A DNA stretch of 64,000 nt, taken from assembly GCF_008831265.1 (NCBI RefSeq), contig NZ_VTTH01000002.1:806001-870000 (forward strand). The letters run 5' to 3'. Position 1 is the first letter of the stretch; every line of letters begins with the position of its first letter. The translations under genes were made by a program, and so were the position numbers. Below the pieces are notes generated by a model. That model had not been told where the DNA came from, searched no databases, and worked only from the letters and a program-made list of their open reading frames with translations. Origin of the DNA: Lacisediminimonas profundi. GTDB lineage: Bacteria; Pseudomonadota; Gammaproteobacteria; Burkholderiales; Burkholderiaceae_D. Below, one piece after another: positions 1 through 64,000 of this stretch.

Positions 1-605
1 TGCTGGCGCTGGCCGTGCGCAATGGTGAGTCGGTCTACTACTCCGGCATTTTCGCGCGCACCGAGGCGAATGTTTCCAAGCTGAGCGAACTCAAGGGCAA
101 GAAAATTGCCCTGGGCGACGTCAATTCGACATCAAGCTTCAACATACCGGTGGCAATGATGCTGCAGGCCGGATTGAATCCGGCGCGCGACCCTGCGGTC
201 GTCAACATGGCGGGAAGCCACTCCAACGTGCTCAAGGCGCTCGCCGAGGGCCTGGTAGATGCAGGCGGCGCTTCCTTTGACTCCTTCGAAAAGGCCGTGA
301 ACGCGAAAGCGATCGATCCGACCAAGGTCCGGGTGATCGCCAAGAGCTCGCCCATCCCTTATCCGCCGCTGGCCATGCATCCCCAATTGAGCGCGCCGAT
401 CAAAGCCAAGCTGCGGGATGCCTTCAACAACGTTCACAAGCTGCCCGGCATCAGCAAGGAACAGATTCGCGGATATGGCGGCGGCAAGGTCGACGGCTAC
501 ACCGCCAAGGTGAGCGAACAGGACATGGCCAACGCCGGAAAGATGTTCGACCTGGTCACCCACCAGGTGCGGGCAGACATCATGAAGAAGGCCAGTGGCC
601 AGTAA
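1..605 (+). CDS. phnD: Phosphonate ABC transporter substrate-binding protein PhnD (C-terminal part)
   Basis: The reading frame is open from the first bases of the window, so the N-terminus with its signal peptide lies upstream and about 200 residues are visible. The protein would bind phosphonates in the periplasm and hand them to PhnE/PhnC. The visible part reads YYSGIF, then a hydrophilic segment LKGKKIALGDVNSTSS, typical of the second lobe of PhnD/PtxB-type type-2 periplasmic binding proteins. Near the end is the SPIPYPPLAMHP stretch common in this family. It stops 100 bases before phnC, which carries the matching ATPase, so it is the first gene seen of the phn operon. Confidence 0.93.
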   Translation, partial: LALAVRNGESVYYSGIFARTEANVSKLSELKGKKIALGDVNSTSSFNIPVAMMLQAGLNPARDPAVVNMAGSHSNVLKALAEGLVDAGGASFDSFEKAVNAKAIDPTKVRVIAKSSPIPYPPLAMHPQLSAPIKAKLRDAFNNVHKLPGISKEQIRGYGGGKVDGYTAKVSEQDMANAGKMFDLVTHQVRADIMKKASGQ

Positions 606-705
606 GCACGATTAACCCCCGCCCCCCGACGAACCCCGGACCAAGCCGGGCAGGTCAGCGATACGCGCCGGGCCAACAGGTCCGGCGCAGATTCCCCAGG
701 AGATA

Positions 706-1515
706 TTGATGATCCACTTCAGTTCATTGTGCAAGACCTGGCCGGATGGAACCAAGGCCCTTTCAGACATAAGCCTGACGATTCCGCGCGGCCAGTTCTG
801 CGTCATCCTTGGCCCGTCCGGCGCCGGAAAGTCGACGCTGCTACGGTCCGTGAACGGGCTCATGCGGCCCAGTTCAGGGACGGTAGCGATAGACGGCATA
901 CCGCTTTCGCCCGCAACTGAACGCAGCTTGCGCAAACGCGTAGCCATGATTCATCAGCACTTCAACTTGACTGGACGCATGAGCGTCGCGGCCAATGTGC
1001 TGGCCGGGATGCTGCCGGTCGTGCCGACCTTGCCCGCCCTTCTTGGCTGGTACTCGGCCCAGCATCGCAGCAAGGCCTGCGCCCTGCTTGACCAGGTCGG
1101 GCTTGCTCCGCTGCACTTGCACCGGCGCGCCCAGGAACTGTCCGGCGGGCAGCAGCAAAGGGTGGGCATCGCCCGCGCATTCATGCTCGATCCAGAAGTC
1201 GTACTGGCCGACGAACCGGTGGCGAGCCTCGACCCCAAGATTGCCCGCGACATTCTTTCCCTGATCCGTAACGCCGCCGGCCAGCGCCGCGCCACCGTCC
1301 TGTGCAGCCTGCACCAGATTGACCTGGCACGCGAGTTCGCCGATCGCATCATCGGCATGCGCGACGGGAAGATCGTGTTCGACGGCACGCCGGCAGCATT
1401 TACCGATGCCCGTATCGATGCCCTGTATCACGGGGCGCAGTGGGAAGACCTGCCGGCAGCCGATGCATCGCCAGCAAAGCATCCCGCCTTCACCCTCCAG
1501 CCAGCGCTCGCCTGA
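706..1515 (+). CDS. phnC: Phosphonate ABC transporter ATP-binding protein PhnC
   Basis: This is the ATPase of the phosphonate importer, working on the cytoplasmic face with PhnE and PhnD. At 269 residues it has the usual length. The Walker A motif GPSGAGKS lies near residue 38, the ABC signature LSGGQQQR near 145, and Walker B VVLADEPVASLDP follows. A Shine-Dalgarno AGGAG sits 7 bases before the ATG. The next gene, phnE, starts 12 bases after the stop. The Q-loop region carries an insertion (roughly PVVPTLPALLGWYSAQ), also seen in other PhnC proteins. Confidence 0.97.
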   Translation: MMIHFSSLCKTWPDGTKALSDISLTIPRGQFCVILGPSGAGKSTLLRSVNGLMRPSSGTVAIDGIPLSPATERSLRKRVAMIHQHFNLTGRMSVAANVLAGMLPVVPTLPALLGWYSAQHRSKACALLDQVGLAPLHLHRRAQELSGGQQQRVGIARAFMLDPEVVLADEPVASLDPKIARDILSLIRNAAGQRRATVLCSLHQIDLAREFADRIIGMRDGKIVFDGTPAAFTDARIDALYHGAQWEDLPAADASPAKHPAFTLQPALA

Positions 1516-1527
1516 TACAGATACCCC

Positions 1528-2553
1528 ATGAACGTGAAACCTATCCCCATGCCGGCCGCCGACGTCAAGCTTGAATGGAAACTGGACCCTCCCTACAAGG
1601 CACGGCACTTCGTGCTGGCCGCGCTGTTCCTGCTCATGATCATCATCACCGGGCATCGTACCGAGATGGACCGCATGCTGGCGATGAGCGCCCAGGCGGT
1701 CGGCAAGCTGGTCGGCCTTCAGGAAGAGTCGCAAGTGGTGCGCGGACTTTCTCGCGTGGCGGATTCGATGTGGCCGCCGGTGCTGGTGGACAGGGAGGAG
1801 GTGACCCGGATTCCCGACCTGGACCGCAATGACTTGCCCTGGTTCTCCCATCTGGAAACCGAGCAGCGCGTACAGCAGCACCTCAACACAACGACACTCC
1901 AGATGGAGAAAGTGACCGAAACGGTCGAGTATCTGGTCAAGCCGGTCGGCTACTTGTGGACCGTGCTGGTGAAGATGCTGCAGACCTTCGAGATCGCCAT
2001 CTGGGGCACGCTCATTTCGGTCGTGCTTTCGATCCCGCTCGCCTACTTCGCAGCCCGCAATTACGCACCTAACCGATTGGCGTATTCGACAGCGCGGGGC
2101 GTGATCAGCATGCTGCGGTCCGCGCCCGAACTGATCGTGGCGCTGTTCCTGGTGCTTGCCTATGGTTTTGGTCCGATCGCCGGTGTGCTGGCGCTCGGCC
2201 TGCATGCCGCCGGATTCCTGGGAAAGTTCTATGCGGAAGATATCGAGAACGCGGACAAGAAACCGCAGGAGGCTCTCGAGGCAATCGGCGCCGGCAAGGT
2301 CAAGACGCTCTGGTACGGCGTGATCCCGCAGGTGCTGCCGCAATACATCGCCTACACGCTGTACATCCTCGACCGCAACCTCCGCATGGCGACCGTGATC
2401 GGCCTGGTCGGCGCAGGCGGTATCGGACAGGAGTTGAAAGGCCGTTTCGACATGTTCGAGTATGGCCATGTCGCCACCATCCTGATCGTGATCTTCCTTG
2501 CAGTGTGCCTGCTGGACCAGTTCTCGGCACGCCTGCGGGCACGACTGATCTGA
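1528..2553 (+). CDS. phnE: Phosphonate ABC transporter permease PhnE
   Basis: This is the inner-membrane permease of the phosphonate importer. It has one transmembrane helix near residues 28-42 and a cluster of helices after about residue 145. An EAA loop (EALEAIGAGKVKTLWYGVIP) contacts PhnC, and the family tail GLVGAGGIGQEL follows. At 341 residues it is longer than the classic enterobacterial PhnE (about 276). The extra length is a hydrophilic segment of roughly 80-100 residues between the first helix and the permease core, probably periplasmic. No strong Shine-Dalgarno is visible before the ATG, so coupling to phnC is likely. Confidence 0.95.
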   Translation: MNVKPIPMPAADVKLEWKLDPPYKARHFVLAALFLLMIIITGHRTEMDRMLAMSAQAVGKLVGLQEESQVVRGLSRVADSMWPPVLVDREEVTRIPDLDRNDLPWFSHLETEQRVQQHLNTTTLQMEKVTETVEYLVKPVGYLWTVLVKMLQTFEIAIWGTLISVVLSIPLAYFAARNYAPNRLAYSTARGVISMLRSAPELIVALFLVLAYGFGPIAGVLALGLHAAGFLGKFYAEDIENADKKPQEALEAIGAGKVKTLWYGVIPQVLPQYIAYTLYILDRNLRMATVIGLVGAGGIGQELKGRFDMFEYGHVATILIVIFLAVCLLDQFSARLRARLI

Positions 2554-2605
2554 CTTCACCTTGCCTGACCATCTACATGACATTCAATTACCAAACGGGG
2601 GCGCC

Positions 2606-3109
2606 ATGAGCTCTTCCGACATCGATATCGCGCACAGGAATCAGTGGCCGCGCCTGCTGATGGCCGTTCCCGCCAGTCAGGTGCATGCCGTGGTGAAGGG
2701 CCTCGCCCGGCGCCTCGCCGTTGAAGACATGCAGCTTGCACAGTCCGGCCTGGGCTTGCTTCAGTTACGCGACGGCGCACTCGGCGAAGCCTATTTCCCG
2801 GGAGAGATTCCACTGGCGCGTGCCCGCGTTCGCGTCACCGACCAGACTGGCGCCAGGTGCGAAGGGGCAGCCCTGCTGATGGACGACCGCGCCAGCCTGG
2901 CGCGCGCTATCGCCATCCTCGACGCAGTACTGGCGGGAGGCCTGGACGGGAACGACGAGGCGGCACCTCTGCTGGCCGAAGGTGCCCGCTTCATCCAGCG
3001 ACAACAGTCGGAACGCAAGGCAATGATGGCCGCGACCAAAGTGAATTTTTCGCTCATGGGTGCCGAGGAAAATACCGACGAAGAAGCAGAGGAAGAACAT
3101 GAAGACTGA
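2606..3109 (+). CDS. phnG: C-P lyase subunit PhnG
   Basis: PhnG is a subunit of the PhnGHIJ core complex that couples ATP to alkylphosphonate to form the ribose 1-triphosphate adduct and then breaks the C-P bond. The ATG at 2606 (MSSSDIDIAHRN) gives 167 residues, close to the family length. An in-frame start 45 bases upstream would add an unconserved leader. Family features include QWPRLLMAVP near the N-terminus, LLQLRDGALGEAYFPGEIPLAR in the middle and a region rich in Lys, Ala and Met before an acidic tail of Glu and Asp. The stop codon lies inside the start of phnH (11-base overlap). Confidence 0.95.
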   Translation: MSSSDIDIAHRNQWPRLLMAVPASQVHAVVKGLARRLAVEDMQLAQSGLGLLQLRDGALGEAYFPGEIPLARARVRVTDQTGARCEGAALLMDDRASLARAIAILDAVLAGGLDGNDEAAPLLAEGARFIQRQQSERKAMMAATKVNFSLMGAEENTDEEAEEEHED

Positions 3110-3701
3110 AACGACGGCGGCGCATCCCGGCATCTTGCACGCCTGGGACGCGTTGGAACAGCAAAAGACCTTCCGCAAGCTGATGCGCGCCTTCAGCTAT
3201 CCGGGCACGATCGAGGTAATCGCAGAGGGGCCCGAGATCGACCTGATCCAGGACGCGGCGCTGGTCCGCACGCTGGCCACAGTGCTCGACGCGGCGACCA
3301 CGATCGCCGACCCCGACAGCCTGCTGACGCCCGAGAGGCGATCACTGCTCGAGTCGCCTGTCGTGGCCGTATCAGAGGCGCAGTTCGTGGTGGCAGCCGC
3401 TGACCGCGCGCCCCGGTTCGCGCCGGCTCTCGGCACCCTGGAATCCCCGGAAAAAGGGGCGACACTGGTATTGCGCGTGAGCCGGCTGGGCGAGGGGGAC
3501 GTGCTGTCACTGACCGGTCCCGGCATCGATGGCGCGGCCGAACTGCGGATCAGCGGCCTGGACCCGGACTGGCTCCGGGCGCGGTCCGAATGGAATGCCG
3601 GATTTCCTCTTGGCGTCGACTGGATCCTGGTGGACGAAAGCCGCGCCCTTGCTTTGCCCCGCACCACCCGGATTGCGCTGGACGCGAAAGGGGTGCACTG
3701 A
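3099..3701 (+). CDS. phnH: C-P lyase subunit PhnH
   Basis: PhnH is a core subunit of the C-P lyase complex, a PLP-transferase-like fold without catalytic lysine. The start at 3099 (MKTETTAAHPG) overlaps the end of phnG and gives 200 residues, the usual length. It opens with WDALEQQKTFRKLMRAFSYPG, where the MRA-SYPG motif is characteristic. GPGI and the closing GVDWILVDESRALALPRTTR are also typical of the family. The TGA stop shares one base with the ATG of phnI (TGATG), so the two are translationally coupled. Confidence 0.96.
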   Translation: MKTETTAAHPGILHAWDALEQQKTFRKLMRAFSYPGTIEVIAEGPEIDLIQDAALVRTLATVLDAATTIADPDSLLTPERRSLLESPVVAVSEAQFVVAAADRAPRFAPALGTLESPEKGATLVLRVSRLGEGDVLSLTGPGIDGAAELRISGLDPDWLRARSEWNAGFPLGVDWILVDESRALALPRTTRIALDAKGVH

Positions 3702-4855
3702 TGGGCTACGTGGCAATCAAGGGCGGCGGGCAGGCGATTCAGAGCGCCAATGCAGCAGTCGAGGCGTTGCGCACGGCGGAAGCCGAGGCCGGCGTTCCGC
3801 TGTCGCTGTCGACCATCGAACATCAGCTTCGCCTGCTCACCTCGCGGGTGGTGTCGGAGGGTGGCCTGTACCATCCCCGGCTTGCGTCGCTGGCGATCAA
3901 ACAGATGCAGGGCGACACGCTCGAAGCGGCTTTCGCCCTGCGCGCATACCGTTCCACCAAGCCGAGGCTGCTCGCAAGCCCCGTGCAGGATACCGGCAAG
4001 ATGCGCCTCATCCGGCGCATCTCGTCGGCATTCAAGGACATTCCCGGCGGCCAGATGCTGGGTCCGACCAACGACTATGCACTGCGCCTGATGAGGCTGG
4101 ATCTGGCCGACGAGTCGCCCGAGGCCTTCCGCACCGTGGCGCGCCGGTTCATGGACGATGCACCGGATGTCGAATTGCCGGACACCTTTCCGAAGGTGGT
4201 CGACGCTTTGCGCGCGGATGGCTTGCTGCCGCCGTTGGCCCGGACCATGCAGGAAGCCTTCGATGTCACGCGCGACCCACTGACGTTTCCGGTGCCGCGC
4301 TCTGCAGCATTGGCGACCATGGCGCGCGGCGAAACCGGTTCACTGCTCGCCATTGCCTATTCGAACATGCGCGGTTACGGCGACGTGCATCCCACCATCG
4401 CCGAGTTGCGGGTCGGCTACCTGCCGGTGTTGCTGCCCCACCCCGTTACCGGCGAACCGGTGGAAGCCGGCGAAGTCCTGATGACCGAATGTGAAGTGGT
4501 CGCCATGTACGAGAGTACGGACGGCGAGGGGCCGGTCACCTTCACCCTGGGCTATGGCGCCTGTTTCGGACACAACGAGGTCAAGGCGATCTCCATGGCG
4601 ATCCTGGACCGCGCACTCCAGAAAGGCATGCGCGACGGCCCGGCCAATCCTTCCGAAGATCCCGAGTTCGTCCTGCTCCACGTCGACGGCGTGGATTCCA
4701 TGGGCTTTGCCAGCCACTACAAGATGCCGCATTACGTGACCTTCCAGTCCGACATGGACCGCCTGCGATCCACCCAGGCGAAGAGCCCGGGCAAGGATGC
4801 CACCCAGGCATTGCCCGATGCGGCCGCCGGACAACGACAAGGAGCCTTGCGGTGA
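3701..4855 (+). CDS. phnI: C-P lyase subunit PhnI (nucleosidase)
   Basis: PhnI catalyses displacement of adenine from ATP by the phosphonate, together with PhnG, PhnH and PhnL. The ATG at 3701 overlaps the phnH stop and gives 384 residues (MGYVAIKGGGQAIQSA), a near-universal PhnI N-terminus. The segment YHPRLASLAIKQMQGD, the RGYGDVHPTIAELRVG stretch and the C-terminal LLHVDGVDSMGFASHYKMPH are all recognisable. The end overlaps phnJ by four bases. Confidence 0.97.
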   Translation: MGYVAIKGGGQAIQSANAAVEALRTAEAEAGVPLSLSTIEHQLRLLTSRVVSEGGLYHPRLASLAIKQMQGDTLEAAFALRAYRSTKPRLLASPVQDTGKMRLIRRISSAFKDIPGGQMLGPTNDYALRLMRLDLADESPEAFRTVARRFMDDAPDVELPDTFPKVVDALRADGLLPPLARTMQEAFDVTRDPLTFPVPRSAALATMARGETGSLLAIAYSNMRGYGDVHPTIAELRVGYLPVLLPHPVTGEPVEAGEVLMTECEVVAMYESTDGEGPVTFTLGYGACFGHNEVKAISMAILDRALQKGMRDGPANPSEDPEFVLLHVDGVDSMGFASHYKMPHYVTFQSDMDRLRSTQAKSPGKDATQALPDAAAGQRQGALR

Positions 4856-5766
4856 ACACCCATTACGAACTGCCGCAGGACGAAGCGGCCTACAGCTTCG
4901 GATTCCTGGATGAGTTCGCCAAGCGCGAAATCCGGCGAACCATCCTGAAAGCCATCAGCATTCCCGGCTACCAGACTCCTTACGCTTCGCGCGAGATGCC
5001 CATGGGCCGGGGCTTTGGCACCGGCGGCTTGCAGCTGACGCTCTCCCTCGTGGGCCAGGACGATGTGCTGAAGGTCATCGACCAGGGCTCGGACGACTCC
5101 GTCAATGCGGTCAATCTGCGGCACTTCGTGCAGATGACCTGCCCCGGCGTGCAAACCACCGAGCACACCGCCGATGCCAGCCTGATCCAGTCCCGCCACC
5201 GTGTGCCCGAAAAGCGGCTGACAAGGCGGCAGGTGCTGGTGCTGCAGGTGCCCTACCCCGATCCACTGGTAATCGTCGAAGCATCGGAAGCTCGGCGCAA
5301 GATCATGCATGGCGAAGGCGACTACGCGCGGCTGTTGACCAAGCTCTACGAGGACATCGTGAAGTTCGACGAGATCACGATTTCGCACCGGTATCCGACC
5401 CGCATAGCCGGTCACTACGTGATCGATCCCAGTCCGATTCCCCGCTACGACCTGCCGGCGCTTCATCGATCCGAAGCGCTGGTGCTGCTGGCGGCCGGCC
5501 GGGAGAAGAAGATTTACGCCGTGCCGCCTTTCACCACAGCCGATCCGCTCGCCTTCGACGACGTGCCGTTCCGCGTGGAGGATTTCCGCGACGAGCATGG
5601 GCAGCGAAGATGTTGTGTGCGCTGCGATTCAACCGCGTCCTTCCTCGATGAAATCCTGGCCGAGGACGGCAGCAAGTCGTATCAATGCTCGGACTCCGAT
5701 TATTGCAACGAGCAACTGCTGGAGTCAGCCGTGGCCGTGCCCATGGCCGGCAAGGACGCGGCATGA
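4852..5766 (+). CDS. phnJ: C-P lyase radical SAM subunit PhnJ
   Basis: PhnJ is the radical S-adenosylmethionine enzyme that cleaves the C-P bond of 5-phosphoribose 1-methylphosphonate. It starts with GTG at 4852, overlapping the phnI stop (GTGA), and has 304 residues. The unusual C-terminal iron-sulfur cluster site is present, with cysteines spaced C-x2-C, about 20 residues, then C-x5-C (RCCVRC ... YQCSDSDYC). The N-terminal YSFGFLDEFAKREIRR and GRGFGTGGLQLTLS motifs are family hallmarks. The ATG of phnK overlaps its stop. Confidence 0.97.
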   Translation: MNTHYELPQDEAAYSFGFLDEFAKREIRRTILKAISIPGYQTPYASREMPMGRGFGTGGLQLTLSLVGQDDVLKVIDQGSDDSVNAVNLRHFVQMTCPGVQTTEHTADASLIQSRHRVPEKRLTRRQVLVLQVPYPDPLVIVEASEARRKIMHGEGDYARLLTKLYEDIVKFDEITISHRYPTRIAGHYVIDPSPIPRYDLPALHRSEALVLLAAGREKKIYAVPPFTTADPLAFDDVPFRVEDFRDEHGQRRCCVRCDSTASFLDEILAEDGSKSYQCSDSDYCNEQLLESAVAVPMAGKDAA

Positions 5767-6593
5767 AAAAGATCCTGGAAGTGCGTGGGCTTTCGAAAAT
5801 CTACGGGCGAGGATGCCCGCTTTGCCTGGATGCCACCGGGCCGGAGCAGGAAACCAATGTCTGTCCCCATTGCGGTTCCGTGGTGGCGGCTCACGGCGTC
5901 GGATTCGATCTGCATGCCGGCGAGATCCTTGGAATCATGGGCGAATCCGGCAGCGGCAAGTCGACCGTGGTAAAGACCCTGTATTTCGATGAAGCCCCGA
6001 CCGGCGGCGAAGCGGTGTTCTTCGATGAAGATAGCCAGCGCGAGCTGTTTTCACTGAATGCGGCCCAGCGTGGCTGGCTGCGCAATCATCGCTTCGGCAT
6101 GGTGTACCAGAACCCCCACCTGGGCCTGAATTTCAAGGTTTCCGCAGGCGGCAACATTGCCGAGCGCTTGCTCATGAGCGATCTCTCGCACTACGGCCAG
6201 ATTCGCGAGCGTGCCAGGGAGCTGCTGATGCGCACCGAAGTCCTGCCCGGACGCATGGACGAGTCGCCGAAAAAGTTTTCGGGCGGGATGCAACAACGGG
6301 TACAGATCGCCAAGGCGCTCGCCACCCGCCCGCCCTTGCTGTTCCTGGACGAAGTCACCACCGGACTGGACCTGTCGGTGCAAGCACGCATCCTGGACCT
6401 GATCCTGGAAATCCAGCAGGAATCGTCGACGGCGATGATCGTGGTCACCCATGACCTCGGCGTAATCCGCCTTCTGGCCGGACGCACCATCGTCATGAAA
6501 TACGGCCGTGTGATCGAGGCCGGATTGACCGACCAGGTACTGGAAGACCCCCAGCATGCCTATACGCAGCGCCTGGTGGCATCGGCATTATAA
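5763..6593 (+). CDS. phnK: C-P lyase accessory ATP-binding protein PhnK with a CxxC...CxxC insertion
   Basis: PhnK is an ABC-type ATPase that docks on the C-P lyase core. The ATG at 5763 (MKKILEVRGLSKIYG, ATGA overlap with phnJ) gives 276 residues. Walker A is GESGSGKS, the signature is FSGGMQQRVQIAKALA and Walker B is LLFLDEVTTGLD. Between the first beta strand and the second there is an insertion with four cysteines at residues 18, 21, 34 and 37 (GCPLC and VCPHCGS). It looks like a small zinc-ribbon and is absent from the Escherichia coli protein as I remember it. The rest of the ABC domain is standard. Confidence 0.95.
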   Translation: MKKILEVRGLSKIYGRGCPLCLDATGPEQETNVCPHCGSVVAAHGVGFDLHAGEILGIMGESGSGKSTVVKTLYFDEAPTGGEAVFFDEDSQRELFSLNAAQRGWLRNHRFGMVYQNPHLGLNFKVSAGGNIAERLLMSDLSHYGQIRERARELLMRTEVLPGRMDESPKKFSGGMQQRVQIAKALATRPPLLFLDEVTTGLDLSVQARILDLILEIQQESSTAMIVVTHDLGVIRLLAGRTIVMKYGRVIEAGLTDQVLEDPQHAYTQRLVASAL

Positions 6594-6602
6594 GGAGCCC
6601 AC

Positions 6603-7325
6603 ATGCAAGCCATTCTTCAAGTGCAAGGGCTGACCAAGCACTTTCAACTACACGAACAGAACAAGCTGATCCCTTCCTGCTCCGGCGTCGGATTTGAGGT
6701 TCATCCCGGGCAACTGACCGCCCTGACGGGGCCGACCGGAGCCGGCAAGTCCTCGGTCCTGAAGTGCATTTATCGCAGCTACCTGCCTTCCGCGGGGCGC
6801 ATGCTCTATCGGGACCAGAGCGGCCATTCGCTCGATCTGGGCCTGGCCAGCGAATACCAGATCATGGAACTGCGCCACAGCGAGATCGGTTTCGTCACCC
6901 AGTTCATGCATTGCCTTCCGCGCAAAAGCGCGCTCGACGTGGTCAGCCAACCACTGCTGCGGAGGGGCATGCGCCGGGAGCAGGCGCATGCCCAGGCGGC
7001 AGAACTGCTGACCAGTCTGAACGTGCCCGCCCGATTGTGGGCCCTGCCGCCCGCGACCTTCTCCGGCGGCGAGAAGCAGCGCATCAACCTGGCGCGCGGC
7101 CTGATCGCCCTGCCCCGGCTGCTGTTGCTCGACGAACCCACCGCCAGCCTCGATCCGGAGACGACGGAACGGGTCGTCGCACTGCTCGAAACCATCAAGA
7201 ACAAGGGCGTCGCCATGCTGGCGATTTTCCATCACCCCGACCTGGTCCGCCGTCTGGCCGACCAGGTGGTGGAGCTGGAACGTCCGACTGCCGCAACCGA
7301 CCTTCTGGAGACCTGCGCATCATGA
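6603..7325 (+). CDS. phnL: C-P lyase accessory ATP-binding protein PhnL
   Basis: PhnL is the second ABC-type ATPase of the pathway, needed with PhnGHI for the triphosphate intermediate. At 240 residues it has the usual length. Walker A reads GPTGAGKSS, the signature FSGGEKQRINLARGL and Walker B LLLLDEPTASLD. The conserved N-terminal segment LTKHFQLHEQNKLIPS is PhnL-like. A Shine-Dalgarno AAGGAG lies 5 bases before the ATG, the first non-overlapping junction since phnC/phnE. The end overlaps phnM by four bases. Confidence 0.96.
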   Translation: MQAILQVQGLTKHFQLHEQNKLIPSCSGVGFEVHPGQLTALTGPTGAGKSSVLKCIYRSYLPSAGRMLYRDQSGHSLDLGLASEYQIMELRHSEIGFVTQFMHCLPRKSALDVVSQPLLRRGMRREQAHAQAAELLTSLNVPARLWALPPATFSGGEKQRINLARGLIALPRLLLLDEPTASLDPETTERVVALLETIKNKGVAMLAIFHHPDLVRRLADQVVELERPTAATDLLETCAS

Positions 7326-8476
7326 ACAGCCTGCTGCTAACCAACGCCCGCGTGGTATTTGCCAATGAAACCCGTGAGGGCGTCGCGGTCCTGATCAAGG
7401 ACGGAAAAATCGCGGCCCTCGATCCCCTGTCCGCCGGCCAGGCTCGTGTCATCGACCTCTCCGGCCGGCTGCTGATGCCCGGCATGATCGACCTTCATTG
7501 CGACGCGCTGGAGAAGGAAGTGGAGCCACGCCCGAACGTGCATTTTCCGCTGCCGTTTGCCTGCGCCCAGGCGGACAAGCGCAATGCGGCCGCCGGCATC
7601 ACGACCATCTATCACGCGCTCTCGTTCGCCAATCACGAGCTCGGCGTGCGAAACAACCAGGTCGCCGCCGACGTCGTCCGCGCCGTCCGCCGCTGGCAGG
7701 ATCACGCCCTGGTGGATAACCGCATCCATGCCCGCTATGAAATCTCCGACGAGACCGCGCCGCCCATCCTGATCGCGCTGCTCGAAGATCGCATGGCGCA
7801 CATGATTTCCTTCATGGATCACACGCCCGGCCAGGGTCAATTCAAGGACGTCGCCGCCTACCGCAATTACCTGGCGAAAACCTACAGTAAATCCGAGTCC
7901 GAACTGGATGACATCCTGGCCCGGAAGAGCCGGGTTGGCATGGACGCGGCCAACCGGGTAAATGCGGTGGCGGCAGTGGCGCGCCGCATGGGCGTGGCAA
8001 TCGCCAGTCACGACGACGACTCACCGGAAAAAGTCGATGCAGTGGTCGCCCTGGGTGCAGTGATATCCGAGTTCCCGATCAATCTGGAGACCGCCCGGGC
8101 GGCTAAAGAAAAGGGGTTGGCGACATTGTTCGGTGCGCCCAATGTGTTGCGCGGCAAATCGCAGTCCGGATCGATGCGGGCACTGGATGCGGTGATCGAG
8201 GGCGTGGCGGACTGCCTGTGCGGCGACTACTCGCCTGCAGCGCTGTTGCCATCGGTACTGCGACTGCCGGATCTGGCCGGCATCCAGTTGCACGAGGCGG
8301 TTGCACTCGTCACCCGCAATCCTGCCAGTGCGGCCGGGCTTGCCGATCGCGGAGAAATCGCAGTGGGCAAACGCGCCGACCTGATCGCGGTCAAAGAGCT
8401 GGGCGGCCTGCCGCAGGTGGAACGTGTCTGGGTGCACGGCGTGCCAGCGCTCACCGCGCACTTCGATCATGCGTGA
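7322..8476 (+). CDS. phnM: Alpha-D-ribose 1-methylphosphonate 5-triphosphate diphosphatase PhnM
   Basis: PhnM removes pyrophosphate from the ribose triphosphate intermediate, producing the substrate for PhnJ. The start at 7322 (MNSLLLTNARVV) overlaps the phnL stop and gives 384 residues. It is an amidohydrolase-family protein with the metal motif PGMIDLHCDALEKEVEPRP near residue 58. It also has ITTIYHALSFANHELG, the SHDDDSPEK segment with metal-binding histidine and aspartates, and the C-terminal ADLIAV typical of amidohydrolases. Confidence 0.96.
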   Translation: MNSLLLTNARVVFANETREGVAVLIKDGKIAALDPLSAGQARVIDLSGRLLMPGMIDLHCDALEKEVEPRPNVHFPLPFACAQADKRNAAAGITTIYHALSFANHELGVRNNQVAADVVRAVRRWQDHALVDNRIHARYEISDETAPPILIALLEDRMAHMISFMDHTPGQGQFKDVAAYRNYLAKTYSKSESELDDILARKSRVGMDAANRVNAVAAVARRMGVAIASHDDDSPEKVDAVVALGAVISEFPINLETARAAKEKGLATLFGAPNVLRGKSQSGSMRALDAVIEGVADCLCGDYSPAALLPSVLRLPDLAGIQLHEAVALVTRNPASAAGLADRGEIAVGKRADLIAVKELGGLPQVERVWVHGVPALTAHFDHA

Positions 8477-9068
8477 GGCGATCGAGAAGCCGGCCTGCGG
8501 CCGGATCGTCTATGTGGTCGGTGCGTCGGGCAGCGGCAAGGACAGCCTGATGCGCTTTGCACGAACCCGGCTGCGGTCCAATCCGCGGGTACTGTTCGCA
8601 CATCGCTACATCACGCGCGCACCGGATCCGGTTGGCGAGAACCACATCGCCCTGTCGGCTGAAGAATTCGCGGCGCGCCGCGCCGCTGGCCTGTTCGCGC
8701 TGGATTGGGAAAGTCACGGCCATGCGTACGGCATCGGCATCGAGATCCGCCAATGGCTGGAGATGGGAATTACCGTCGTTGTGAACGGCTCGCGTGAATA
8801 TCTGACCGAAGCTCGACAACGCTTCCCCCAGTTGCTGGTGGCGCGGGTGGAGGTGTCCGACGAGGTACTGCGGGACCGCTTGCTGGTCCGTGGACGGGAA
8901 GACCTGCAGGCAATCGAGGCCCGGCTGGAGCGGCACCGCGCTCTCCAGGGGAATGCGCTTTCCGCTGCGCATGGCATCCCGATCCGCAATGACGGCGAGT
9001 TGGCCGAGGGCGGCGCGGCATTGGTGGACCTGATCTTGCAGGCCTGCGGAGATTCCTTATGCGTGTGA
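8469..9068 (+). CDS. phnN: Ribose 1,5-bisphosphate phosphokinase PhnN
   Basis: PhnN phosphorylates ribose 1,5-bisphosphate to phosphoribosyl pyrophosphate, the last step that returns C-P lyase sugar to metabolism. The ATG at 8469 overlaps the end of phnM by eight bases and gives 199 residues. The guanylate-kinase-like fold is visible from the P-loop VVGASGSGKDSL, followed by RYITRAPDPVGENHIALS and WESHGHAYGI, which are characteristic of PhnN. The stop overlaps the start of phnP. Confidence 0.95.
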   Translation: MREAIEKPACGRIVYVVGASGSGKDSLMRFARTRLRSNPRVLFAHRYITRAPDPVGENHIALSAEEFAARRAAGLFALDWESHGHAYGIGIEIRQWLEMGITVVVNGSREYLTEARQRFPQLLVARVEVSDEVLRDRLLVRGREDLQAIEARLERHRALQGNALSAAHGIPIRNDGELAEGGAALVDLILQACGDSLCV

Positions 9069-9892
9069 GCTTTCTGGGTACTGGCGATGCAGGCGGGGTG
9101 CCGCTTTATGGTTGCGATTGCGTCGCTTGTCTGCGGGCACGGGCCGATGCGACATACCGGCGCCGCAATTGCAGCGCGCTGATTGAAACCCGGACCACGC
9201 GCATCCTGCTGGATGCCGGGCTGACCGATCTCACCGACCGCTTTCCACCTGGCAGCCTGTCGGCGATCCTTGTCACCCATTTCCACCCTGATCATGTGCA
9301 GGGCTTGTTGCATTTGCGTTGGGGCCGGGGCGCGCCCATCCCTGTATTCGCGCCGCCGGATTCCGAGGGGTGCGCCGATCTGTACAAGAACCACGGCCTG
9401 CTGCAATTCCAGGCTCTGGCCAAGTTCGAGGCCGTCACTGTCGGCGACCTGTGCATCACGCCTTTGCCGCTAATACATTCCAGGCCGACCTTTGGCTACG
9501 CCATCGAGGATCCGCTGGGTGCGCGCTTTGCCTATCTGACCGACACCTCGGGCCTGCCGCCGCGCACGGAATCTTTCCTGCAAGCCTGGCAACCCGACGG
9601 CATGGCGATCGATTGCAGCCACCCGCCGCGCGAACAAGCTCCCAGGAACCACAATGATTTCGGTCGAGCCCTGGACTGCCTGAACACGGCCGGAATCGGA
9701 GCGAAGGGCGGAGCGAAGGGCGGAGCGAAAGGCGGAGCGGAAAGCGGAGCGGGATGGCTGACCCACCTCGGCCACGACTTCGATCAGTGGGAGATGGGGA
9801 ACCCGGTCAAATTGCCTGCCGGGGTTTGCATTGCGAGAGACGGTGAGACGGTCGATCTGCGGGGACGCCTGAACAAGGGGGCCGCGCAATGA
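9059..9892 (+). CDS. phnP: Phosphoribosyl 1,2-cyclic phosphate phosphodiesterase PhnP with a repeat insertion
   Basis: PhnP opens the cyclic phosphate left by C-P lyase to ribose 1,5-bisphosphate. It is a metallo-beta-lactamase-fold enzyme of 277 residues. The active-site motif THFHPDHVQG is present. The structural zinc site of PhnP is seen as GCDCVAC (Cys19, Cys21, Cys24). Around residues 214-231 there is a Gly-Ala-Lys repeat (GAKG four-residue units) encoded by a 12-base tandem repeat, lengthening the loop before the final metal ligand segment WLTHLGHDFD. The stop overlaps the next gene by four bases. Confidence 0.94.
   Translation: MRVSFLGTGDAGGVPLYGCDCVACLRARADATYRRRNCSALIETRTTRILLDAGLTDLTDRFPPGSLSAILVTHFHPDHVQGLLHLRWGRGAPIPVFAPPDSEGCADLYKNHGLLQFQALAKFEAVTVGDLCITPLPLIHSRPTFGYAIEDPLGARFAYLTDTSGLPPRTESFLQAWQPDGMAIDCSHPPREQAPRNHNDFGRALDCLNTAGIGAKGGAKGGAKGGAESGAGWLTHLGHDFDQWEMGNPVKLPAGVCIARDGETVDLRGRLNKGAAQ
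9698..9751 (+). repeat. 12-base tandem repeat inside phnP
   Basis: Four and a half copies of a unit close to GGAGCGAAGGGC run head to tail within the coding frame. The copies are 9698-9709, 9710-9721, 9722-9733, 9734-9745 and a partial one. The unit is a multiple of three, so copy-number change would keep phnP in frame. Confidence 0.95.
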
Positions 9893-10752
9893 TGGTGCTG
9901 GGCGCCGGAACGGCGCTTGCCCTGTCGGTGGCGATGCACGTCTCATGGAATCTGCTTGCGCGACACCAGCCCAAGGATTCCTATCCACTATGGTGGGTCT
10001 TGCTCGGGCATCTTCTCTTGCTCGGGCCGTGGGGCATGTACACATTGCTGCAAGAAGTGCAGTGGGACACGCCGTTCAGCTTGCTGCTCGGTATTTCCGT
10101 CTGCGCCAATGTCGTGTATTTCCTGAGCCTGGATCGTGCCTACCGACAGGCGCCGGTCGCCTTGGTCTATCCACTGGTGCGCAGTTCACCTCTGTTGATT
10201 GCGGTGTGGAGCACGCTCCTGCTCCAGGATTCCCTTCCGGTTGCGGCATGGCTGGGGATCGCAATCAGCGTCGCCGGCTTGCTGCTGCTGGCAGGAAGCA
10301 GTTGGCAAGGGCCGGAGAAGCGCGCCGTTCCATGGGCCCTGTTGGCCATGCTTGCAACCAGCGTGTATTCCCTGAGCGACAAGGCGGCCACCAGTCAGCT
10401 CTCGAGTTTCGGGTCAGTGCTTGGCTTCATCAGCTTTGGTTATCTGGCGTCCTGGCTGGCCATCAGCATCACATTGAAGGCGAACAGCGGGCGATGGATT
10501 CCACGCGGCCGCCTGAGCTTGCCGGTAATTGTCGTCGGCGGGCTATGCGTGGGGCTGGCTTATGCATTGGTAATTCATGCCATGCGCCAGTTGCCAGCGG
10601 CCGAAGTGGTGGCGTACACGAATGCCGGCATCGTGGTCGCAAGCGCGGTCTCGATTTTCATTTTCAAGGAAAAAGCACAGTGGCAACGCAGACTGCTCAG
10701 CGGACTGTTGATCTGCTCCGGACTGCTGGTCGTGGCCATCGGGCGGGCCTGA
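9889..10752 (+). CDS. EamA/DMT-family membrane protein at the end of the phn operon
   Basis: A hydrophobic protein of 287 residues with about ten predicted transmembrane helices in two EamA-like halves. The start overlaps the phnP stop (ATGA), so it belongs to the phn transcript. A family of DMT-like proteins is known to sit next to phosphonate catabolic genes (the TIGRFAM family described as phosphonate-utilisation-associated putative membrane protein), and I judge this to be a member. Its substrate is unknown. It could import or export a phosphonate-derived small molecule. The C-terminal half has AEVVAYTNAGIVVASAVSI typical of EamA repeats. Confidence 0.85.
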   Translation: MMVLGAGTALALSVAMHVSWNLLARHQPKDSYPLWWVLLGHLLLLGPWGMYTLLQEVQWDTPFSLLLGISVCANVVYFLSLDRAYRQAPVALVYPLVRSSPLLIAVWSTLLLQDSLPVAAWLGIAISVAGLLLLAGSSWQGPEKRAVPWALLAMLATSVYSLSDKAATSQLSSFGSVLGFISFGYLASWLAISITLKANSGRWIPRGRLSLPVIVVGGLCVGLAYALVIHAMRQLPAAEVVAYTNAGIVVASAVSIFIFKEKAQWQRRLLSGLLICSGLLVVAIGRA

Positions 10753-10845
10753 ACTGCCGGAAAGCGTGAGGCCGCAGCAAGACAGCTTGAAATCATGGGC
10801 CATTTCCGCAGCGCTCTACATGGGCAGGCGCCGACATCGGCGTAT

Positions 10846-11229
10846 TCAGCGGCTGGCCTCCACCTCATCAAGCAGCGCCTTCAAGGCTTCCATGCGGGCC
10901 GGCTTTTCCAGGAAGCGACTGAAGCGCACGCCGGTCGCCAGCTCCCTGTTTTCATCCCGGTGCATCCCCGACAGGGCGACGAACACGGTATCCGGAAGCG
11001 ATTTGCGCAGGCAGGCGGCAAGGTCGTATCCATCCATTCCCGGCAAGCCAATATCCAGCAGGCACAGATCGGGGGGATCGGTAGCGGCAACATCCAGTGC
11101 CGCCATCGGCTCGTGGGCTATCCGGGCCCGCACCGGCGCAAGCGCTTCCAGCATGGCCTTGATGATGCAAGCACTGTCTTCGTTGTCGTCGACGATCAAT
11201 ACGCTCAAGGCCTTTGAATTCTTGTTCAT
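10846..11229 (-). CDS. Single-domain response regulator (REC only)
   Basis: A 127-residue CheY-like receiver domain with no output domain. It starts at the ATG at 11229 (MNKNSKALSVLIVDDNED), preceded by a GGAG Shine-Dalgarno. The acidic pair is in VLIVDDNE, the phospho-acceptor aspartate is about residue 59 in LCLLDIGLPGMDGYD, the Ser of VALSG and the Lys of FLEKPA complete the active site. No histidine kinase gene is next to it. It lies downstream of, and on the same strand as, the pilus operon, but a terminator separates them. It may relay a phosphate or act by protein contact. Confidence 0.88.
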   Translation of the reverse strand: MNKNSKALSVLIVDDNEDSACIIKAMLEALAPVRARIAHEPMAALDVAATDPPDLCLLDIGLPGMDGYDLAACLRKSLPDTVFVALSGMHRDENRELATGVRFSRFLEKPARMEALKALLDEVEASR

Positions 11230-11335
11230 CCGGATGCTCCGGTTTTCACGAGCAGGGCGACGATTGTTCCATATCGGCCGTCCATTTTTGCTGAACTGGC
11301 CCGCTGCCGGCTTGATGCAGAAAGGCCCGGCACAC

Positions 11336-11363
11336 AAAAAAAGCCCGCTCTTGATGGCGGGCT
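11336..11363 (-). terminator. Rho-independent terminator of the pilus operon
   Basis: Read on the minus strand, a perfect 7-base stem (AGCCCGC / GCGGGCT) with an 8-base loop is followed by a run of seven T. It lies about 110 bases after the usher stop codon and ends that operon. Confidence 0.88.
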
Positions 11364-11476
11364 CGAATGACTTCCGTTGGATCGCTCCCACTTGCGTGGG
11401 CGAGAAGAAGTTTGCACAAGTTACATGCACACAGGAATTGTGGGTATCACTTAGCAGGCTGGTCGCGCCCTTACCG

Positions 11477-14191
11477 TCATTTCCCGTCGACCCGCTGCAA
11501 TTCGAAATCCTGCGGGGGCACCGGCTCGCCACTGGGCGATACGGTAACCGCCTTGGGCGATGTGACCTGAAGATTCAACTGCTGCACCTGTGCCGGCGAA
11601 ATCCGCAACTGGTACTTGCCAGGCGGTACCTCTTCGAAATGGTAAAAGCCGTTGTTCTCGCTGCGTGCCGTGGCCACGATCTTTTGTTTGTCGTCGACCA
11701 GTTCGACCTGCACATTACCGGCGCCACGTCGCCGGCCATCAGCCTGCAGGAAGACCGTGCCATCCAGCTCGCCCGTGTACACGACAGGAAAATCCAGGCT
11801 TGCGGCATTTCCCGGGCGCGGCACCAGCCGGAAGCCCTTGCCCAGCGGTGACATCTGCGGATCTTCCAGGGTCCTGCGGTTGAGGGTGATGTCCGCATCG
11901 CGCCATGGCGGCAGCCGTTCGAGGAATGCCAGCCCATCGTCGCCGGTGCGCACTTGCGAGTTCGCGCCATTGACATTGAACCCGATGCCCTTCATGCGCT
12001 CATCGCCGGCGTCGAACATGCCATTGCCATTGCGGTCGAGGAACACCAGCGCGGAGGCGGCACCGCTATCCGCGAAAGGCATCGCGCTGCTCATCCATTT
12101 TCCGGTGCGCGGATCACGTCCCGCCCCCAGGAAAAACACCAGTCCGATACTGTATTCGCCATGCGAGCTGTAACCGCCGGTGACGGCCATGCCATAGCTG
12201 CCGAGACTTTTGTTGAGCGATACGGTCATCCGCAATTCAGGGCTGGTAAAGGACCGTGTGGCACCAACATTGACCAGGTAACCATTGCGCAGGGTACGGT
12301 CCGCAGTAATGGCAAGGGCGGAGACGCGGGTGTCCGGACGCAGCAGGTAGTTGACCTGGCCGCGCAAGCGGAATGCGCCAAAACTGCTGGCAGTGGAAAA
12401 CGCGCCATCCAGGACGCGATAGCCGGGCGAGGTACCCAAGTGCAACTGGTTGCTCAGCGCAATCGAGTTGATGTTGGCGGACACCAGCGCCGTACTGTCC
12501 GTGATGTTGTTACCCGTCTCGGTCTTGTCGCGCTGCACCTGGAAGTTGACCGGAAGCACGCCGAGCGGCCCGCCTGGCAACACGCTGTCCAGGCGCAGGC
12601 GGTCACGGGTACGAACCGGGTCGCTGGTCATCGGAAAATAGTCGCTGCTGAAGCCGCGCGAAGCCAGCAGCCGGTTGTAGCCAATCGCCGTCTTGCCCAG
12701 GCGGGTCTTCAGGCCGATATCCGACAGCAATCCTCCCTCGGCCTGACGCGTCAGGTTGCCGGTGAACAGCGCCGGGCCAGTGAAGGCGCGCAAGCCCATG
12801 CTCTGGTAGCGCCCGATCGTGCCGTCCGTCTTCTGATCGTTGATTACGCTGCCGGCCAGCGTCACGGACTTGCTCAGTCCGTATTCCCCAAGCGCGACGG
12901 AGTGACGCAGGCCATTGGTATCACGGCTGCTGGCCAGGTTGTAAATGAAGCTGCCCGGCACGGACATCGACTCGTCCAGCAGGAAGCTCTGCTTTTCGAT
13001 CCGGACCTGTCCCTGGGGACCGTGGAACACCAGGCGGAAATCGTTGGGGCCGAACACCAGCGCCAGGTCATCGAACCGGTATTTGCCATCCGCCCTGGAC
13101 TGCTGGTAGGCGATCAGCGCCTCGTTGAAAAACAACTCCACGTCCCAGCCGGGCGGCAAGTCGCCCTGTAGCGAATGGGTATTGAAGCGTGCCGGTCGGT
13201 CGAGCGGCAGGTTATTGATCGTCACGCCGCGACCGGTGTCATTGGTACGGGTCAGGTTCAGGATGCCGGCGACAGGTACATTGCCCACCGCGAAATTGCG
13301 TGCCCGCAGGGGGCCCAGCAATTCGCCCTGAGGGTCGCTGCGGCCGAGCGTGAAGCGGGACTCTGTGGAGTCCGGCTGGTTCGAGCCCGCCAGGAACAGG
13401 GATCCCTGCATGCCCGCCAGGTCGGCTTTCATATAGGTCGTGTACGAGGCCGAATTTGTATTCGAGCCGTTGCCCCGGCGGGCGCCAAGCGAGATGGTCT
13501 GGTCGATGAACGGAACGTCGGCCAGCTTGTAGGCCATTTTCAGGCGCGGCAGATCCGGGCGTTCCTGTGGCTTCTGGCTGGCGATCGCTTCAAGCGTACG
13601 CTCGCGCTTGAGCCGCAACTGGATAGGCAGGGGCTCGACTGGCTTGGCCTCGACCTGCAGGCTGTTCATGTTGATCGAAAAATCGACCTTCAGCCATTGG
13701 GCCAGGGTTCGACTTTCGACATAGATATCGTCGTCCTGCAGCAGGATGGCCGCCGGGTCGAATTCCGTGCGCTGCCCCCCAAGCTCCAGCGTTGCTGTTT
13801 TCACGTTCAGCGAAAAACCGGAGTCTTCGCGCCGGACAAACCCCGTAGCGGTTCTATTCCCGGGATTGACCTGGATCGCCACGGTCAATGCCCGGGCGAC
13901 CTCGCCCAGCGGCAGGAAAACTTTCTGGCCAGCCTGGTAAGCGGTGATCGAATCGGACAGCAGGTAGCCGTCGATGCGCAATTCGAGCAATACCAGATTG
14001 GTCGATGTCAGTGACGATGTACGGGCAACCGGAGCGGCTACCCCGGAAGCAGGCTGCGCGAATGCCGGTACCGCATGCATCAGGCCATGGAACCCGCAAA
14101 CGACCATCAATGCCGAAGGGAGATATGGCTTGCGTCGCTGGTGCGCCCTCGATAGCGTCAGGGAAAAGGTACTTCGTGATTCAATTGGCAT
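11477..14191 (-). CDS. Outer membrane usher protein of a chaperone-usher pilus
   Basis: An outer-membrane pore that assembles and secretes pilus subunits, 904 residues with an N-terminal signal region ending near AVPAFA. Usher features are the N-terminal LVLLELRIDGYLLSDS strand, the LPPGWDVELFFNEALIAYQ plug/middle region and long barrel segments such as GSFIYNLASSRDTNG and GGYSSHGEYSIGLVF. After the barrel there is VFLDRNGNGMFDAGDE and then a region ending in GVQVELVDD-like and GFYHFEEVPPGKYQLRISP segments. These resemble SdrD-B/carboxypeptidase-regulatory immunoglobulin-like domains, longer than a normal usher plug end. The chaperone and pilin genes lie directly upstream. It belongs with DUF4402-type systems rather than FimD/PapC proper. 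Confidence 0.88.
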   Translation of the reverse strand: MPIESRSTFSLTLSRAHQRRKPYLPSALMVVCGFHGLMHAVPAFAQPASGVAAPVARTSSLTSTNLVLLELRIDGYLLSDSITAYQAGQKVFLPLGEVARALTVAIQVNPGNRTATGFVRREDSGFSLNVKTATLELGGQRTEFDPAAILLQDDDIYVESRTLAQWLKVDFSINMNSLQVEAKPVEPLPIQLRLKRERTLEAIASQKPQERPDLPRLKMAYKLADVPFIDQTISLGARRGNGSNTNSASYTTYMKADLAGMQGSLFLAGSNQPDSTESRFTLGRSDPQGELLGPLRARNFAVGNVPVAGILNLTRTNDTGRGVTINNLPLDRPARFNTHSLQGDLPPGWDVELFFNEALIAYQQSRADGKYRFDDLALVFGPNDFRLVFHGPQGQVRIEKQSFLLDESMSVPGSFIYNLASSRDTNGLRHSVALGEYGLSKSVTLAGSVINDQKTDGTIGRYQSMGLRAFTGPALFTGNLTRQAEGGLLSDIGLKTRLGKTAIGYNRLLASRGFSSDYFPMTSDPVRTRDRLRLDSVLPGGPLGVLPVNFQVQRDKTETGNNITDSTALVSANINSIALSNQLHLGTSPGYRVLDGAFSTASSFGAFRLRGQVNYLLRPDTRVSALAITADRTLRNGYLVNVGATRSFTSPELRMTVSLNKSLGSYGMAVTGGYSSHGEYSIGLVFFLGAGRDPRTGKWMSSAMPFADSGAASALVFLDRNGNGMFDAGDERMKGIGFNVNGANSQVRTGDDGLAFLERLPPWRDADITLNRRTLEDPQMSPLGKGFRLVPRPGNAASLDFPVVYTGELDGTVFLQADGRRRGAGNVQVELVDDKQKIVATARSENNGFYHFEEVPPGKYQLRISPAQVQQLNLQVTSPKAVTVSPSGEPVPPQDFELQRVDGK

Positions 14192-14222
14192 CCACCGGTC
14201 CAGCCATCCTCAATCCAACGCT

Positions 14223-15077
14223 TCAGGGAATGGCAATCGATGCCTCGGCCAACTGTTTTCCACCCGCATCAGCACGCTCCTGGAACAGGACGCTGAGCTT
14301 TCCATTCTGCAGCGACGTGCCTGGCGGCACCTGCAGGTTGATGGTGGCGCGGCGCAGCGGATTCGGCGTATAGACCGCCAGGCCGCTGACGCGTCCGACA
14401 ACCGTGGCCGTGCCGCCGGCTGGGGTGAAGTTGACGACGATGTCACCATAGACCGAACTGTTGCCGCTGCGATTCAGCTGCAGCGCCAGCATTGGCGGCT
14501 GTCCGGCATTAGCCGGCTTGCGCAGCTCGACGCCCGATATCGCCACCTCCGCCCGGGTGTTGCCTTCACGAACGATGACAGGGATCGACACGCCGATCAG
14601 CGCGGTAATCTGGACACCGATTTCATTCGGCGGCAGCTTCTTGTTCACATTCTCGATGTTGGTCGCCTCGTCGGCGTCCGGCAGCCGGTCGAAACTCAGG
14701 TGCGAACGATATTCGCCCGCTGCCAGTCCTGCCGGCTTGCGCACCGCGATCCGCACCACTTGCGAGCCACCGGCCGGGATCGTGAACTGGCGCGGCGAGA
14801 ACACGACCATGGAATCGGCGAACTGTTCGCCCGGAACGGCTTGCTCGACCCGGCTGAACTGGCCATCCTCGGACATGCGTCGATTAACCAGGTTGACACG
14901 GTAACTGGCTGGCTTGGTGCCGTCGTTGATCAGGTCTATCGATGCGGCGCGCTGGTTCTTCTCGAACACGACGCGGGTCGGGTTGATCATCAGGTCCGCC
15001 AGCGCCGGAACGCTGAACAGCGTGAGGCAGCAAGCGATGAGCAGCCCTAGTGGCCGGTAACGTCGAATCTGGTTCAC
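14223..15077 (-). CDS. Periplasmic pilus assembly chaperone (PapD-like)
   Basis: This chaperone would bind pilin subunits in the periplasm and deliver them to the usher encoded 31 bases downstream. I chose the GTG at 15077 (VNQIRRYRPLGLL) because it gives a normal 27-residue signal peptide ending SVPALA and has a purine-rich AGGGTGA just upstream. An ATG at 15134 would add 19 residues. Conserved PapD features include INPTRVVFEKNQRAASIDLIN, YRVNLVNRRM, the FSPRQFTIPAGGSQVVRI strand and a second domain ending in LFQERADAGGKQLAEASIAIP. It is about 284 residues. Confidence 0.87.
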   Translation of the reverse strand: MNQIRRYRPLGLLIACCLTLFSVPALADLMINPTRVVFEKNQRAASIDLINDGTKPASYRVNLVNRRMSEDGQFSRVEQAVPGEQFADSMVVFSPRQFTIPAGGSQVVRIAVRKPAGLAAGEYRSHLSFDRLPDADEATNIENVNKKLPPNEIGVQITALIGVSIPVIVREGNTRAEVAISGVELRKPANAGQPPMLALQLNRSGNSSVYGDIVVNFTPAGGTATVVGRVSGLAVYTPNPLRRATINLQVPPGTSLQNGKLSVLFQERADAGGKQLAEASIAIP

Positions 15078-15203
15078 CTGTTCACCCTGTGCGCCTGTAG
15101 CGCTTTGAAAGTCGGATCCTGCCTTCACGAACATGCGGACCACGGACTGTATTACGAATTGTTGCCGTATAGCATACGCGATATTGTTCGGAAGTAACAA
15201 TCA

Positions 15204-15692
15204 TCATGGGCTGGTCGTCACTGTATAAGTGCCGGAAGTGAATGTTCCAGCCGTCACGCCAACCGATGGAATGCGCAGCGTAGCCCCGACGTACAGGGTA
15301 TTTGCCTTTTTCACCACTGTGGTCTGCGAGGTGGTAAAGGTTTGCACGGTCATTGTTCCGCCGGCAGTAACCATGTTGACCGTGGCCGGCGTGACCGTAG
15401 CAGTATAAGTAAAGGGGGCGCCGCCGGTCATGAGCACGTCGTACTGTCCCGAGGTTCCTGGATTTGTCGGGTTCAGGATCACGCCGGCCGACGCTGACCG
15501 CGTTCCAGTCGGGTCAGCGGCGATCGTTATGGTGCAGTTCATGCACGAACCGAGTACGGTGAATGTGCCGAAATCGATGTCCCGGACGAAGGTGAGTGCT
15601 GAAGTGGCCGCAGTGGACACGTTCGGGATCAAGCCGATGCCCAGCAGGATTCCCAGCAAAGCTGCGCGCAGTGGTTTGGTTCTTCCGGACAT
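15204..15692 (-). CDS. DUF4402-like pilus subunit
   Basis: A secreted protein of 162 residues. The start at 15692 (MSGRTKPLRAALLGILLG) gives a clean signal peptide ending NVSTAA. The mature part is rich in Thr, Gly and Ser, with DIDFGTFTVLG near the start and repeated short strands, matching the DUF4402/pilin-like pattern of its neighbours. It has two cysteines (SCMNC) unlike the other two subunits. It ends TFTSGTYTVTTSP, a plausible donor or closing strand. It is the third gene of the pilin series, 34 bases after the second. Confidence 0.8.
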   Translation of the reverse strand: MSGRTKPLRAALLGILLGIGLIPNVSTAATSALTFVRDIDFGTFTVLGSCMNCTITIAADPTGTRSASAGVILNPTNPGTSGQYDVLMTGGAPFTYTATVTPATVNMVTAGGTMTVQTFTTSQTTVVKKANTLYVGATLRIPSVGVTAGTFTSGTYTVTTSP

Positions 15693-15726
15693 GGATCGGC
15701 GTTGAGTCACTGCTGCGGCTCGCGCT

Positions 15727-16257
15727 TCAGTTGTAGTTGACGGAAAGGCTGATCGCCCCCGGCACCAGGTCGGATGGCGCCTGGCTGAAGACAATTGCCA
15801 GCCGGCCGCTACCCATCAAGGGCTGCGCCGCCAGGATCAGGCTGGGGGAACCGGTGCCCAGCAACTCCAGGCTATCCCCCGGTGCAGAACCGGACTGCGG
15901 GCTCGCAAGCTGGACGACATAGGCGGAAGTCGTGTCCCCGGCAACGCTGAAGCTGAGCGCCGATCCGCCGTCGACACTGGATACAGCAACGCCGGCGATC
16001 CTGACAACGTTCGACAAGCCTTCGCCACCCGCGATCACCGACGCGATCGCCGGTCCCTGGCTGGTCGCGACACTCGGCTGCCCGCTGATGATGGACGGCC
16101 GCGCGACCGAGATATTGACCGGCGTGATGAAGTTGGCATTGACCACTGTCGCACTGGCACGGCCGACCGCAGATGCTGCGTCGACTTCCGCTGTCGATGC
16201 CACGAGCAGCATCAACAGCGGAGCGGTGTGCAGCAAATTCAATCGAGGTAGGCGCAT
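15727..16257 (-). CDS. DUF4402-like pilus subunit
   Basis: A secreted protein of 176 residues with an N-terminal signal peptide ending near EVDAAS. The mature sequence is hydrophobic and Ser/Ala/Gly rich and finishes in ISLSVNYN, closely matching the end of the upstream pilin (YSMTVEYN). This shows they are related subunits. It contains FITPVNISVARP near the start, equivalent to VLTPIAIAAGN in the first pilin. It sits between two other pilin-like genes on the same strand with gaps under 35 bases. It may be a minor or tip subunit. Confidence 0.8.
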   Translation of the reverse strand: MRLPRLNLLHTAPLLMLLVASTAEVDAASAVGRASATVVNANFITPVNISVARPSIISGQPSVATSQGPAIASVIAGGEGLSNVVRIAGVAVSSVDGGSALSFSVAGDTTSAYVVQLASPQSGSAPGDSLELLGTGSPSLILAAQPLMGSGRLAIVFSQAPSDLVPGAISLSVNYN

Positions 16258-16284
16258 GGCCAGCTGGACCAGTGATTTTGGTGA

Positions 16285-16779
16285 TTAATTATATTCGACG
16301 GTCATCGAATAGGTGCCGGTGTACGAACCTGCAGCCTGGGCCGCCGCAACCGTCAGCGTACCGCCGACATTGACCGTGGCCGTTCCGCTGGCCAGTGTGC
16401 CGGTCGCCGCGCCAGCGACTTGCAATGCCATTGTCTCCGTGCCGTTGCTCAGGTTGACCGAACCCGGGTACGTGACGGCGAAGGTGGCATTGCCGGTACC
16501 GGTCACAGTGAACGTGCCGGCCCGGATCGTGCCGCCTGGAATCAACAGCACGCTGCCGGTCGCGCTACGAGCACCAGCAGCGGAGACTACCACCGTGCCG
16601 GCGCCATTGCCTGCGAACGAACCGAATTCCAGCGTGTTACCGGCGGCGATCGCGATCGGCGTCAGCACCGTTGCGTTTGCAGTGCCGCTTGCCGACGCTG
16701 CAAATGCCGAACCCGAAACGCCGAAGGCAGCAAGAACCAATGCAGCCGCGCCCAATTTTTTGAACGAAATCTTTGACAT
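16285..16779 (-). CDS. DUF4402-domain major pilin candidate
   Basis: The first gene of the chaperone-usher operon, 164 residues. The ATG at 16779 (MSKISFKKLGAAAL) is preferred over a GTG two codons upstream because a strong GGAGG lies 8 bases before the ATG and only 2 before the GTG. The signal peptide ends GSAFA, then comes ASASGTANATVLTPIAIAAGN, LEFGSFAG and a Gly/Thr/Ala-rich body ending in YSMTVEYN. Being first, with the best ribosome-binding site, it is likely the main shaft subunit. Confidence 0.85.
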   Translation of the reverse strand: MSKISFKKLGAAALVLAAFGVSGSAFAASASGTANATVLTPIAIAAGNTLEFGSFAGNGAGTVVVSAAGARSATGSVLLIPGGTIRAGTFTVTGTGNATFAVTYPGSVNLSNGTETMALQVAGAATGTLASGTATVNVGGTLTVAAAQAAGSYTGTYSMTVEYN

Positions 16780-17359
16780 TTTCACTACCTCCAGGTTTTT
16801 GAAATTTTGCCCTGATCGCGGAGGTCTTGGACCCTTCGTTTCCGCTCATCAAGTTACAGGACAGAATGTAAATGCTTTTGCAACGCGGAAAAATGTCAGA
16901 CAGATAATTTTTTCCTGCTATTTCCTTGTTTTTATTAGAGTAAAGGAACTAATTGCTACATTTCGTTACTGCATGGAAATTAAACTTTCTGTATGGCAAT
17001 TAATCTCCGCTTTTTGACCATTTTTTTCAGTTCTGGCGCGCTCCTTGCACATGTGTTTACACGTTTTGTGATGAGCCCCGTTGTAATCATGCAACTTCAG
17101 TCATCCGATCGATCATGGCCTTGTATTTCCGCCAAGACCGGCCAAAGAGACCGACCATGCAATCTGTCCACAGGCGCAGTTGAAAACCATGTGGACAACT
17201 CGTCCGGGATGGGCTCAAGTCCTTGAAGCAAAAGGGATAAGCGGCATTGCTGTAAATCAAGGCACGCGCCCGTCAAGGGTCGAGAGTACGGCCATGTACT
17301 GGATGGCGCCGAGCCGAGCGCGATTATCTTCTGTCAACTTTTCCTGTGGAGTATCCGAC
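16780..17359. other. Intergenic region upstream of the pilus operon
   Basis: About 580 bases without a gene, clearly richer in A and T than its surroundings, especially 16860-17060. It must hold the promoter of the pilin operon (leftward) and perhaps that of the VOC gene (rightward). I see no confident -35/-10 or -24/-12 pair. A small inverted repeat GTGTTTACAC lies near 17053. Confidence 0.5.
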
Positions 17360-17758
17360 ATGCCAACACAGATCTACGTGAACCTGCCAGTCAGGAACCT
17401 GGAGCAGACCCGCGCCTTTTTCAGCAGCCTGGGCTTCGGCTTCAACCCGGAGTTCAGCAACGACCAGGCGCTGGCCATGGTGGTCAGCGACAACATCACG
17501 GTCATGCTGCTGGTCGAGGATTTTTTCAGGACATTCACTCGCAAGACGATAGTCGACGCACACAAGTCGACCGAAGTGCTGCTCGCCCTGGAATGCGAAA
17601 ACCGCGAAGAAGTCGACAGCATGGTGGCGAAAGCCGTCGCGGCCGGCGGCATGATCGCGCGCCAACCGGAAGACCTCGGCTTCATGTACAGCCATTCGTT
17701 CGAAGATCTGGACGGCCATATCTGGGAGCCGTTTGTGATGAGCGGGCCGCCTCAATAG
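17360..17758 (+). CDS. VOC family protein (glyoxalase/bleomycin-resistance fold)
   Basis: A 132-residue single-domain vicinal-oxygen-chelate protein. The start is at 17360 (MPTQIYVNLPVRNLEQTRAFFSSLG). The closing LGFMYSHSFEDLDGHIWEPFVMS carries the conserved metal-ligand region (D-x-D-GH-x-W-E). Such proteins include lactoylglutathione-lyase-like enzymes and antibiotic-binding proteins, and no specific substrate can be assigned. It stands alone between the pilus operon and a cyclic-di-GMP gene. Confidence 0.85.
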   Translation: MPTQIYVNLPVRNLEQTRAFFSSLGFGFNPEFSNDQALAMVVSDNITVMLLVEDFFRTFTRKTIVDAHKSTEVLLALECENREEVDSMVAKAVAAGGMIARQPEDLGFMYSHSFEDLDGHIWEPFVMSGPPQ

Positions 17759-17856
17759 CCGGGCCAGGCACTGGCAGGGCAGCGGTCGCGTATGTGCCGT
17801 ACGGCCCTTGCGGCAAGGTAGACGCCACTGACGCCCCCTGCCCGGGGCGGTCCGGA

Positions 17857-20133
17857 TCAGGCCGTGGCTGACAATGCCCTTTCGCTAGCCCACGCGGCAT
17901 CCCGCTCCCCGATCTCGCGCGCCGTCATCGGTAGCGCCAGGTAGTAACCCTGGAACTGCGTGCAAGCACACGACTCGAGGAAGCGCAACTGCGCTTCGTT
18001 CTCCACACCTTCGGCGACGACATTGCAGTTCAAGGCCTTGGCCATGGCGATGATGGCGACCACCAGCGAGCGACTTTCCGGCACCGTTTCAATGTCGTGC
18101 ACGAAGGACTTGTCGATCTTGATGGTCCTGATCGGCAGGCGGCGCAGGTAGCTGAGCGAGGAATAGCCTGTACCGAAATCATCCAGTTCTATGGTCAGTC
18201 CGGCGGTTGCCAGTTTTTCCAGGCAGGCCAACACCTCATCCGGTTTGGATGAGAGCATGCTTTCGGTGACTTCCAACTGGATCAGCCGCGGGTCAACCCC
18301 GGACTCCGCCACGATCTGCAACGCCTGCGCGGCGAAATCCTGCTCTTCCAACTCTCTCACCGAGACATTGATCGACACGCTGAGCGGCCTGGACAGTGTC
18401 TGCTGCCAGGACAGTGCCTGCCGGCATGCACGTTCGAGCACCACGCGCCCGAGCTGAACGATCAGCCCGCATTCTTCCGCAAAGCGAATGAAGTGCTCGG
18501 GCGCCAGCAGTCCACGCTCGGGGTGGCGCCAGCGCAGCAGCGCTTCCACCCCCACCATTTCACGGGCCTGGTTGAAACGCGGCTGGTAGTACAGTTCGAA
18601 CTGGTCGCCGGCCAGCGCCTGCTCCAGCTGCATTTTCAACTCGGACCTGGCGCGCGCCTCATCTGCCATCAGGCTGTTGAACAGGCGGCAGGCGTTGCGG
18701 CCGGCGCCCTTGGCTGCATACATCGCGATGTCGGCCCGTTTCAGCAGGTCTTCGGCGGTGACGCCATCGTCCGGATAATAACTGGCGCCAATCGACAAGG
18801 TCAGCCGGTGCCAGCGGTCGTCGACCAGGATCGGCTCGCCCACCGAGTCCAGCAAGCGCTGGCACACCGCCACCAGTTCGCTGCTGTTGCTGCAGTTCAC
18901 CACCGCCAGGTATTCATCCCCGCCGAGCCGTGCCAGCAGATCCCCTGCCCTCAACCTCGATGACAGGCGCTGCGTCAGTAGCACCAGCAGCCGGTCGCCG
19001 CTCTGATGGCCGTAATTGTCGTTGATGCCCTTGAACTCATCGAGGTCGATGTAGACGACGCCAAGGTTTGCATGTTCGCGCCGGGCCCACGCGATCTTCT
19101 GCGCAAGGTGCCGCCCGGCGGCTGCCCGGTTTGGAATGCCAGTCAGTGCATCAGTGTCGGCCTGCTCCAGCAACTGCCGGCTGTGCAGCCGCTCGCGCCG
19201 CAGCAAGAGCACGGCCAGCGCCAGGTACACCAGCATGGAAACGGCAAAAGCAACGAACAGCACGAGATTGTTTTCCAGCCACCGATCCCACACTGCGCTG
19301 ACTGGCAATGCAATCAGCAGGGTGGCGTGCTGCCTCTGCAGGCGCTGGACGGCCAGGATCATCCCTGAATCGCCGGTATCTATTGCGCCCTCGATCCCCT
19401 TCACCGCTGCGATGGCGCTGACCAGCCCGGGAAAATGTTCGTCGAAGCCGTCCGTGCTTGCTCCGCCTTCTGCAATCACATAGCCGTTCGAATGCAGCAG
19501 CAGCACCCTGGCGCCGGCCGGCAACAGTTCGGGCTGCCACCTGCGCGTCAGCTGGGTCAGCTTGACCTTTGCTTCAACGCGCCACAGCGCCAGCCCGTGC
19601 TGATCATGGCTGACATGGCTGATCCCCAATTCCGGATTGTCAAAGTTCTGGTCATAGCGCGGCACGCCCAGATAAAATCGGGCGCCGCCCCTGCTCTCCA
19701 TCGTGAACAGGTCCTGCAGGAAGCGCGCACTTCGGTCCTCGCGAGTGCCGGCGCTGTTGAAGCTCACTTTCCCGTGGCTATCCGTCAACAGCAGCGAATC
19801 GATTTCAGGATGACTGGAACGCAGCGTGTCCCACATCGCTTCGGCATGCTCGATCGAACGGGTCTGGCCGACAGTCCGGGCAATTGCGTCGATGCCATAG
19901 GCGACCCCCGACAGGAAATCCTCGGACAGTCCCGACAGGTATCTGCTCTGCTGGACAATGGATTGAGTCAGGGCCCGCTTCTGGTCCTGCCAACTGAGGG
20001 CCGCGTAGAGCACAAGCGTAGCCAGCGCGATGCCGAAGAAGCCGGACAGCACCAAGCGAAGGGTCGACGCAAAGTCCTGTCGTCGACGAGGAGCCCGGCC
20101 AGCCCGCTCCGGACCCATTGGGAACAACATCAT
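17857..20133 (-). CDS. Membrane-bound GGDEF-EAL cyclic-di-GMP protein
   Basis: A 758-residue protein with a transmembrane helix near 26-46, a periplasmic cache-like sensor region to about 290, and a second helix near 289-311. A GGDEF domain (about 325-490) and an EAL domain (about 505-745) follow. The diguanylate cyclase motif reads RLGGDEY (404-408) with the conserved IDLDEFKGINDNYGH upstream. An inhibitory-site RxxD (RAGD, 395-398) sits the standard five residues before it. The phosphodiesterase motif is EALLRW (530-535), with DDFGTGYSSLSYL and VVAEGVE also intact. Both activities may be functional. Its target could be the neighbouring pilus genes, but that is only context. Confidence 0.94.
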   Translation of the reverse strand: MMLFPMGPERAGRAPRRRQDFASTLRLVLSGFFGIALATLVLYAALSWQDQKRALTQSIVQQSRYLSGLSEDFLSGVAYGIDAIARTVGQTRSIEHAEAMWDTLRSSHPEIDSLLLTDSHGKVSFNSAGTREDRSARFLQDLFTMESRGGARFYLGVPRYDQNFDNPELGISHVSHDQHGLALWRVEAKVKLTQLTRRWQPELLPAGARVLLLHSNGYVIAEGGASTDGFDEHFPGLVSAIAAVKGIEGAIDTGDSGMILAVQRLQRQHATLLIALPVSAVWDRWLENNLVLFVAFAVSMLVYLALAVLLLRRERLHSRQLLEQADTDALTGIPNRAAAGRHLAQKIAWARREHANLGVVYIDLDEFKGINDNYGHQSGDRLLVLLTQRLSSRLRAGDLLARLGGDEYLAVVNCSNSSELVAVCQRLLDSVGEPILVDDRWHRLTLSIGASYYPDDGVTAEDLLKRADIAMYAAKGAGRNACRLFNSLMADEARARSELKMQLEQALAGDQFELYYQPRFNQAREMVGVEALLRWRHPERGLLAPEHFIRFAEECGLIVQLGRVVLERACRQALSWQQTLSRPLSVSINVSVRELEEQDFAAQALQIVAESGVDPRLIQLEVTESMLSSKPDEVLACLEKLATAGLTIELDDFGTGYSSLSYLRRLPIRTIKIDKSFVHDIETVPESRSLVVAIIAMAKALNCNVVAEGVENEAQLRFLESCACTQFQGYYLALPMTAREIGERDAAWASERALSATA

Positions 20134-20160
20134 TAAGCCTGTCAGATAACTTGTTGCCAG

Positions 20161-20502
20161 CTACTGGACCACTATTTCCGCTTTCGCGGTGACCTTGTTC
20201 CTGTAGCCAAAAAAACTGTAAGCCCCGCTGCGCAGGGGTCCAATCGCAATTTCCGTGGTTTCTCCCGGCACCGCACCCCGTTCAACATTCAGGTCATCGC
20301 TGCCGATACGGTCATGCTGTCCGCTCTCGTTGCGCACAAGCAACCGAAAACCAGAATTGGCCGGGACGACCACCCGTGACGGCACGAACCGATAGTCCGG
20401 CCCGAGCACCAGCGTAACCGCCTGCTCCTGGGCGCAAGCAGCCTGGGTTGCCTGCAAGCCGATCAAGCACATTGCACCAATGCAATGCCATATTGTCATC
20501 AT
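20161..20502 (-). CDS. Small secreted cupredoxin-like protein
   Basis: A 113-residue protein with a signal peptide ending near ACAQ. The body resembles the cupredoxin-1 domains attached to EfeO-type iron proteins: RFVPSRVVVPANSGFRLLVRN, then SDDLNVERGAVPGETTEIAIGPLRSGAYSFFGY. The typical copper ligands (Cys, Met) are not obvious, so metal binding is uncertain. It is 27 bases downstream of the GGDEF-EAL stop when read on the minus strand, with its own ATG upstream. Function unknown. Confidence 0.72.
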   Translation of the reverse strand: MMTIWHCIGAMCLIGLQATQAACAQEQAVTLVLGPDYRFVPSRVVVPANSGFRLLVRNESGQHDRIGSDDLNVERGAVPGETTEIAIGPLRSGAYSFFGYRNKVTAKAEIVVQ

Positions 20503-20667
20503 ATCTCCCTACTGCTCTTCAACAGCCAACCAGAAGGAGCTCGAAGCCGAGTCGATCCTATCAGATTGGCGCATATGTTTCTCCATGGAAATCATATAAA
20601 CATGCCGTACAGCAACAGTCCTTGATCTTGCGCAAATCCGGACGCCCGCAGAGCGGTCGGGTCAGGA

Positions 20668-20699
20668 CTTCAGGGCTTCAGGGCTTCAGGGCTTCAGGG
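20668..20699. repeat. 8-base tandem repeat at a gene end
   Basis: Four exact head-to-tail copies of CTTCAGGG, overlapping the stop codon of the small gene that ends at 20694. Slippage here would change the last residues or the stop context. Confidence 0.95.
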
Positions 20700-20939
20700 C
20701 TTGAACAGGAACCTGTTCCGCACCGTCATCATTCCATCCAGGAAGGCCTCGGGAAAATTGGTGTTGAGCACTTGCGTGACCGCTTGTTCATATTCCTGGT
20801 TGATCATGGCCGCTGCAGCCTCGCGATCCTGATGGGTGCGCAACAGACAGCCGAGCGCCAGGTTGGCAGCCAGCAATTGACCGAGCGCGTGTGCAACGGT
20901 CTTTTCCAGTTGTTCCAGCCGTTCCTGATCGGTCTTCAT
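20694..20939 (-). CDS. Hypothetical small protein
   Basis: An 81-residue protein that I do not recognise. The ATG at 20939 (MKTDQERLEQLEKTVAHAL) has an AGGAG Shine-Dalgarno 7 bases upstream, which supports it over longer in-frame starts. It looks mostly alpha-helical: a charged N-terminal helix, then LLAANLALGCLLRTHQD and EQAVTQVLN. It ends RNRFLFKP directly in a tandem repeat. No signal peptide and no clear membrane helix. Not in an operon. Confidence 0.6.
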   Translation of the reverse strand: MKTDQERLEQLEKTVAHALGQLLAANLALGCLLRTHQDREAAAAMINQEYEQAVTQVLNTNFPEAFLDGMMTVRNRFLFKP

Positions 20940-21104
20940 TCGCACTCCTGTGACGACAATGAATTTCATCATGCGCGGTGCGGCCGGGCATTGCAATCAC
21001 GAGAACACGCATGGACTTGCAGCGGGCGCAAGGCGCGCCGGGCCCGCCAACGCAAGAATGTGGTATCCGATGAATCGACCGCCTGGCCGGTCCGCCCGCA
21101 CTCC

Positions 21105-21956
21105 ATGACCAAGCTTTTCGCTGTTCGCAGATTGCAGATCCTGCGCCGCGCCTTGTGGCTGTCGCTGCTGGCCATCCCTTGCGCCCATGCCGGCACATTT
21201 CCGCTGTGGGAAGCCGGGGTCGGAATCGGCGTGTTGTCGCTGCCCGACTATCGCGGCGCGGATCAGCGCGGCCAGACCGTGCTGCCCCTGCCCTACCTGG
21301 TCTATCGCGGCGAGTGGCTGAAAGCGGACCGGGACGGCATACGGACCATGCTGTTCCAGAGCGAGCGGATCGAACTGAACATCAGCGCGCTGGGCACGCT
21401 GCCGGTCACCAGCCGGAACAACAATGCGCGGCGTGGCATGGCCGACCTGCGGCCAACGGTGGAACTGGGCCCGACGCTCAACATCCACCTGCGCCCGCCA
21501 GATTCGCGCTCCACGCTGCAACTTCGCTTTCCGCTGCGGGCCGCCATAGCGCTGGACACGCCCTTGCGCCATGTCGGCTGGGTGTTCGCCCCCAGCCTGG
21601 GCTGGCAGGGCCGGGAATTACCCGGCATGGCGGGCTGGAACCTGTCGGTCAGCGGCGGCCCCCAATTCCAGGATCGGCGTTACAACGAGACCTTTTACAG
21701 CGTGGCCAGCAGCGAAGTGCTGCCCTCGCGGCCGGCGTATGCAGCGCGCGCGGGGTATGCCGGCTCGCAGGTGACAGTGACGCTGACCCGCCGCTTTCCG
21801 AATTTCTGGGTGGGCGCATTCGCGCGCTATGACTATCTTGGCGGCGCTGCGTTCGAAGACAGCCCGCTGATGCGCAGCCGCAACTCCCTGGCGGCGGGGT
21901 TCGGGGTGTCGTGGGTATTCGGGCAGTCGCGCACGATGGTGGAGGCGAACGAATAG
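21105..21956 (+). CDS. MipA/OmpV family outer membrane protein
   Basis: A 283-residue outer membrane beta-barrel protein. The start at 21105 (MTKLFAVRRLQILRRALW) gives a signal peptide ending CAHAG. Family features are the N-terminal WEAGVGIGVLSLPDYRGADQ, PLPYLVYRGEWLKAD, and the C-terminal strand ending in FGVSWVFGQS followed by a short tail. MipA binds murein-hydrolase/synthase partners in E. coli, and other members are porin-like. It is isolated, with no operon partners. Confidence 0.88.
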   Translation: MTKLFAVRRLQILRRALWLSLLAIPCAHAGTFPLWEAGVGIGVLSLPDYRGADQRGQTVLPLPYLVYRGEWLKADRDGIRTMLFQSERIELNISALGTLPVTSRNNNARRGMADLRPTVELGPTLNIHLRPPDSRSTLQLRFPLRAAIALDTPLRHVGWVFAPSLGWQGRELPGMAGWNLSVSGGPQFQDRRYNETFYSVASSEVLPSRPAYAARAGYAGSQVTVTLTRRFPNFWVGAFARYDYLGGAAFEDSPLMRSRNSLAAGFGVSWVFGQSRTMVEANE

Positions 21957-22022
21957 CGCTGCTCGCACCGCGCATCCACAGGGATTAATATCGGATCATC
22001 CTAAATCAGGAGCACCGCAAAC

Positions 22023-22658
22023 ATGAGCACCCCGCCCGCCTTCCCCGATGCCGCCGAACACTGGAACAAGCGCTTCCAGTCCGACGAATATATTTTCGGA
22101 ACCGAACCCAATCTCTGGCTGCGCGATCACGCCCCTATGCTGCTGCCCGGGCAACGCGCGCTATGCGTGGCCGACGGCGAGGGACGCAACAGCGTCTGGC
22201 TGGCGCGGCAAGGCCTGCTGGTCGATGCATTCGACATCGCCGGAAAAGGCGTGGACAAGGCGCGCAAGCTGGCACAAGAGGCTGGCGTCGAGGTGCACTA
22301 CGATGTCGCCGATTGCGACAATTGGCCGTGGCCACGGCAGACCTACGATGTGGTCGCCGCAATCTTCGTCCAGTTCGCCGATCCGGCGATGCGGGAACGC
22401 ATGTTCGACAACATCAAGCGTACGCTGAAACCGGGCGGACTGGTGTTACTCCAGGGCTATACGCCCAAACAGCTGGAGTACCGCACCGGCGGCCCCCCGG
22501 AACTCTCCCATCTCTACACCGCGCCGCTGCTTGAACAAATGTGGGCCGGCTTCGAGATGCTGGAATTGCGCGAATACGAAGCCGAACTCCAGGAAGGTGC
22601 GCGTCACGCCGGGCGCTCGGCGCTGATCGGCATGGTGGCGCGCAAGCCAGCCAGCTGA
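22023..22658 (+). CDS. Class I SAM-dependent methyltransferase
   Basis: A 211-residue methyltransferase with motif I as ALCVADGEGRNSVWLARQG, an acidic residue at the end of strand 2 (VDAFDIAGKG) and motif IV around YDVVAAIFVQFAD. The opening WNKRFQSDEYIFGTEPNLWL is typical of TehB/thiopurine-methyltransferase-like bacterial proteins that methylate small molecules. The substrate cannot be inferred. A Shine-Dalgarno AGGAG lies 10 bases before the ATG. Confidence 0.88.
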   Translation: MSTPPAFPDAAEHWNKRFQSDEYIFGTEPNLWLRDHAPMLLPGQRALCVADGEGRNSVWLARQGLLVDAFDIAGKGVDKARKLAQEAGVEVHYDVADCDNWPWPRQTYDVVAAIFVQFADPAMRERMFDNIKRTLKPGGLVLLQGYTPKQLEYRTGGPPELSHLYTAPLLEQMWAGFEMLELREYEAELQEGARHAGRSALIGMVARKPAS

Positions 22659-22709
22659 AGGGCGACACCAACTCCGCCATTGCCGGCACGCGCGCTACAG
22701 GATCCCGCG

Positions 22710-23924
22710 CTACAGAACCCCTTTCGAGCGCAAGGCTGCAATCCGTTCATCATTGACGCCGATTTCGCGCAGCACTTCCTCGGTGTGCTGCCCCAGGTCC
22801 GGACCGCCGGCATCGAATCCACCCGGCGTGGCCGACAGCTTGGGCACCACCCCGGGCACTTTCAGCGAACTGCCATCCTTGAGCTTGACGGTCCTGATCA
22901 TGTCGCGGGCGACATACTGCTCGTCCTCGACGATGTCCTTGATGGTGTAGATCTTTCCGCCCGGGACGCCTGACTCCGCCAGTGCCGACAAGCACTGCTC
23001 CAGCGTATGCCGCGAAGTCCATGCGGCGATTGCCGCATCGATCTCTTCCATCCGTGCGACCCGGCCGGGATTGCGCGCCAGCGCGGGATCGCTGGCGAGG
23101 TCTTCGCGTCCGATCAACTGCATCAAGCGCCGGAAAATGCTGTCGCCATTGCCCGCGACCAGCACATAGCGGCCATCGGCGCAGGGATAGGCGTTGGTCG
23201 GGGCGATGCCCTGGATGGCGCTGCCGGCCGGCTCCCGAATCGTGCCATAGCGATCGTATTCGGCGACCGCTCCCTCCATCATGTTGAACACCGACTCGTA
23301 CAGGGCGACGTCGATCATTTGCCCCTGTCCGCCATGCGCGACACGGTGATACAGCGCCATCAGGATGCCGATCACGCCATGCAATGCCGACAGCGAGTCG
23401 CCGATGCTGATACCGGGACGCACCGGCGGCTGGCCGGGGATGCCGGTGATGTAACGCAAGCCGCCCATGGCCTCGGCCACCACACCGAAGCCCGGCAAGT
23501 CGCGCTTCGGGCCATCCTGGCCGTAGCCGGAAATGCGCAGCATGATGATCTTCGGATTTCGCGCCGACAGGCTGTCGTAGTCCAGCCCCCACTGCTCCAG
23601 CGTTCCCGGCCGAAAATTCTCGATCACCACATCGGCCTGCAAGGCCAGCTCCCGCACCAGGTCCTGCCCTTCTTTCTGCCGCAGGTCGATTGCCACCGAT
23701 CGCTTGTTGCGCGCCTGCACATGCCACCAGACCGAGGTCTCTCCTTCCGGCGCGCGCCATGAACGCAGGCCGTCGCCAGTCCCCGGCGGCTCGATCTTGA
23801 TGACGTCGGCGCCAAAATCGGCAAGCGTCTTGGCAGCAAACGGGCCGGCGATCAGGCTACCCATTTCGAGCACCCGCAGGCCGGCCAGCGGGCCGGGAGT
23901 TGTTGTATTGGTGGTGGTGGTCAT
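22710..23924 (-). CDS. CaiB/BaiF family (type III) CoA-transferase
   Basis: Transfers coenzyme A between carboxylic acids; 404 residues from the ATG at 23924 (MTTTTNTTTPGPLAGLRVLEMGSLIAGPF). Family motifs are ADFGADVIKIEPPGTGD, RNKRSVAIDLR, VVIENFRPGTLEQWGLDY and the C-terminal EEVLREIGVNDERIAALRSKGVL. The usual catalytic aspartate region reads VALYESVF, with Glu where the formyl-CoA transferase has Asp, a pattern known in one subgroup. Divergence of function is therefore possible. It is a single gene, and the acid substrate is unknown. Confidence 0.9.
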   Translation of the reverse strand: MTTTTNTTTPGPLAGLRVLEMGSLIAGPFAAKTLADFGADVIKIEPPGTGDGLRSWRAPEGETSVWWHVQARNKRSVAIDLRQKEGQDLVRELALQADVVIENFRPGTLEQWGLDYDSLSARNPKIIMLRISGYGQDGPKRDLPGFGVVAEAMGGLRYITGIPGQPPVRPGISIGDSLSALHGVIGILMALYHRVAHGGQGQMIDVALYESVFNMMEGAVAEYDRYGTIREPAGSAIQGIAPTNAYPCADGRYVLVAGNGDSIFRRLMQLIGREDLASDPALARNPGRVARMEEIDAAIAAWTSRHTLEQCLSALAESGVPGGKIYTIKDIVEDEQYVARDMIRTVKLKDGSSLKVPGVVPKLSATPGGFDAGGPDLGQHTEEVLREIGVNDERIAALRSKGVL

Positions 23925-24039
23925 TGGCAGGCGTACGTGAATGAATTCATGTCGGCGGGTATTGTACGGGCGTATGGGCTGGGGGCGGTCGTTGGGTCGA
24001 CTGCGAGGGCTGATCGTTACCCACATCGTCATTGACCGC

Positions 24040-24118
24040 GTAGACCGGCCCACGCCAAGAACGCCCCCTCCCTTTCAAGGGGAGGGAGCCATAAAGTCGC
24101 TCGGCCTTCGACACTCTT
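24040..24118. repeat. Palindromic intergenic repeat, copy A
   Basis: Begins GTAGACCGGCCCACGCCAAG, then a hairpin CCCTCCC-TTTCAAG-GGGAGGG at 24065-24086, then a segment beginning ATAAAGTCGCTCGGCC. Copies with the same core lie at 34638-34749 and 62175-62248. Here the second outer arm is degraded. It lies between a CoA-transferase and a pirin gene. Confidence 0.85.
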
Positions 24119-24139
24119 GCTGCTATTGAAATCGGCCGA

Positions 24140-25066
24140 TCACGGATAAGCCACCGGCTTCCCCGGCAAGTCCGGCAAGGGAATGAATTCACTCTCCCCC
24201 GGCACCGGATCGAAGCGCTGCTGGCGCCAGTCTTCCTTGGCCTGCTCGATGCGTTCAGCTGAACTCGATACGAAATTCCAGGTCAGGTAGCGCCGTCCGT
24301 CCATGGGCTCGCCACCGAGCAGCATCACGCGCGCAGGTCCGCTGCCGGTGGCCGCCAGCGTGACCGGCGTGCCGGGCTTCAACACCAGCAGTTGCCCGGC
24401 AGCGAACTGGCCATCCCGGCCGAGATCGACCGTGCCCTCGAAAATGTAGATCGCCTGCTCGGCATATTCGGCGGGAATACCGATGCGGGCGCCGGGCTCC
24501 AGCCGCAGGTCCACATAGAACAGGTCGGACAAGGTCGGCACCGGCGAGCGCCGGCCGAAGAAACTGCCGGCGATGACGACGGCACTCGCGCCTTCGCCCT
24601 GTTCGACCGGCAACTGGTCCGCCTTGTAATGCGCAAACGCGGGATCGGCTTCCTCATGGGCACGCGGCAACGCCACCCAGCATTGCAGGCCCGCCAGCGC
24701 CGGACCCGACGGCCGCAGTTGCGGATCGGTGCGCTCGGAATGCACGATGCCGCGCCCGGCAGTCATCCAGTTCACTTCCCCCGGCCGGATCGTCTGCAGC
24801 GTACCCAGGCTGTCGCGGTGAACGATCTCGCCCTCGGTCAGGTAGGTGACGGTGGCCAGTCCGATATGCGGATGCGGCCGCACATCCAGGCCGTGTCCCG
24901 GGGCGAACACGGTGGGACCCATCTGGTCCAGGAACACGAAAGGCCCCACCATGCGCCGCTCGATCGACGGCAAGGCTCGGCGCACCTGGAAGTTGTCGCC
25001 GAGGTCACGGGTGCGTGGAACGACGATGGTTTGCAGCGCGCTGTCAGGGGGGAATGTGGCGGGCAT
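24140..25066 (-). CDS. Pirin family protein
   Basis: A 308-residue bicupin of the pirin family, which includes quercetin-degrading dioxygenases and redox-sensing proteins. The N-terminal cupin has the metal-site pattern [23 protein letters not shown], plus [16 protein letters not shown] with the further histidine and glutamate ligands. The C-terminal cupin includes [12 protein letters not shown] and [22 protein letters not shown]. No partner genes are nearby, and the substrate is unknown. Confidence 0.92.
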
Positions 25067-25166
25067 GGTGCCTCCTGTGGTGAGCAGTATCGAGTCGGAT
25101 CAAAAAATCAAACAAACAACCAAACAATCAATCAATCAAACCGGATTATCACGCCAGGCGCACTGT

Positions 25167-26570
25167 TCATGCTTGCAGCAACGAGATACGCGGTCCCAGC
25201 TTCGGCAGCCACTTCTGCAGGATCTGGTAGACATCCCGATCGAACGGCTGCTGTCCGCGCGCGACAAGGCGCGCAAGTTCATCCTGATTGCTGCCGGTGC
25301 CGACGTAAGCCCAGGCGTCGACCACATGCGTGGCCTCGCCTTCCCTGATGCCGATCGCCCCGGCATAGGGCCAGGGCTTCAGGCGCAGGCTTTCCAGCGC
25401 TGCCAGCACGCGTTCGTCGTGCGCTGCGGGGTCTTCGTGGCCTGCGCACGCGCCGCTGCACTTGCCAATCTGGCTGGCGAAGCACGGCCGGCCAGCCTGG
25501 CCCGCACGCAGCTTCTCCAGTCCGAGCAGCACCGGGCATAACTGATGCGCCTCGGCGATCGAGCGCAGCGCCTCGGTTGCCGCGCGCGAGCTGGTGAACA
25601 GCCCGTAGAGCTGGCTGTCGTGGGCGAAAAACAGGTCGCCATCCGGCCGCGCCAGCACCGGCTGCAGGCGTCCTGCCTTGCGCAAAAGCCGCCATGCGCA
25701 CAGGTCTTCGCTATGCCGCAACTTCTTGTTCTGTGCCGGCATGCGCTCCTTGACCAGCAGCGCTTCCTGCAACAGCGCTCCCAGCTCGCCCGCTGTTTCG
25801 ACCCATTCGACGCGCTCGGTCTGCTGGCACAAGGTCAGCTCGCGGTCGGACGCATGGTCGCCGCTGAAATGGGACAGCACGCGCCGGCGCAGGTTATTGG
25901 CCTTGCCGATGTAAAGCGGATATTCGTTGGCGCCGTAGAACAGGTAGACGCCATGGGTGGCCGGCAGCCGCTCCAGCACTGCCGGATCCAGGCGCGGAGG
26001 AAGCGAGGGCCGCTTGGTCAGCCTGGCGACCGCCTCGGCCAGCGCTTCCGGCTCATGCTCGTCCCGTATGCGTTGCCAGAACTGCCAGATCAGCTGCGCA
26101 TCGCCCAGCGCCCGGTGGCGCTCGGCCACCTGCAAGCGGTGGCGCGCAACCAGCGCATCGAGATTATGCCGCTCATATTGCGGATATAGCTTGCGCGAGA
26201 GCCGCACGGTGCACAGTACCGAAGGCCGGAAAGTGTGGCCGGTAAGGCCGAAGGCCTGCTTCAGGAAACCATGATCGAAACGGGCGTTGTGCGCGATGAA
26301 CACCCGGCCCTCGAGCCGCGCGTGGATTTCATCGGCAAGTTGCCCGAAAGTCGGCGCCTCGCGCACCATCTCGTTGGAGATCCCGGTCAGGTTCTGTATG
26401 AATGCCGGTATCGGCATCTCCGGATTGACCAGGCTGCTCCATTCCCGCACGCCGTCCTCGTCAACTTCGACGATCCCGACCTCGGTGATGCGATCGGTGG
26501 CGAGCGTGCCGCCGGTGGTTTCAAGGTCGACAAAGGCCAGGCGGGGAAAGGAAGGCAGGTGGGTGGACAT
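25167..26570 (-). CDS. DnaQ-like exonuclease fused to a GIY-YIG (Cho/UvrC-like) nuclease
   Basis: A 467-residue two-domain nuclease. Residues 1-165 form a DEDDh 3'-5' exonuclease: FVDLETTGG (Asp15, Glu17), HNARFDHG (Asp99) and HRALGDAQ (His152, Asp157). Residues about 203-290 form a GIY-YIG endonuclease module, GVYLFYGANEYPLYIGKANNLRRRV, like the N-terminal half of UvrC and the Cho protein. A cysteine-rich segment (PCFASQIGKCSGAC) follows, as in Cho/UvrC. This suggests excision-repair incision plus trimming. A LexA-like box lies 44-63 bases upstream of the start, which fits SOS induction, as known for E. coli cho. Confidence 0.93.
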   Translation of the reverse strand: MSTHLPSFPRLAFVDLETTGGTLATDRITEVGIVEVDEDGVREWSSLVNPEMPIPAFIQNLTGISNEMVREAPTFGQLADEIHARLEGRVFIAHNARFDHGFLKQAFGLTGHTFRPSVLCTVRLSRKLYPQYERHNLDALVARHRLQVAERHRALGDAQLIWQFWQRIRDEHEPEALAEAVARLTKRPSLPPRLDPAVLERLPATHGVYLFYGANEYPLYIGKANNLRRRVLSHFSGDHASDRELTLCQQTERVEWVETAGELGALLQEALLVKERMPAQNKKLRHSEDLCAWRLLRKAGRLQPVLARPDGDLFFAHDSQLYGLFTSSRAATEALRSIAEAHQLCPVLLGLEKLRAGQAGRPCFASQIGKCSGACAGHEDPAAHDERVLAALESLRLKPWPYAGAIGIREGEATHVVDAWAYVGTGSNQDELARLVARGQQPFDRDVYQILQKWLPKLGPRISLLQA

Positions 26571-26613
26571 GAAAGCGCAGTGAGCGGAAAATCAGGCAGC
26601 CCCGAAAATTGGA

Positions 26614-26633
26614 GACTGTATAAAAAACCAGTA
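26614..26633 (-). promoter_or_regulatory. LexA-like SOS box upstream of the DnaQ-Cho gene
   Basis: GACTGTATAAAAAACCAGTA matches 17 of 20 positions of the enterobacterial LexA consensus as I know it, with core CTGT-N8-CCAG (one mismatch in ACAG). It lies 44-63 bases before the nuclease start and about 230 before the divergent aldehyde dehydrogenase. Confidence 0.65.
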
Positions 26634-26863
26634 TGCTGGGAATTCCCGGCTCGCGCAATACCAATGAAACAAAGGACGGCAAGCAGCAGGTGCCGAAGGC
26701 AGGCCGCGCACTCCGCGATCGCTTTTCGATCCGTGCTTTCCTTCCCGCCAGCAACCGCGATCCACCCGCATTCACCGTCAGGTCAATGTCCCCACCAACG
26801 GGCGCCGGCCCCGGCAAACAAGCACAACAACACGAAGCACATAAACACACAGGAGACATGCTC

Positions 26864-28300
26864 ATGCAAAACCGCGACAAGTTGTATATCAACGGCAAGT
26901 GGATCACGCCGTCCGGACGCAACACGATAGACGTCATCAATTCGGCAACCGAAGAAGTGATGGGCCGCATACCCGAAGGCGACGACCGCGACGCCAATGC
27001 CGCTGTTGCCGCCGCCCGTGCCGCATTCGACAGCTGGAGCACGACCGCGCCTGCCGAGCGTGGCGCCTACCTGCAAAAAATCAAGGATGGCCTGAAGGCG
27101 CGCAGCGATGAACTGGCGCAGACCATCGCCGGTGAAGTCGGCATGCCGATCAAGCTGGCCGGCCCGATCCAGGTCGGATCGCCGATTGCCAATTTCGGCT
27201 ATTACGCCAAGCTTGCGACGACCTTCGAATGGGAACAGACCGCTGGCAATTCGCGCATCTTGCGCGAGCCAGTCGGCGTGGTCGTCTGCATTACGCCGTG
27301 GAACTATCCGCTGCATCAGATCGCGGCCAAGGTAGCGGCAGCAATGGCGGCTGGCTGCACCGTGGTGCTCAAGCCTTCGGAAGTCGCTCCGCTCAATGCC
27401 TTCATCCTCGCCGAAGTGATCGACGCCGCCGGCGTGCCGGCCGGCGTGTTCAACCTGGTCAGCGGCACCGGCCCGGTGGCCGGTGAAGCGCTGGTGCGCC
27501 ATGCCGACGTCGACATGGTGTCCTTCACCGGCTCGACCCGTGCCGGCAAGCGGATTTCCGAAGTCGCGGCAGCAACCGTCAAGCGGGTGGCGCTGGAACT
27601 GGGCGGCAAGTCGGCCGCCATCATCCTCGACGACGCCGACCTGGCGGCCGCAGTCAAGGGCACGGTCAACGCCTGTTTCCTCAACAGCGGGCAAACTTGC
27701 TCGGCGCATACCCGCATGCTGGTGCCTGAGTCGCGCTATGAAGAAGCGGCGAAGATCGCCGCCGATATCGCACGCACCTTTACCGTTGGCGACCCGATAT
27801 CCAGCGGCGCCAAGCTCGGCCCGCTGGCCTCGGGCGCGCAACGCGAGCGCGTGCGCAGCTACATCAGCCGCGGCATCGAAGAAGGTGCAGAACTGCTGTG
27901 CGGCGGACCGGACGCACCGGCCGACCTGCCGCGCGGCTATTACGTGCAGCCAACGGTGTTCGGCCGGGTAAAGCCCGACAGCACGATCGCACAGGAAGAA
28001 ATTTTCGGGCCGGTGTTGTCCATCATCACGTACCGCGACGAGGACGAGGCAGTACGGATCGCCAACGGCACGCTGTACGGCCTGGCGGGGGCGGTGTGGG
28101 CCGGCAGCGACGAGCGGGCCCAGCAGATCGCGCGCCGCTTGCGCACCGGCCAGGTCGATATCAACGGCGGCGCGTTCAACCTGTTCGCGCCCTTCGGTGG
28201 TTACAAGCAATCAGGACGCGGGCGCGAGATGGGTCCGTGGGGCATGGAGGAATTCCTCGAGTACAAATCGCTGCAATTCAAGGTGCCGAAAAGCCAGTAA
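26864..28300 (+). CDS. Aldehyde dehydrogenase family protein
   Basis: NAD(P)-dependent oxidation of an aldehyde; 478 residues. The start is set by an AGGAG located 8 bases before the ATG at 26864; an ATG six bases earlier would be only 2 bases away. Motifs: [33 protein letters not shown], the catalytic glutamate in LELGGKSA and the catalytic cysteine in [12 protein letters not shown]. It ends [27 protein letters not shown]. The substrate range cannot be told. A terminator follows, so it is monocistronic. Confidence 0.93.
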
Positions 28301-28382
28301 GGCGAAACCCGATGCATGCGGCGTCAGCGATGCCGCATTGAATCTTTTCCGCCCGGCAGCAGCCAGCAGCGGCGAACTTTTC

Positions 28383-28419
28383 CGGCCTGCGTTTTCCGCG
28401 AGGGAACGCAGGCCGTTTT
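28383..28419 (+). terminator. Rho-independent terminator after the aldehyde dehydrogenase
   Basis: An 11-base perfect inverted repeat (CGGCCTGCGTT / AACGCAGGCCG) with an 11-base loop is followed by TTTTG. It lies 83 bases after the stop codon. Confidence 0.85.
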
Positions 28420-28580
28420 GCATCCAGGTCTGCAGGACCAAAATACTGCACCTGCTGGACCGGACAAGAATCCAATCAAGTGCGCGCTGCAATTTTTACC
28501 GCGTAACTCCTGCAATTCCCTGCTCCCGGAAAACAGTGCATTCACTGCGACTGCTGCGCGCGCCGAGCCTCTTGTCATGC

Positions 28581-28596
28581 TGGCACGTCCCTTGCA
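28581..28596 (+). promoter_or_regulatory. Sigma-54 (-24/-12) promoter of the DUF883 operon
   Basis: TGGCACGTCCCTTGCA is an exact match to the sigma-54 consensus (TGGCAC, five bases, TTGCA). It lies 114 bases before the ATG of the DUF883 gene, on the same strand, in a gene-free stretch of about 410 bases. No activator site could be recognised. Confidence 0.8.
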
Positions 28597-28709
28597 ATCG
28601 CCACACAGCACAGCGGCTTGCGCAAAAGAACCGGCACAGCTTTCGAGTGCACTTTCGCGACAAGCTCATCGGGACACCAGGATCAGTCAGCGAAACCAAG
28701 GAGATCTGC

Positions 28710-29102
28710 ATGGAAACAAATTACCCATCGGGCAGCAGCCAGGGCAGTGCCGGCATTCCGGGTTCGCTCACGGGCTCGTCATCATCGGCGAGTGGCAGCG
28801 CAGGCACATCCAGCCGCATGCGTGAGGAGCTGTCCAGCCTGAAGCGCGACCTTGATGACCTGATGTCGCGTGCCGCCGATCTGAGCGAACGTGAACTTTC
28901 CGAAGCACGCGACAAGATGATGATGAAATTCAGCGACATGCGCACCGCTGCGCGCGGCATTGCCGAACAGGCGCGCACACAGATCAACCAGGGCGTGGAC
29001 GTGACCAGCGACTATGTGAAGGAAAAGCCGCTGCAGTCGGTCGCGATTGCCGCTGGCGTCGGGCTGCTGATCGGCGCGTTGATGCGTGTCGGCCGCGATT
29101 AG
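28710..29102 (+). CDS. DUF883 (ElaB/YqjD-type) membrane-anchored protein
   Basis: A 130-residue protein starting at 28710. The first 35 residues are Ser/Gly rich. A charged helical region follows (MREELSSLKRDLDDLMSRAADLSERELSEARDKMMMKFSDM). A single C-terminal membrane anchor has the family pattern SVAIAAGVGLLIGALMRVGRD. ElaB/YqjD proteins bind ribosomes at the inner membrane and are stress- and stationary-phase linked in E. coli. First gene of a three-gene unit with a YqjE-like and a YqjK-like protein, behind a sigma-54 promoter. Confidence 0.9.
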   Translation: METNYPSGSSQGSAGIPGSLTGSSSSASGSAGTSSRMREELSSLKRDLDDLMSRAADLSERELSEARDKMMMKFSDMRTAARGIAEQARTQINQGVDVTSDYVKEKPLQSVAIAAGVGLLIGALMRVGRD

Positions 29103-29136
29103 ATTGTTCGGATTTAACCCTTCCGGAGAAAACAAG

Positions 29137-29505
29137 GTGTTTGAAACCCTGCAGAAATCCAGGCAGATCTCGGTCATTGCGATGGACCGCATCGGCGACT
29201 ACCTCGAACTGCTGCGCATCGAGCTCAAGCTGCAAGGCCGTGAACTTGCCATGCAAATGCTGGGATATGCGGCAGCCGGCCTGTTCGGCCTGCTTGCCAT
29301 CGTTTTCATCGGCATCGCCATCATCCTGAGCTTCTGGGATAGCGAATACTTGCCGGTCGCGGCATGGGGCGTCGTCGCGCTTTACCTCGCTGCAGCGGGC
29401 GCCGGTATCTGGCTTGCCCGTCAGCACACCACCGCGGGATCGGCATTGAACACACTGCGCACCGAGCTCAAACGTGACGTCGAACTGGTCAAGGAAAGCC
29501 TATGA
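29137..29505 (+). CDS. YqjE-like (phage holin superfamily III) membrane protein
   Basis: A 122-residue inner-membrane protein. The GTG at 29137 (VFETLQKSRQISVIAMDRIGDYLELLRIELKLQ) has GGAG 8 bases upstream and is favoured over an upstream start. Two hydrophobic helices follow: GYAAAGLFGLLAIVFIGIAI and AWGVVALYLAAAGAGIWLA. Despite the family name it is not a phage gene; YqjE accompanies YqjD and YqjK in the E. coli chromosome. Overlaps the next gene by four bases. Confidence 0.88.
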   Translation: MFETLQKSRQISVIAMDRIGDYLELLRIELKLQGRELAMQMLGYAAAGLFGLLAIVFIGIAIILSFWDSEYLPVAAWGVVALYLAAAGAGIWLARQHTTAGSALNTLRTELKRDVELVKESL

Positions 29506-30086
29506 AGCATGCAAGCTCGCTGGAGCAGGAACGGCAGGCGCTGCTGGAACAGATTCACGCCAGCCGCGCCGCCTATCGAAGAATGCTGGGCCAGTACGAC
29601 GAACCCGGGCACCCGGACGAAGGCGGCCATGCTGTCAGTCACATCCATCACGCGCAGCACCTGCGCGGCATGCCGGGCGAATTCCCGCGCAGCAGCACCA
29701 TGCGCTGGATCGTATCGCATCCGTATGCGATAGCCGGAGCCGCAGCGGGCTTGGCGGCGCTGATCGCGATAGGGCCGCGCCGCGTATTGACAGTCGTGCG
29801 CTCGGCGCCGGCGGCGGTGCAGCGCAGGTTCCAGGCGCAATCAGAATCCGCCGCCGCGGTGTCGCCGGATACGCCTGTGCCGCCGCCCGAACGCGATGTG
29901 CACGCGGTGCAGCGCGCGTCGATCGGCGCCGCAGCACTGGCCAGTCTTGCTGGCACGGTGTCGATGATCATGCGCGACCCGGCCCGGATGCAGATGGCGG
30001 CACGTGCGGCGAACGCGGCGACCCAATGGTTGCGCAAGCGCCGCCAGCGGCCGGCACAGGCCGGGGGGCGGCGCGCCGGACGCTGA
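29502..30086 (+). CDS. YqjK-like protein
   Basis: A 194-residue protein starting at 29502, with ATGA overlapping the yqjE-like stop. The N-terminus is a charged helix (SLEQERQALLEQIHASRAAYRRML). A single hydrophobic helix follows in the middle (IVSHPYAIAGAAAGLAALIAI), then a long basic and proline-rich tail ending in RRQRPAQAGGRRAGR. The layout and position match YqjK of E. coli, though it is longer. Exact role unknown; presumably it acts with the two upstream membrane proteins. Confidence 0.75.
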   Translation: MKHASSLEQERQALLEQIHASRAAYRRMLGQYDEPGHPDEGGHAVSHIHHAQHLRGMPGEFPRSSTMRWIVSHPYAIAGAAAGLAALIAIGPRRVLTVVRSAPAAVQRRFQAQSESAAAVSPDTPVPPPERDVHAVQRASIGAAALASLAGTVSMIMRDPARMQMAARAANAATQWLRKRRQRPAQAGGRRAGR

Positions 30087-30141
30087 TGGCCTGACAGGCC
30101 GGCACCAGGCAAGATTTGCAGCAGAGACCAACAGCAGACAA

Positions 30142-30183
30142 GTATTGCTCCAGAAGTATTGCGCCGGAAGCATTGCGCCGGAT
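30142..30183. repeat. 14-base tandem repeat
   Basis: Three imperfect copies of a unit near GTATTGCGCCGGAA, at 30142-30155, 30156-30169 and 30170-30183, in the leader of the entericidin-like gene. Confidence 0.9.
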
Positions 30184-30266
30184 ATGCATCGGGCCGGACC
30201 AGGGGAAGTGGCTGCACCAGGCTGCAAGAAGAACTTTTCTCACTCAACCATTCTTGGGGATCCATC

Positions 30267-30410
30267 ATGAAAAAAATCATCGCACTGATTGGCTTGCTCG
30301 CTTTCACTGCAGGCTTGGCTGGCTGCAACACCATGAAGGGCTTGGGGCAGGATGTGGAGCGCGGCGGCGAGAAGGTGCAGGATGCCGCGACCGGCGCGCA
30401 GAAAAAGTAG
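30267..30410 (+). CDS. Entericidin-type small lipoprotein
   Basis: A 47-residue lipoprotein starting at 30267: a Lys-Lys N-terminus, a hydrophobic stretch, the lipobox LAGC and then NTMKGLGQDVERGGEKVQDAA. This matches the EcnA/EcnB family, small envelope lipoproteins linked to stationary-phase lysis and stress. GGGGATCC precedes the ATG as a possible ribosome-binding site. It sits between the YqjE-type operon and the peptide-ligase cluster. Confidence 0.9.
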   Translation: MKKIIALIGLLAFTAGLAGCNTMKGLGQDVERGGEKVQDAATGAQKK

Positions 30411-30442
30411 CGAAGGACATTGCCTTCAACTGAAGCCATCGA

Positions 30443-30477
30443 GACGTCGGGTCAGGGCGCAGCCGTAACCCGACGTC
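30443..30477. other. Perfect inverted repeat before the peptide-ligase cluster
   Basis: Ten-base arms GACGTCGGGT and ACCCGACGTC enclose a 15-base loop. They lie 23-57 bases before the first codon of the cysteine peptidase gene. No T-run follows, so a leader hairpin or protein-binding site is more likely than a terminator. Confidence 0.7.
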
Positions 30478-30499
30478 GTCGCTGCCCGATGCGACCTGA

Positions 30500-31279
30500 A
30501 TGAACCTGCCTGTGCTACGCCAGACGCCGACTCTGGTCGCAGAAATTCCTGACTCGCTGCGTTTGCCCATGAGCATGGAAGCGCAGCCGGACGGCACCAC
30601 CTGCGGGCCGACCTGCCTGCATGCGGTATATCGCTACTGGAACGATGCCGATCCGCTGCAGGACATCATCACCCGCACCGGCAGGCTGGAACCGGGTGGA
30701 ACCTTTGCCGTCTACCTGGCCTGTGACGCGCTGCGCAGGGGCTATCGGGCCACCATTTACACCTACAACCTGAACGTGTTCGACCCCTCGTGGTTCGCAC
30801 GCACGAACGTCGACCTGGCACAGCGCCTGCTGCTGCAGAGCGAGGCCAAGGCAAGCGACCAGCGGCTGCAGTGGGCGACGCAGGGCTACCTGCAATTCCT
30901 GCAACTCGGTGGCCGCCTGCGCCACATGGACCTGTCCCGCGGGCTGATCCACAACATGCTGCGGCGCAAGCATCCGATCCTGACCGGGCTTTCCTCCACC
31001 TTCCTGTACCGCACCCCGCGCGAATACGGGCCAAACGACCTGCCCGACGATGTGCGTGGCACGCCGGCCGGCCACTTCGTCGTCATCGCCGGCTACGACA
31101 TCGACCGCGGCAAGGTGCTGGTGCTCGATCCATACCAGCAAAACCCGTATGGACAGTCGCATGAATACTGGATCGGGATCGACCGGGTGATCGGCGCAAT
31201 CCTGCTCGGCATCGTCACCCATGACGCCAACCTGCTGGTCATCCACCCGCGCCATCGTCCGCAACAGGCTCTCCCATGA
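30500..31279 (+). CDS. C39-like (papain-fold) cysteine peptidase of the amide-ligase cluster
   Basis: A 259-residue protein with a bacteriocin-processing-like fold. The catalytic cysteine is in DGTTCGPTCLHAVYRYW (Cys35, with Gln29 as a plausible oxyanion residue). The histidine is in GHFVVIAGYD (His192) and the aspartate in VLVLDPYQ (Asp210). There is no signal peptide or membrane helix, so it acts in the cytosol, unlike secretion-linked C39 domains. It is the first gene of four coupled genes, all joined by ATGA overlaps. It may trim or hydrolyse the amide product of the two ligases, or act as a transferase. Confidence 0.83.
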   Translation: MNLPVLRQTPTLVAEIPDSLRLPMSMEAQPDGTTCGPTCLHAVYRYWNDADPLQDIITRTGRLEPGGTFAVYLACDALRRGYRATIYTYNLNVFDPSWFARTNVDLAQRLLLQSEAKASDQRLQWATQGYLQFLQLGGRLRHMDLSRGLIHNMLRRKHPILTGLSSTFLYRTPREYGPNDLPDDVRGTPAGHFVVIAGYDIDRGKVLVLDPYQQNPYGQSHEYWIGIDRVIGAILLGIVTHDANLLVIHPRHRPQQALP

Positions 31280-32481
31280 AGACCCTGCTCGTCGTCAGCG
31301 ATCAGCGCGACTGGCCTGTCACCATCAGGGGCCTGCAGGTGGTCACTGCCTGCCGCTATCTGACGGAGCCTGCATACACCTACTGCAGCGACACCCGGGT
31401 GTTCAACCTCAGCCATTGCATGCGCTACCAGAGCTTCGGCTACTACGTGTCGATGCTGGCCGAGGCGCGCGGGCACCGGCCAGTTCCCGACATCGGGGCA
31501 ATCGAGGACATGCATGCCGGCGGCATGCCGGCGGCCATTCCTGGCAGCCTGGATACACGCTGCTGCCACCGCCGCGAACCGGTGGAAATGCCGACGCTGG
31601 CGATCCTGCGCACCCCAGGCGGCGCGGCCATGCCATCCAACAGTGCCGCGATCCGGAAGTTCATGCAGGCGGCCGACGACATGGGCATGCGCGCGGAAGT
31701 CCTCACCAGGGGCCAGTCCGGCCGGATCGCGGAGTTTGACGCCTTGTTCATTCGCGACACCACCAGGCTCAACCATTACACCTACCGGATCGCGCGCCAC
31801 GCTGAGAACGCCGGACTGGTCGTGATGGATGATCCGGATTCCATCATCCGCTGCAGCAACAAGCTCTTCCTGCACGAACTGCTGACGCGCCACGCGATTC
31901 CGACGCCGAAGACGCTGCTGGTTCACCGCGGCAACCTGGACCAGGTCATGCCGGCGCTTGGCGTTCCCTGCATCCTGAAGCAGCCCGACAGCGCATTCTC
32001 GCTGGGCGTGGTCAAGGTCCGGACGCCACAAGAGTTGCGGGACCGGGCAACGACGCTGTTTGCGAATTCCGAACTGCTGCTGGCGCAGGAATACCTGCCC
32101 ACCGATTTCGACTGGCGCATCGGCATCCTCGACCACAGGTTGCTGTTCGCCTGCCGCTACCACATGGCGCCCGGCCACTGGCAGGTGATCAAGCACGAAG
32201 GCGACAGCCGCTACAGCGAGGGACTGGCGGAGGCAGTGCCGCTGGACCAGGTGCCGCCGGACGTCGTCAGCCTGGCGCTGGCGGCCGCCAGCCTGATCGG
32301 CGACGGCTTCTATGGCGTCGACCTGAAGCAACGCGGCGGCCAGAGCTACGTCATCGAGGTCAACGACAATCCCAACGTGGATGCCGGCAATGAGGATGGC
32401 GTGCTGGGCGATGCGCTGTACCGCCAGGTAGTCGGCGTCATCCGCGCGCGGATCGAGGCTGGCACGGGCTGGCTCTCATGA
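31276..32481 (+). CDS. RimK-like ATP-grasp ligase with RLAN N-terminal domain
   Basis: A 401-residue amide-bond ligase. Residues 1 to about 85 match the RimK-like ATP-grasp N-terminal (RLAN) domain: RVFNLSHCMRYQSFGYYVSMLAEARGHRPVP. The RimK-type ATP-grasp follows from about 155: RDTTRLNHYTYRIARHAENAG, the ATP-binding lysine in CILKQPDSAFSLGVVKV, the QEYLPTDFDWRIGIL strand and the magnesium site GVDLK...YVIEVNDNPN. Such enzymes add glutamate or other amino acids to a carboxylate using ATP. The stop overlaps the GCS2-type gene. Confidence 0.9.
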   Translation: MKTLLVVSDQRDWPVTIRGLQVVTACRYLTEPAYTYCSDTRVFNLSHCMRYQSFGYYVSMLAEARGHRPVPDIGAIEDMHAGGMPAAIPGSLDTRCCHRREPVEMPTLAILRTPGGAAMPSNSAAIRKFMQAADDMGMRAEVLTRGQSGRIAEFDALFIRDTTRLNHYTYRIARHAENAGLVVMDDPDSIIRCSNKLFLHELLTRHAIPTPKTLLVHRGNLDQVMPALGVPCILKQPDSAFSLGVVKVRTPQELRDRATTLFANSELLLAQEYLPTDFDWRIGILDHRLLFACRYHMAPGHWQVIKHEGDSRYSEGLAEAVPLDQVPPDVVSLALAAASLIGDGFYGVDLKQRGGQSYVIEVNDNPNVDAGNEDGVLGDALYRQVVGVIRARIEAGTGWLS

Positions 32482-33740
32482 GCCGTCCCCCGAATTTTCC
32501 GACCCTGACAGCCCTGCCGGCTTTTTCCGCCCAGGGAATCGAGCTGGAGCTGATGATCGTCGATCGCGAGACCCTGGCCCCCCTGCCGATCGCGGACCGG
32601 GTGCTGCATACCGAAGCCGGGGGACGCGTCAATGATGTGTTCCGCGGCATGCTGGGCTGGTCCAATGAACTGGTGCTGCATGTCATCGAGATCAAGAATA
32701 TCGACCCGCGCATTCCGCTGGAGCAGCTCGCGCCAGCCTTCCAGCGCGAGGTGCGCTACCTGAACCGCATGCTGGCCCACTTCCATGCGCGCCTGATGCC
32801 GGGCGGAATGCATCCATGGATGGATCCGAAGACGGAGATGCAGATCTGGCCGCACGACAATGCCGGGCTGTATGCCACCTATGCCAGCATTTTCCAGTGC
32901 CGCTCGCATGGCTGGGCCAACCTGCAGAGCATGCAGATCAACCTGCCCTTTTCCGGGGACGAGGAATTCGCCCGCCTGCACGCTGCGGTGCGGCTGGTGC
33001 TGCCCTTGCTGCCGGCGCTTGCCGCCAGCTCCCCGGTGGCCGATGGCCGCCTGGCATCGGCGCTGGATTACCGGATGCAGGCCTATGCGCATAACGCCGA
33101 CGAAATTCCATCGATAGCCGGGCAAATCATTCCTGAAAATGCGTCCAGCCGGGCTGAATACGAGGAGCGGATTCTCAAGCCCATATACCGCGACCTGGCG
33201 CCACATGACCCCTCCGGCATGCTGCAGCATGAATGGCTGAATTCGCGCGGCGCGATTGCCCGCTTCGATCGCAGCGCGATTGAAATCCGCGTTCTGGATA
33301 CCCAGGAAAATGCGCTGGCCGACATCGCCATCGCCGCCGCCGTGATCGGCATGGTGCGTCGGCTCTACCGGCGCGGCCCGCCGCTGGCGGCCCAGCAAGC
33401 CATGCCGACCGGATCGCTTGCGGCCATCCTGCGTTGCTGCGTGCAGGATGCAGAGCAGGCGCTGATCGAAGACCAGCAATACCTGTCATTGCTGGGCCAT
33501 GCCGGCGGCGCGTGCAGCGCACGCGAACTGCTGGCCTGGCTGATCGGCGAAGTCATCCAGGCCGAGTCATTGCCGGCAACCACGACCCGCAGCCTGAAGG
33601 CAATCAGCGAGCATGGCCCGCTGGCGCGCCGCATCCTGCAAGCGCTGGATGGCGACACCAGCCACAGCCGGCTGGTCGCAGTGTATCGCGAGCTGTGCGA
33701 CTGCCTGGACAGCGGCCGCCTGTTCCTGCCCGCCGCATGA
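32478..33740 (+). CDS. GCS2-family carboxylate-amine ligase
   Basis: A 420-residue member of the glutamate-cysteine ligase type 2 superfamily (glutamine-synthetase-like fold). The N-terminal GIELELMIVDRETLAP has the Glu-x-Glu metal-site motif and the NELVLHVIEIKNIDPR strand is the second. GGMHPWMDP and QSMQINLPFSGDEEFARLH follow, and AIEIRVLDTQENALADIAIAAAV is the usual third glutamate region. It couples a carboxylate to an amine with ATP hydrolysis. Together with the RimK-like enzyme it gives this cluster two different amide ligases. Four-base overlaps lie on both sides. Confidence 0.88.
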   Translation: MSRPPNFPTLTALPAFSAQGIELELMIVDRETLAPLPIADRVLHTEAGGRVNDVFRGMLGWSNELVLHVIEIKNIDPRIPLEQLAPAFQREVRYLNRMLAHFHARLMPGGMHPWMDPKTEMQIWPHDNAGLYATYASIFQCRSHGWANLQSMQINLPFSGDEEFARLHAAVRLVLPLLPALAASSPVADGRLASALDYRMQAYAHNADEIPSIAGQIIPENASSRAEYEERILKPIYRDLAPHDPSGMLQHEWLNSRGAIARFDRSAIEIRVLDTQENALADIAIAAAVIGMVRRLYRRGPPLAAQQAMPTGSLAAILRCCVQDAEQALIEDQQYLSLLGHAGGACSARELLAWLIGEVIQAESLPATTTRSLKAISEHGPLARRILQALDGDTSHSRLVAVYRELCDCLDSGRLFLPAA

Positions 33741-34450
33741 GCCGGTTCTGCATTGTCACCTGCGAACATGGCGGCAACCGCCTGCCCGGCCGTTTTCGTG
33801 CGCTGTTCCGCGAGCATTGGAAGCTGCTGCACAGTCATGCGGGATACGACAAGGGCACGCTGCGGCTGGCGCGGGTTCTGGCCGCAGCACTTGGCGGCGC
33901 TCACCACTATGCGGTGTTGAGCCGCCTGCTGGTTGACCTCAATCGTTCGATTGACCACCCGGGGATTTTCTCCCCCATCACTGAAGCGCTGGATCCCGAG
34001 TTGCAGCAGGAAATCCTCGCGCAGTATTACCACCCTTACCGTGAAGCTGTGGAGCGATCGGTAGCGGCCGCCATCTCACGCGGCGAATCGGTGCTGCACC
34101 TGTCCTGCCACAGCTTCGCCGAAGAACTGAACGGTGAAAAAAGGGATGCCCAGGTGGGCCTGCTGTTCGATCCGCTCCGGCGTCAGGAGGCCATGCTCTG
34201 CGAGCGATGGCAGCAAGCCCTGGAGGCACGCATGCCAGGACGTGCCGTGCGCCTGAATTACCCCTACCCCGGCGTCGCCGACGGACTGACGACCAGCCTG
34301 CGCGGCCACTATCCCGACCCTCTTTACGCCGGGATTGAGCTGGAGGTAAGGCAGGACGTGGTGTGCGACCCGGGGCTGCGCCTGGCCCTCATGGATACGC
34401 TGTATGGGCTCGATACCTGGATCCGGCGTGACGGTCAGGCGATTCGATAG
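33737..34450 (+). CDS. N-formylglutamate amidohydrolase-like protein
   Basis: A 237-residue member of the N-formylglutamate amidohydrolase family (zinc amidohydrolase/peptidase fold). The start at 33737 overlaps the GCS2-type gene. Conserved features are VTCEHGGNRLPGRF at the N-terminus (His of the zinc site), SHAGYDKGTLRLARVLA, LLVDLNRSIDHP, the LHLSCHSFAEEL strand with His, and YPYPGVADGLTTSLRGHY. No histidine-utilisation genes are nearby. The pairing with two ligases and a peptidase therefore points to cleavage of an amide intermediate rather than formylglutamate. Confidence 0.88.
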   Translation: MSRFCIVTCEHGGNRLPGRFRALFREHWKLLHSHAGYDKGTLRLARVLAAALGGAHHYAVLSRLLVDLNRSIDHPGIFSPITEALDPELQQEILAQYYHPYREAVERSVAAAISRGESVLHLSCHSFAEELNGEKRDAQVGLLFDPLRRQEAMLCERWQQALEARMPGRAVRLNYPYPGVADGLTTSLRGHYPDPLYAGIELEVRQDVVCDPGLRLALMDTLYGLDTWIRRDGQAIR

Positions 34451-34613
34451 CGGCAGCGGCAGCAGCTGCATTTGCCAACGTGTCGAGCCTGGGCGCAGGT
34501 GGCTTCTGCGGCGGCAGCGGATTGCCGGGGTGGGCAGGATCCTTGCTGTCGCAGGCAAGCAGCATCACGGCAGCAACGAGCAAGCCTGCCCACGATAATC
34601 TTTTGTTCGTCAT
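34389..34613 (-). CDS. Possible small lipoprotein
   Basis: A 74-residue reading frame starting at 34613 with MTNKRLSWAGLLVAAVMLLAC, which is a short basic N-terminus, a hydrophobic core and the lipobox LLAC. A proline-rich (PGNPLPPQKPPAP) and alanine-rich segment follows. Its end overlaps the last 62 bases of the amidohydrolase gene on the other strand. The ribosome-binding site is weak. The lipoprotein signal is convincing, but the rest could be chance, since it overlaps a gene. Confidence 0.45.
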   Translation of the reverse strand: MTNKRLSWAGLLVAAVMLLACDSKDPAHPGNPLPPQKPPAPRLDTLANAAAAAAAIESPDRHAGSRYRAHTAYP

Positions 34614-34637
34614 CTTCGTTGCTCGCTCATGGCGGAT

Positions 34638-34749
34638 ACCGTCGCACGCAAAGAATGCTCCCTCCCCGGCAAGAGCGATAACGGCCGATCGACTTTGTAG
34701 CTCCCTCCCCTTGAAAGGGTGGGAGCGTTCTTTGCGTGCGCCGGTCTAC
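34638..34749. repeat. Palindromic intergenic repeat, copy B (MITE-like)
   Basis: The left arm ACCGTCGCACGCAAAGAATG continues to CTCCCTCCCC. The right arm at 34717-34745 is its near-perfect reverse complement (about 29 bases, four differences). The arms flank about 50 bases containing the CTCCCTCCCC-TTGAAA-GGGTGGGAG hairpin. The core is shared with copies at 24040 and 62175. Terminal inverted repeats with no gene inside resemble a miniature transposable element. Confidence 0.85.
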
Positions 34750-34757
34750 GCCCCGCA

Positions 34758-35960
34758 TCACCCGATATCTACCCGCCGTGGCGGCCGTGCCGCAAACGGC
34801 ATCGGAACGCGCACTTCGAGCACGCCGTCATGCATGCTGGCGCTGGCCTGGTCCGGATCGACCCCGTGCGGCAGAGGAATCATCCGATAGAAGCGTCCGT
34901 AGCTCCGCTCCGACCGCCGGTAGCCCTCGCGCGCATGTGCCTCCGCCCGCTCATGCCGTTCACCCTCGATCGTGAGCCGGTCATGCTGGACATCGACATG
35001 CACCTCCTCGCGCTTGACCCCGGGCAGGTCGGCGCATACCAGCAGCGCATCCTCCAGTTGCAGTATCTCGACCTGTGGCATCCACTTGCCGGCCATCCCG
35101 CCCTGCCCCTGGCCAAAGCGCGAGGCCATCGGGCGGCCGATGAATCGTTCGAACAGTTGATCCATCTCGCCAGTCATGCGGCGCATCATGCCGATCGGCT
35201 CCTCCAGCGCCGGGAACTGGTTGCGCAACCACGCCTGGGCGCCACCCAGGGCGGATGATGCCCCAGCGTGCGATCCATGCTCGCCGGCCCCGGGAGAGGC
35301 GCCCTCGCCGCCCTGCGCGCTGGCAGGCGATGGCCGCGAACCACCCTCGGAGGCGCCACGTGCGCCACCGAATGCACTCTCGTCGGTCCACGATTCCCAG
35401 CGTCCGGATGGATGACTGGCCGATCCGCCGTGCTCCTCCATGCGAGCACCCTGGAAGACCGCCTTGTCCGCGGTGGCCGTGGCATCTTGCGTTGCGCCCA
35501 GCGGCAAAGCATGTCCGCCATGGATCTCGCCGCGCCACGCGCCAGACTCCCGGCCCTGCATTTCGATCATCCTCTTGAATCGTTCAAGGTCCTGGCCAAT
35601 GCGCTCGGCGGCCTCCTGCACGGCAGCTTCCCCGGCATCGGCGGCCGGCTCGAATTCCATCAGCATCCGCATCCGGGTCTTGTCGCCGAGCAGCGGCTCG
35701 AAGCTGATGCTTCCGCTGTGATGCGGCCCGCTGGTGTCGCGCCACGCGATAAGCTGGTCCGGCACCTGCTCGGTGATCTCGGACTCCCACTCGGTTTCCA
35801 GACCGTGGCGATGCGCGCGCCACCGCAAATGAGCCGCATCGAGCTGGCGAACTTCGCGCACGCCGTCCATGAAGCGCGGAAAATCTTCAAACTGTGTCCA
35901 CTGGTTATAGACCGTCCTCAGCGGAGCGCTGACATCGATCGATTGCTCTACTCTTGCCAT
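34758..35960 (-). CDS. SRPBCC (cyclase/dehydrase-like) and Hsp20 fusion protein
   Basis: A 400-residue fusion of two domains that are usually separate. Residues 1 to about 135 are an SRPBCC ligand-binding domain (MARVEQSIDVSAPLRTVYNQWTQFEDFPRFM, then WRDTSGPHHSGSISFEPL and the C-terminal helix EAAERIGQDLERFKRMIE). Residues 140-240 are a flexible Gly/Ser/Ala linker. Residues about 290-395 are an alpha-crystallin domain (VEILQLEDALLVCADLPGVKREEVHV, RLTIEGERHE, ASMHDGVLEVRVP). The start at 35960 has an AGGAG Shine-Dalgarno. It suggests a small heat-shock chaperone with a lipid- or hydrophobe-binding partner domain. A repeat element lies just past its stop. Confidence 0.92.
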   Translation of the reverse strand: MARVEQSIDVSAPLRTVYNQWTQFEDFPRFMDGVREVRQLDAAHLRWRAHRHGLETEWESEITEQVPDQLIAWRDTSGPHHSGSISFEPLLGDKTRMRMLMEFEPAADAGEAAVQEAAERIGQDLERFKRMIEMQGRESGAWRGEIHGGHALPLGATQDATATADKAVFQGARMEEHGGSASHPSGRWESWTDESAFGGARGASEGGSRPSPASAQGGEGASPGAGEHGSHAGASSALGGAQAWLRNQFPALEEPIGMMRRMTGEMDQLFERFIGRPMASRFGQGQGGMAGKWMPQVEILQLEDALLVCADLPGVKREEVHVDVQHDRLTIEGERHERAEAHAREGYRRSERSYGRFYRMIPLPHGVDPDQASASMHDGVLEVRVPMPFAARPPRRVDIG

Positions 35961-36177
35961 GGCGAACTCCTCAGGTGCTGCAACAATCAACGGAGCAAAT
36001 TGCGCCTCCTTCCAATTGAGCCTCCGGATGAAGCAAAGTTTCCTGGCATGCCAGCCCAGTTCTCTTTCGGACTGCCCGTCCCTGACCCGCCGCGCCAAGG
36101 CGTCGTGACCGGCGGCCGGCGGCTCCGGCAGTCACGCCCGCCCGCCCCCGTTGCGCACATCATCAGGCAAGTGTGCT

Positions 36178-36477
36178 TCAAGAAAAGGTGTAGAACACCA
36201 GACGCGCCAGCGCCGAATCGAAATACAGCGCATGCCAGGGTATCGCCACCGTCGCCGATCCGGACTGCCTGCTCATCACCACATACCGCAACTGTCTGCT
36301 GCGGGCATCGATCAGGATCGACTTTACCCGGCCCAGGTTCTCGCCGCCGGCGCTGACGACCTGGCATCCGTGCAGCAACTCGGTAGCCGTTGAATCGCGC
36401 GCAAAGATGCAGGCGAAGCGTTTTTCGCGAGCATTTAGCTGGCGCGCGCGGGAACTGCCATTGAACGTTGTTAACAT
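36178..36477 (-). CDS. PRC-barrel domain protein
   Basis: A 99-residue cytoplasmic protein. The barrel is seen in HGCQVVSAGGENLGRVKSILIDARSRQLRYVVMSRQSGS...VAIPWHAL, a typical PRC-barrel pattern as in stress-related proteins near Hsp20 or CsbD genes. The N-terminal 30 residues are basic and not conserved. Its start may be a little further downstream, but MLTTFNGSSRARQL is the only ATG with all of the domain. Role unknown. Confidence 0.8.
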   Translation of the reverse strand: MLTTFNGSSRARQLNAREKRFACIFARDSTATELLHGCQVVSAGGENLGRVKSILIDARSRQLRYVVMSRQSGSATVAIPWHALYFDSALARLVFYTFS

Positions 36478-36552
36478 GCTGTGTGCCGCCTCATCCAGAG
36501 TTTCTTTTTCATTGCGCCCTCCGGCATCGCCGTCGGGTCCGGAGCGATCTGT

Positions 36553-37464
36553 TCAGGGCACGCGCCCCTGCGGATTGCGATCCAGCGGATCGCGCACCGT
36601 GGCGTTGGGGCTCGCTGCCGGCCTTGCCGCGCTGGCCATGGCCAGCGGCTCCCCCTCTTCGCTCCACGTGGTGCGGCGCGAACCAAGCGAGCCGAACAGG
36701 CCGCCAATGATGCCCAGCACCAGGGACAGCGCGACCGACCCGAATACTGTCCATGCCGCCAGCCCGGCGCTATCCAGCGCCTGGCTGGCCTGAGCCTGGC
36801 CGCGCGCAGAAGCCTGCGCGGCCGATCCGCTGGCAATCAACGCCTGGTCGACAATGCTGCCCGCCCTGGCTTGATCGATGCCGATGGCACCGGCCATGTA
36901 CTCCACTGCCCGGCCGCGCTCTCCCGCGGCGATGTATTGCTGCAGCGTGCGCAATCTGTCCTGTGTCAGGTTGACGCCGGTCTCGGCGCGAATGATGTCG
37001 GCCATCCTGCTGGCGACGTCGCTGGCATTGCCGCTGGCGGTACTGCTGATCACGCTTCCGGAGTTGACACTGCTGAACATGTTGCCCAGGAATGATCCGC
37101 TTGCCGAGCTGGCCAGGGTAGCGAACAGCAGCGTTGTGACCGACCAGGTGACGACGCCGTGCAGCACCCCATCGGCCTTGCGCTTCAGGCCCGTCATGCG
37201 GGCTGCCACATAGCCGCCGACGAAGGCCGCGACCAGCATGCTGAAACCGGCCCAGATCAATGCGCCACGAGCGAGCCCTGCGCGGCCCCCGCTAACGTCG
37301 GCGACGGAGAGTCCGGTGGCGATCCCCAGCAGCGAAAGCGCCAGCTGCACCGATATGCCGACCGCCACACCGGCGATCACTGCGCCCCAGCGTATGGCCG
37401 GAATCAGGGGCCGGCGGACCGAGGTGGCGTCCGCGTACGCTTGCTCCACTTGGACCAATGGCAT
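36553..37464 (-). CDS. Four-helix inner membrane protein of unknown function
   Basis: A 303-residue membrane protein. The start at 37464 (MPLVQVEQAYADATSVRR) has GGAG 6 bases upstream. Helices lie near AVIAGVAVGISVQLALSLLGI, LIWAGFSMLVAAFVGGYVA, VVTWSVTTLLFATLA and AWTVFGSVALSLVLGIIGGLF. Between the third and fourth is a long Ser/Ala/Gln-rich region that may be periplasmic. I do not recognise a specific family; similar proteins are often labelled YrzE-like or, misleadingly, PhnA-like. A sigma-54-like site lies about 112 bases upstream. Confidence 0.82.
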   Translation of the reverse strand: MPLVQVEQAYADATSVRRPLIPAIRWGAVIAGVAVGISVQLALSLLGIATGLSVADVSGGRAGLARGALIWAGFSMLVAAFVGGYVAARMTGLKRKADGVLHGVVTWSVTTLLFATLASSASGSFLGNMFSSVNSGSVISSTASGNASDVASRMADIIRAETGVNLTQDRLRTLQQYIAAGERGRAVEYMAGAIGIDQARAGSIVDQALIASGSAAQASARGQAQASQALDSAGLAAWTVFGSVALSLVLGIIGGLFGSLGSRRTTWSEEGEPLAMASAARPAASPNATVRDPLDRNPQGRVP

Positions 37465-37575
37465 GCTCTTCTCCTTTGACGAGAACCGCCCGGTATGACC
37501 ACAAAGCGACCACAAAGCGCCCGCGAAGCGACCAGAAAATGAATGCCCCGGCGATCCCGCCTTGCTTCCTCTGCA

Positions 37576-37591
37576 GGCAACATCCGTGCCC
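37576..37591 (-). promoter_or_regulatory. Sigma-54-like promoter, minus strand
   Basis: On the minus strand GGGCACGGATGTTGCC matches the -24/-12 pattern (GGCAC, correct spacing, TTGC). The first base and last base differ from consensus. It lies about 112 bases before the membrane protein gene starting at 37464. Confidence 0.5.
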
Positions 37592-37800
37592 AACGTCGCC
37601 GTGGCAACACCTGCGCGCAGCGAACGGCATCGACGTAAAGTTTGCGGGTAGTCGTGGTAAAGATTGCCTGAACGATGTCCAATGGCAGTCCGTCGATGCG
37701 GTGCCGCGCAAGCCGCTGCAGAGGACGATGAAGCAGCAACACCGCAGCAACACGGGCAGGCAAGGCCTGCAGGTCTCCATGCCGCCCCCCGCATTGCAGC

Positions 37801-37816
37801 TGGCATGAAGCTTGCG
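37801..37816 (+). promoter_or_regulatory. Sigma-54-like promoter of the hemerythrin gene
   Basis: TGGCATGAAGCTTGCG has TGGCA and TTGC at exactly the -24/-12 spacing, with two consensus departures. It lies 39 bases before the ATG of the hemerythrin gene, a fitting promoter distance. Confidence 0.6.
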
Positions 37817-37854
37817 GTAATTTTTCGATGTCCAGTGCGCAGCAGGAGATATCA

Positions 37855-38400
37855 ATGCCCCGACAGGGAAGCATTCCCGCCACGACCGAAATCATCCGGA
37901 CGCTGGAAGATGACCATGACAAGATCCTGGAGTTGTTCGCCGAGTTCGAGCGGATCAGGCACGACGCCGACGACGAGACCTTGCAGACCCTGGTCGAAAC
38001 TACCTGTACCGAATTGATCATCCACGCCCAAGTGGAAGAGGAATATCTATATCCCGCCCTGGCCGAGGCGCAGTGCGCCATCGACGCAGTGGAAGAAGCG
38101 CTGGTCGAGCACAGCACTGCCCGCCAGCTTGTCGGCGAATTGGAAGCAATGCAACCTGGCGACCACTGCTACAGCGCGCGCTTTCATGTGCTGGGTGAAT
38201 ACGTGCGACACCACATCGCGGAAGTGCGCAGCAGGATCTTCCCGCAGCTGCAAGGTGCCGACCTCGACGCCGGCGCGCTGTCCGCAGACATACGGCACCG
38301 GCGCGACGAACTGCGCAGCGAATTCGGACTACCCGACAGCGGTTACGAGGAAGAACTGGGGCACCGGGTCGGACTGGCGTCGCCGCATTTGCCGCATTGA
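37855..38400 (+). CDS. Hemerythrin domain protein
   Basis: A 181-residue cytosolic protein with a non-heme di-iron four-helix bundle. Ligand positions are visible as EDDHDKILELF (His), IIHAQVEEEYLYPAL (His and Glu), EEALVEHSTA (His) and YVRHHIAEVRSRIFPQL (His, Glu/Asp). The start at 37855 has GGAG 8 bases upstream. Bacterial HHE proteins of this type bind oxygen, sense redox state or protect iron from nitric oxide. It ends with a short acidic tail and is monocistronic. Confidence 0.9.
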   Translation: MPRQGSIPATTEIIRTLEDDHDKILELFAEFERIRHDADDETLQTLVETTCTELIIHAQVEEEYLYPALAEAQCAIDAVEEALVEHSTARQLVGELEAMQPGDHCYSARFHVLGEYVRHHIAEVRSRIFPQLQGADLDAGALSADIRHRRDELRSEFGLPDSGYEEELGHRVGLASPHLPH

Positions 38401-38453
38401 GGCGGCGTCACCGGCGCGCCGCAGGCGAAGCGCCGGCTCCCGGCTCCCTATTG

Positions 38454-38497
38454 AAAAAACGCAAAAACGCGCAGCTGCCAAGGGCAGTTGCGCGTTT
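38454..38497 (-). terminator. Rho-independent terminator of the Ser/Thr/Pro-rich lipoprotein gene
   Basis: On the minus strand a 15-base stem (AAACGCGCAACTGCC with its partner) and a 3-base loop are followed by T-rich sequence (TTTTTGCGTTTTTT). It lies just after the stop of the gene ending at 38515. Confidence 0.9.
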
Positions 38498-38514
38498 GGC
38501 TGCGCCGGGACAGA

Positions 38515-38916
38515 TCAGCGGGTGGTCGACGGCGTTTCCGGCGGGGTGCCGCCAGGTGGCGTCATGCCGGTACTGCTGGTACCGGGAGAAGCACCGCTGG
38601 AGCTCGACGACGTATCGGACGATCCCGAAGATCCCGGCGGCGCGCCGGACGAGGAAGCAGCGCCGGTGCTGCTGCCCGAAGCAGGAGTCTCCGGGGCTGC
38701 GCCGGCCGGTGGCATGCTCGGTGTGCTCGGCATCGTGGCGCTGGGGCTGACCGGGGTAGGTGCCGTGGTGCCCGCCGATGACCCGGTGGTGCCACCTGGC
38801 GTGCCGGATGCGCCGGATTTCGCGCCCGTGCCCGCTTCCTTGTTGCAACCGGCAAGCAGGGCCGCCAGGATGCTCGCTGCCACCAGTACTCTGGATGGAT
38901 GGGTTAATGATTTCAT
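38515..38916 (-). CDS. Ser/Thr/Pro/Gly-rich lipoprotein
   Basis: A 133-residue lipoprotein. The start at 38916 (MKSLTHPSRVLVAASILAALL) is preceded by AAGGA, and the lipobox is LAGC. The mature part is low complexity: Gly, Ser, Thr, Pro and Ala with very few charged residues, so it is likely unfolded and surface or periplasm exposed. No family assigned. Convergent with the hemerythrin gene. Confidence 0.82.
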   Translation of the reverse strand: MKSLTHPSRVLVAASILAALLAGCNKEAGTGAKSGASGTPGGTTGSSAGTTAPTPVSPSATMPSTPSMPPAGAAPETPASGSSTGAASSSGAPPGSSGSSDTSSSSSGASPGTSSTGMTPPGGTPPETPSTTR

Positions 38917-39266
38917 TGCTGGTTCCTTTCGAGGTAGGTGAATGACCAGGTTCCCGGGCATGTAACTGCTCTTGCCGGATTGGAGTGGCACGTGGACGTC
39001 GCTGGCAACGCAGTAGCCATGCCATCGCGCCGGCCCGTGATTGCGCCCTCGCTTGCGCCCGGTGCGGACGAAAGGCCGGGACAGAACGTAAAAATTTCCG
39101 GACGACCTTACACGGCGTGCAAGATTTTGCCGGCCGGAATACAGGCGCGGATTGCCATCCTGCCCATACTGCGACTATGGCAAGGCGGTAAAGTTCGGAC
39201 AATCTTGATGGCGGCAGGGGGGAGGCGGCCCTGCCCAGGCACTGCCGGGAACCCGACAGTGATCCC
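38917..39266. other. Intergenic region
   Basis: About 350 bases between a lipoprotein gene and dusA. It should carry the leftward lipoprotein promoter. Only a weak minus-strand -24/-12-like candidate near 39004-39019 is visible. I see no coding signal, RNA gene or repeat. Confidence 0.4.
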
Positions 39267-40295
39267 TTACGGCGCCCTTGCGGTATCGGCCGGGCCGTGG
39301 GCTGCCGCAGGCTTGGCGATGCTGTCGTAGGCGCTCGCGATCAAGCCCGGATCCTGGCTACGCAGCAAATTCGAATCGGACAACATCTGCCGGAATCGAC
39401 GTGCGCCGGGCAGGCCGTGGGCCAAGCCCAGCATGTGGCGGGTAATGCTGTTGAGTTTGAGCCCACGTTCGCCATGACGGGCGAGCTGGTCCCGGATATA
39501 CGGCTGCATGGCGTCGAGCACCTGCTCGCGGGTCGGTGCGCTATGCGGGTCATCGTAATAACGGGCGTCGAACGCCGCCATCAGCCACGGGTTGTGATAC
39601 GCCTCGCGACCGATCATCACGCCATCGACATGCTGCAGCTGTTCGTCGATTTCTTCCAGTGTGCGGATGCCGCCATTGACAATGATTTCCAGTTGCGGGA
39701 AATCCTTTTTGAGCTGGTGCACGATGGCATAGCGCAAGGGTGGTATCTCGCGATTTTCCTTCGGGCTCAATCCCTTCAGGATGGCGTTGCGGGCATGAAC
39801 GATGAAGGTGCTGCAACCGGCATCGGCAATCGTGCCGACAAAATCGCGGACGAAATCATAGCCTTCCACCTGGTCGATGCCAATGCGGTGCTTGACCGTG
39901 ACATCGATAGCGACCGCATCGCGCATTGCCTTGACGCAGTCGGCAACCAGCTTCGGTTCAGCCATCAGGCAGGCGCCGAACGCGCCACGCTGCACGCGTT
40001 CCGAAGGGCAACCGCAGTTGAGGTTGATTTCATCGTAACCCCACTCCTCCCCCAGCTTTGCGCACCGGGCAAGGTCGTCCGGCTCGCTGCCGCCGAGTTG
40101 CAGCGCGACCGGGTGTTCCGCCTCAGCAAAATCCAGATGGCGTGCGACATCGCCGTGCAGCAAGGCACCGGTCGTCACCATCTCGGTATAGAGCCAGGTG
40201 TGGCGGGTGATCTGGCGGTGGAACATCCGGCAATGGCGGTCAGTCCAGTCCATCATGGGGGCGACGGATACGGTACGGCGGGGCAAATTTTGCAT
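39267..40295 (-). CDS. dusA: tRNA-dihydrouridine(20/20a) synthase DusA
   Basis: An FMN-dependent enzyme that reduces uridine 20/20a of tRNA. At 342 residues it has the normal length. The hallmark VAPMMDWTDRHCRMFHRQITRHTWLYTEMVTTGALLHGD is present, as are GYDEINLNCGCPSERVQRGAFGACLM with the catalytic cysteine and TVKHRIGID. The C-terminal helical domain (LGLAHGLPGARRFRQMLSD) is typical of DusA. Monocistronic. Confidence 0.96.
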   Translation of the reverse strand: MQNLPRRTVSVAPMMDWTDRHCRMFHRQITRHTWLYTEMVTTGALLHGDVARHLDFAEAEHPVALQLGGSEPDDLARCAKLGEEWGYDEINLNCGCPSERVQRGAFGACLMAEPKLVADCVKAMRDAVAIDVTVKHRIGIDQVEGYDFVRDFVGTIADAGCSTFIVHARNAILKGLSPKENREIPPLRYAIVHQLKKDFPQLEIIVNGGIRTLEEIDEQLQHVDGVMIGREAYHNPWLMAAFDARYYDDPHSAPTREQVLDAMQPYIRDQLARHGERGLKLNSITRHMLGLAHGLPGARRFRQMLSDSNLLRSQDPGLIASAYDSIAKPAAAHGPADTARAP

Positions 40296-40715
40296 GGTGC
40301 GTAATTTTACCGGGAACGACGGGGTGTCGGCATCTGCCAGTCCGAGCAGTGTTGCGCATCAGGAGCTGCGTCGCTCTGCTTCCCACCCAGGCAGATCTTC
40401 CCTCTTTCCCCTGCCAGAATAGGAGCGATGGGCAGTTGGACGATTAGCGCAACGCCGTCTTATCTGAAGATTGCGCTTGCCACTCCGCGGTACTCAGTCC
40501 GGACGAAGGCTTAGTGACCGCAGCCAGTGACCCGTTAGAAAAGCCCTGTAACGCCGCTCTTGGCGGAAAGCGGGCATGCGCGAAGGTCTGCAAACGACCC
40601 AGAGTGGACGTTCCGACATGGCCGTGTTTGAAGTACGGAGTAGCTCGAACTTGGCAATCGCGATGATTAGATTACTTGCTATGTTTGACCAGGATGGTCT
40701 GCAAACCCGGCACGT
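40296..40715. other. Intergenic region in the accessory patch
   Basis: About 420 bases without a supported gene. I checked for tRNA-like structure and found none. The stretch 40580-40640 resembles worn remnants of coding sequence often seen between proteobacterial genes. Base composition drops compared with the flanks from here to about 42.4 kb. Confidence 0.4.
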
Positions 40716-41025
40716 TTACGCCTGCTGAGTGGCGGTAGTCGATCTAAGGGACAATCCTTTCAAAGCCACGCGCAACCCCTCGGTTCCATCCGCTTCTTTG
40801 ATTCTGCTAAGGAAGTAATCCGTCGCGTCAATCGTCATTGCTCGACGATAACGCTCACCTCTGATCATATGGCACAGTGAGCGAATCGTCATGGTGGCCG
40901 AGTTGGGATTGAATCCATGGGCGTCGCACCAGATCAGTCGCGCCTTTGGTTAATGTAATATCGCCTACTTCCACCTGTCGTGTAACTCGGAACACATCCT
41001 CAAGAACCTGTTTACTCAGTTCCAT
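40716..41025 (-). pseudogene. Small gene broken by a one-base frameshift
   Basis: A convincing start exists: ATG at 41025 with GGGGGAG 5 bases upstream, reading MELSKQVLEDVFRVTRQ and VEVGDITLTKGATDL. About codon 30 (near 40936-40945) the coding frame shifts by one base. From there the new frame reads WCDAHGFNPNSATMTIRSLC and MIRGERYRRAMTIDATDYFL to a TAA at 40716-40718. Together the two parts would make about 102 residues. Neither part alone looks like a complete protein. I do not recognise the family. It could be a decayed gene, a programmed frameshift or a sequencing error. Confidence 0.6.
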
Positions 41026-41125
41026 TTCGTCTCCCCCTTTTCCTTCTTTCTTTGCGCCAAGCTGAAAAACGATTCCTCACTTACAGTCTTCCGGTTACCT
41101 CTTGGGTACCCACTATCCAAAGCAC

Positions 41126-41662
41126 TCAAACCTTCCCCGCCGTTGGTTGTCCCCTCGAGCGAAGCATTAGAGCGCTCTCTTCATTTGACAACGCTTCGAA
41201 TAGAGGAGCCCAGCTCTTGAACTGCTGCAGGTCTTTCGGCCAGATGGCGCAGTGCGTGGAGTTAGGGTTCTTTGGTCTAATACCAGCTTTGTATGTCCCA
41301 ACAAAGTAGTCTTGGAGATCGCGGAACCGCATGACAAAAAACTCATCGGTTCCTGCACCTCGAAGCAAGACGAAGACGCATATCAAGCCAGGATAAGGTA
41401 CTTGCTTCGGACCGACAATGCGCTGCACGCCATTCGTGTTCTCGATGTCGATAAATGACGTCGCGTTGAACTGCCAAGATGGGCCGTTTATGGCCTTGAC
41501 TTGAACGGGTATGGCAATTCCAAATTCGTTAGCAACCAGAAGATCGAAGTTGGGGACGTTCCCAGCGAAAGGAGTGGCGATAAGACCCATGCGCCCGAGC
41601 TCGGCCGCAACGAGGTGCTCGCCGATTTGGCGCGTCAACTGGATGCTTCTGCCTGTCGCCAT
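41126..41662 (-). CDS. PD-(D/E)XK-like protein of unknown function
   Basis: A 178-residue protein with lower GC than its surroundings. The opening IGEHLVAAELGRMGLIATPF, then NFDLLVANEFGIAIPVQVKAI, follows the order of a PD-(D/E)XK nuclease core: Glu of the first helix, Asp of the second strand and Q-x-K in place of E-x-K. The rest includes FFVMRFRDLQDYF and ends near a Ser/Arg-rich tail. It could be a restriction-like or repair-like nuclease or an inactive relative. It sits in a small accessory patch next to a broken gene. Confidence 0.65.
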   Translation of the reverse strand: MATGRSIQLTRQIGEHLVAAELGRMGLIATPFAGNVPNFDLLVANEFGIAIPVQVKAINGPSWQFNATSFIDIENTNGVQRIVGPKQVPYPGLICVFVLLRGAGTDEFFVMRFRDLQDYFVGTYKAGIRPKNPNSTHCAIWPKDLQQFKSWAPLFEALSNEESALMLRSRGQPTAGKV

Positions 41663-41940
41663 GGTGAAGAAAGCTCTAACTGGTACTTATACGGACATCG
41701 CTGAGCACACTGGTTAAGTATAGGCGTTGTCGTTCGCGCGTGACAAATTTGGCGGCTCCTAACGAAATGTGACGAGTGAGTGCGGGCCAATAGTCAATAA
41801 AAACAATGACTCAATGCAACTGCTAAACGGCAAAGAATCGTTATATATGAGACAGTTACAGACTCACCGTGACGTAAATCCGTGCCGCTGTGTAAGAGGG
41901 CATGAACGTCTCTAAACGACCCGAAGCAGCCCTATCGGTT

Positions 41941-42186
41941 TCAGCGGCCCTTTCTTCCATCCGTCTTGGGAGAAGAAGAGCCCCTTGCCTTCGATCTACG
42001 TGTCATCCGCATTAAGACACCGCATGCAAATACTCCAAGCAGGCCGCCCAGTATGAATTGACCGAATGCCCCTGCAACGGCCGCACCTGACAGCAAACCG
42101 AATCCTATAACGCCGTCAAGAATGTGCAGCCCACCTTCAATAAATCTGCCTTTGCGATATTTCGCCCAAAACCAATCTTTCACCAT
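41941..42186 (-). CDS. Small membrane protein, hypothetical
   Basis: An 81-residue protein starting MVKDWFWAKYRKGRFIEGGLH. AAGGAG lies just upstream, though only 2 bases away, so a GTG at the next codon or an ATG 15 bases upstream could be used. Two hydrophobic stretches (ILDGVIGFGLLSGAAVAGAFG, FILGGLLGVFACGVLM) form a likely hairpin in the membrane. A basic tail KGR-rich end follows. No family recognised. Part of the lower-GC patch. Confidence 0.5.
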   Translation of the reverse strand: MVKDWFWAKYRKGRFIEGGLHILDGVIGFGLLSGAAVAGAFGQFILGGLLGVFACGVLMRMTRRSKARGSSSPKTDGRKGR

Positions 42187-42387
42187 GGCTCCTTCTTGCA
42201 TCAAGTTCTCGCCAGATGGTGACAGGTCAGAGTGCACGGAGCAATCGTTCGTGCGGCCGCTATTGGCCGAAATCGGTCGTTCATGAAGTTTCAATGCGTG
42301 CCCAAATCTGACAGCTGCTATCGGGTCAAGTCTGATCTACTTCAACTCAGGTACAGGCTGAATTTTTAGAATATGTTCCTGCAATTT

Positions 42388-42408
42388 CTCACCTTTCCAT
42401 AAGGTGAG
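42388..42408. other. Intergenic hairpin upstream of the GH65 gene
   Basis: A perfect 8-base inverted repeat CTCACCTT / AAGGTGAG with loop TCCAT, in the 373-base gap 42187-42559. No T-run follows on either strand. I see no other structure in this gap. Confidence 0.6.
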
Positions 42409-42559
42409 CGTGTTCCCGTAAAACTCAGGGCTGCGCCCGATTCATACGAAGTCCCCCTGTCTGCGTGTTATTGTCAAACCCCCGTCGCCAAGGCGCCGAG
42501 CTTGCTTCAAGGCTTCGGACTCCAGCCCGGTACGCACCGGCAACAACAGGATTTCGCAC

Positions 42560-45400
42560 GTGACATCGACCAGCAGCGGCCTGCAGGCTGCGATCTTCGA
42601 CATGGACGGCGTGATTACCCGTACCGCCAGCTTGCATGCGGCGGCGTGGAAGCTGGCGTTCGACCAGTTGTTTGCGCGCTTGGCCGTCGGCCGCGCCTGC
42701 CAGCCATTCGATGAACAAGCAGAATACCGGGCGTATGTTGACGGCAAGCCACGCCGCGAGGGTGTGCGCAGCGTGCTGCGGGCGCGCGAGATCGAGCTTT
42801 CGCCGGCGGAAGAAGAAGAGATTGCCCGGCACAAGGACGAACTGTTCGAACGATTCCTGCAGGAACGCGGTGTAGAGACCTTTCCCTCCACCATTGCCCT
42901 GATCGAGGCGCTGCGCCAAGGCGGCGTGAAGACCGGCGTGGTGACCTCCAGCCGCCATGGACGCCAGGTCCTGGATAGCGCAGGCATCGCGGCACTGTTC
43001 GATGTGTGCCTGGACGGGATCGATCTCGATGCGCTGGGGCTCAAGGGCAAGCCGGACCCGGACATTTTCCTGCATGCAGCGCATGCGCTGGACGTCACCC
43101 CGGGCCATGCCGTCGTGGTCGAGGATGCGGTGGCCGGGGTGCAGGCCGGGCACCGCGGCGGATTTGCGCTGGTGGTCGGGGTCGATCGCGGCGGCAACGC
43201 AGCCGCCCTGCGCGCTGCCGGCGCGGACGTGGTGGTGCCCGACCTCGCGTCCTTGCCGCTCGCCCAACTGGAGGCGGCTCTCAGCGCCAGCAAGGAAAAG
43301 CTGGCCTGGCGCATCGAGGCGGAGGGCTTCGACCTGGCCCGCGAGCGCCAGATGGAAAGCCTGTTCGCGCTCGGCAATGGCTACATGGGAGTGCGCGGCG
43401 CGCTCGACAGCCCGCTGCCAGGATCGCAGTCAGACCTTTTCGTCGCTGGCGTCTACGACGCCAAGCAGCCCGGCCTGCCCTATTCCGAATTTGAATTTTT
43501 CGCGCCCGAGCGTGGCTCGGACCCGTATGCCGAGCTGGTGCCCCTGCCGTCGCCCTTGCGTCTGCAGATCACGGTGGCGGATACCCGTCTTGACTTCGAT
43601 GGCGGCCATGGCCGCGAACTGCGCCGGGTGCTGGACATGCGTGGCGCAATCCTGCACATCGAGGCGGCCTACGAAACGCCGGGCGGGCGCCGCACCCTGG
43701 TGCGCACACGTCGCTGTGCCTCCCTGGACGACCCGCATCTGTTGCTTCAGGATGCCGTGGTCACCCCGGAGAACCACTGGGAGGCAACCGAGCTTCGCAC
43801 CTCGCCCGATGTTCCGGACCTGGCAGAGCAGCATCCTCACCTGGAACGGATCGAGTACCTGATTGATGGCGACATCGAACTGGTGCGATACCGGACCCAT
43901 GCGTCGCAAATCGAGGTTTGCATCGTCTCCCGCATCGTTTCCGGACCAAACTTCCTGCGCTGCGTGGTTTCCGTGTTCACCAGCCGCGACACGGCGGACC
44001 CGAAGGCAGCGGCCCTGGCGCACTCCCGCGCGCATGATCCGGACGGCATCGAAAAGCTGTTCCAGGCACATGCGGTCCCATGGGCGAATTTCTGGGGGCG
44101 GGCCGACATCCGGGTGCCTGGCCATCCGGATGTCGAGCAGGCGCTTCGCTTCAACAGCTACCACCTCAGGTCGGCCGCGGGCAACGATCCCCGCGTCTCG
44201 ATCGGCGCCCGCACCCTGTCCGGCCGCGCCTATGAGGGGCATGTATTCTGGGACGCCGAAATCTTCATGTTGCCGTTTTTCCTGCATGTGGATCCGGCGC
44301 TGGCCCGCAATCTGCTGCTCTACCGGCACAGCACGCTGGAAGGTGCGCGCCGGCGGGCGCGCGAGCTCGGTTACGCGGGCGCCTGCTTTGCCTGGGAGTC
44401 GACGGTCACTGGTAACGACCTGACCCCGGCCAAGATCGTACTGAAAAGCAGCGGCCGCGAAATACCGATCTTCACCGGCACCCAGCAGATCCACATCACG
44501 GCCGATATTGCCTACGCCGCCTGGCGCTATTGGGAAGCCACCGGCGATGAGGAATTCCTGGCGGGCCCGGGAGCGGACCTGTTGTTCGAGACCGCACGCT
44601 TCTGGGCCAGCCGTGTGACGCCCGGTGAACAGCACCATCACATCCGCGGCGTGGTAGGGCCGGACGAATACCATCACTCGGTCAACGACAACGCTTACAC
44701 CAACTGGATGGCGCGCTTCAACCTCGAGCGGGCGGCCTGGGTGGCGCAGCACCACGGCACCAACCTGGCCGAAGCCGGACAGTGGGGCGAACTGGCCCGC
44801 ACGCTGTTTGTTCCGGAACCGGACGAGCGCGGCGTGATCGAACAGTTCGAGGGTTTCTTTGATCTGGCGGCTTATCCGCTGCGCCAGGAGGAGCAATTCC
44901 ACGCGCCGGTCAGCCGGCTGTTCGACTGGGAACGGATCAACGGCCTGAAGCTGATCAAGCAGGCCGACGTGCTGATGTTGCCGGTGCTGTTTCCACAGGC
45001 TTTTACTGACGACGTGGTCGCTGCCAACTACCGCTATTACGAGCCACTGACCGACCATGGGAGCAGCCTTTCGCCGTCGGTGCACGCCGCCATTGCCGCG
45101 CGGATCGGGCTGCACGAGGACGCGCTGCGCTACTGGAAGCAAAGCCTGTGGCTGGATCTCTCCAACAAAATGGACAACAGCGCGCTGGGCGTGCATGCCG
45201 CGGCTATGGCCGGGACATGGCAGGCGCTGGTGTTTGGCTTTCTCGGCGTGGTGTTCGATGAAACTGGTCCGCACCCCGACGCCGGCGCCGTCGCCAGGCT
45301 GCCGGGCGCCTGGGACTCGCTGCAAATGACGCTGGCCTGGCGGGGATGTGGACACCCGGTAGGCGTGACCCGGTCCAACGACCGGAGGACCGGCCCATGA
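42560..45400 (+). CDS. Beta-phosphoglucomutase fused to a GH65 disaccharide phosphorylase
   Basis: A 946-residue bifunctional enzyme. Residues 1 to about 245 are a HAD-family beta-phosphoglucomutase: nucleophile DMDGVIT (Asp14, Asp16), TSSRHG and the VVVEDAVAGVQAGHRGGFA acid-loop. Residues about 260-946 are a glycoside hydrolase family 65 phosphorylase: LFALGNGYMGVRGALDSP, FWDAEIFMLPFFLHVDP and the catalytic-acid motif GPDEYHHSVNDNAYTNWM (Glu703). GH65 enzymes split maltose, trehalose or kojibiose with phosphate to beta-glucose 1-phosphate, which the mutase turns into glucose 6-phosphate. The fusion therefore channels the product. The start is GTG at 42560 with AGGA 8 bases upstream. Overlaps a Usp gene. 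Confidence 0.92.
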   Translation: MTSTSSGLQAAIFDMDGVITRTASLHAAAWKLAFDQLFARLAVGRACQPFDEQAEYRAYVDGKPRREGVRSVLRAREIELSPAEEEEIARHKDELFERFLQERGVETFPSTIALIEALRQGGVKTGVVTSSRHGRQVLDSAGIAALFDVCLDGIDLDALGLKGKPDPDIFLHAAHALDVTPGHAVVVEDAVAGVQAGHRGGFALVVGVDRGGNAAALRAAGADVVVPDLASLPLAQLEAALSASKEKLAWRIEAEGFDLARERQMESLFALGNGYMGVRGALDSPLPGSQSDLFVAGVYDAKQPGLPYSEFEFFAPERGSDPYAELVPLPSPLRLQITVADTRLDFDGGHGRELRRVLDMRGAILHIEAAYETPGGRRTLVRTRRCASLDDPHLLLQDAVVTPENHWEATELRTSPDVPDLAEQHPHLERIEYLIDGDIELVRYRTHASQIEVCIVSRIVSGPNFLRCVVSVFTSRDTADPKAAALAHSRAHDPDGIEKLFQAHAVPWANFWGRADIRVPGHPDVEQALRFNSYHLRSAAGNDPRVSIGARTLSGRAYEGHVFWDAEIFMLPFFLHVDPALARNLLLYRHSTLEGARRRARELGYAGACFAWESTVTGNDLTPAKIVLKSSGREIPIFTGTQQIHITADIAYAAWRYWEATGDEEFLAGPGADLLFETARFWASRVTPGEQHHHIRGVVGPDEYHHSVNDNAYTNWMARFNLERAAWVAQHHGTNLAEAGQWGELARTLFVPEPDERGVIEQFEGFFDLAAYPLRQEEQFHAPVSRLFDWERINGLKLIKQADVLMLPVLFPQAFTDDVVAANYRYYEPLTDHGSSLSPSVHAAIAARIGLHEDALRYWKQSLWLDLSNKMDNSALGVHAAAMAGTWQALVFGFLGVVFDETGPHPDAGAVARLPGAWDSLQMTLAWRGCGHPVGVTRSNDRRTGP

Positions 45401-46305
45401 GCCGCTTCAAATCATTACTGTTGCCGCTTGATGGTTCTGCTGAATCCGCCAAGGGCATAGGCTGTGCGCTGTGGCTGGCGCAGATGCTGGACGCCACCCT
45501 TCACGTGCTGCATGCGGGAGAGCATGCGTTGCCGCGCGAACAGGCATTGCAGCGGCTGTGCGTGCCCGACGCCCAGCATCATCGGCTCGTATTGCATCAA
45601 ATGCCGACAGACGCCCAAGCGGCAATACTGGAAGCAATCGCGCTGCTCAAGGTCGACATGGTGATCATGAGTGCCCTTGGCGAATCGATCTCGCAGCAGC
45701 AGGCACAGGGACAGGCACAGGAGCAGAAGCAGGAGCAGCCGCGCAGCCTGGGGCGGGTGGCGCTGGGCGTCGCCGAGCACAGCCCGGTTCCGGTCTTGCT
45801 GTTTCCGTCCCGCTATCGGGAAGTGCTGCCGTGGAGATCGATCCTGGTTGCGGCCAGCGGCGAGGCCGCGGCCGACCACGCACTGGAAGCCGCCGCGCAA
45901 CTGGCGGCGCCGCTGCAATTGAAGGTGACGGTACTGCACGCCGGCGACGGTCCGGACGGATCGGCAGCGGCCCCACTGGGAACATATGCGGATGCCGTCC
46001 ACCACGAATATCCACACCGTCTCCGTCAGATGCTGGACCGCGGACTGGGCAGTTGCACCGATGAAGAAGCGCGGCATGTCGAAAGCGCGCTGCTGCATTG
46101 CGGCGACCCGGCGATGGTGCTGCTGCAGCAGGTGGAACTGGCTGGCAGCAGCATGCTGGCGCTCGGCTGGCACGGGGCATTCGGCGCCGGCCGCGCGCTG
46201 GTGCTCAAGCGCCTGCTGGAGCAGGCCTCATGCCCCTTGCTGCTGATTCGCCAGGCTGAGCAATCATCAGTCCACCTGAAAGTTGGCGTCGAACTGGAAA
46301 GCTGA
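45397..46305 (+). CDS. Tandem universal stress protein
   Basis: A 302-residue protein with two UspA-like domains, beginning at 45397 (MSRFKSLLLPLDGSAESAKGIGCA) in an ATGA overlap with the phosphorylase gene. The first domain ends around VALGVAEHSPVPVLLFPS. The second starts with WRSILVAASGEAAADHALEAA and ends with LKRLLEQASCPLLLIRQAE. A short Gln/Glu/Ala low-complexity run (residues about 105-124) sits inside the first domain. Usp proteins bind ATP and are induced by starvation. Coupling to a trehalose or maltose phosphorylase fits energy stress. Confidence 0.88.
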   Translation: MSRFKSLLLPLDGSAESAKGIGCALWLAQMLDATLHVLHAGEHALPREQALQRLCVPDAQHHRLVLHQMPTDAQAAILEAIALLKVDMVIMSALGESISQQQAQGQAQEQKQEQPRSLGRVALGVAEHSPVPVLLFPSRYREVLPWRSILVAASGEAAADHALEAAAQLAAPLQLKVTVLHAGDGPDGSAAAPLGTYADAVHHEYPHRLRQMLDRGLGSCTDEEARHVESALLHCGDPAMVLLQQVELAGSSMLALGWHGAFGAGRALVLKRLLEQASCPLLLIRQAEQSSVHLKVGVELES

Positions 46306-46327
46306 GGACAGGACGCTTCTCCGACTG

Positions 46328-46348
46328 GCCGGCGCCGCTTGCGCCGGC
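46328..46348. terminator. Hairpin between convergent genes
   Basis: A perfect 8-base stem GCCGGCGC / GCGCCGGC with loop CGCTT lies between the ends of the Usp gene and the IclR gene. It may stop transcription from both sides, but no T-run is present. Confidence 0.4.
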
Positions 46349-46361
46349 AAACCCGGACCAG

Positions 46362-47261
46362 CTAAGGCATGCCGAGCCGATAGTCCACATTCCTGACCAG
46401 TTCGCACAAACGCGGACCAAGGACTTCGGCCAGGTATTTCTCGTCCGTGGCGTAGGCTGGCACGGTCAGGTTGAACGCCATCGGCGCGCCATTGACCCTG
46501 TACTTCATCGGCACGCCGACTGCACACAACGCCGGATTCCAGTCGCCGGCAACGATGCAAAAGCCGCGGCGCCTGATCTGCTCGAAAGCATCGCGCACAC
46601 CGCCCTCGTACCTGGCCCAATCGTCGGGAAATTCTTCTGCCAGGCGGGCAAAGATCAGCTCGCGTTCCAGCTTGTCATGGGCGTATAGCAAGGCCCGGCC
46701 GATCGCCGTGCGCAGCAGCGGGCGCGAGGACCCGATGTCGGGGCGGGTCAGGTTGGTCTCCTGGTCATAGATGGTCTCGACGTACACCACGGACAGGCGG
46801 TCGCGCAGGCCGAGCGAGATCGGCCCGCGGGCAAAGCGCGCGAGTTCGACCATGTCGTGCGCCGCCAACTGGCGCACGGTCAAGGAGGCCAGCAGCGGAT
46901 AGCCGAGAGACAGTACGGCCGGCCCCAGTGAATACTTTTGCGTCTTGGCGTCGCGCTGCAGGTAGCCCAGCCCCACCAGCGTGAAGGTGAGACGCGAAAC
47001 CGTGGGACGCGTGAAGCCCAGCAGCTCGGCCAGTTCCTTGTTGCCCAGGCTGCTCCGGCTTACCGTGAAGCATCGCAACACGTCGAGACCGTTGGCCAGC
47101 GTGGACGCGAACTGCGGGTGGCTCTGCAGCACCGGGCGAGCGGAGAGCTCGTAGCGCGTATCGTCCCTGGTCCTGCCCGCTGTCTTCACTGCGGTCTTGC
47201 CCCCTGTCTTGACCGCTGTCCTGTCGCCTGCGATGCCATCTGCTTCCCGATTTGTCCCCAT
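46362..47261 (-). CDS. IclR family transcriptional regulator
   Basis: A 299-residue regulator. The start at 47261 (MGTNREADGIAGDRTAVKTG) is supported by GGGAGG 8 bases upstream. A non-conserved, Lys/Thr-rich repeat lies in the first 45 residues. A winged helix-turn-helix follows: FASTLANGLDVLRCFT, NKELAELLGFTRPTVSRLTFTL. The IclR effector domain comes from about 120, including RTAIGRALLYA and FCIVAGDWNPALCAVGVPM. It is divergent from the metallophosphoesterase gene and close to an operator palindrome, so it probably controls that unit and itself. Confidence 0.92.
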   Translation of the reverse strand: MGTNREADGIAGDRTAVKTGGKTAVKTAGRTRDDTRYELSARPVLQSHPQFASTLANGLDVLRCFTVSRSSLGNKELAELLGFTRPTVSRLTFTLVGLGYLQRDAKTQKYSLGPAVLSLGYPLLASLTVRQLAAHDMVELARFARGPISLGLRDRLSVVYVETIYDQETNLTRPDIGSSRPLLRTAIGRALLYAHDKLERELIFARLAEEFPDDWARYEGGVRDAFEQIRRRGFCIVAGDWNPALCAVGVPMKYRVNGAPMAFNLTVPAYATDEKYLAEVLGPRLCELVRNVDYRLGMP

Positions 47262-47370
47262 CCCCGCCTCCCATTTCATTTTGGCCGTCGCGCCGCTGCG
47301 GTGCAGCCTGCTTGCATCGCACTTTCCGGATTGACAAACCGCAATCTTCCAGCCAAACTTTTCAGAACTT

Positions 47371-47397
47371 AATTCCACTATTTGGAATTGTATTCCA
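47371..47397. promoter_or_regulatory. Candidate IclR-type operator
   Basis: Three TTCCA/TGGAA half-sites in a row: AATTCCA (47371-47377), five bases, TGGAATT (47383-47389), then ATTCCA (47392-47397). The first two form a perfect 7-base-arm palindrome. It lies in the divergent promoter region between the IclR gene and the metallophosphoesterase gene. Confidence 0.7.
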
Positions 47398-47437
47398 TTT
47401 AGAACCGCCATTACCAGTCTTGTGCCAGGAGAAAACT

Positions 47438-49477
47438 CTGAATACCGATAAGAAGCCGCAGGGCGAACACCTGTTTTCCTTCGTGATCGTTGCCGACACC
47501 CACGTCAACGAAGCCGAGGGCGTCTCCCCTTCCCCGTTTGCCACGAACGCAATGGCCAATGAGCGCGCGCGCCACGTCTTCAGCGAGATCGCCACGATAG
47601 AGCCGCGGCCCGAGTTCGTGATCCACCTGGGCGACATGGTGCATCCGGTGCCGAGCCTGCCAACCTTCGAGGACGCGACCGCCTGCTTCAAGGAAATCAT
47701 CAGCCTGGCGAAATTGCCGGTGCATGTGGTGCCGGGCAACCACGACATCGGCGACAAGAGCATCGACTGGATGCCGGCCGACATCGTGTGCCAGGATTAT
47801 GTGGAGAAGTACCGCGAGATATTCGGCCCCGACTATTTTTCGTTCGAGCGCGGCGACATCAAGTTCCTCTGCATTAATGCCCTGCTGCTCAACTCCGGCC
47901 TGGAGTCGGAAGATACGCAGAAGCAGTGGATCGACGCCGAAATCACCGGCACCGACAAGCGGATATTCATTTTCACCCACTACCCGCCGTACGTGTTCGA
48001 GTCCAGGGAGCGCAGCACCTACGACAACATCGACGAACCCGGCCGCAGCTGGTTGCTGGAACGCATGCGCTGCGCCAATGTGGAAGCGGTGTTTGCCGGC
48101 CACGTGCACAACTTCTGGTACGACGTCGTCGGCCGCGCCGAGATGTACCTCCTGCCGTCAACCGCATTCCTGCGGCATGATTTCGCCGAGTTCTACCGGG
48201 CGGCGCCAGGCTTCGAGTACGGACGGGGCGACACCGATAAATTCGGCTACTTCGTGGTCGACGTCTACGAAAGGGGACATGTCGCGCAATTGATCAGGAC
48301 CCATGGCGACAAACTCAAGGGTAGCGAAACCTTCCGCCCGAAACAGCTGACGGCGCCGGTTCACACCAAGACGTCGGGACTGGCCGGGGTGGGCGTCGAA
48401 ATGCGCCACGCGTGGACTGAAGTGGTGCAGATCCCGTGCACCGGCGGCGTCCAGGAATTCGGGCGAAAGCCGGTGCGCAATGACTACCAGCTGATGGTGC
48501 TGTGGGAAATCGGCATGCGCACCCTGAAGGTGCCGGAACAGGATCTGCGCGATCCCGCCACGCTGGCCCGGGCGCGCCTGATGTCGGACGTCGGCCACGA
48601 CTTCATCGTCACTGCGCTGGGCGTGCCACAGGAAAGCTTCCTCGACGATGTGCTCGCCTCGGGGGTGGCCTTGAGCGCGATCGAGCTGAACCTGTCGATG
48701 GAGAAGATGAGCAAGCGCACCGCGCAGATCGCACGTCTGAAGCGCAAGAGCGGCGCCAGGATAATTTTCTCCAAGCTGCGCACCACCGAAGACTCGCACT
48801 TCGACGGCCAGCATTTCAGCCACTTCGTCAACGCCGGCATCCGGCCGGAGGAGCTACCCGGCCTGCAGGATCGCATCGCCGCGCTGATCGCCGATCGGGT
48901 GATCGACGGCATCACGGTGCGCCTGGACCGCGGAGCCGACCTGCTTGCGGTAGCCGCCGAGTTGAATGCGTTTGCCGCGCAGTTCGATTGCGACATCATC
49001 GCGTCGGTCAAGCTGGCCGGCCCTAGCCTTGCGCGCGCCTGTGACGACAATGTCGACACAGCCCGCCTGGCAGCCGAGGCCATCATTGCCTCGCGCACAT
49101 CGCAGCGGGTGCGCTATGTGTTCGACACCTTCATGGACATCGACCGCGGCTATTTCCCGCGCAATGGCTTCATCGATCGCAGTTTCAACCCGCGGGAAGC
49201 GGCCAACACCGTGGCCAGCATGGGAGCAATGCTGCCAGCCGCCGGCGGCGCTACCCTGGCCACCGCAACGCAGGAGGGTGGCTGCCGCATCAGCGATTTT
49301 TCGGTCGGCGAGCAGGGACTTTCACTGCTCTGCGGGCCGGCAAGCGAGGTGGCTCGCCAGCTGGGCACCCGCCGGACGGCTAATGCCGTCAACCTGCTCA
49401 CGCGGGAAGTCATCGCGGCCGATGGAAGCTTTGCCAGCGTCGATGGCATGGCACTGGTCCTGCTAACCCGGGATTGA
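47438..49477 (+). CDS. Metallophosphoesterase joined to a large unassigned C-terminal domain
   Basis: A protein of about 679 residues. The N-terminal calcineurin-like phosphoesterase is complete: VADTH (Asp20, His22), LGD (Asp66), GNHD (Asn101, His102), FTHYPP (His181) and GHVH (His222, His224). The C-terminal half (about 350-679) has alternating strand-helix segments such as DYQLMVLWEIGMRT, DGITVRLDRGADLLAVAAELN and IIASVKLAGPSLARAC, suggesting a TIM-barrel-like enzyme that I cannot name. There is no ATG before the catalytic core. A CTG at 47438 lies 6 bases after a good AGGAG and is the best start, with a TTG at 47420 as an alternative. Next gene: a Bug-type binding protein. Confidence 0.8.
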   Translation: MNTDKKPQGEHLFSFVIVADTHVNEAEGVSPSPFATNAMANERARHVFSEIATIEPRPEFVIHLGDMVHPVPSLPTFEDATACFKEIISLAKLPVHVVPGNHDIGDKSIDWMPADIVCQDYVEKYREIFGPDYFSFERGDIKFLCINALLLNSGLESEDTQKQWIDAEITGTDKRIFIFTHYPPYVFESRERSTYDNIDEPGRSWLLERMRCANVEAVFAGHVHNFWYDVVGRAEMYLLPSTAFLRHDFAEFYRAAPGFEYGRGDTDKFGYFVVDVYERGHVAQLIRTHGDKLKGSETFRPKQLTAPVHTKTSGLAGVGVEMRHAWTEVVQIPCTGGVQEFGRKPVRNDYQLMVLWEIGMRTLKVPEQDLRDPATLARARLMSDVGHDFIVTALGVPQESFLDDVLASGVALSAIELNLSMEKMSKRTAQIARLKRKSGARIIFSKLRTTEDSHFDGQHFSHFVNAGIRPEELPGLQDRIAALIADRVIDGITVRLDRGADLLAVAAELNAFAAQFDCDIIASVKLAGPSLARACDDNVDTARLAAEAIIASRTSQRVRYVFDTFMDIDRGYFPRNGFIDRSFNPREAANTVASMGAMLPAAGGATLATATQEGGCRISDFSVGEQGLSLLCGPASEVARQLGTRRTANAVNLLTREVIAADGSFASVDGMALVLLTRD

Positions 49478-49508
49478 GCCGGTACCGGCAGGAAACCACG
49501 CCAACAGG

Positions 49509-49531
49509 TCCTGCCAGCGTGGCTGGCAGGA
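49509..49531. other. Strong hairpin between the phosphoesterase and the solute-binding protein gene
   Basis: Ten-base perfect arms TCCTGCCAGC / GCTGGCAGGA around a 3-base loop, 32 bases after a stop codon and 62 before the next start. No T-run follows, so it could stabilise the upstream mRNA or mark processing. Confidence 0.7.
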
Positions 49532-49592
49532 GCCGGATACGACCAGGCGCATCACGACAGGAATATTCGACCGTCATTTCATGGAGAGCACG

Positions 49593-50573
49593 ATGAGCAT
49601 CTGCAGAAAATCGTTGTTGGCGCTATTGGCAACCCTGGCGACAGCGGCGCTGCCGCTTTCCGCCTTGGCTGCCGACCCGTTTCCCGTCAAGCCGGTCAAG
49701 TTCATCGTCGGCTATCCGCCGGGAGGCGGAACCGATGTCCTGGCCCGCGTGCTCGCCAATGAATTGGCAACAAAATGGAGCCAGCAGGTAGTGGTTGAAA
49801 ACAAGGCCGGCGCTGGCGGCATGATCGCGGCGCAGCAAATCGTCAACGCGGGGCCGGACGGGCATTCCCTGCTGGTCGCCTATACGCCGGAGGTATCGCT
49901 CAACAAACTGGTCTACAAGCAGATGCCGTACGACCCGCAAGCCGACCTGCAGCCGATCGCGCTCGCGACCAGTGCGCCGCTCTACCTTGTTGCCGGCCCC
50001 AAGTCGAAGGTGACTTCCTGGGCGCAGTTGCTGGACCTGAAGAAAACGCAGGCCCAGCTTTCCTTCGGCTCGCCAGGCATAGGCGGACAGCAGCATCTGG
50101 CTGGAGAACTGCTGAAGATCCAGACCGCCATGAACCTGACGCATGTGCCCTACCGCGGGACCTCGCAGGCAGTGGCTGACCTGCTCGGTGGACAGATTGA
50201 CCTGCTGTTCGCCACCGCGCCCTCCATCATCGGCCATATCCGCGCCGGCACGCTCAAGCCGCTGCTGGTGACTGCAAATGTCCGCGATGGGATGTTGCCC
50301 GACGTACCGTCAGCCAAGGAGCTGGGATTGAAAGATTTCGAGATCTCGAACTGGTTCGGCGTGTTCGGCCCGAAGGCAATGAATCCGCAACTGGTCGAGA
50401 AGATTTCTGCAGACGTTGCCACCGCGCTGGCAGACAAGGCGGTGGCCAAGAAGCTGGGCGACCAGGGACTGGCCGTGACCTACCTGACGCCCGACAAATT
50501 GCGCGCCTTCGTCGTCGCCGAGATGAAAAAATACGGTGACATCATCGACAAGGTCGGCATTCCAAAACAGTAG
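49593..50573 (+). CDS. Bug/TctC-family tripartite tricarboxylate transporter substrate-binding protein
   Basis: A periplasmic binding protein for carboxylates, 326 residues. The start at 49593 is chosen because GGAG lies 7 bases upstream; an ATG four codons earlier lacks such a site. A signal peptide ends SALAA. The family pattern FPVKPVKFIVGYPPGGGTDVLARVLA is intact, as are YTPEVSLNKLVYKQMPYDP, LTHVPYRGTSQAVADLLGGQIDLLF and LPDVPSAKELGLKDFEISNWFGVFGP. Bug proteins are hugely expanded in Burkholderiales and often orphan, and no membrane subunits are nearby. Probably co-transcribed with the phosphoesterase. Confidence 0.93.
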   Translation: MSICRKSLLALLATLATAALPLSALAADPFPVKPVKFIVGYPPGGGTDVLARVLANELATKWSQQVVVENKAGAGGMIAAQQIVNAGPDGHSLLVAYTPEVSLNKLVYKQMPYDPQADLQPIALATSAPLYLVAGPKSKVTSWAQLLDLKKTQAQLSFGSPGIGGQQHLAGELLKIQTAMNLTHVPYRGTSQAVADLLGGQIDLLFATAPSIIGHIRAGTLKPLLVTANVRDGMLPDVPSAKELGLKDFEISNWFGVFGPKAMNPQLVEKISADVATALADKAVAKKLGDQGLAVTYLTPDKLRAFVVAEMKKYGDIIDKVGIPKQ

Positions 50574-50598
50574 TGATGAAAACCTGCCGCGGGCCCGA

Positions 50599-50952
50599 TC
50601 AGGACTTGAGCGCCGCCGTCATCACCACTTCGACCCGGTAATGCGGGCGAGCCAGCGTCGCCTGCACGGTGGCGCGTGGCGGCGCGTGGCCGGGCGCCAC
50701 CCAGGCGTCCCACACTTCGTTCATCACCGCGATATCGCGGATGTCGGCGATGAAAATCTGGCAGCTGAGAATCCTGGTCTTGTCGCTGCCGACGCCGGCC
50801 AGCAGGCCGTCGATCTGGTCCAGCACGTCGATCATCTGGCTACGGATGTCGACCCCGGCTTCCGGCCGCGGCACCTGCCCGGCCAGGTAGGCGACATTCT
50901 GGTACACGGCGATGTCGGAAAACCGTTTCTCTACGTTGATGCGTTCAATCAT
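50599..50952 (-). CDS. RidA family protein
   Basis: A 117-residue enamine/imine-deaminase-like or related protein. The motif around FSDIAVYQNVAYLAGQVP, the middle ILSCQIFIADIRDIAVMNEVWDAWVA and the C-terminal PPRATVQATLARPHYRVEVVMTAAL match the family, including the catalytic Arg. It is 25 bases from the end of the convergent Bug gene. In this catabolic context it may clear reactive imine products. Confidence 0.93.
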   Translation of the reverse strand: MIERINVEKRFSDIAVYQNVAYLAGQVPRPEAGVDIRSQMIDVLDQIDGLLAGVGSDKTRILSCQIFIADIRDIAVMNEVWDAWVAPGHAPPRATVQATLARPHYRVEVVMTAALKS

Positions 50953-50973
50953 TTTTAAATTGCCTGGATTGGT

Positions 50974-51018
50974 GTGAAGCTGAAGCCTGTGAAGCTGAAG
51001 CGTATGAAGCTACAGCGG
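50974..51018. repeat. 15-base tandem repeat
   Basis: Three copies of about GTGAAGCTGAAGCGT (the third more divergent), in the short gap between the enoyl-CoA hydratase end and the RidA start. Confidence 0.85.
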
Positions 51019-51047
51019 CGGCAAGCGCGTTTGTGCCGGCAGCGCAC

Positions 51048-51818
51048 TCACTCATCGAGAACGGCAGGCTTGCGTTTTTCGACGAAGGCCTTCATTCCCT
51101 CCTGTGCACCGGCGCTCTCCATGGCGACGCTGAGCAGGTCGGCCTCGATTTTCAAGCCGTCGTCGAGCGTGCCCTGCAGGCCGCGCTGCACCGCTTCCCG
51201 CGCCAGCGCCGAAGCGTACAGGCTATGCACGGTGTACCTGGCGAGGAACTTTCGGGCGGCTTCCATCGGGTCGCCGTCCTCCACCAAATGGTTCACCAGC
51301 CCTATCCGCAATGCCTCATCCGCTTCCACGAAACGGCCGCTCAGTATGATGTCGAGTGCGGCCGACTCGCCGACCAGGCGCGGCAGCCGCTGGGTGCCGC
51401 CATAGCCGGGAATCAAGCCGAGCTTCACCTCCGGCAGTCCCATCCGCGAAGCGCGGGTGGCCAGCCTGAACGTGCAGCCCAGCGCAAGCTCCAGCCCGCC
51501 ACCGAGGGCGAATCCGGTGATCAATGCGACCGATGGCACGCGCAGCCGCGACAGGCGGGTGACCACCTGCTGGGCGAAAGCCGTGTCACGCCGCTGCTGG
51601 CCGACGCTGCGCCCCATCAATTCAGGAATGTCGGCGCCGGCACAGAAGGCCTTGCCGCCGGCACCGGTGACGATCAGGCCGCGCGCGGCCGAGCCGCTCA
51701 CCTCGTCCAGCGCCTGGTTCAGTTCGCGCAGCAGCGGCAAGCTCAGCGCATTCAGCGACTCCGGACGATTCAGGGTGATGACGGCATGATCGCCGTGAAA
51801 TTCAAGAACTACATTCAT
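51048..51818 (-). CDS. Enoyl-CoA hydratase/isomerase family protein
   Basis: A 256-residue crotonase-fold enzyme. The start at 51818 (MNVVLEFHGDHAVITLNRPESLNALS) has GAGG 6 bases upstream. The oxyanion-hole segments GKAFCAGADIPELM and GGGLELALGCTFRLATRAS are present, and both catalytic glutamates appear (GLELAL and LPEVKLGLIPGYGGTQRLPR). This suggests an authentic hydratase. The gap to RidA is about 95 bases, so the two may form a unit. The substrate is unknown. Confidence 0.92.
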   Translation of the reverse strand: MNVVLEFHGDHAVITLNRPESLNALSLPLLRELNQALDEVSGSAARGLIVTGAGGKAFCAGADIPELMGRSVGQQRRDTAFAQQVVTRLSRLRVPSVALITGFALGGGLELALGCTFRLATRASRMGLPEVKLGLIPGYGGTQRLPRLVGESAALDIILSGRFVEADEALRIGLVNHLVEDGDPMEAARKFLARYTVHSLYASALAREAVQRGLQGTLDDGLKIEADLLSVAMESAGAQEGMKAFVEKRKPAVLDE

Positions 51819-52155
51819 GGAATCCTCGCTAGCTTGGGAATACGAATTGGGGTTTGTTGACATTGATCCGGAATGATTGCACTGCCGGGTATCACCGCCC
51901 GCCGCCCGCCGCAGCCATGTCCGGCGCGATGCGACGGCAGGCAGTTCTGGCAGCGGGCCATGGAGCGGCATTTTACTTGCAGAGCGCCCTGTCGATGAAT
52001 TTCTGACCGCCCGCATCCTGGGCGCGGCGGCATCCGAACCCGCTATGGTCGCGGTCGGCAACAGCGCCCCGAACATGCTGTCCTTCATCATCGGCCGCAA
52101 CAAGCGCCCCGCCCTTTCCGCTCCGGCGAGCCGAAATCCTGCAGGGCTGCACCAA
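51819..52155. other. Intergenic region
   Basis: About 340 bases between the enoyl-CoA hydratase start and the LysR gene end. It should carry the hydratase promoter. I see no RNA gene, repeat or clear promoter pair. Confidence 0.4.
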
Positions 52156-53043
52156 TCACACCTTCCAGTACTCCTTCAGCAGCCCAACAAACGCCGCCGC
52201 CGCCAGCGAGTCCTGCCGGCCTTTCTGCCGCACGACCGAAATCTGCCGCGACAGCAATTGCGTCGGCAAGGGTATGCACACCAGCCCGGGCCGTTCAAAA
52301 TTGAAGCGCGCCACCGCTGGAATGATGGCCAGTCCGACCCCCGCTGCCACCAGCCCGGCCGCGGTCGCCATGTTGGTGACCTCCATCACCGTCTTGAGCT
52401 GATGCGGATAGGTGACCGCGTCCACTTGCTGGCGCACGCTGCTGTAACGATCCTGCTGCACGAACTCCCAGGCAAGCAGGTCGGCGATGCCCAGCTTGCG
52501 GCTGCGCGAGTTCGCCAATGGATGCCGGGCCGGGCAAGCAAGGAAGAAATTGTCCGACAGCACCGGTTCGATTTCGAGGTCAGTCGCCGACACGATGGAA
52601 GTCAGCGCAAAGTCGCAACGGTCGCGCCGCAACAGGTCAAGGCAATTATCCGAGGTCACGTCGTGCAGGGTGATCTCCACCCCGGGATGCAGGCTGCGAA
52701 AGGCGGCGATCACCTCCGGCAAGCGCTGTGCGCACAGGGAAGGTAATGCGGCGATCGTCACCCTGCCCTTGCGCAGCGCAACCAGGTCGTTGAGCTCGCC
52801 GACCGCATTGTCAAATTCGGCCAGCAGGCGCGCGGCCGAGGTTTCGAACAGCCGCCCTTCGACGCTCAGCTCCACCTTGCGCGTGCCACGGTCGAACAGG
52901 CGCACCCCAACGCTTTCCTCCAGACTCTGGATCAACATGGAAAAGGCCGGCTGCGACAGGTGCGACAGCGCGGCGGCCCGGGTAAAGTTGCGCTCCTGCG
53001 CCAGGGTGAGGAAGGCCTTCAGGTGCCGGGTAGATATGTTCAT
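52156..53043 (-). CDS. LysR family transcriptional regulator
   Basis: A 295-residue regulator. The start at 53043 (MNISTRHLKAFLTLAQERNFTRAAALSHLSQPAFSMLIQSLEE) gives the standard N-terminal helix-turn-helix and standard length. The effector domain includes VTIAALPSLCAQRLPEVIAAFR and a SVRQQVDAVTYPHQLKTVMEVTNMA segment. It is divergent from the uxaA-like gene and has a LysR-type box between them, so it likely controls that operon. Confidence 0.93.
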   Translation of the reverse strand: MNISTRHLKAFLTLAQERNFTRAAALSHLSQPAFSMLIQSLEESVGVRLFDRGTRKVELSVEGRLFETSAARLLAEFDNAVGELNDLVALRKGRVTIAALPSLCAQRLPEVIAAFRSLHPGVEITLHDVTSDNCLDLLRRDRCDFALTSIVSATDLEIEPVLSDNFFLACPARHPLANSRSRKLGIADLLAWEFVQQDRYSSVRQQVDAVTYPHQLKTVMEVTNMATAAGLVAAGVGLAIIPAVARFNFERPGLVCIPLPTQLLSRQISVVRQKGRQDSLAAAAFVGLLKEYWKV

Positions 53044-53083
53044 CGGCCTATCTCGGGTTATTGATTTGCTTAGTGATCCGAGC

Positions 53084-53106
53084 ATTGATTTGAAAAGCGG
53101 ATCAAT
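53084..53106. promoter_or_regulatory. LysR-type T-N11-A box
   Basis: ATTGAT, eleven bases, ATCAAT: perfect 6-base arms in the classic LysR T-N11-A layout, between the divergent LysR gene and uxaA-like gene. A second TTGATTTG direct repeat 24 bases upstream (53061-53068) suggests a paired site. Confidence 0.72.
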
Positions 53107-53187
53107 CAATTCGGATTATAAATTTTTATTTGAACTGCTGTTGCCCGATAATCCTGCCATCCTCCAAACTGCACCTGGAATCCCACC

Positions 53188-54735
53188 ATGATCGAAACCT
53201 CCCAGAAGCGCTTCATCGGCCCGGTAATTCGCCTGCATCCTGCGGACAACGTCGTGGTGGCCCGCGTCGACGTGCCGATCGGCGTGTCAGTGCCGTCCGA
53301 GAATATCGTCACCCGCAGCCAGGTACAGGCCGGCTACAAGATCGCCACGCGGGCCATCCGCAAGGACGAGCCGATCCGCAAGTACAACGTGGTGATCGGT
53401 TTTGCATCGAGCGACATTCCGGCCGGCAGCATGGTGCACAGCCACAACACCGAGTTCCGTGAATTCCAGCGCGATTACGCCCATTCCAGCGAGTACGTGC
53501 CGGTCGACCTGCTTCCTGAATCAGAGCGCGCCACCTTCCAGGGCATCGTGCGCAAGGACGGCCGGGTGGCCACCCGCAACTACATCGGCATCCTGTCGAC
53601 CGTGAATTGCTCGGCTACCGCGGTCAAGAAGATCGCCGAATGGTTTACCGAGGAAAGGCTGGCCGAATACCCGAATGTGGACGGCGTGGTCGCCTTCGCC
53701 CATGGCCTTGGCTGCGGCATGGAAATGACCGGCGAACCGATGGCGCTGTTGCGCCGGACCATTGCCGGCTATGCCCGCCATGCCAACCTGGCGGCAGTGC
53801 TGATCGTCGGCCTCGGCTGCGAGCGCAACCAGCTGGCTGGCGTCATGACCGACGAGAAGCTACAAGCCGGCCCCCTGCTGCGCACCTTCGTGATGCAGGA
53901 CACCGGCGGCACCCGCAAGACCATTGAAGCCGGCGTGGCCGCCATCAAGGAATTGCTGCCGATCGCCAACGACGTCAAGCGCGAGACGGTGTCGGCCAGC
54001 CACCTGTGTGTCGGCCTGCAATGCGGCGGATCAGACGGTTTTTCGTCGATCACCGCCAACCCGGCACTGGGCGCGGCGATGGATATCCTGGTGCGTCATG
54101 GCGGCACTGCGATCCTGTCAGAGACACCGGAGATCTACGGCGTCGAGCACACCCTGACCCGGCGCGCGGTATCGCGCGAAGTCGGCGAAAAGCTGGTGGA
54201 ACGCATCCGCTGGTGGAAAGAGGAGTACTCGCCCGGCCGCGACGTGCAGATCAACGGCCGCGTCAGCCCCGGCAACCACGAAGGGGGGCTGGCCAACATC
54301 CTCGAAAAATCCCTCGGCTCCTCCATGAAGGGCGGCACTACTGCGCTGATGGAAGTCTATCGCTACGCCGAGCCGGTGACGGCGAAAGGCTTTGTGTTCA
54401 TGGACACGCCGGGCTACGATCCGGTTTCGGCCACCGGCCAGATCGCCGGCGGCGCCAACCTGATTGGTTTCACCACCGGACGCGGCTCGATGTTCGGCGC
54501 CAAGCCGGTGCCATCGGTCAAGCTGGCGACCAATACCCCGATGTTCCTGCGGCTGGAAGAAGACATGGACATCAACTGCGGCGAAATACTGGACGGCACC
54601 TGCTCGATCGGAGAAATGGGACAGCGCATTTTTGAGCTGCTGCTGGAAACGGCATCCGGACGCGAGTCGAAAAGCGAACTGCTGGGACTGGGCGATCATG
54701 AATTCGTGCCCTGGCAGATCGGCATCATGAGCTGA
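53188..54735 (+). CDS. UxaA/GarD family sugar-acid dehydratase
   Basis: A 515-residue protein of the altronate/galactarate dehydratase family, which removes water from a hexonate or aldarate to give a 2-keto-3-deoxy acid. The N-terminal SAF-like domain (to about 95, IGVSVPSENIVTRSQVQAGYKIATRAI) and catalytic domain (GIVRKDGRVATRNYIGILSTVNCSATA, AHGLGCGMEM, GLQCGGSDGFSSITANPALG, MDINCGEILDGTCSIGEMG) are both clear. It is followed by a DHDPS-family gene, which supports a sugar-acid pathway. Confidence 0.93.
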   Translation: MIETSQKRFIGPVIRLHPADNVVVARVDVPIGVSVPSENIVTRSQVQAGYKIATRAIRKDEPIRKYNVVIGFASSDIPAGSMVHSHNTEFREFQRDYAHSSEYVPVDLLPESERATFQGIVRKDGRVATRNYIGILSTVNCSATAVKKIAEWFTEERLAEYPNVDGVVAFAHGLGCGMEMTGEPMALLRRTIAGYARHANLAAVLIVGLGCERNQLAGVMTDEKLQAGPLLRTFVMQDTGGTRKTIEAGVAAIKELLPIANDVKRETVSASHLCVGLQCGGSDGFSSITANPALGAAMDILVRHGGTAILSETPEIYGVEHTLTRRAVSREVGEKLVERIRWWKEEYSPGRDVQINGRVSPGNHEGGLANILEKSLGSSMKGGTTALMEVYRYAEPVTAKGFVFMDTPGYDPVSATGQIAGGANLIGFTTGRGSMFGAKPVPSVKLATNTPMFLRLEEDMDINCGEILDGTCSIGEMGQRIFELLLETASGRESKSELLGLGDHEFVPWQIGIMS

Positions 54736-54851
54736 TCTGGCGTCCGGGGAAGCTGCACCCACGCGAGCTACGTGCCGGCGTTTGCGCAACATGACTACGA
54801 GCACGACCAAGAACACGACGAAAAAAGCGAATCAAGGAAAAAAGGAAAGAC

Positions 54852-55772
54852 ATGAATACATCGACCCGCATGACCGGCGTTTTGTCCCCGGTCGTCACAC
54901 CGTTCAAGGCCGACCTTTCGCCCGATGCTGCGAAACTGGTCAGCATCTGCAAGTGGCTGCTTAGCCAGGACGTTGGCCTGGCTGTGTTCGGCACCAATTC
55001 GGAAGCAAATTCGCTGTCGGTCGGCGAAAAAATCGAACTGATGAATGCGCTGGCTGATGCCGGCATTCCCGGCCAGCGCATGATGCCCGGCACCGGTTGC
55101 TGCTCGATCACCGACACCGTCGAACTGACCCGCCACGCGATGAAGATCGGAGCCGGCGGCGTGCTGATGCTGCCCCCCTTCTACTACAAGGGCGTGTCGG
55201 ACGACGGCCTGTTCGCCAGCTATTCGGAAGTGATCCAGCGCGTCGGCGACAGCCGCCTGCGGATTTACGTGTATCACATCCCCCCGGTGTCCAACGTGCC
55301 GATCACGCTGCCGCTGATCGAGCGCCTGCTGAAGGCCTATCCGGGCACGATCGCCGGCGTCAAGGACAGCTCCGGTGACTGGAGCAACACCAGCGCCATG
55401 CTGGAACGCTTCCAGCCGCAGGGTTTCGACGTGTTTGCCGGCAGCGAAAGCTTCCTGTTGGCCACGCTGCGCGCGGGCGGCGCCGGTTGCATCACGGCGA
55501 TGGGCAATGCCAATCCGGGCCCGATCGCGAAACTCGCGCGTGAATGGCAGAACAGCGACGCCGATGCGCAGCAGGAAAAAATCAACCTGGTACGCCAGAC
55601 CTATTCCAAATTCCCGATGATCCCGGCACTGAAGGCCGCCATTGCCCATTTTTCCGGCGACGCCGGCTGGGCAACCGTACGGCCGCCGCTGGTGAAGCTG
55701 ACCGAGGAACAAAGCAGTGGCCTGGTACAGGCGCTGGACGGCATCGGTTTCACGATGCCCGGCCTGAAGTAA
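54852..55772 (+). CDS. Dihydrodipicolinate synthase family lyase/dehydratase
   Basis: A 306-residue class I aldolase-like protein. Catalytic residues are visible as YVYHIPP (Tyr141) and GVKDSSGD (Schiff-base Lys171), with the GTNSEANSLS substrate loop. In this operon it is more likely a 2-keto-3-deoxy-sugar-acid aldolase or 5-keto-4-deoxyglucarate dehydratase than lysine DapA. The start ATG at 54852 has AAGGAAAG upstream. It follows uxaA-like by 116 bases and precedes the dehydrogenase by 10. Confidence 0.92.
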   Translation: MNTSTRMTGVLSPVVTPFKADLSPDAAKLVSICKWLLSQDVGLAVFGTNSEANSLSVGEKIELMNALADAGIPGQRMMPGTGCCSITDTVELTRHAMKIGAGGVLMLPPFYYKGVSDDGLFASYSEVIQRVGDSRLRIYVYHIPPVSNVPITLPLIERLLKAYPGTIAGVKDSSGDWSNTSAMLERFQPQGFDVFAGSESFLLATLRAGGAGCITAMGNANPGPIAKLAREWQNSDADAQQEKINLVRQTYSKFPMIPALKAAIAHFSGDAGWATVRPPLVKLTEEQSSGLVQALDGIGFTMPGLK

Positions 55773-55782
55773 GGAGAGCAGT

Positions 55783-56721
55783 TTGGCACAACAGCAGGAT
55801 TGCGCCGTCATCATTGGCGGCGGCACCATGGGCCGTGACGTGGCCGGAATTTTTTACGCGGCTGGATGGGCGACCCAGGTGGTCGAACCGGGCGCGCCGG
55901 TGCGCGCGCAATTGAAGGAAAGCGTGCCTGCCGCGGCCGCGGCGACCGGGATTTTCCGCGCGGGCGGCGGCGTCACGGCACTGGCCTCCATCGCGGATAT
56001 CGACTGGAGCGCGGTGCGCATTGTCATCGAGTGCGCGCCGGAGAAGCTGCCGGTCAAGCAGGCGGTGTTCGAGGAGCTGGAGAAATTCGCTCCCGCCGGC
56101 GTGCCCCTCACCAGCAATTCTTCCGGCATTCCGATCAGCCTGATCGCAGCCAACTGCAAGACCCGCAATCGCATGCTGGGGCTGCACTTCTTCATGCCGG
56201 CGCATCTGGTGCCGGCGGTGGAAGTGATCCGCAGCGAACAGTCGGACGAGGCAGTCGCGCAGGCAGTCAGCGACATCATGCGCGCGGTGCGCAAGAAGCC
56301 GGTGCAGGTAAAAAAGGACGTGCCGGGCTTCCTGGCCAACCGCATCCAGCATGCGCTGATGCGGGAAGCGATTGCCTTGGTCGACGAAGGCTTCGCCAGT
56401 CCGGAGGACGTCGACACCGCAGTGCGCTACGGCTTCGGATTCCGCTACATTGCAGCGGGCCCGCTGCTGCAGAAGGACCTGGCCGGGATCGACATCCATT
56501 GTGCGGCGGCAGCGTCGATCTACCCCGCCCTGGCCAACAATACCGAACCCAGTCCGGTGATGAAAAACCTGGTCGCCAACGGCGATTACGGCGTCAAGTC
56601 GCCCAGCAAGAAGGGCTTTTATCAGTGGGACGACGCATCGATTGCCCGTGAGCAGGCGCGCTACGAGGTCGCACTTGCCAAGGCGATGCAGATCCTTCGC
56701 GATGAAGAACCGGACCAATGA
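55783..56721 (+). CDS. 3-hydroxyacyl-CoA dehydrogenase family protein
   Basis: A 312-residue NAD-dependent dehydrogenase. The start is TTG at 55783 with AAGGAG 6 bases upstream. The Rossmann motif is VIIGGGTMGRDVAGIFYAAGW. Catalytic histidine is in LGLHFFMPAHLVPAVEVI, and PGFLANRIQHALMREAIALVDEGFA plus a C-terminal dimer domain are as in the family. The family also includes L-gulonate 3-dehydrogenase and L-carnitine dehydrogenase, and a sugar-acid substrate would fit the operon. Ends at a tandem repeat. Confidence 0.9.
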   Translation: MAQQQDCAVIIGGGTMGRDVAGIFYAAGWATQVVEPGAPVRAQLKESVPAAAAATGIFRAGGGVTALASIADIDWSAVRIVIECAPEKLPVKQAVFEELEKFAPAGVPLTSNSSGIPISLIAANCKTRNRMLGLHFFMPAHLVPAVEVIRSEQSDEAVAQAVSDIMRAVRKKPVQVKKDVPGFLANRIQHALMREAIALVDEGFASPEDVDTAVRYGFGFRYIAAGPLLQKDLAGIDIHCAAAASIYPALANNTEPSPVMKNLVANGDYGVKSPSKKGFYQWDDASIAREQARYEVALAKAMQILRDEEPDQ

Positions 56722-56724
56722 GAT

Positions 56725-56769
56725 AGAGGGAACAGAGGGGAAAGAGGGGAAAGAGGGGAAAGAGGGGAC
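56725..56769. repeat. 9-base tandem repeat after the dehydrogenase gene
   Basis: Five head-to-tail copies of a unit near AGAGGGGAA (the first lacks one G), starting four bases after the stop codon of the gene ending at 56721. Confidence 0.95.
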
Positions 56770-56882
56770 CAATAAGAAAAAACGGACCGATGAACGCCCA
56801 CGATCGAATGGGCGCGGTCCAATAAACGAACTAGCGGACGAATGTACCAGCTAGGTACAATCCCCTAGTAGAAACACAGTAG

Positions 56883-56909
56883 TTGGCATGCATTCCAGTG
56901 ATCTATAAT
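56883..56909 (+). promoter_or_regulatory. Sigma-70-like promoter of the TAXI-TRAP genes
   Basis: TTGGCA (56883-56888) and a perfect TATAAT (56904-56909) are separated by 15 bases, about 100 bases before the TAXI start. The spacing is shorter than ideal, but the -10 box is exact. Confidence 0.6.
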
Positions 56910-57009
56910 CGCTGGACAAAAAACAAAGGGTGGCGCAGTCCACCCGGCTGTAGCCGTTTCCAAGCTGAAAAAACTGATTCAAATTGAATCCATCCAAAGG
57001 AGAGACACA

Positions 57010-57969
57010 ATGATTGGTCGCATTACGCGCGCAGTTGCGCTGCTGGTAGGACTCGGCGTTGGCGCCACAGCCTTCGCCCAGAACATTTCGGTTGCTACCG
57101 GTGGTACCGGCGGCGTCTATTACCCGATGGGCGGCGGCATGGCGGCCGTGCTGTCGAAACACGTGCCAGGCATGCAGGCCACGGCGGAAGTCACCGGCGG
57201 TTCGGTCGACAACCTGAAGCTGGTCGGTTCCGGCAAACCCTATATCGGCTTCACCATGGCCGATGCAGCGCAGGACGCGTTCAAGGGCGAAGACAAGTTC
57301 AAGGGCCGCAAGGTCGCGTTGCGCACGCTGATGGTGCTCTACCCCAACCGCATGCACCTGGTGACCACTGAAGGCCGCGGCATCGCCAAGCTGGCCGACC
57401 TGAAAGGCAAACGCATCTCGACCGGCTCGCCAGGCAGCGCCACCGAAGTGATGGCCTTCCGCATCCTCGAAGCTGCCCACCTCGACAAGGACAAGGACGT
57501 CAAGCGCGAGCGCCTGGGCGCAGCCGAATCCGTGAACGCGATCAAGGACAACAAGATCGACGCCTTCTTCTGGGTCGGCGGCCTGCCGACAGCAGCGGTG
57601 ACCGACCTGGCCAATACGCCAGGCACCAAGATCAAGATGATCGACCATACCGAAGTCGTCGCGGCCATGAACAAGAAGTACGGCAACCTGTACGTCGAAG
57701 ATGCGATCCCGAAAACCATGTACAAAGGCATGGATGCCGACAACAAGCAGGCTACCGTGATGAACATCCTGGTCGCGCATGAAAGCATGGACGACAAGAC
57801 CGCCTACAACATCGTGAAAGCCGTGTTCGACAAGAAAGCCGACATCGTCGCGGTTCACAAGGAAGCAGAGAACTTCAAGCTGGAGAACCAGAAGGCCAGC
57901 GCCTCGCCCATCCCTTACCATCCGGGCGCAGTGAAGTACTTCGCAGAAAAGGGTATCAAGGTCAACTGA
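57010..57969 (+). CDS. TAXI family TRAP transporter solute-binding subunit
   Basis: A periplasmic substrate-binding protein of 319 residues for a TRAP importer. The signal peptide ends ATAFAQ. The TAXI hallmark VATGGTGGVYYPMGGGMAAVLSKHVPG follows, as do GSVDNLKLVGSGKPYIGFTMADAAQDAF and KISTGSPGSATEV-like segments. Late motifs are ASPIPYHPGAVKYFAEKGI. It starts a two-gene unit with the fused permease, separated by a hairpin terminator that should keep the binding protein more abundant. Confidence 0.95.
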   Translation: MIGRITRAVALLVGLGVGATAFAQNISVATGGTGGVYYPMGGGMAAVLSKHVPGMQATAEVTGGSVDNLKLVGSGKPYIGFTMADAAQDAFKGEDKFKGRKVALRTLMVLYPNRMHLVTTEGRGIAKLADLKGKRISTGSPGSATEVMAFRILEAAHLDKDKDVKRERLGAAESVNAIKDNKIDAFFWVGGLPTAAVTDLANTPGTKIKMIDHTEVVAAMNKKYGNLYVEDAIPKTMYKGMDADNKQATVMNILVAHESMDDKTAYNIVKAVFDKKADIVAVHKEAENFKLENQKASASPIPYHPGAVKYFAEKGIKVN

Positions 57970-57984
57970 CCTCACCCCGCAGAC

Positions 57985-58009
57985 AACCCCGCCTCCCCGG
58001 CGGGGTTTT
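57985..58009 (+). terminator. Intercistronic terminator between TAXI and TRAP permease
   Basis: Perfect 9-base stem AACCCCGCC / GGCGGGGTT with a 5-base loop and four T after the GC-rich stem. It lies between two genes of one transporter, so it likely acts as a partial terminator. Confidence 0.85.
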
Positions 58010-58051
58010 GATTTGAGGGGCACCACGCCCCCGGCATCAGGAAGAGACAAT

Positions 58052-60097
58052 ATGAGTGAACTGGCCCAGGTTAACGACAGGGACGGCCTGATCAGCGATG
58101 AAGCGCTGAAGAAGGCAGAAGAATTTATTGAAGCGGAAGAAGGCGCAGCCAACAAGCTGGGCGGCTGGCTGGGAGCGTTCCTGGTATTCGGCGCCGTGGT
58201 GATGTCGCTGTTCCACCTGTATGCGGCCTACGACATCGTGCCGACGCAGACACTGCGTCCGGTGCACGTTGCGTTCGTACTGTTCCTGACTTTCCTGATG
58301 TTCCCGATTTCCAAGCGCTACCGTCATCGCATCATGTGGTGGGACTGGATTGCGGCCCTGGTCTCGGTCGCGGCCGTCGTCTACCTGATCATGGGCGGCG
58401 ACGACATCTTCGACCGCAACACCTCGCCCGACATGCTGGACATCGTGTTCGGCGTGGCGCTGATCATCCTGATCATGGAAGCGATGCGGCGCACCAACGG
58501 CTGGATCATGCCGCTGGTGACCACCTGTTTCCTGCTGTACGCATTGCTCGGCGCCTACCTGCCGCAGCCATGGACCCACAAGGGCTACGAAGTCGGTCGC
58601 CTGGTCGGCCAGATGTACATGACGCTTGAAGGCATTTTCGGCACCGCAGTGGACGTCTCCTCGTCGCTGATCATCCTGTTCACGATATTCGGCGCCTTCC
58701 TGCAATACTCCAATGCGGGCAAGTTCTACATCGACTTCTCGTTCTCCGCCATGGGCGGCAAGCCGACCGGTGCCGGCCGCACCGTGGTGCTGGCCTCGTT
58801 CCTGCTCGGCGGTCCGTCCGGTTCGGGCGTTGCCACCACGGTGACGCTGGGTTCGGTCGCGTGGCCGATGCTGGCCAAGGTCGGCTACGAACGCAATGCC
58901 GCTGGCGGCCTGCTTTCTGCCGGCGGCCTGGGTGCCATCATCTCGCCGCCGGTGCTCGGCGCAGCTGCGTTCCTGATCGCGGAATTCCTGAAAATTTCCT
59001 ATCTGGATGTGCTGCTGATGGCTGTCATCCCGACCTGCCTGTTCTACCTCGCGCTGTTCCTGATGGTCGAAATCGACGCCCGCAAGTACGGCATGCACGA
59101 AGTGGCATTCGACAAGGTCGAATCGGTCTGGGGGCTGGCGCGGAAATACTGGTTCCACTTCCTTTCGCTGATCTCGATCGTCGTCTTCATGATGTGGGGC
59201 TTCTCGCCGGTGCTGTCGGTGTTCTGGGCGACGCTGGTGTCGCTGCTGACCAGTTTCCTGCGCGCTGACACCACCCTGATCTCGCCGTCCGAACTGCGCG
59301 AAAAAGGCATCCTGAAAGGCCTGGCGCAATCCAAGCTGGTCAAGGCACTGGAAGGCGGCTCGGTCGGCGTGCTGAACGTCGCCGCCACCTGCGCCGGCGC
59401 CGGCCTGATCGTGGGCGTGGTCACGCTCACCGGCCTGGGCCTGAAGTTCTCCGGCATCGTGATCGACTACGCCGGCGGCAACCTGCTGCTGACTGCCATC
59501 TTCACATCGCTGGTGGTCTGGATCGTCGGCCTGGCGGTGCCGGTGACGGCGTCCTACATCATCTGCGCAGTCATCGCCGCCCCGGCGCTGATCAAGCTCG
59601 GCGTGCCCGACTTTGCCGCGCACATGTTCATCTTCTACTACGCCGTGCTGTCCGAGGTGTCGCCACCGACGGCCCTGTCGCCGTTCGCCGCCGCCGCAAT
59701 TACCGGAGGCGACCCGTACAAGACGACCCTGCAATGCTGGAAGTACACCATCCCGGCCTTCCTGGTTCCATTCATGTTCGTGCTCGATCCAAGCGGACTG
59801 GGCCTGCTGCTGATGGGATCGACCAAGGCGCTGGCCACCGCCAACTGGTGGTCGATTGGCGAGGTTGCCTTCACTGCCGCCGTCGGCGTCGCGGCGCTGG
59901 CCGCCGGCTTCCAGGGATGGATGCTGGTCAAGACCACGCTCGTCGAACGCCTGATGCTGATCGTGGCCGGATTTGCGCTGGTCTACCCGTCCCCGATTGC
60001 CGACGTGATTGGCTTCGGACTCGTGGTCGTGGCGGTATCGATCCAGGTGGTCCGCAACAAGCGGATCAACAGCAGCGCGCGCCAGGCGAAAACCTAG
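58052..60097 (+). CDS. TRAP transporter fused large-small permease subunit
   Basis: An inner-membrane permease of 681 residues driven by a cation gradient. The start at 58052 (MSELAQVNDRDGLISD) has GGAAGAGA upstream. A soluble N-terminal segment is followed by the small-subunit helices (about residues 38-145) and then the large-subunit domain with signature VVLASFLLGGPSGSGVATTVTLGSVAWPM. Repeated GLGAIISPPVLGAAAFLIAEF, SEVSPPTALSPFAAAAITGG and VDAIVGLAVPVTAS-like segments are standard. The C-terminal end is basic. Partner of the upstream TAXI protein. Confidence 0.95.
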   Translation: MSELAQVNDRDGLISDEALKKAEEFIEAEEGAANKLGGWLGAFLVFGAVVMSLFHLYAAYDIVPTQTLRPVHVAFVLFLTFLMFPISKRYRHRIMWWDWIAALVSVAAVVYLIMGGDDIFDRNTSPDMLDIVFGVALIILIMEAMRRTNGWIMPLVTTCFLLYALLGAYLPQPWTHKGYEVGRLVGQMYMTLEGIFGTAVDVSSSLIILFTIFGAFLQYSNAGKFYIDFSFSAMGGKPTGAGRTVVLASFLLGGPSGSGVATTVTLGSVAWPMLAKVGYERNAAGGLLSAGGLGAIISPPVLGAAAFLIAEFLKISYLDVLLMAVIPTCLFYLALFLMVEIDARKYGMHEVAFDKVESVWGLARKYWFHFLSLISIVVFMMWGFSPVLSVFWATLVSLLTSFLRADTTLISPSELREKGILKGLAQSKLVKALEGGSVGVLNVAATCAGAGLIVGVVTLTGLGLKFSGIVIDYAGGNLLLTAIFTSLVVWIVGLAVPVTASYIICAVIAAPALIKLGVPDFAAHMFIFYYAVLSEVSPPTALSPFAAAAITGGDPYKTTLQCWKYTIPAFLVPFMFVLDPSGLGLLLMGSTKALATANWWSIGEVAFTAAVGVAALAAGFQGWMLVKTTLVERLMLIVAGFALVYPSPIADVIGFGLVVVAVSIQVVRNKRINSSARQAKT

Positions 60098-60123
60098 CGC
60101 CCTGGCCGTCAGAAAGCCTTCGA

Positions 60124-60150
60124 AACGCCGGCCCAAGCCGGCGTTTTTTT
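60124..60150 (+). terminator. Rho-independent terminator after the TRAP permease
   Basis: Perfect 9-base stem AACGCCGGC / GCCGGCGTT with a 4-base loop, followed by six T. It lies 27 bases after the stop and also precedes the convergent VOC gene. Confidence 0.9.
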
Positions 60151-60157
60151 GCCTGCC

Positions 60158-60658
60158 TCAGGCGCCAGCGTACGCTTTTGCCAGCGGGTCTATCTCCAGC
60201 TTCTTCATCTTCAGCATGGCCTGCATGGTCCGTCCCGACTTGGCCGGATCCGGATCGGCCATCATGTCCATTAGCACCCGCGGAACCACCTGCCACGACA
60301 CGCCGTACCTGTCCTTGAGCCAGCCGCACTGCTGCGCATTGTCATCGCCGCCCTCTGACAGCCGGTCCCAATAGTGGTCCACTTCCTGCTGCGACTCGCA
60401 CATTATCTGGAAGGAAATCGCTTCGTTGAATCGGAACACCGGACCGCCGTTCAACGCCGTGAACGGCTGGCCCCCTAATTCAAATGCCGCCACCATCACC
60501 TTCCCCGCCGGCTGGCCGTGCACCTCATGGCCGGCCTCGGTGTAATGAGACACCTGCGTGATTCGCGAATCGGGAAAAATTGCGGTATAGAACTTCGCCG
60601 CCTCCTCGGCCTGGTCGTCGAACCAGAGGCAAGGGGTGATTTTGGGATGGAGTTGCAT
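60158..60658 (-). CDS. VOC protein of the PhnB/3-demethylubiquinone-methyltransferase-like family
   Basis: A 166-residue protein. The N-terminus QLHPKITPCLWFDDQAEEAAKFYTAIFPDSRI, GQPFTALNGGPVFRFNEAISF and the C-terminal MLKMKKLEIDPLAKAY are characteristic of this family, often mis-called a methyltransferase. It is a glyoxalase-fold protein of unknown substrate. Despite similarity to E. coli PhnB it is far from the phn operon and has no link to it. Adjacent to a second VOC gene, with 36 bases between. Confidence 0.88.
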   Translation of the reverse strand: MQLHPKITPCLWFDDQAEEAAKFYTAIFPDSRITQVSHYTEAGHEVHGQPAGKVMVAAFELGGQPFTALNGGPVFRFNEAISFQIMCESQQEVDHYWDRLSEGGDDNAQQCGWLKDRYGVSWQVVPRVLMDMMADPDPAKSGRTMQAMLKMKKLEIDPLAKAYAGA

Positions 60659-60694
60659 GATCGGCTCCTGATGGATGCCAGCGGATGGCGAATC

Positions 60695-61090
60695 TCAGCT
60701 GCGCGTGATTGGCTGCAGCATGCTGACCCGATTCATTTCGCTGTCTTGAAAGGACACATACTGCCCGACTCCGGGTATTTCCATCGGCTGGCCCAACACT
60801 TCGCCACCAGCCGCCCTTACCTTCTCCATGGCGGCATGGATGTCTTCCACCGCGATCACCACGGAAGGATGCTGAGCCGGCCAGTCGGGGTTGCGGGCAT
60901 AGAATCCGCCATTGATCGAACCAGGCTTGATTGGCGGCCCAGCCGGGGTTGACTCGGCCGTCATCGCGATCACGTAGTTACCCATCTCCGGGCCCAGCAT
61001 CTGTATCTGCCAGCCGAACGCATCCTGGTAGAACTTCGCGATGCGATCGCGCGCGTCGTAGGGCATTTCAAAGTGAACCACTGGATCCAT
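60695..61090 (-). CDS. VOC family protein
   Basis: A 131-residue glyoxalase-fold protein starting MDPVVHFEMPYDARDRIAKFYQDAFGWQIQMLG. The middle NGGFYARNPDWPAQHPSVVIAVEDIHAAMEKVRAAGG and the end YVSFQDSEMNRVSMLQP follow the VOC strand pattern, with Asp-Glu near the metal site. Precedes the PhnB-type gene on the same strand; the pair is probably one transcript. Function not assignable. Confidence 0.88.
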   Translation of the reverse strand: MDPVVHFEMPYDARDRIAKFYQDAFGWQIQMLGPEMGNYVIAMTAESTPAGPPIKPGSINGGFYARNPDWPAQHPSVVIAVEDIHAAMEKVRAAGGEVLGQPMEIPGVGQYVSFQDSEMNRVSMLQPITRS

Positions 61091-61262
61091 TTATCACCTC
61101 CGTTGTCGACAGGCTTGCCTGAATACCAGGCGTGAATCGCGTAAGACCTCCTATTACACGGCGCGGTTCGAGGACGGGGCCAATTGACGCACGAGATTTC
61201 AGCTCGGCGTCGAGGCTTTGAGCCAGATCAAGCGTCGATTGCGCACCCGGATTCATTTTTAT

Positions 61263-61282
61263 AATTCAAAAATCATTGAATT
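61263..61282. promoter_or_regulatory. ArsR operator candidate
   Basis: AATTCAA, six bases, TTGAATT: perfect 7-base palindromic arms located 28-48 bases before the ArsR ATG, in an A/T-rich promoter region. Confidence 0.78.
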
Positions 61283-61310
61283 AAATGACGGATTCATCTA
61301 GACTGTGTTT

Positions 61311-61649
61311 ATGGATACCTCAAACGCAATTACGGCCCTTGCCGCCCTCGCCCAGGAATCCCGCCTGCGGGTATTCCGCCGGCTGGTGCAGGCTGGTCCC
61401 GGTGGCGCCGTGCCGTCGCAACTCAGCGAATGGCTGGACATCAGTCCGTCATCGCTGTCCTTCCATCTGAAAGAGCTGTCGCACGCCGGACTGGTCTCCG
61501 CCACGCGCAGCGGCCGTTCCATCGTCTACGTTGCCAGTTTTTCCGCCATGAACGAGCTGATCGGCTTCCTGACCGAAAACTGCTGCGGCGGCAATCCCTG
61601 CACACCGGTTTGTAGCCCGATCTGTTCCACTGAAGGAGCCTCATCATGA
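61311..61649 (+). CDS. arsR: ArsR family metalloregulator
   Basis: A 112-residue repressor. The ATG at 61311 (MDTSNAITALAALAQESRLRVFRRLVQAG) is preferred to a GTG two codons upstream. The winged helix-turn-helix includes SQLSEWLDISPSSLSFHLKELSHAGLVSATRSGRSIVYV. A Cys-rich tail (CCGGNPCTPVCSPIC, plus further Cys) may hold a metal(loid)-sensing site. The gene overlaps the ArsI-like gene by four bases and has a palindromic operator upstream, so it should repress this pair until arsenic is sensed. Confidence 0.9.
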   Translation: MDTSNAITALAALAQESRLRVFRRLVQAGPGGAVPSQLSEWLDISPSSLSFHLKELSHAGLVSATRSGRSIVYVASFSAMNELIGFLTENCCGGNPCTPVCSPICSTEGASS

Positions 61650-62143
61650 AACGCCTGCACGTACACGTCTCGGTCGACGACCTCGCCGCCAGCATCAAGT
61701 TCTACAGCGGCATGTTCGCTGCCGAACCCACCGTGGTGAAGTCCGACTACGCAAAATGGATGCTTGAAGACCCGCGCGTGAATTTCGCCATTTCCCGGCG
61801 CGGCGCCGAAGTTGGCCTGAACCATCTCGGCATCCAGGTCGAATCGGCGGAAGAGCTGGCGCAAATGGAGTCGCGCCTGCAGTCGCTGCAGCCGGATGTG
61901 CAACTGGAAGCCGACACCGCCTGCTGCTATGCGAAGTCCGACAAATACTGGGTCAACGACCCCTCCGGCATTGCTTGGGAAACCTACCACACGCTGGATA
62001 CCATCCCGGTGTTCGGGGAGCCGGAAAAAGCCACGGCCACAGCCTGCTGCGTCCCCGCTGCAAAGCCGCGCATCAGGCTGTCGGCCGACTCCAGTTGCTG
62101 CGCACCCGCGGCTGACAAGTCCAAGGCGGGGAACTGCTGCTGA
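61646..62143 (+). CDS. arsI: ArsI/CadI family C-As lyase-like protein
   Basis: A 165-residue VOC enzyme. ArsI breaks the carbon-arsenic bond of trivalent methylarsenicals. It starts MKRLHVHVSVDDLAASIKFYSGMF, carries VGLNHLGIQVES and has the vicinal cysteine pair in ADTACCYAKSDKYWVNDPSGIAWETYH, which binds As(III). The C-terminal tail has three more Cys-Cys pairs (ATACCV, SSCCAP, GNCC), as in other ArsI proteins. The start overlaps arsR. Cadmium-induced CadI homologs are an alternative name for the same family. Confidence 0.92.
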   Translation: MKRLHVHVSVDDLAASIKFYSGMFAAEPTVVKSDYAKWMLEDPRVNFAISRRGAEVGLNHLGIQVESAEELAQMESRLQSLQPDVQLEADTACCYAKSDKYWVNDPSGIAWETYHTLDTIPVFGEPEKATATACCVPAAKPRIRLSADSSCCAPAADKSKAGNCC

Positions 62144-62174
62144 GTAATTCGAACTGGGTGCGGACATGGCGTTG

Positions 62175-62248
62175 CCCGACGCGCCCCATGAACGCTCCCT
62201 CCCTCCCTTTCAAGGGGAGGGAGTATTCTTTGGGTGCGTCGGTCTACG
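62175..62248. repeat. Palindromic intergenic repeat, copy C
   Basis: An imperfect palindrome of about 74 bases, with a tip CTCCCTCCC-TTTCAAG-GGGAGGGAG. The flanking arms match the outer arms of copy B (GCGTCGGTCTAC at the right end equals GTAGACCGACGC in reverse). It lies between arsI and the NnrU gene. Confidence 0.85.
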
Positions 62249-62273
62249 CAACAAGTCACGATCAAGCCAACGA

Positions 62274-62864
62274 TCACCCGGCGACGGCCCCGAACGGCGC
62301 AACCCCAATCAGGACCCGGTGCAGCCACATCGCAAACCCCGCCCAGGCAACAAGCCCGACCACAACCGTGACAGCCGTTCCGGCCAGCGTCCCCGCAGGA
62401 TAGACAGTCCCCGCCTTCCGGTCCCGCTGCCGCGCTGCCCGATACAGCAACATCGCCCACACCAGGAATGCACCGAACAAGACCACACTCGCAAGCCGGC
62501 CATTGGCCAGTAGATGCGCAAGCGCCCATACCTTCACCGCGAGCGTCATCGGATGGTGCAGGCGCGCCCTGATGCCGTTGCGCGGCACGTAGGCTGCGGC
62601 AAGCAGGATGAACGAGACCAGGGTCAACAGCGACGCCAGATGGCGCATGAATACCGGCGGCACCCATAGCACCACAGGATCCGCGCGCGCGATGCCGAAA
62701 CCCCAGATGACGAGGCCAAAGCCTAGCAATGACAACAGCGAGTAGGCGCCCTTCCAGGCCAAGGCGCCGATACGCTGACGCTGCGCTGTCCGCCAGTCGT
62801 CGGCAAAAATGCGGACCGAGTGCACGCCCAGGAAAATTACCAGGCCGAGAATCAGGATGGACAT
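62274..62864 (-). CDS. nnrU: NnrU family membrane protein
   Basis: A 196-residue inner-membrane protein with about five hydrophobic helices (SILILGLVIFLGVHSVRIF, AWKGAYSLLSLLGFGLVIWGF, HLASLLTLVSFILLAAAYVP, VWALAHLLANGRLASVVLFGAF, TVVVGLVAWAGFAMWL). The family is named for a gene near nitric oxide reductase genes. Conserved histidines in GVHSVRI, MRHLASL and HLLANG suggest heme or metal contacts. No denitrification genes are nearby. Confidence 0.88.
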   Translation of the reverse strand: MSILILGLVIFLGVHSVRIFADDWRTAQRQRIGALAWKGAYSLLSLLGFGLVIWGFGIARADPVVLWVPPVFMRHLASLLTLVSFILLAAAYVPRNGIRARLHHPMTLAVKVWALAHLLANGRLASVVLFGAFLVWAMLLYRAARQRDRKAGTVYPAGTLAGTAVTVVVGLVAWAGFAMWLHRVLIGVAPFGAVAG

Positions 62865-63032
62865 TGCTTCCCCTTCAGGTGGTCATGATGTGATCGGCCA
62901 GCCCACCGATGCCGCATGGGCCGGACTGCAGCAGCATACACGCGCGCTGCAGCGATAGCGAGCGGCTGCGGCTTGCACTATCCGCGCCGTGCTTGCGCTG
63001 CATTTCCTGGACGGCCAGGGCGCGACGCCGCC

Positions 63033-64000
63033 CTAGGTTTCCCGTTCTGTCGAGCGGATGATGCGCGGCTGCCACCATGGCGGGTACAGCGCCCGCGCAT
63101 CAGGCCTGGCATAGCGGTCGTCGATCAGGTACAGCACGCCGCTGTCGGTTTCGGAGCGGATCACCCGCCCGGCCGCCTGCACCACTTTCTGCAGGCCGGG
63201 AAAGAAGTAGGTGTAATCGTATCCGGCACCGAACTTCTGGTGCATGCGCGCAGCGATCTGCTCGTTCACCGGATTCACTTGTGGCAGCCCGAGCGTGGCG
63301 ATGAAGGCGCCCACCAGCCGCTTGCCGGGCAGGTCGACCCCCTCTGCAAATACGCCGCCAAGTACCGCGAAGCCGACCCCGCTTCCCTCGGGTTCGAAGC
63401 GCGCAAGGAATCTGGCGCGTGCCGTCTCATCCATCTTGCGCGACTGCTCCCACACAGGGATATCCGGATACTGCTCACGAAATGCGGCGAGCGCATTCTG
63501 CAGGTAGTCGAAGCTGCTGAAAAACGCCAGGTAGTTCCCCGGCACGCGCGCAAACTGCTGGCCGATCAGCCTCGCAATCGGCGCCAGCGATGCATCGCGA
63601 TCTGCGTAACGGGTCGACACGTCCGACACGATGCGCACCTGCAGCTGCTCCGGCCTGAACGCGGGCGGTATGTCCACCCATGCCGCGCAATCAGGCAGGC
63701 CCAGCATGTCGGCGTAGAAATGCCACGGCGACAGCGTGGCAGAAAACAATACCGATGCGTGGGCCGCTTCCAGCCGGGCGCGCAGGAACGGCGCAGGAAC
63801 GAGATTGCGTATGCAGAGCACGGACCGCTCTTGCCGCGCGGCCGGCTGCCTGCTCACGTCGAACAGCGAATGATCGTCAAAAAAATCGGCAACGCGGGTG
63901 AAATGCATCGCATCGAAATAAAAACGCTGCAGCTCCGCGCCCAATGCCGCCGGCTGCTCACCGAGCAAATCGGTGATGACCGAGACCGCCTGCTGCAATG
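63033..64000 (-). CDS. DinG/Rad3-type ATP-dependent DNA helicase (C-terminal part)
   Basis: Only the C-terminal 320 or so residues are visible; the gene continues past the right edge, so the Walker A motif and the iron-sulfur domain are not in view. Helicase motifs seen are VLFSATLSP (near the start of domain 2), GNYLAFFSSFDYLQNALAAF, GFAVLGGVFAEGVDLPGKRLVGAFIATLGLPQ and the final QAAGRVIRSETDSGVLYLIDDRYARPDARALYPPWW. These match superfamily 2 XPD/DinG helicases. It points leftward toward NnrU. Confidence 0.9.
   Translation of the reverse strand, partial: LQQAVSVITDLLGEQPAALGAELQRFYFDAMHFTRVADFFDDHSLFDVSRQPAARQERSVLCIRNLVPAPFLRARLEAAHASVLFSATLSPWHFYADMLGLPDCAAWVDIPPAFRPEQLQVRIVSDVSTRYADRDASLAPIARLIGQQFARVPGNYLAFFSSFDYLQNALAAFREQYPDIPVWEQSRKMDETARARFLARFEPEGSGVGFAVLGGVFAEGVDLPGKRLVGAFIATLGLPQVNPVNEQIAARMHQKFGAGYDYTYFFPGLQKVVQAAGRVIRSETDSGVLYLIDDRYARPDARALYPPWWQPRIIRSTERET

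Follow-up and report, generated by a model that had tools for sequence, protein, structure and literature searches.

Gene content of the locus

The window, i.e., the whole stretch of 64,000 nucleotides analysed here, belongs to a host genome of 4.5 Mb in 17 contigs and carries a full C39–RLAN–GCS2–FGase cassette, with the four genes coupled on one strand in the set order (Table 1). An earlier note on this DNA had described four coupled genes with an ATGA overlap at each of the three junctions, and the overlaps were confirmed at 31276, 32478 and 33737. The RLAN–GCS2 junction is the tightest of the cassette, and 41 of 63 relatives share its 4-base overlap. The cassette adjoins a stress/envelope module at 28773–30410, in which genes for a DUF883 protein, a Phage_holin_3_6 protein, a 194-aa protein and an entericidin follow each other in a row.

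Table 1. Coordinates of the cassette and its neighbouring features in the window
Feature	Position	Strand	Basis
Upstream gene pair: DUF883 (ElaB/YqjD-like), then Phage_holin_3_6	28773–29505	+	
C39-like papain-fold cysteine peptidase, 259 aa	30500–31279	+	Pfam Peptidase_C39_2, catalytic triad, fold search
ATGA overlap, C39/RLAN ligase	31276–31279	+	
RLAN + RimK-type ATP-grasp ligase, 401 aa	31276–32481	+	Pfam RLAN and RimK, alignment
ATGA overlap, RLAN ligase/GCS2	32478–32481	+	
GCS2-type carboxylate-amine ligase, 420 aa	32478–33740	+	Pfam GCS2
ATGA overlap, GCS2/FGase	33737–33740	+	
N-formylglutamate-amidohydrolase-like (FGase) hydrolase, 237 aa	33737–34450	+	Pfam FGase
SRPBCC (polyketide cyclase-like) + HSP20/alpha-crystallin fusion	34758–36098	−	

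The four enzymes

The C39-like protein matches Pfam Peptidase_C39_2 with 38.3 bits (cut-off 24) and retains the predicted catalytic residues Cys35, His192 and Asp210, a triad that is invariant in 35 relatives. A fold search with its predicted model returned the isopeptidase PeiR as the top match, together with C39 domains, and the phytochelatin synthase Alr0975 at a lower rank (E 3e-3), the TM-scores of these matches being only 0.4–0.5. Phytochelatin synthase also appeared as a sub-threshold Pfam match.

The second protein combines an RLAN domain (PF14401, 66.1 bits, cut-off 25) with a RimK-type ATP-grasp domain (PF08443, 45.5 bits, cut-off 21), the latter being complete with the motifs KQP, GVD and IEVNDNPN. 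Its scores against the NCBIfam RimK models lie below their cut-offs (rimK_fam, 72.4 against 143.4; PRK10446, 29.9 against 331). The RLAN domain spans only Pfam positions 3–68 of 150, and alignment showed that the second half, about 85 residues, is absent, as it is in two other host-family genomes (G062, whose locus is L003, and G021), whereas the genus mate L116 has a full-length RLAN domain. This second-half loss, noted for the window (31276–32481) and for loci L117 and L118, is in frame, with the ATP-grasp part under purifying selection. In a tree built from the ATP-grasp part, the ligase of the window clusters with its genus mates (100/100) and away from the other two short-RLAN ligases, so the alignments and tree indicate that half of the RLAN domain was lost at least twice independently within the host family; the simplest reading would be that this half is dispensable. 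A fold model built from the full-length relative L002 (pLDDT 85) has RimK, ArgX and LysX as its nearest folds and, among the PDB matches listed, was matched only as an ATP-grasp enzyme, which leaves the RLAN part unexplained.

The third protein matches GCS2 with 71.9 bits (cut-off 21) and retains the predicted catalytic residues Glu22, Glu24, Arg265 and Glu269. It falls below every NCBIfam cut-off for glutamate-cysteine ligases and YbdK, reaching 44.1 against 176.4 for the YbdK family and less for the others, and plant glutamate-cysteine ligase is a weak relative. The fourth protein matches FGase with 86.2 bits (cut-off 28.9) and contains the predicted catalytic residues Cys9-Glu10-His11, His121/125 and Glu203; its nearest solved sequence is Atu2144 (2odf).

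Catalytic motifs are thus kept in all four proteins, and the claim of the earlier note that the active sites are intact stands to this extent, although the RLAN domain of the ligase is shortened. None of the four exceeds the cut-off of any NCBIfam model, and none was found to be a known single-function protein such as an enzyme of histidine degradation. Histidine utilisation was rejected, as the FGase-like protein scores only 16.5 bits against the HutG model (TIGR02017, cut-off 278.75). PADLOC returned no anti-phage defence model for any of the four genes, and a defence role was rejected on this basis.

Conservation of the four-gene unit

A search of 84,980 genomes used the RLAN ligase alone as the query, so that the neighbouring genes formed no part of it. 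The search found relatives of the ligase in at least 564 places. All four genes occur in the set order in 46 of the best 80 of these loci, and C39–RLAN–GCS2 occurs in a further 18 of the 80, some of which are cut by contig ends. The carriers span at least six phyla, including Pseudomonadota, Bacteroidota, Planctomycetota, Desulfobacterota-type deltaproteobacteria and Verrucomicrobiota, as read from record titles, which can err for metagenome-assembled genomes (MAGs; two read Klebsiella). Among 97 genomes sampled from the host family, strong matches were found to RLAN in 19, GCS2 in 19, C39 in 18 and FGase in 19, with all four in 17. One apparent exception, G066 from the same genus as the window, counts as lacking C39 and RLAN because its contig stops inside the RLAN gene. 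The presence of one cassette gene predicts the rest (pairwise Fisher P 7e-15 to 1e-18), though these values ignore shared ancestry and therefore overstate independence. The same-order co-occurrence that the earlier note had named as its check was thus found both across phyla and within the host family. With no known single-function protein among the four either, the pathway idea of that note withstood both of its refuting conditions.

Evidence from sequence divergence points in the same direction. The distances of the four proteins correlate across 12 loci (r 0.75–0.93), and dN/dS values relative to the genus mate L116 (C39, 0.09; RLAN, 0.24; GCS2, 0.24; FGase, 0.15) show purifying selection. 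Two Nitrosospira genomes have a C39–GCS2–FGase operon with the RLAN ligase at a separate place, showing that the parts are retained despite physical separation. In 12 loci with more than 4.6 kb of sequence downstream, no FGase gene lies beside GCS2, which makes FGase an optional member. Among 120 genomes sampled from the phylum, a strong GCS2 match was found only in the genome of the window itself, so the distribution is patchy.

Across phyla, nothing besides the four genes is conserved around the cassette. A short BLAST comparison of 394 small ORFs lying upstream in 72 loci, which may miss very divergent peptides, found no shared precursor peptide. Processing of a RiPP or bacteriocin was rejected, there being neither a conserved precursor in the 72 loci nor an ABC transporter. 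The cassette is a genuine conserved unit, associated far beyond chance: gene families, order, coupling, selection and co-inheritance are all observed, and neither a precursor gene nor a transporter gene is conserved alongside. That the four are unrelated chance neighbours, or single-function enzymes such as those of histidine degradation, has next to no probability left, since each broad family is common on its own but the order is kept across phyla, the genes co-occur in the host family and the HutG score is far too low; chance adjacency is refuted by these data.

Partial cassettes were also observed. A plasmid record of Legionella adelaidensis contains RimK–GCS2–FGase in order, annotated by family names alone, and one host-family genome of about 93% completeness (G036, locus L138) has a strong cassette-type FGase with the other three genes absent. 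Some genomes, several of them incomplete MAGs, carry an RLAN ligase without GCS2, and the neighbourhoods of these lone ligases share no common partner gene. One lies on a Pseudomonas aeruginosa plasmid (L123, 7908–9497) beside genes for glutamate/aspartate transport, gamma-glutamyltransferase and asparaginase, and presumably corresponds to PA1345 on the PAO1 map. In a Coxiellaceae locus (L023, 6001–7951), a GNAT acetyltransferase gene directly follows the RLAN ligase in place of the cassette genes. A divergent RLAN ligase in G052 (L120/L139) is spread across three overlapping frames, as a pseudogene or through sequencing errors, and the other cassette genes are absent there.

Flanking genes and the stress context

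The DUF883–holin pair, which we take to be of the kind called YqjD and YqjE in E. coli, usually precedes the cassette in the host family and lies upstream of C39 in at least nine loci there (L116, L117, L121, L126–L128 and L131–L133), and several host-family genomes have relatives of the SRPBCC–HSP20 fusion on the downstream side. In E. coli, the yqjC/yqjD transcripts depend on RpoS, and YqjD is a ribosome-binding protein (PMC10746276). In the host family, the cassette would probably be expressed in stationary phase or under stress. The role under stress suggested by the earlier note is in keeping with these conserved stress-module neighbours; however, the DUF883–holin association was seen only within the host family and may reflect inherited position rather than function, so that its support for a stress or stationary-phase role is indirect.

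Proposed pathway and alternative readings

The reading we favour, to which we assign about an even chance, is that the cassette encodes a cytosolic, self-contained pathway for assembling and trimming a small glutamate-containing metabolite, i.e., a peptide or amide of the gamma-glutamyl type. The substrates, reaction order and product that we infer are as follows. The GCS2 enzyme would activate the side-chain (gamma) carboxylate of glutamate or a relative with ATP and couple it to an amine, after which the RLAN/RimK ATP-grasp enzyme would append a second residue. This order is drawn by analogy with glutathione, which is made by a GCS-type ligase and then an ATP-grasp ligase. The C39-like enzyme may cleave or transfer at one of the new bonds, and the FGase-like enzyme may take an acyl group off the glutamyl moiety or hydrolyse one of its amides; in this way the product would mature or be recycled. 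Two observations count against this small-molecule reading, namely, that RimK, to which the ligase is closest among proteins of known fold, has a protein as its substrate, and that lone RLAN ligases exist, showing that the ligase can serve another use.

A second and distinctly less probable reading is reversible protein modification, in which the RimK-like and GCS2 ligases would attach alpha- and gamma-linked glutamate-type residues to a housekeeping protein, to be taken off again by the C39-like enzyme and the carboxypeptidase-like FGase. The nearest folds of the ligase have protein substrates (ribosomal protein S6 for RimK, the carrier LysW for ArgX and LysX), the best C39 fold match is an isopeptidase, and the cassette shows a conserved proximity to a YqjD-like gene with a ribosome-binding relative in E. 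coli; all three points are consistent with a protein target. However, no gene for a carrier or target protein is conserved beside the cassette, and the TM-scores of the C39 matches are low. To our knowledge, the GCS2 enzymes characterised so far also act on free glutamate or other free amino acids and small amines. The fold matches of the ligase and of the C39-like protein do not separate the readings considered here. A more specific form, which we consider slightly more doubtful still, is a bacterial write-and-erase protein glutamylation, in which alpha- and gamma-linked residues would be written by two different ligases and erased by two hydrolases unrelated to each other. Its logic resembles eukaryotic tubulin glutamylation, which pairs ATP-grasp ligases with carboxypeptidases.

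It is improbable that the cassette forms a glutathione-like thiol route, with GCS2 coupling a gamma-glutamyl group to cysteine, the ATP-grasp enzyme extending the product by a third residue, and a role like that of phytochelatin synthase for the C39-like enzyme. The weak relationship of GCS2 to plant glutamate-cysteine ligase and the Alr0975 and sub-threshold Pfam matches of the C39-like protein would fit such a route, but the phytochelatin matches rank below the C39 and isopeptidase matches, GCS2 lies far below the glutamate-cysteine ligase cut-offs, and a glutathione synthetase is encoded apart from the cassette, on contig C4 (GSH-S_ATP, 249 bits). With GshB encoded elsewhere and GCS2 below all glutamate-cysteine ligase cut-offs, glutathione was rejected as the main role.

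Salvage or detoxification is less probable again. In this reading, ligation would place a glutamate tag on an unwanted amine, and the products would later be freed by the hydrolases. Gamma-glutamylation serves as a tag for amine use in other pathways, and the lone ligase on the Pseudomonas plasmid has genes for glutamate transport and gamma-glutamyltransferase close by; against this, the cassette has no oxidase, dehydrogenase or transporter gene as a conserved companion.

Comparison with known systems

Several known systems share parts with the cassette. GshA/GshB with phytochelatin synthase has, like the cassette, a GCS-type ligase, then an ATP-grasp ligase, and a papain-fold enzyme; however, the ligases of the cassette belong to other subfamilies, GshB is encoded elsewhere in the genome, and FGase has no counterpart in the glutathione route. 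The alpha-amino-acid ligases RimK, LysX and ArgX share the ATP-grasp fold and motifs with the RLAN ligase, which differs in its scores far below the family cut-offs, its extra RLAN domain and the absence of an adjoining S6 or LysW gene. The double-glycine peptidases of bacteriocin exporters share the C39 fold and triad, whereas the cassette peptidase is free-standing, with neither an ABC transporter nor a conserved precursor ORF. HutG and the COG3931-type N-formylglutamate amidohydrolases share the FGase fold, and Atu2144 (2odf) is a clear relative, but the cassette FGase adjoins ligases rather than hut genes and, unlike true HutG, falls below the NCBIfam HutG cut-off.

Searches of open papers found no characterised product or member of the cassette. 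Iyer, Abhiman, Burroughs and Aravind reportedly predicted, by comparative genomics in 2009, RLAN-ATP-grasp/GCS2 neighbourhoods with a role in peptide synthesis or modification, to which we know of no assigned product. The cassette has its ligase families in common with these neighbourhoods, and is a member, built of known families, of a known but uncharacterised kind. As a four-enzyme unit whose order is kept across phyla, with no extra conserved gene and no product found in the papers searched, it points to a metabolite or a modification that current biochemistry does not yet include, and, being complete, small, widespread and under selection, it is directly testable.
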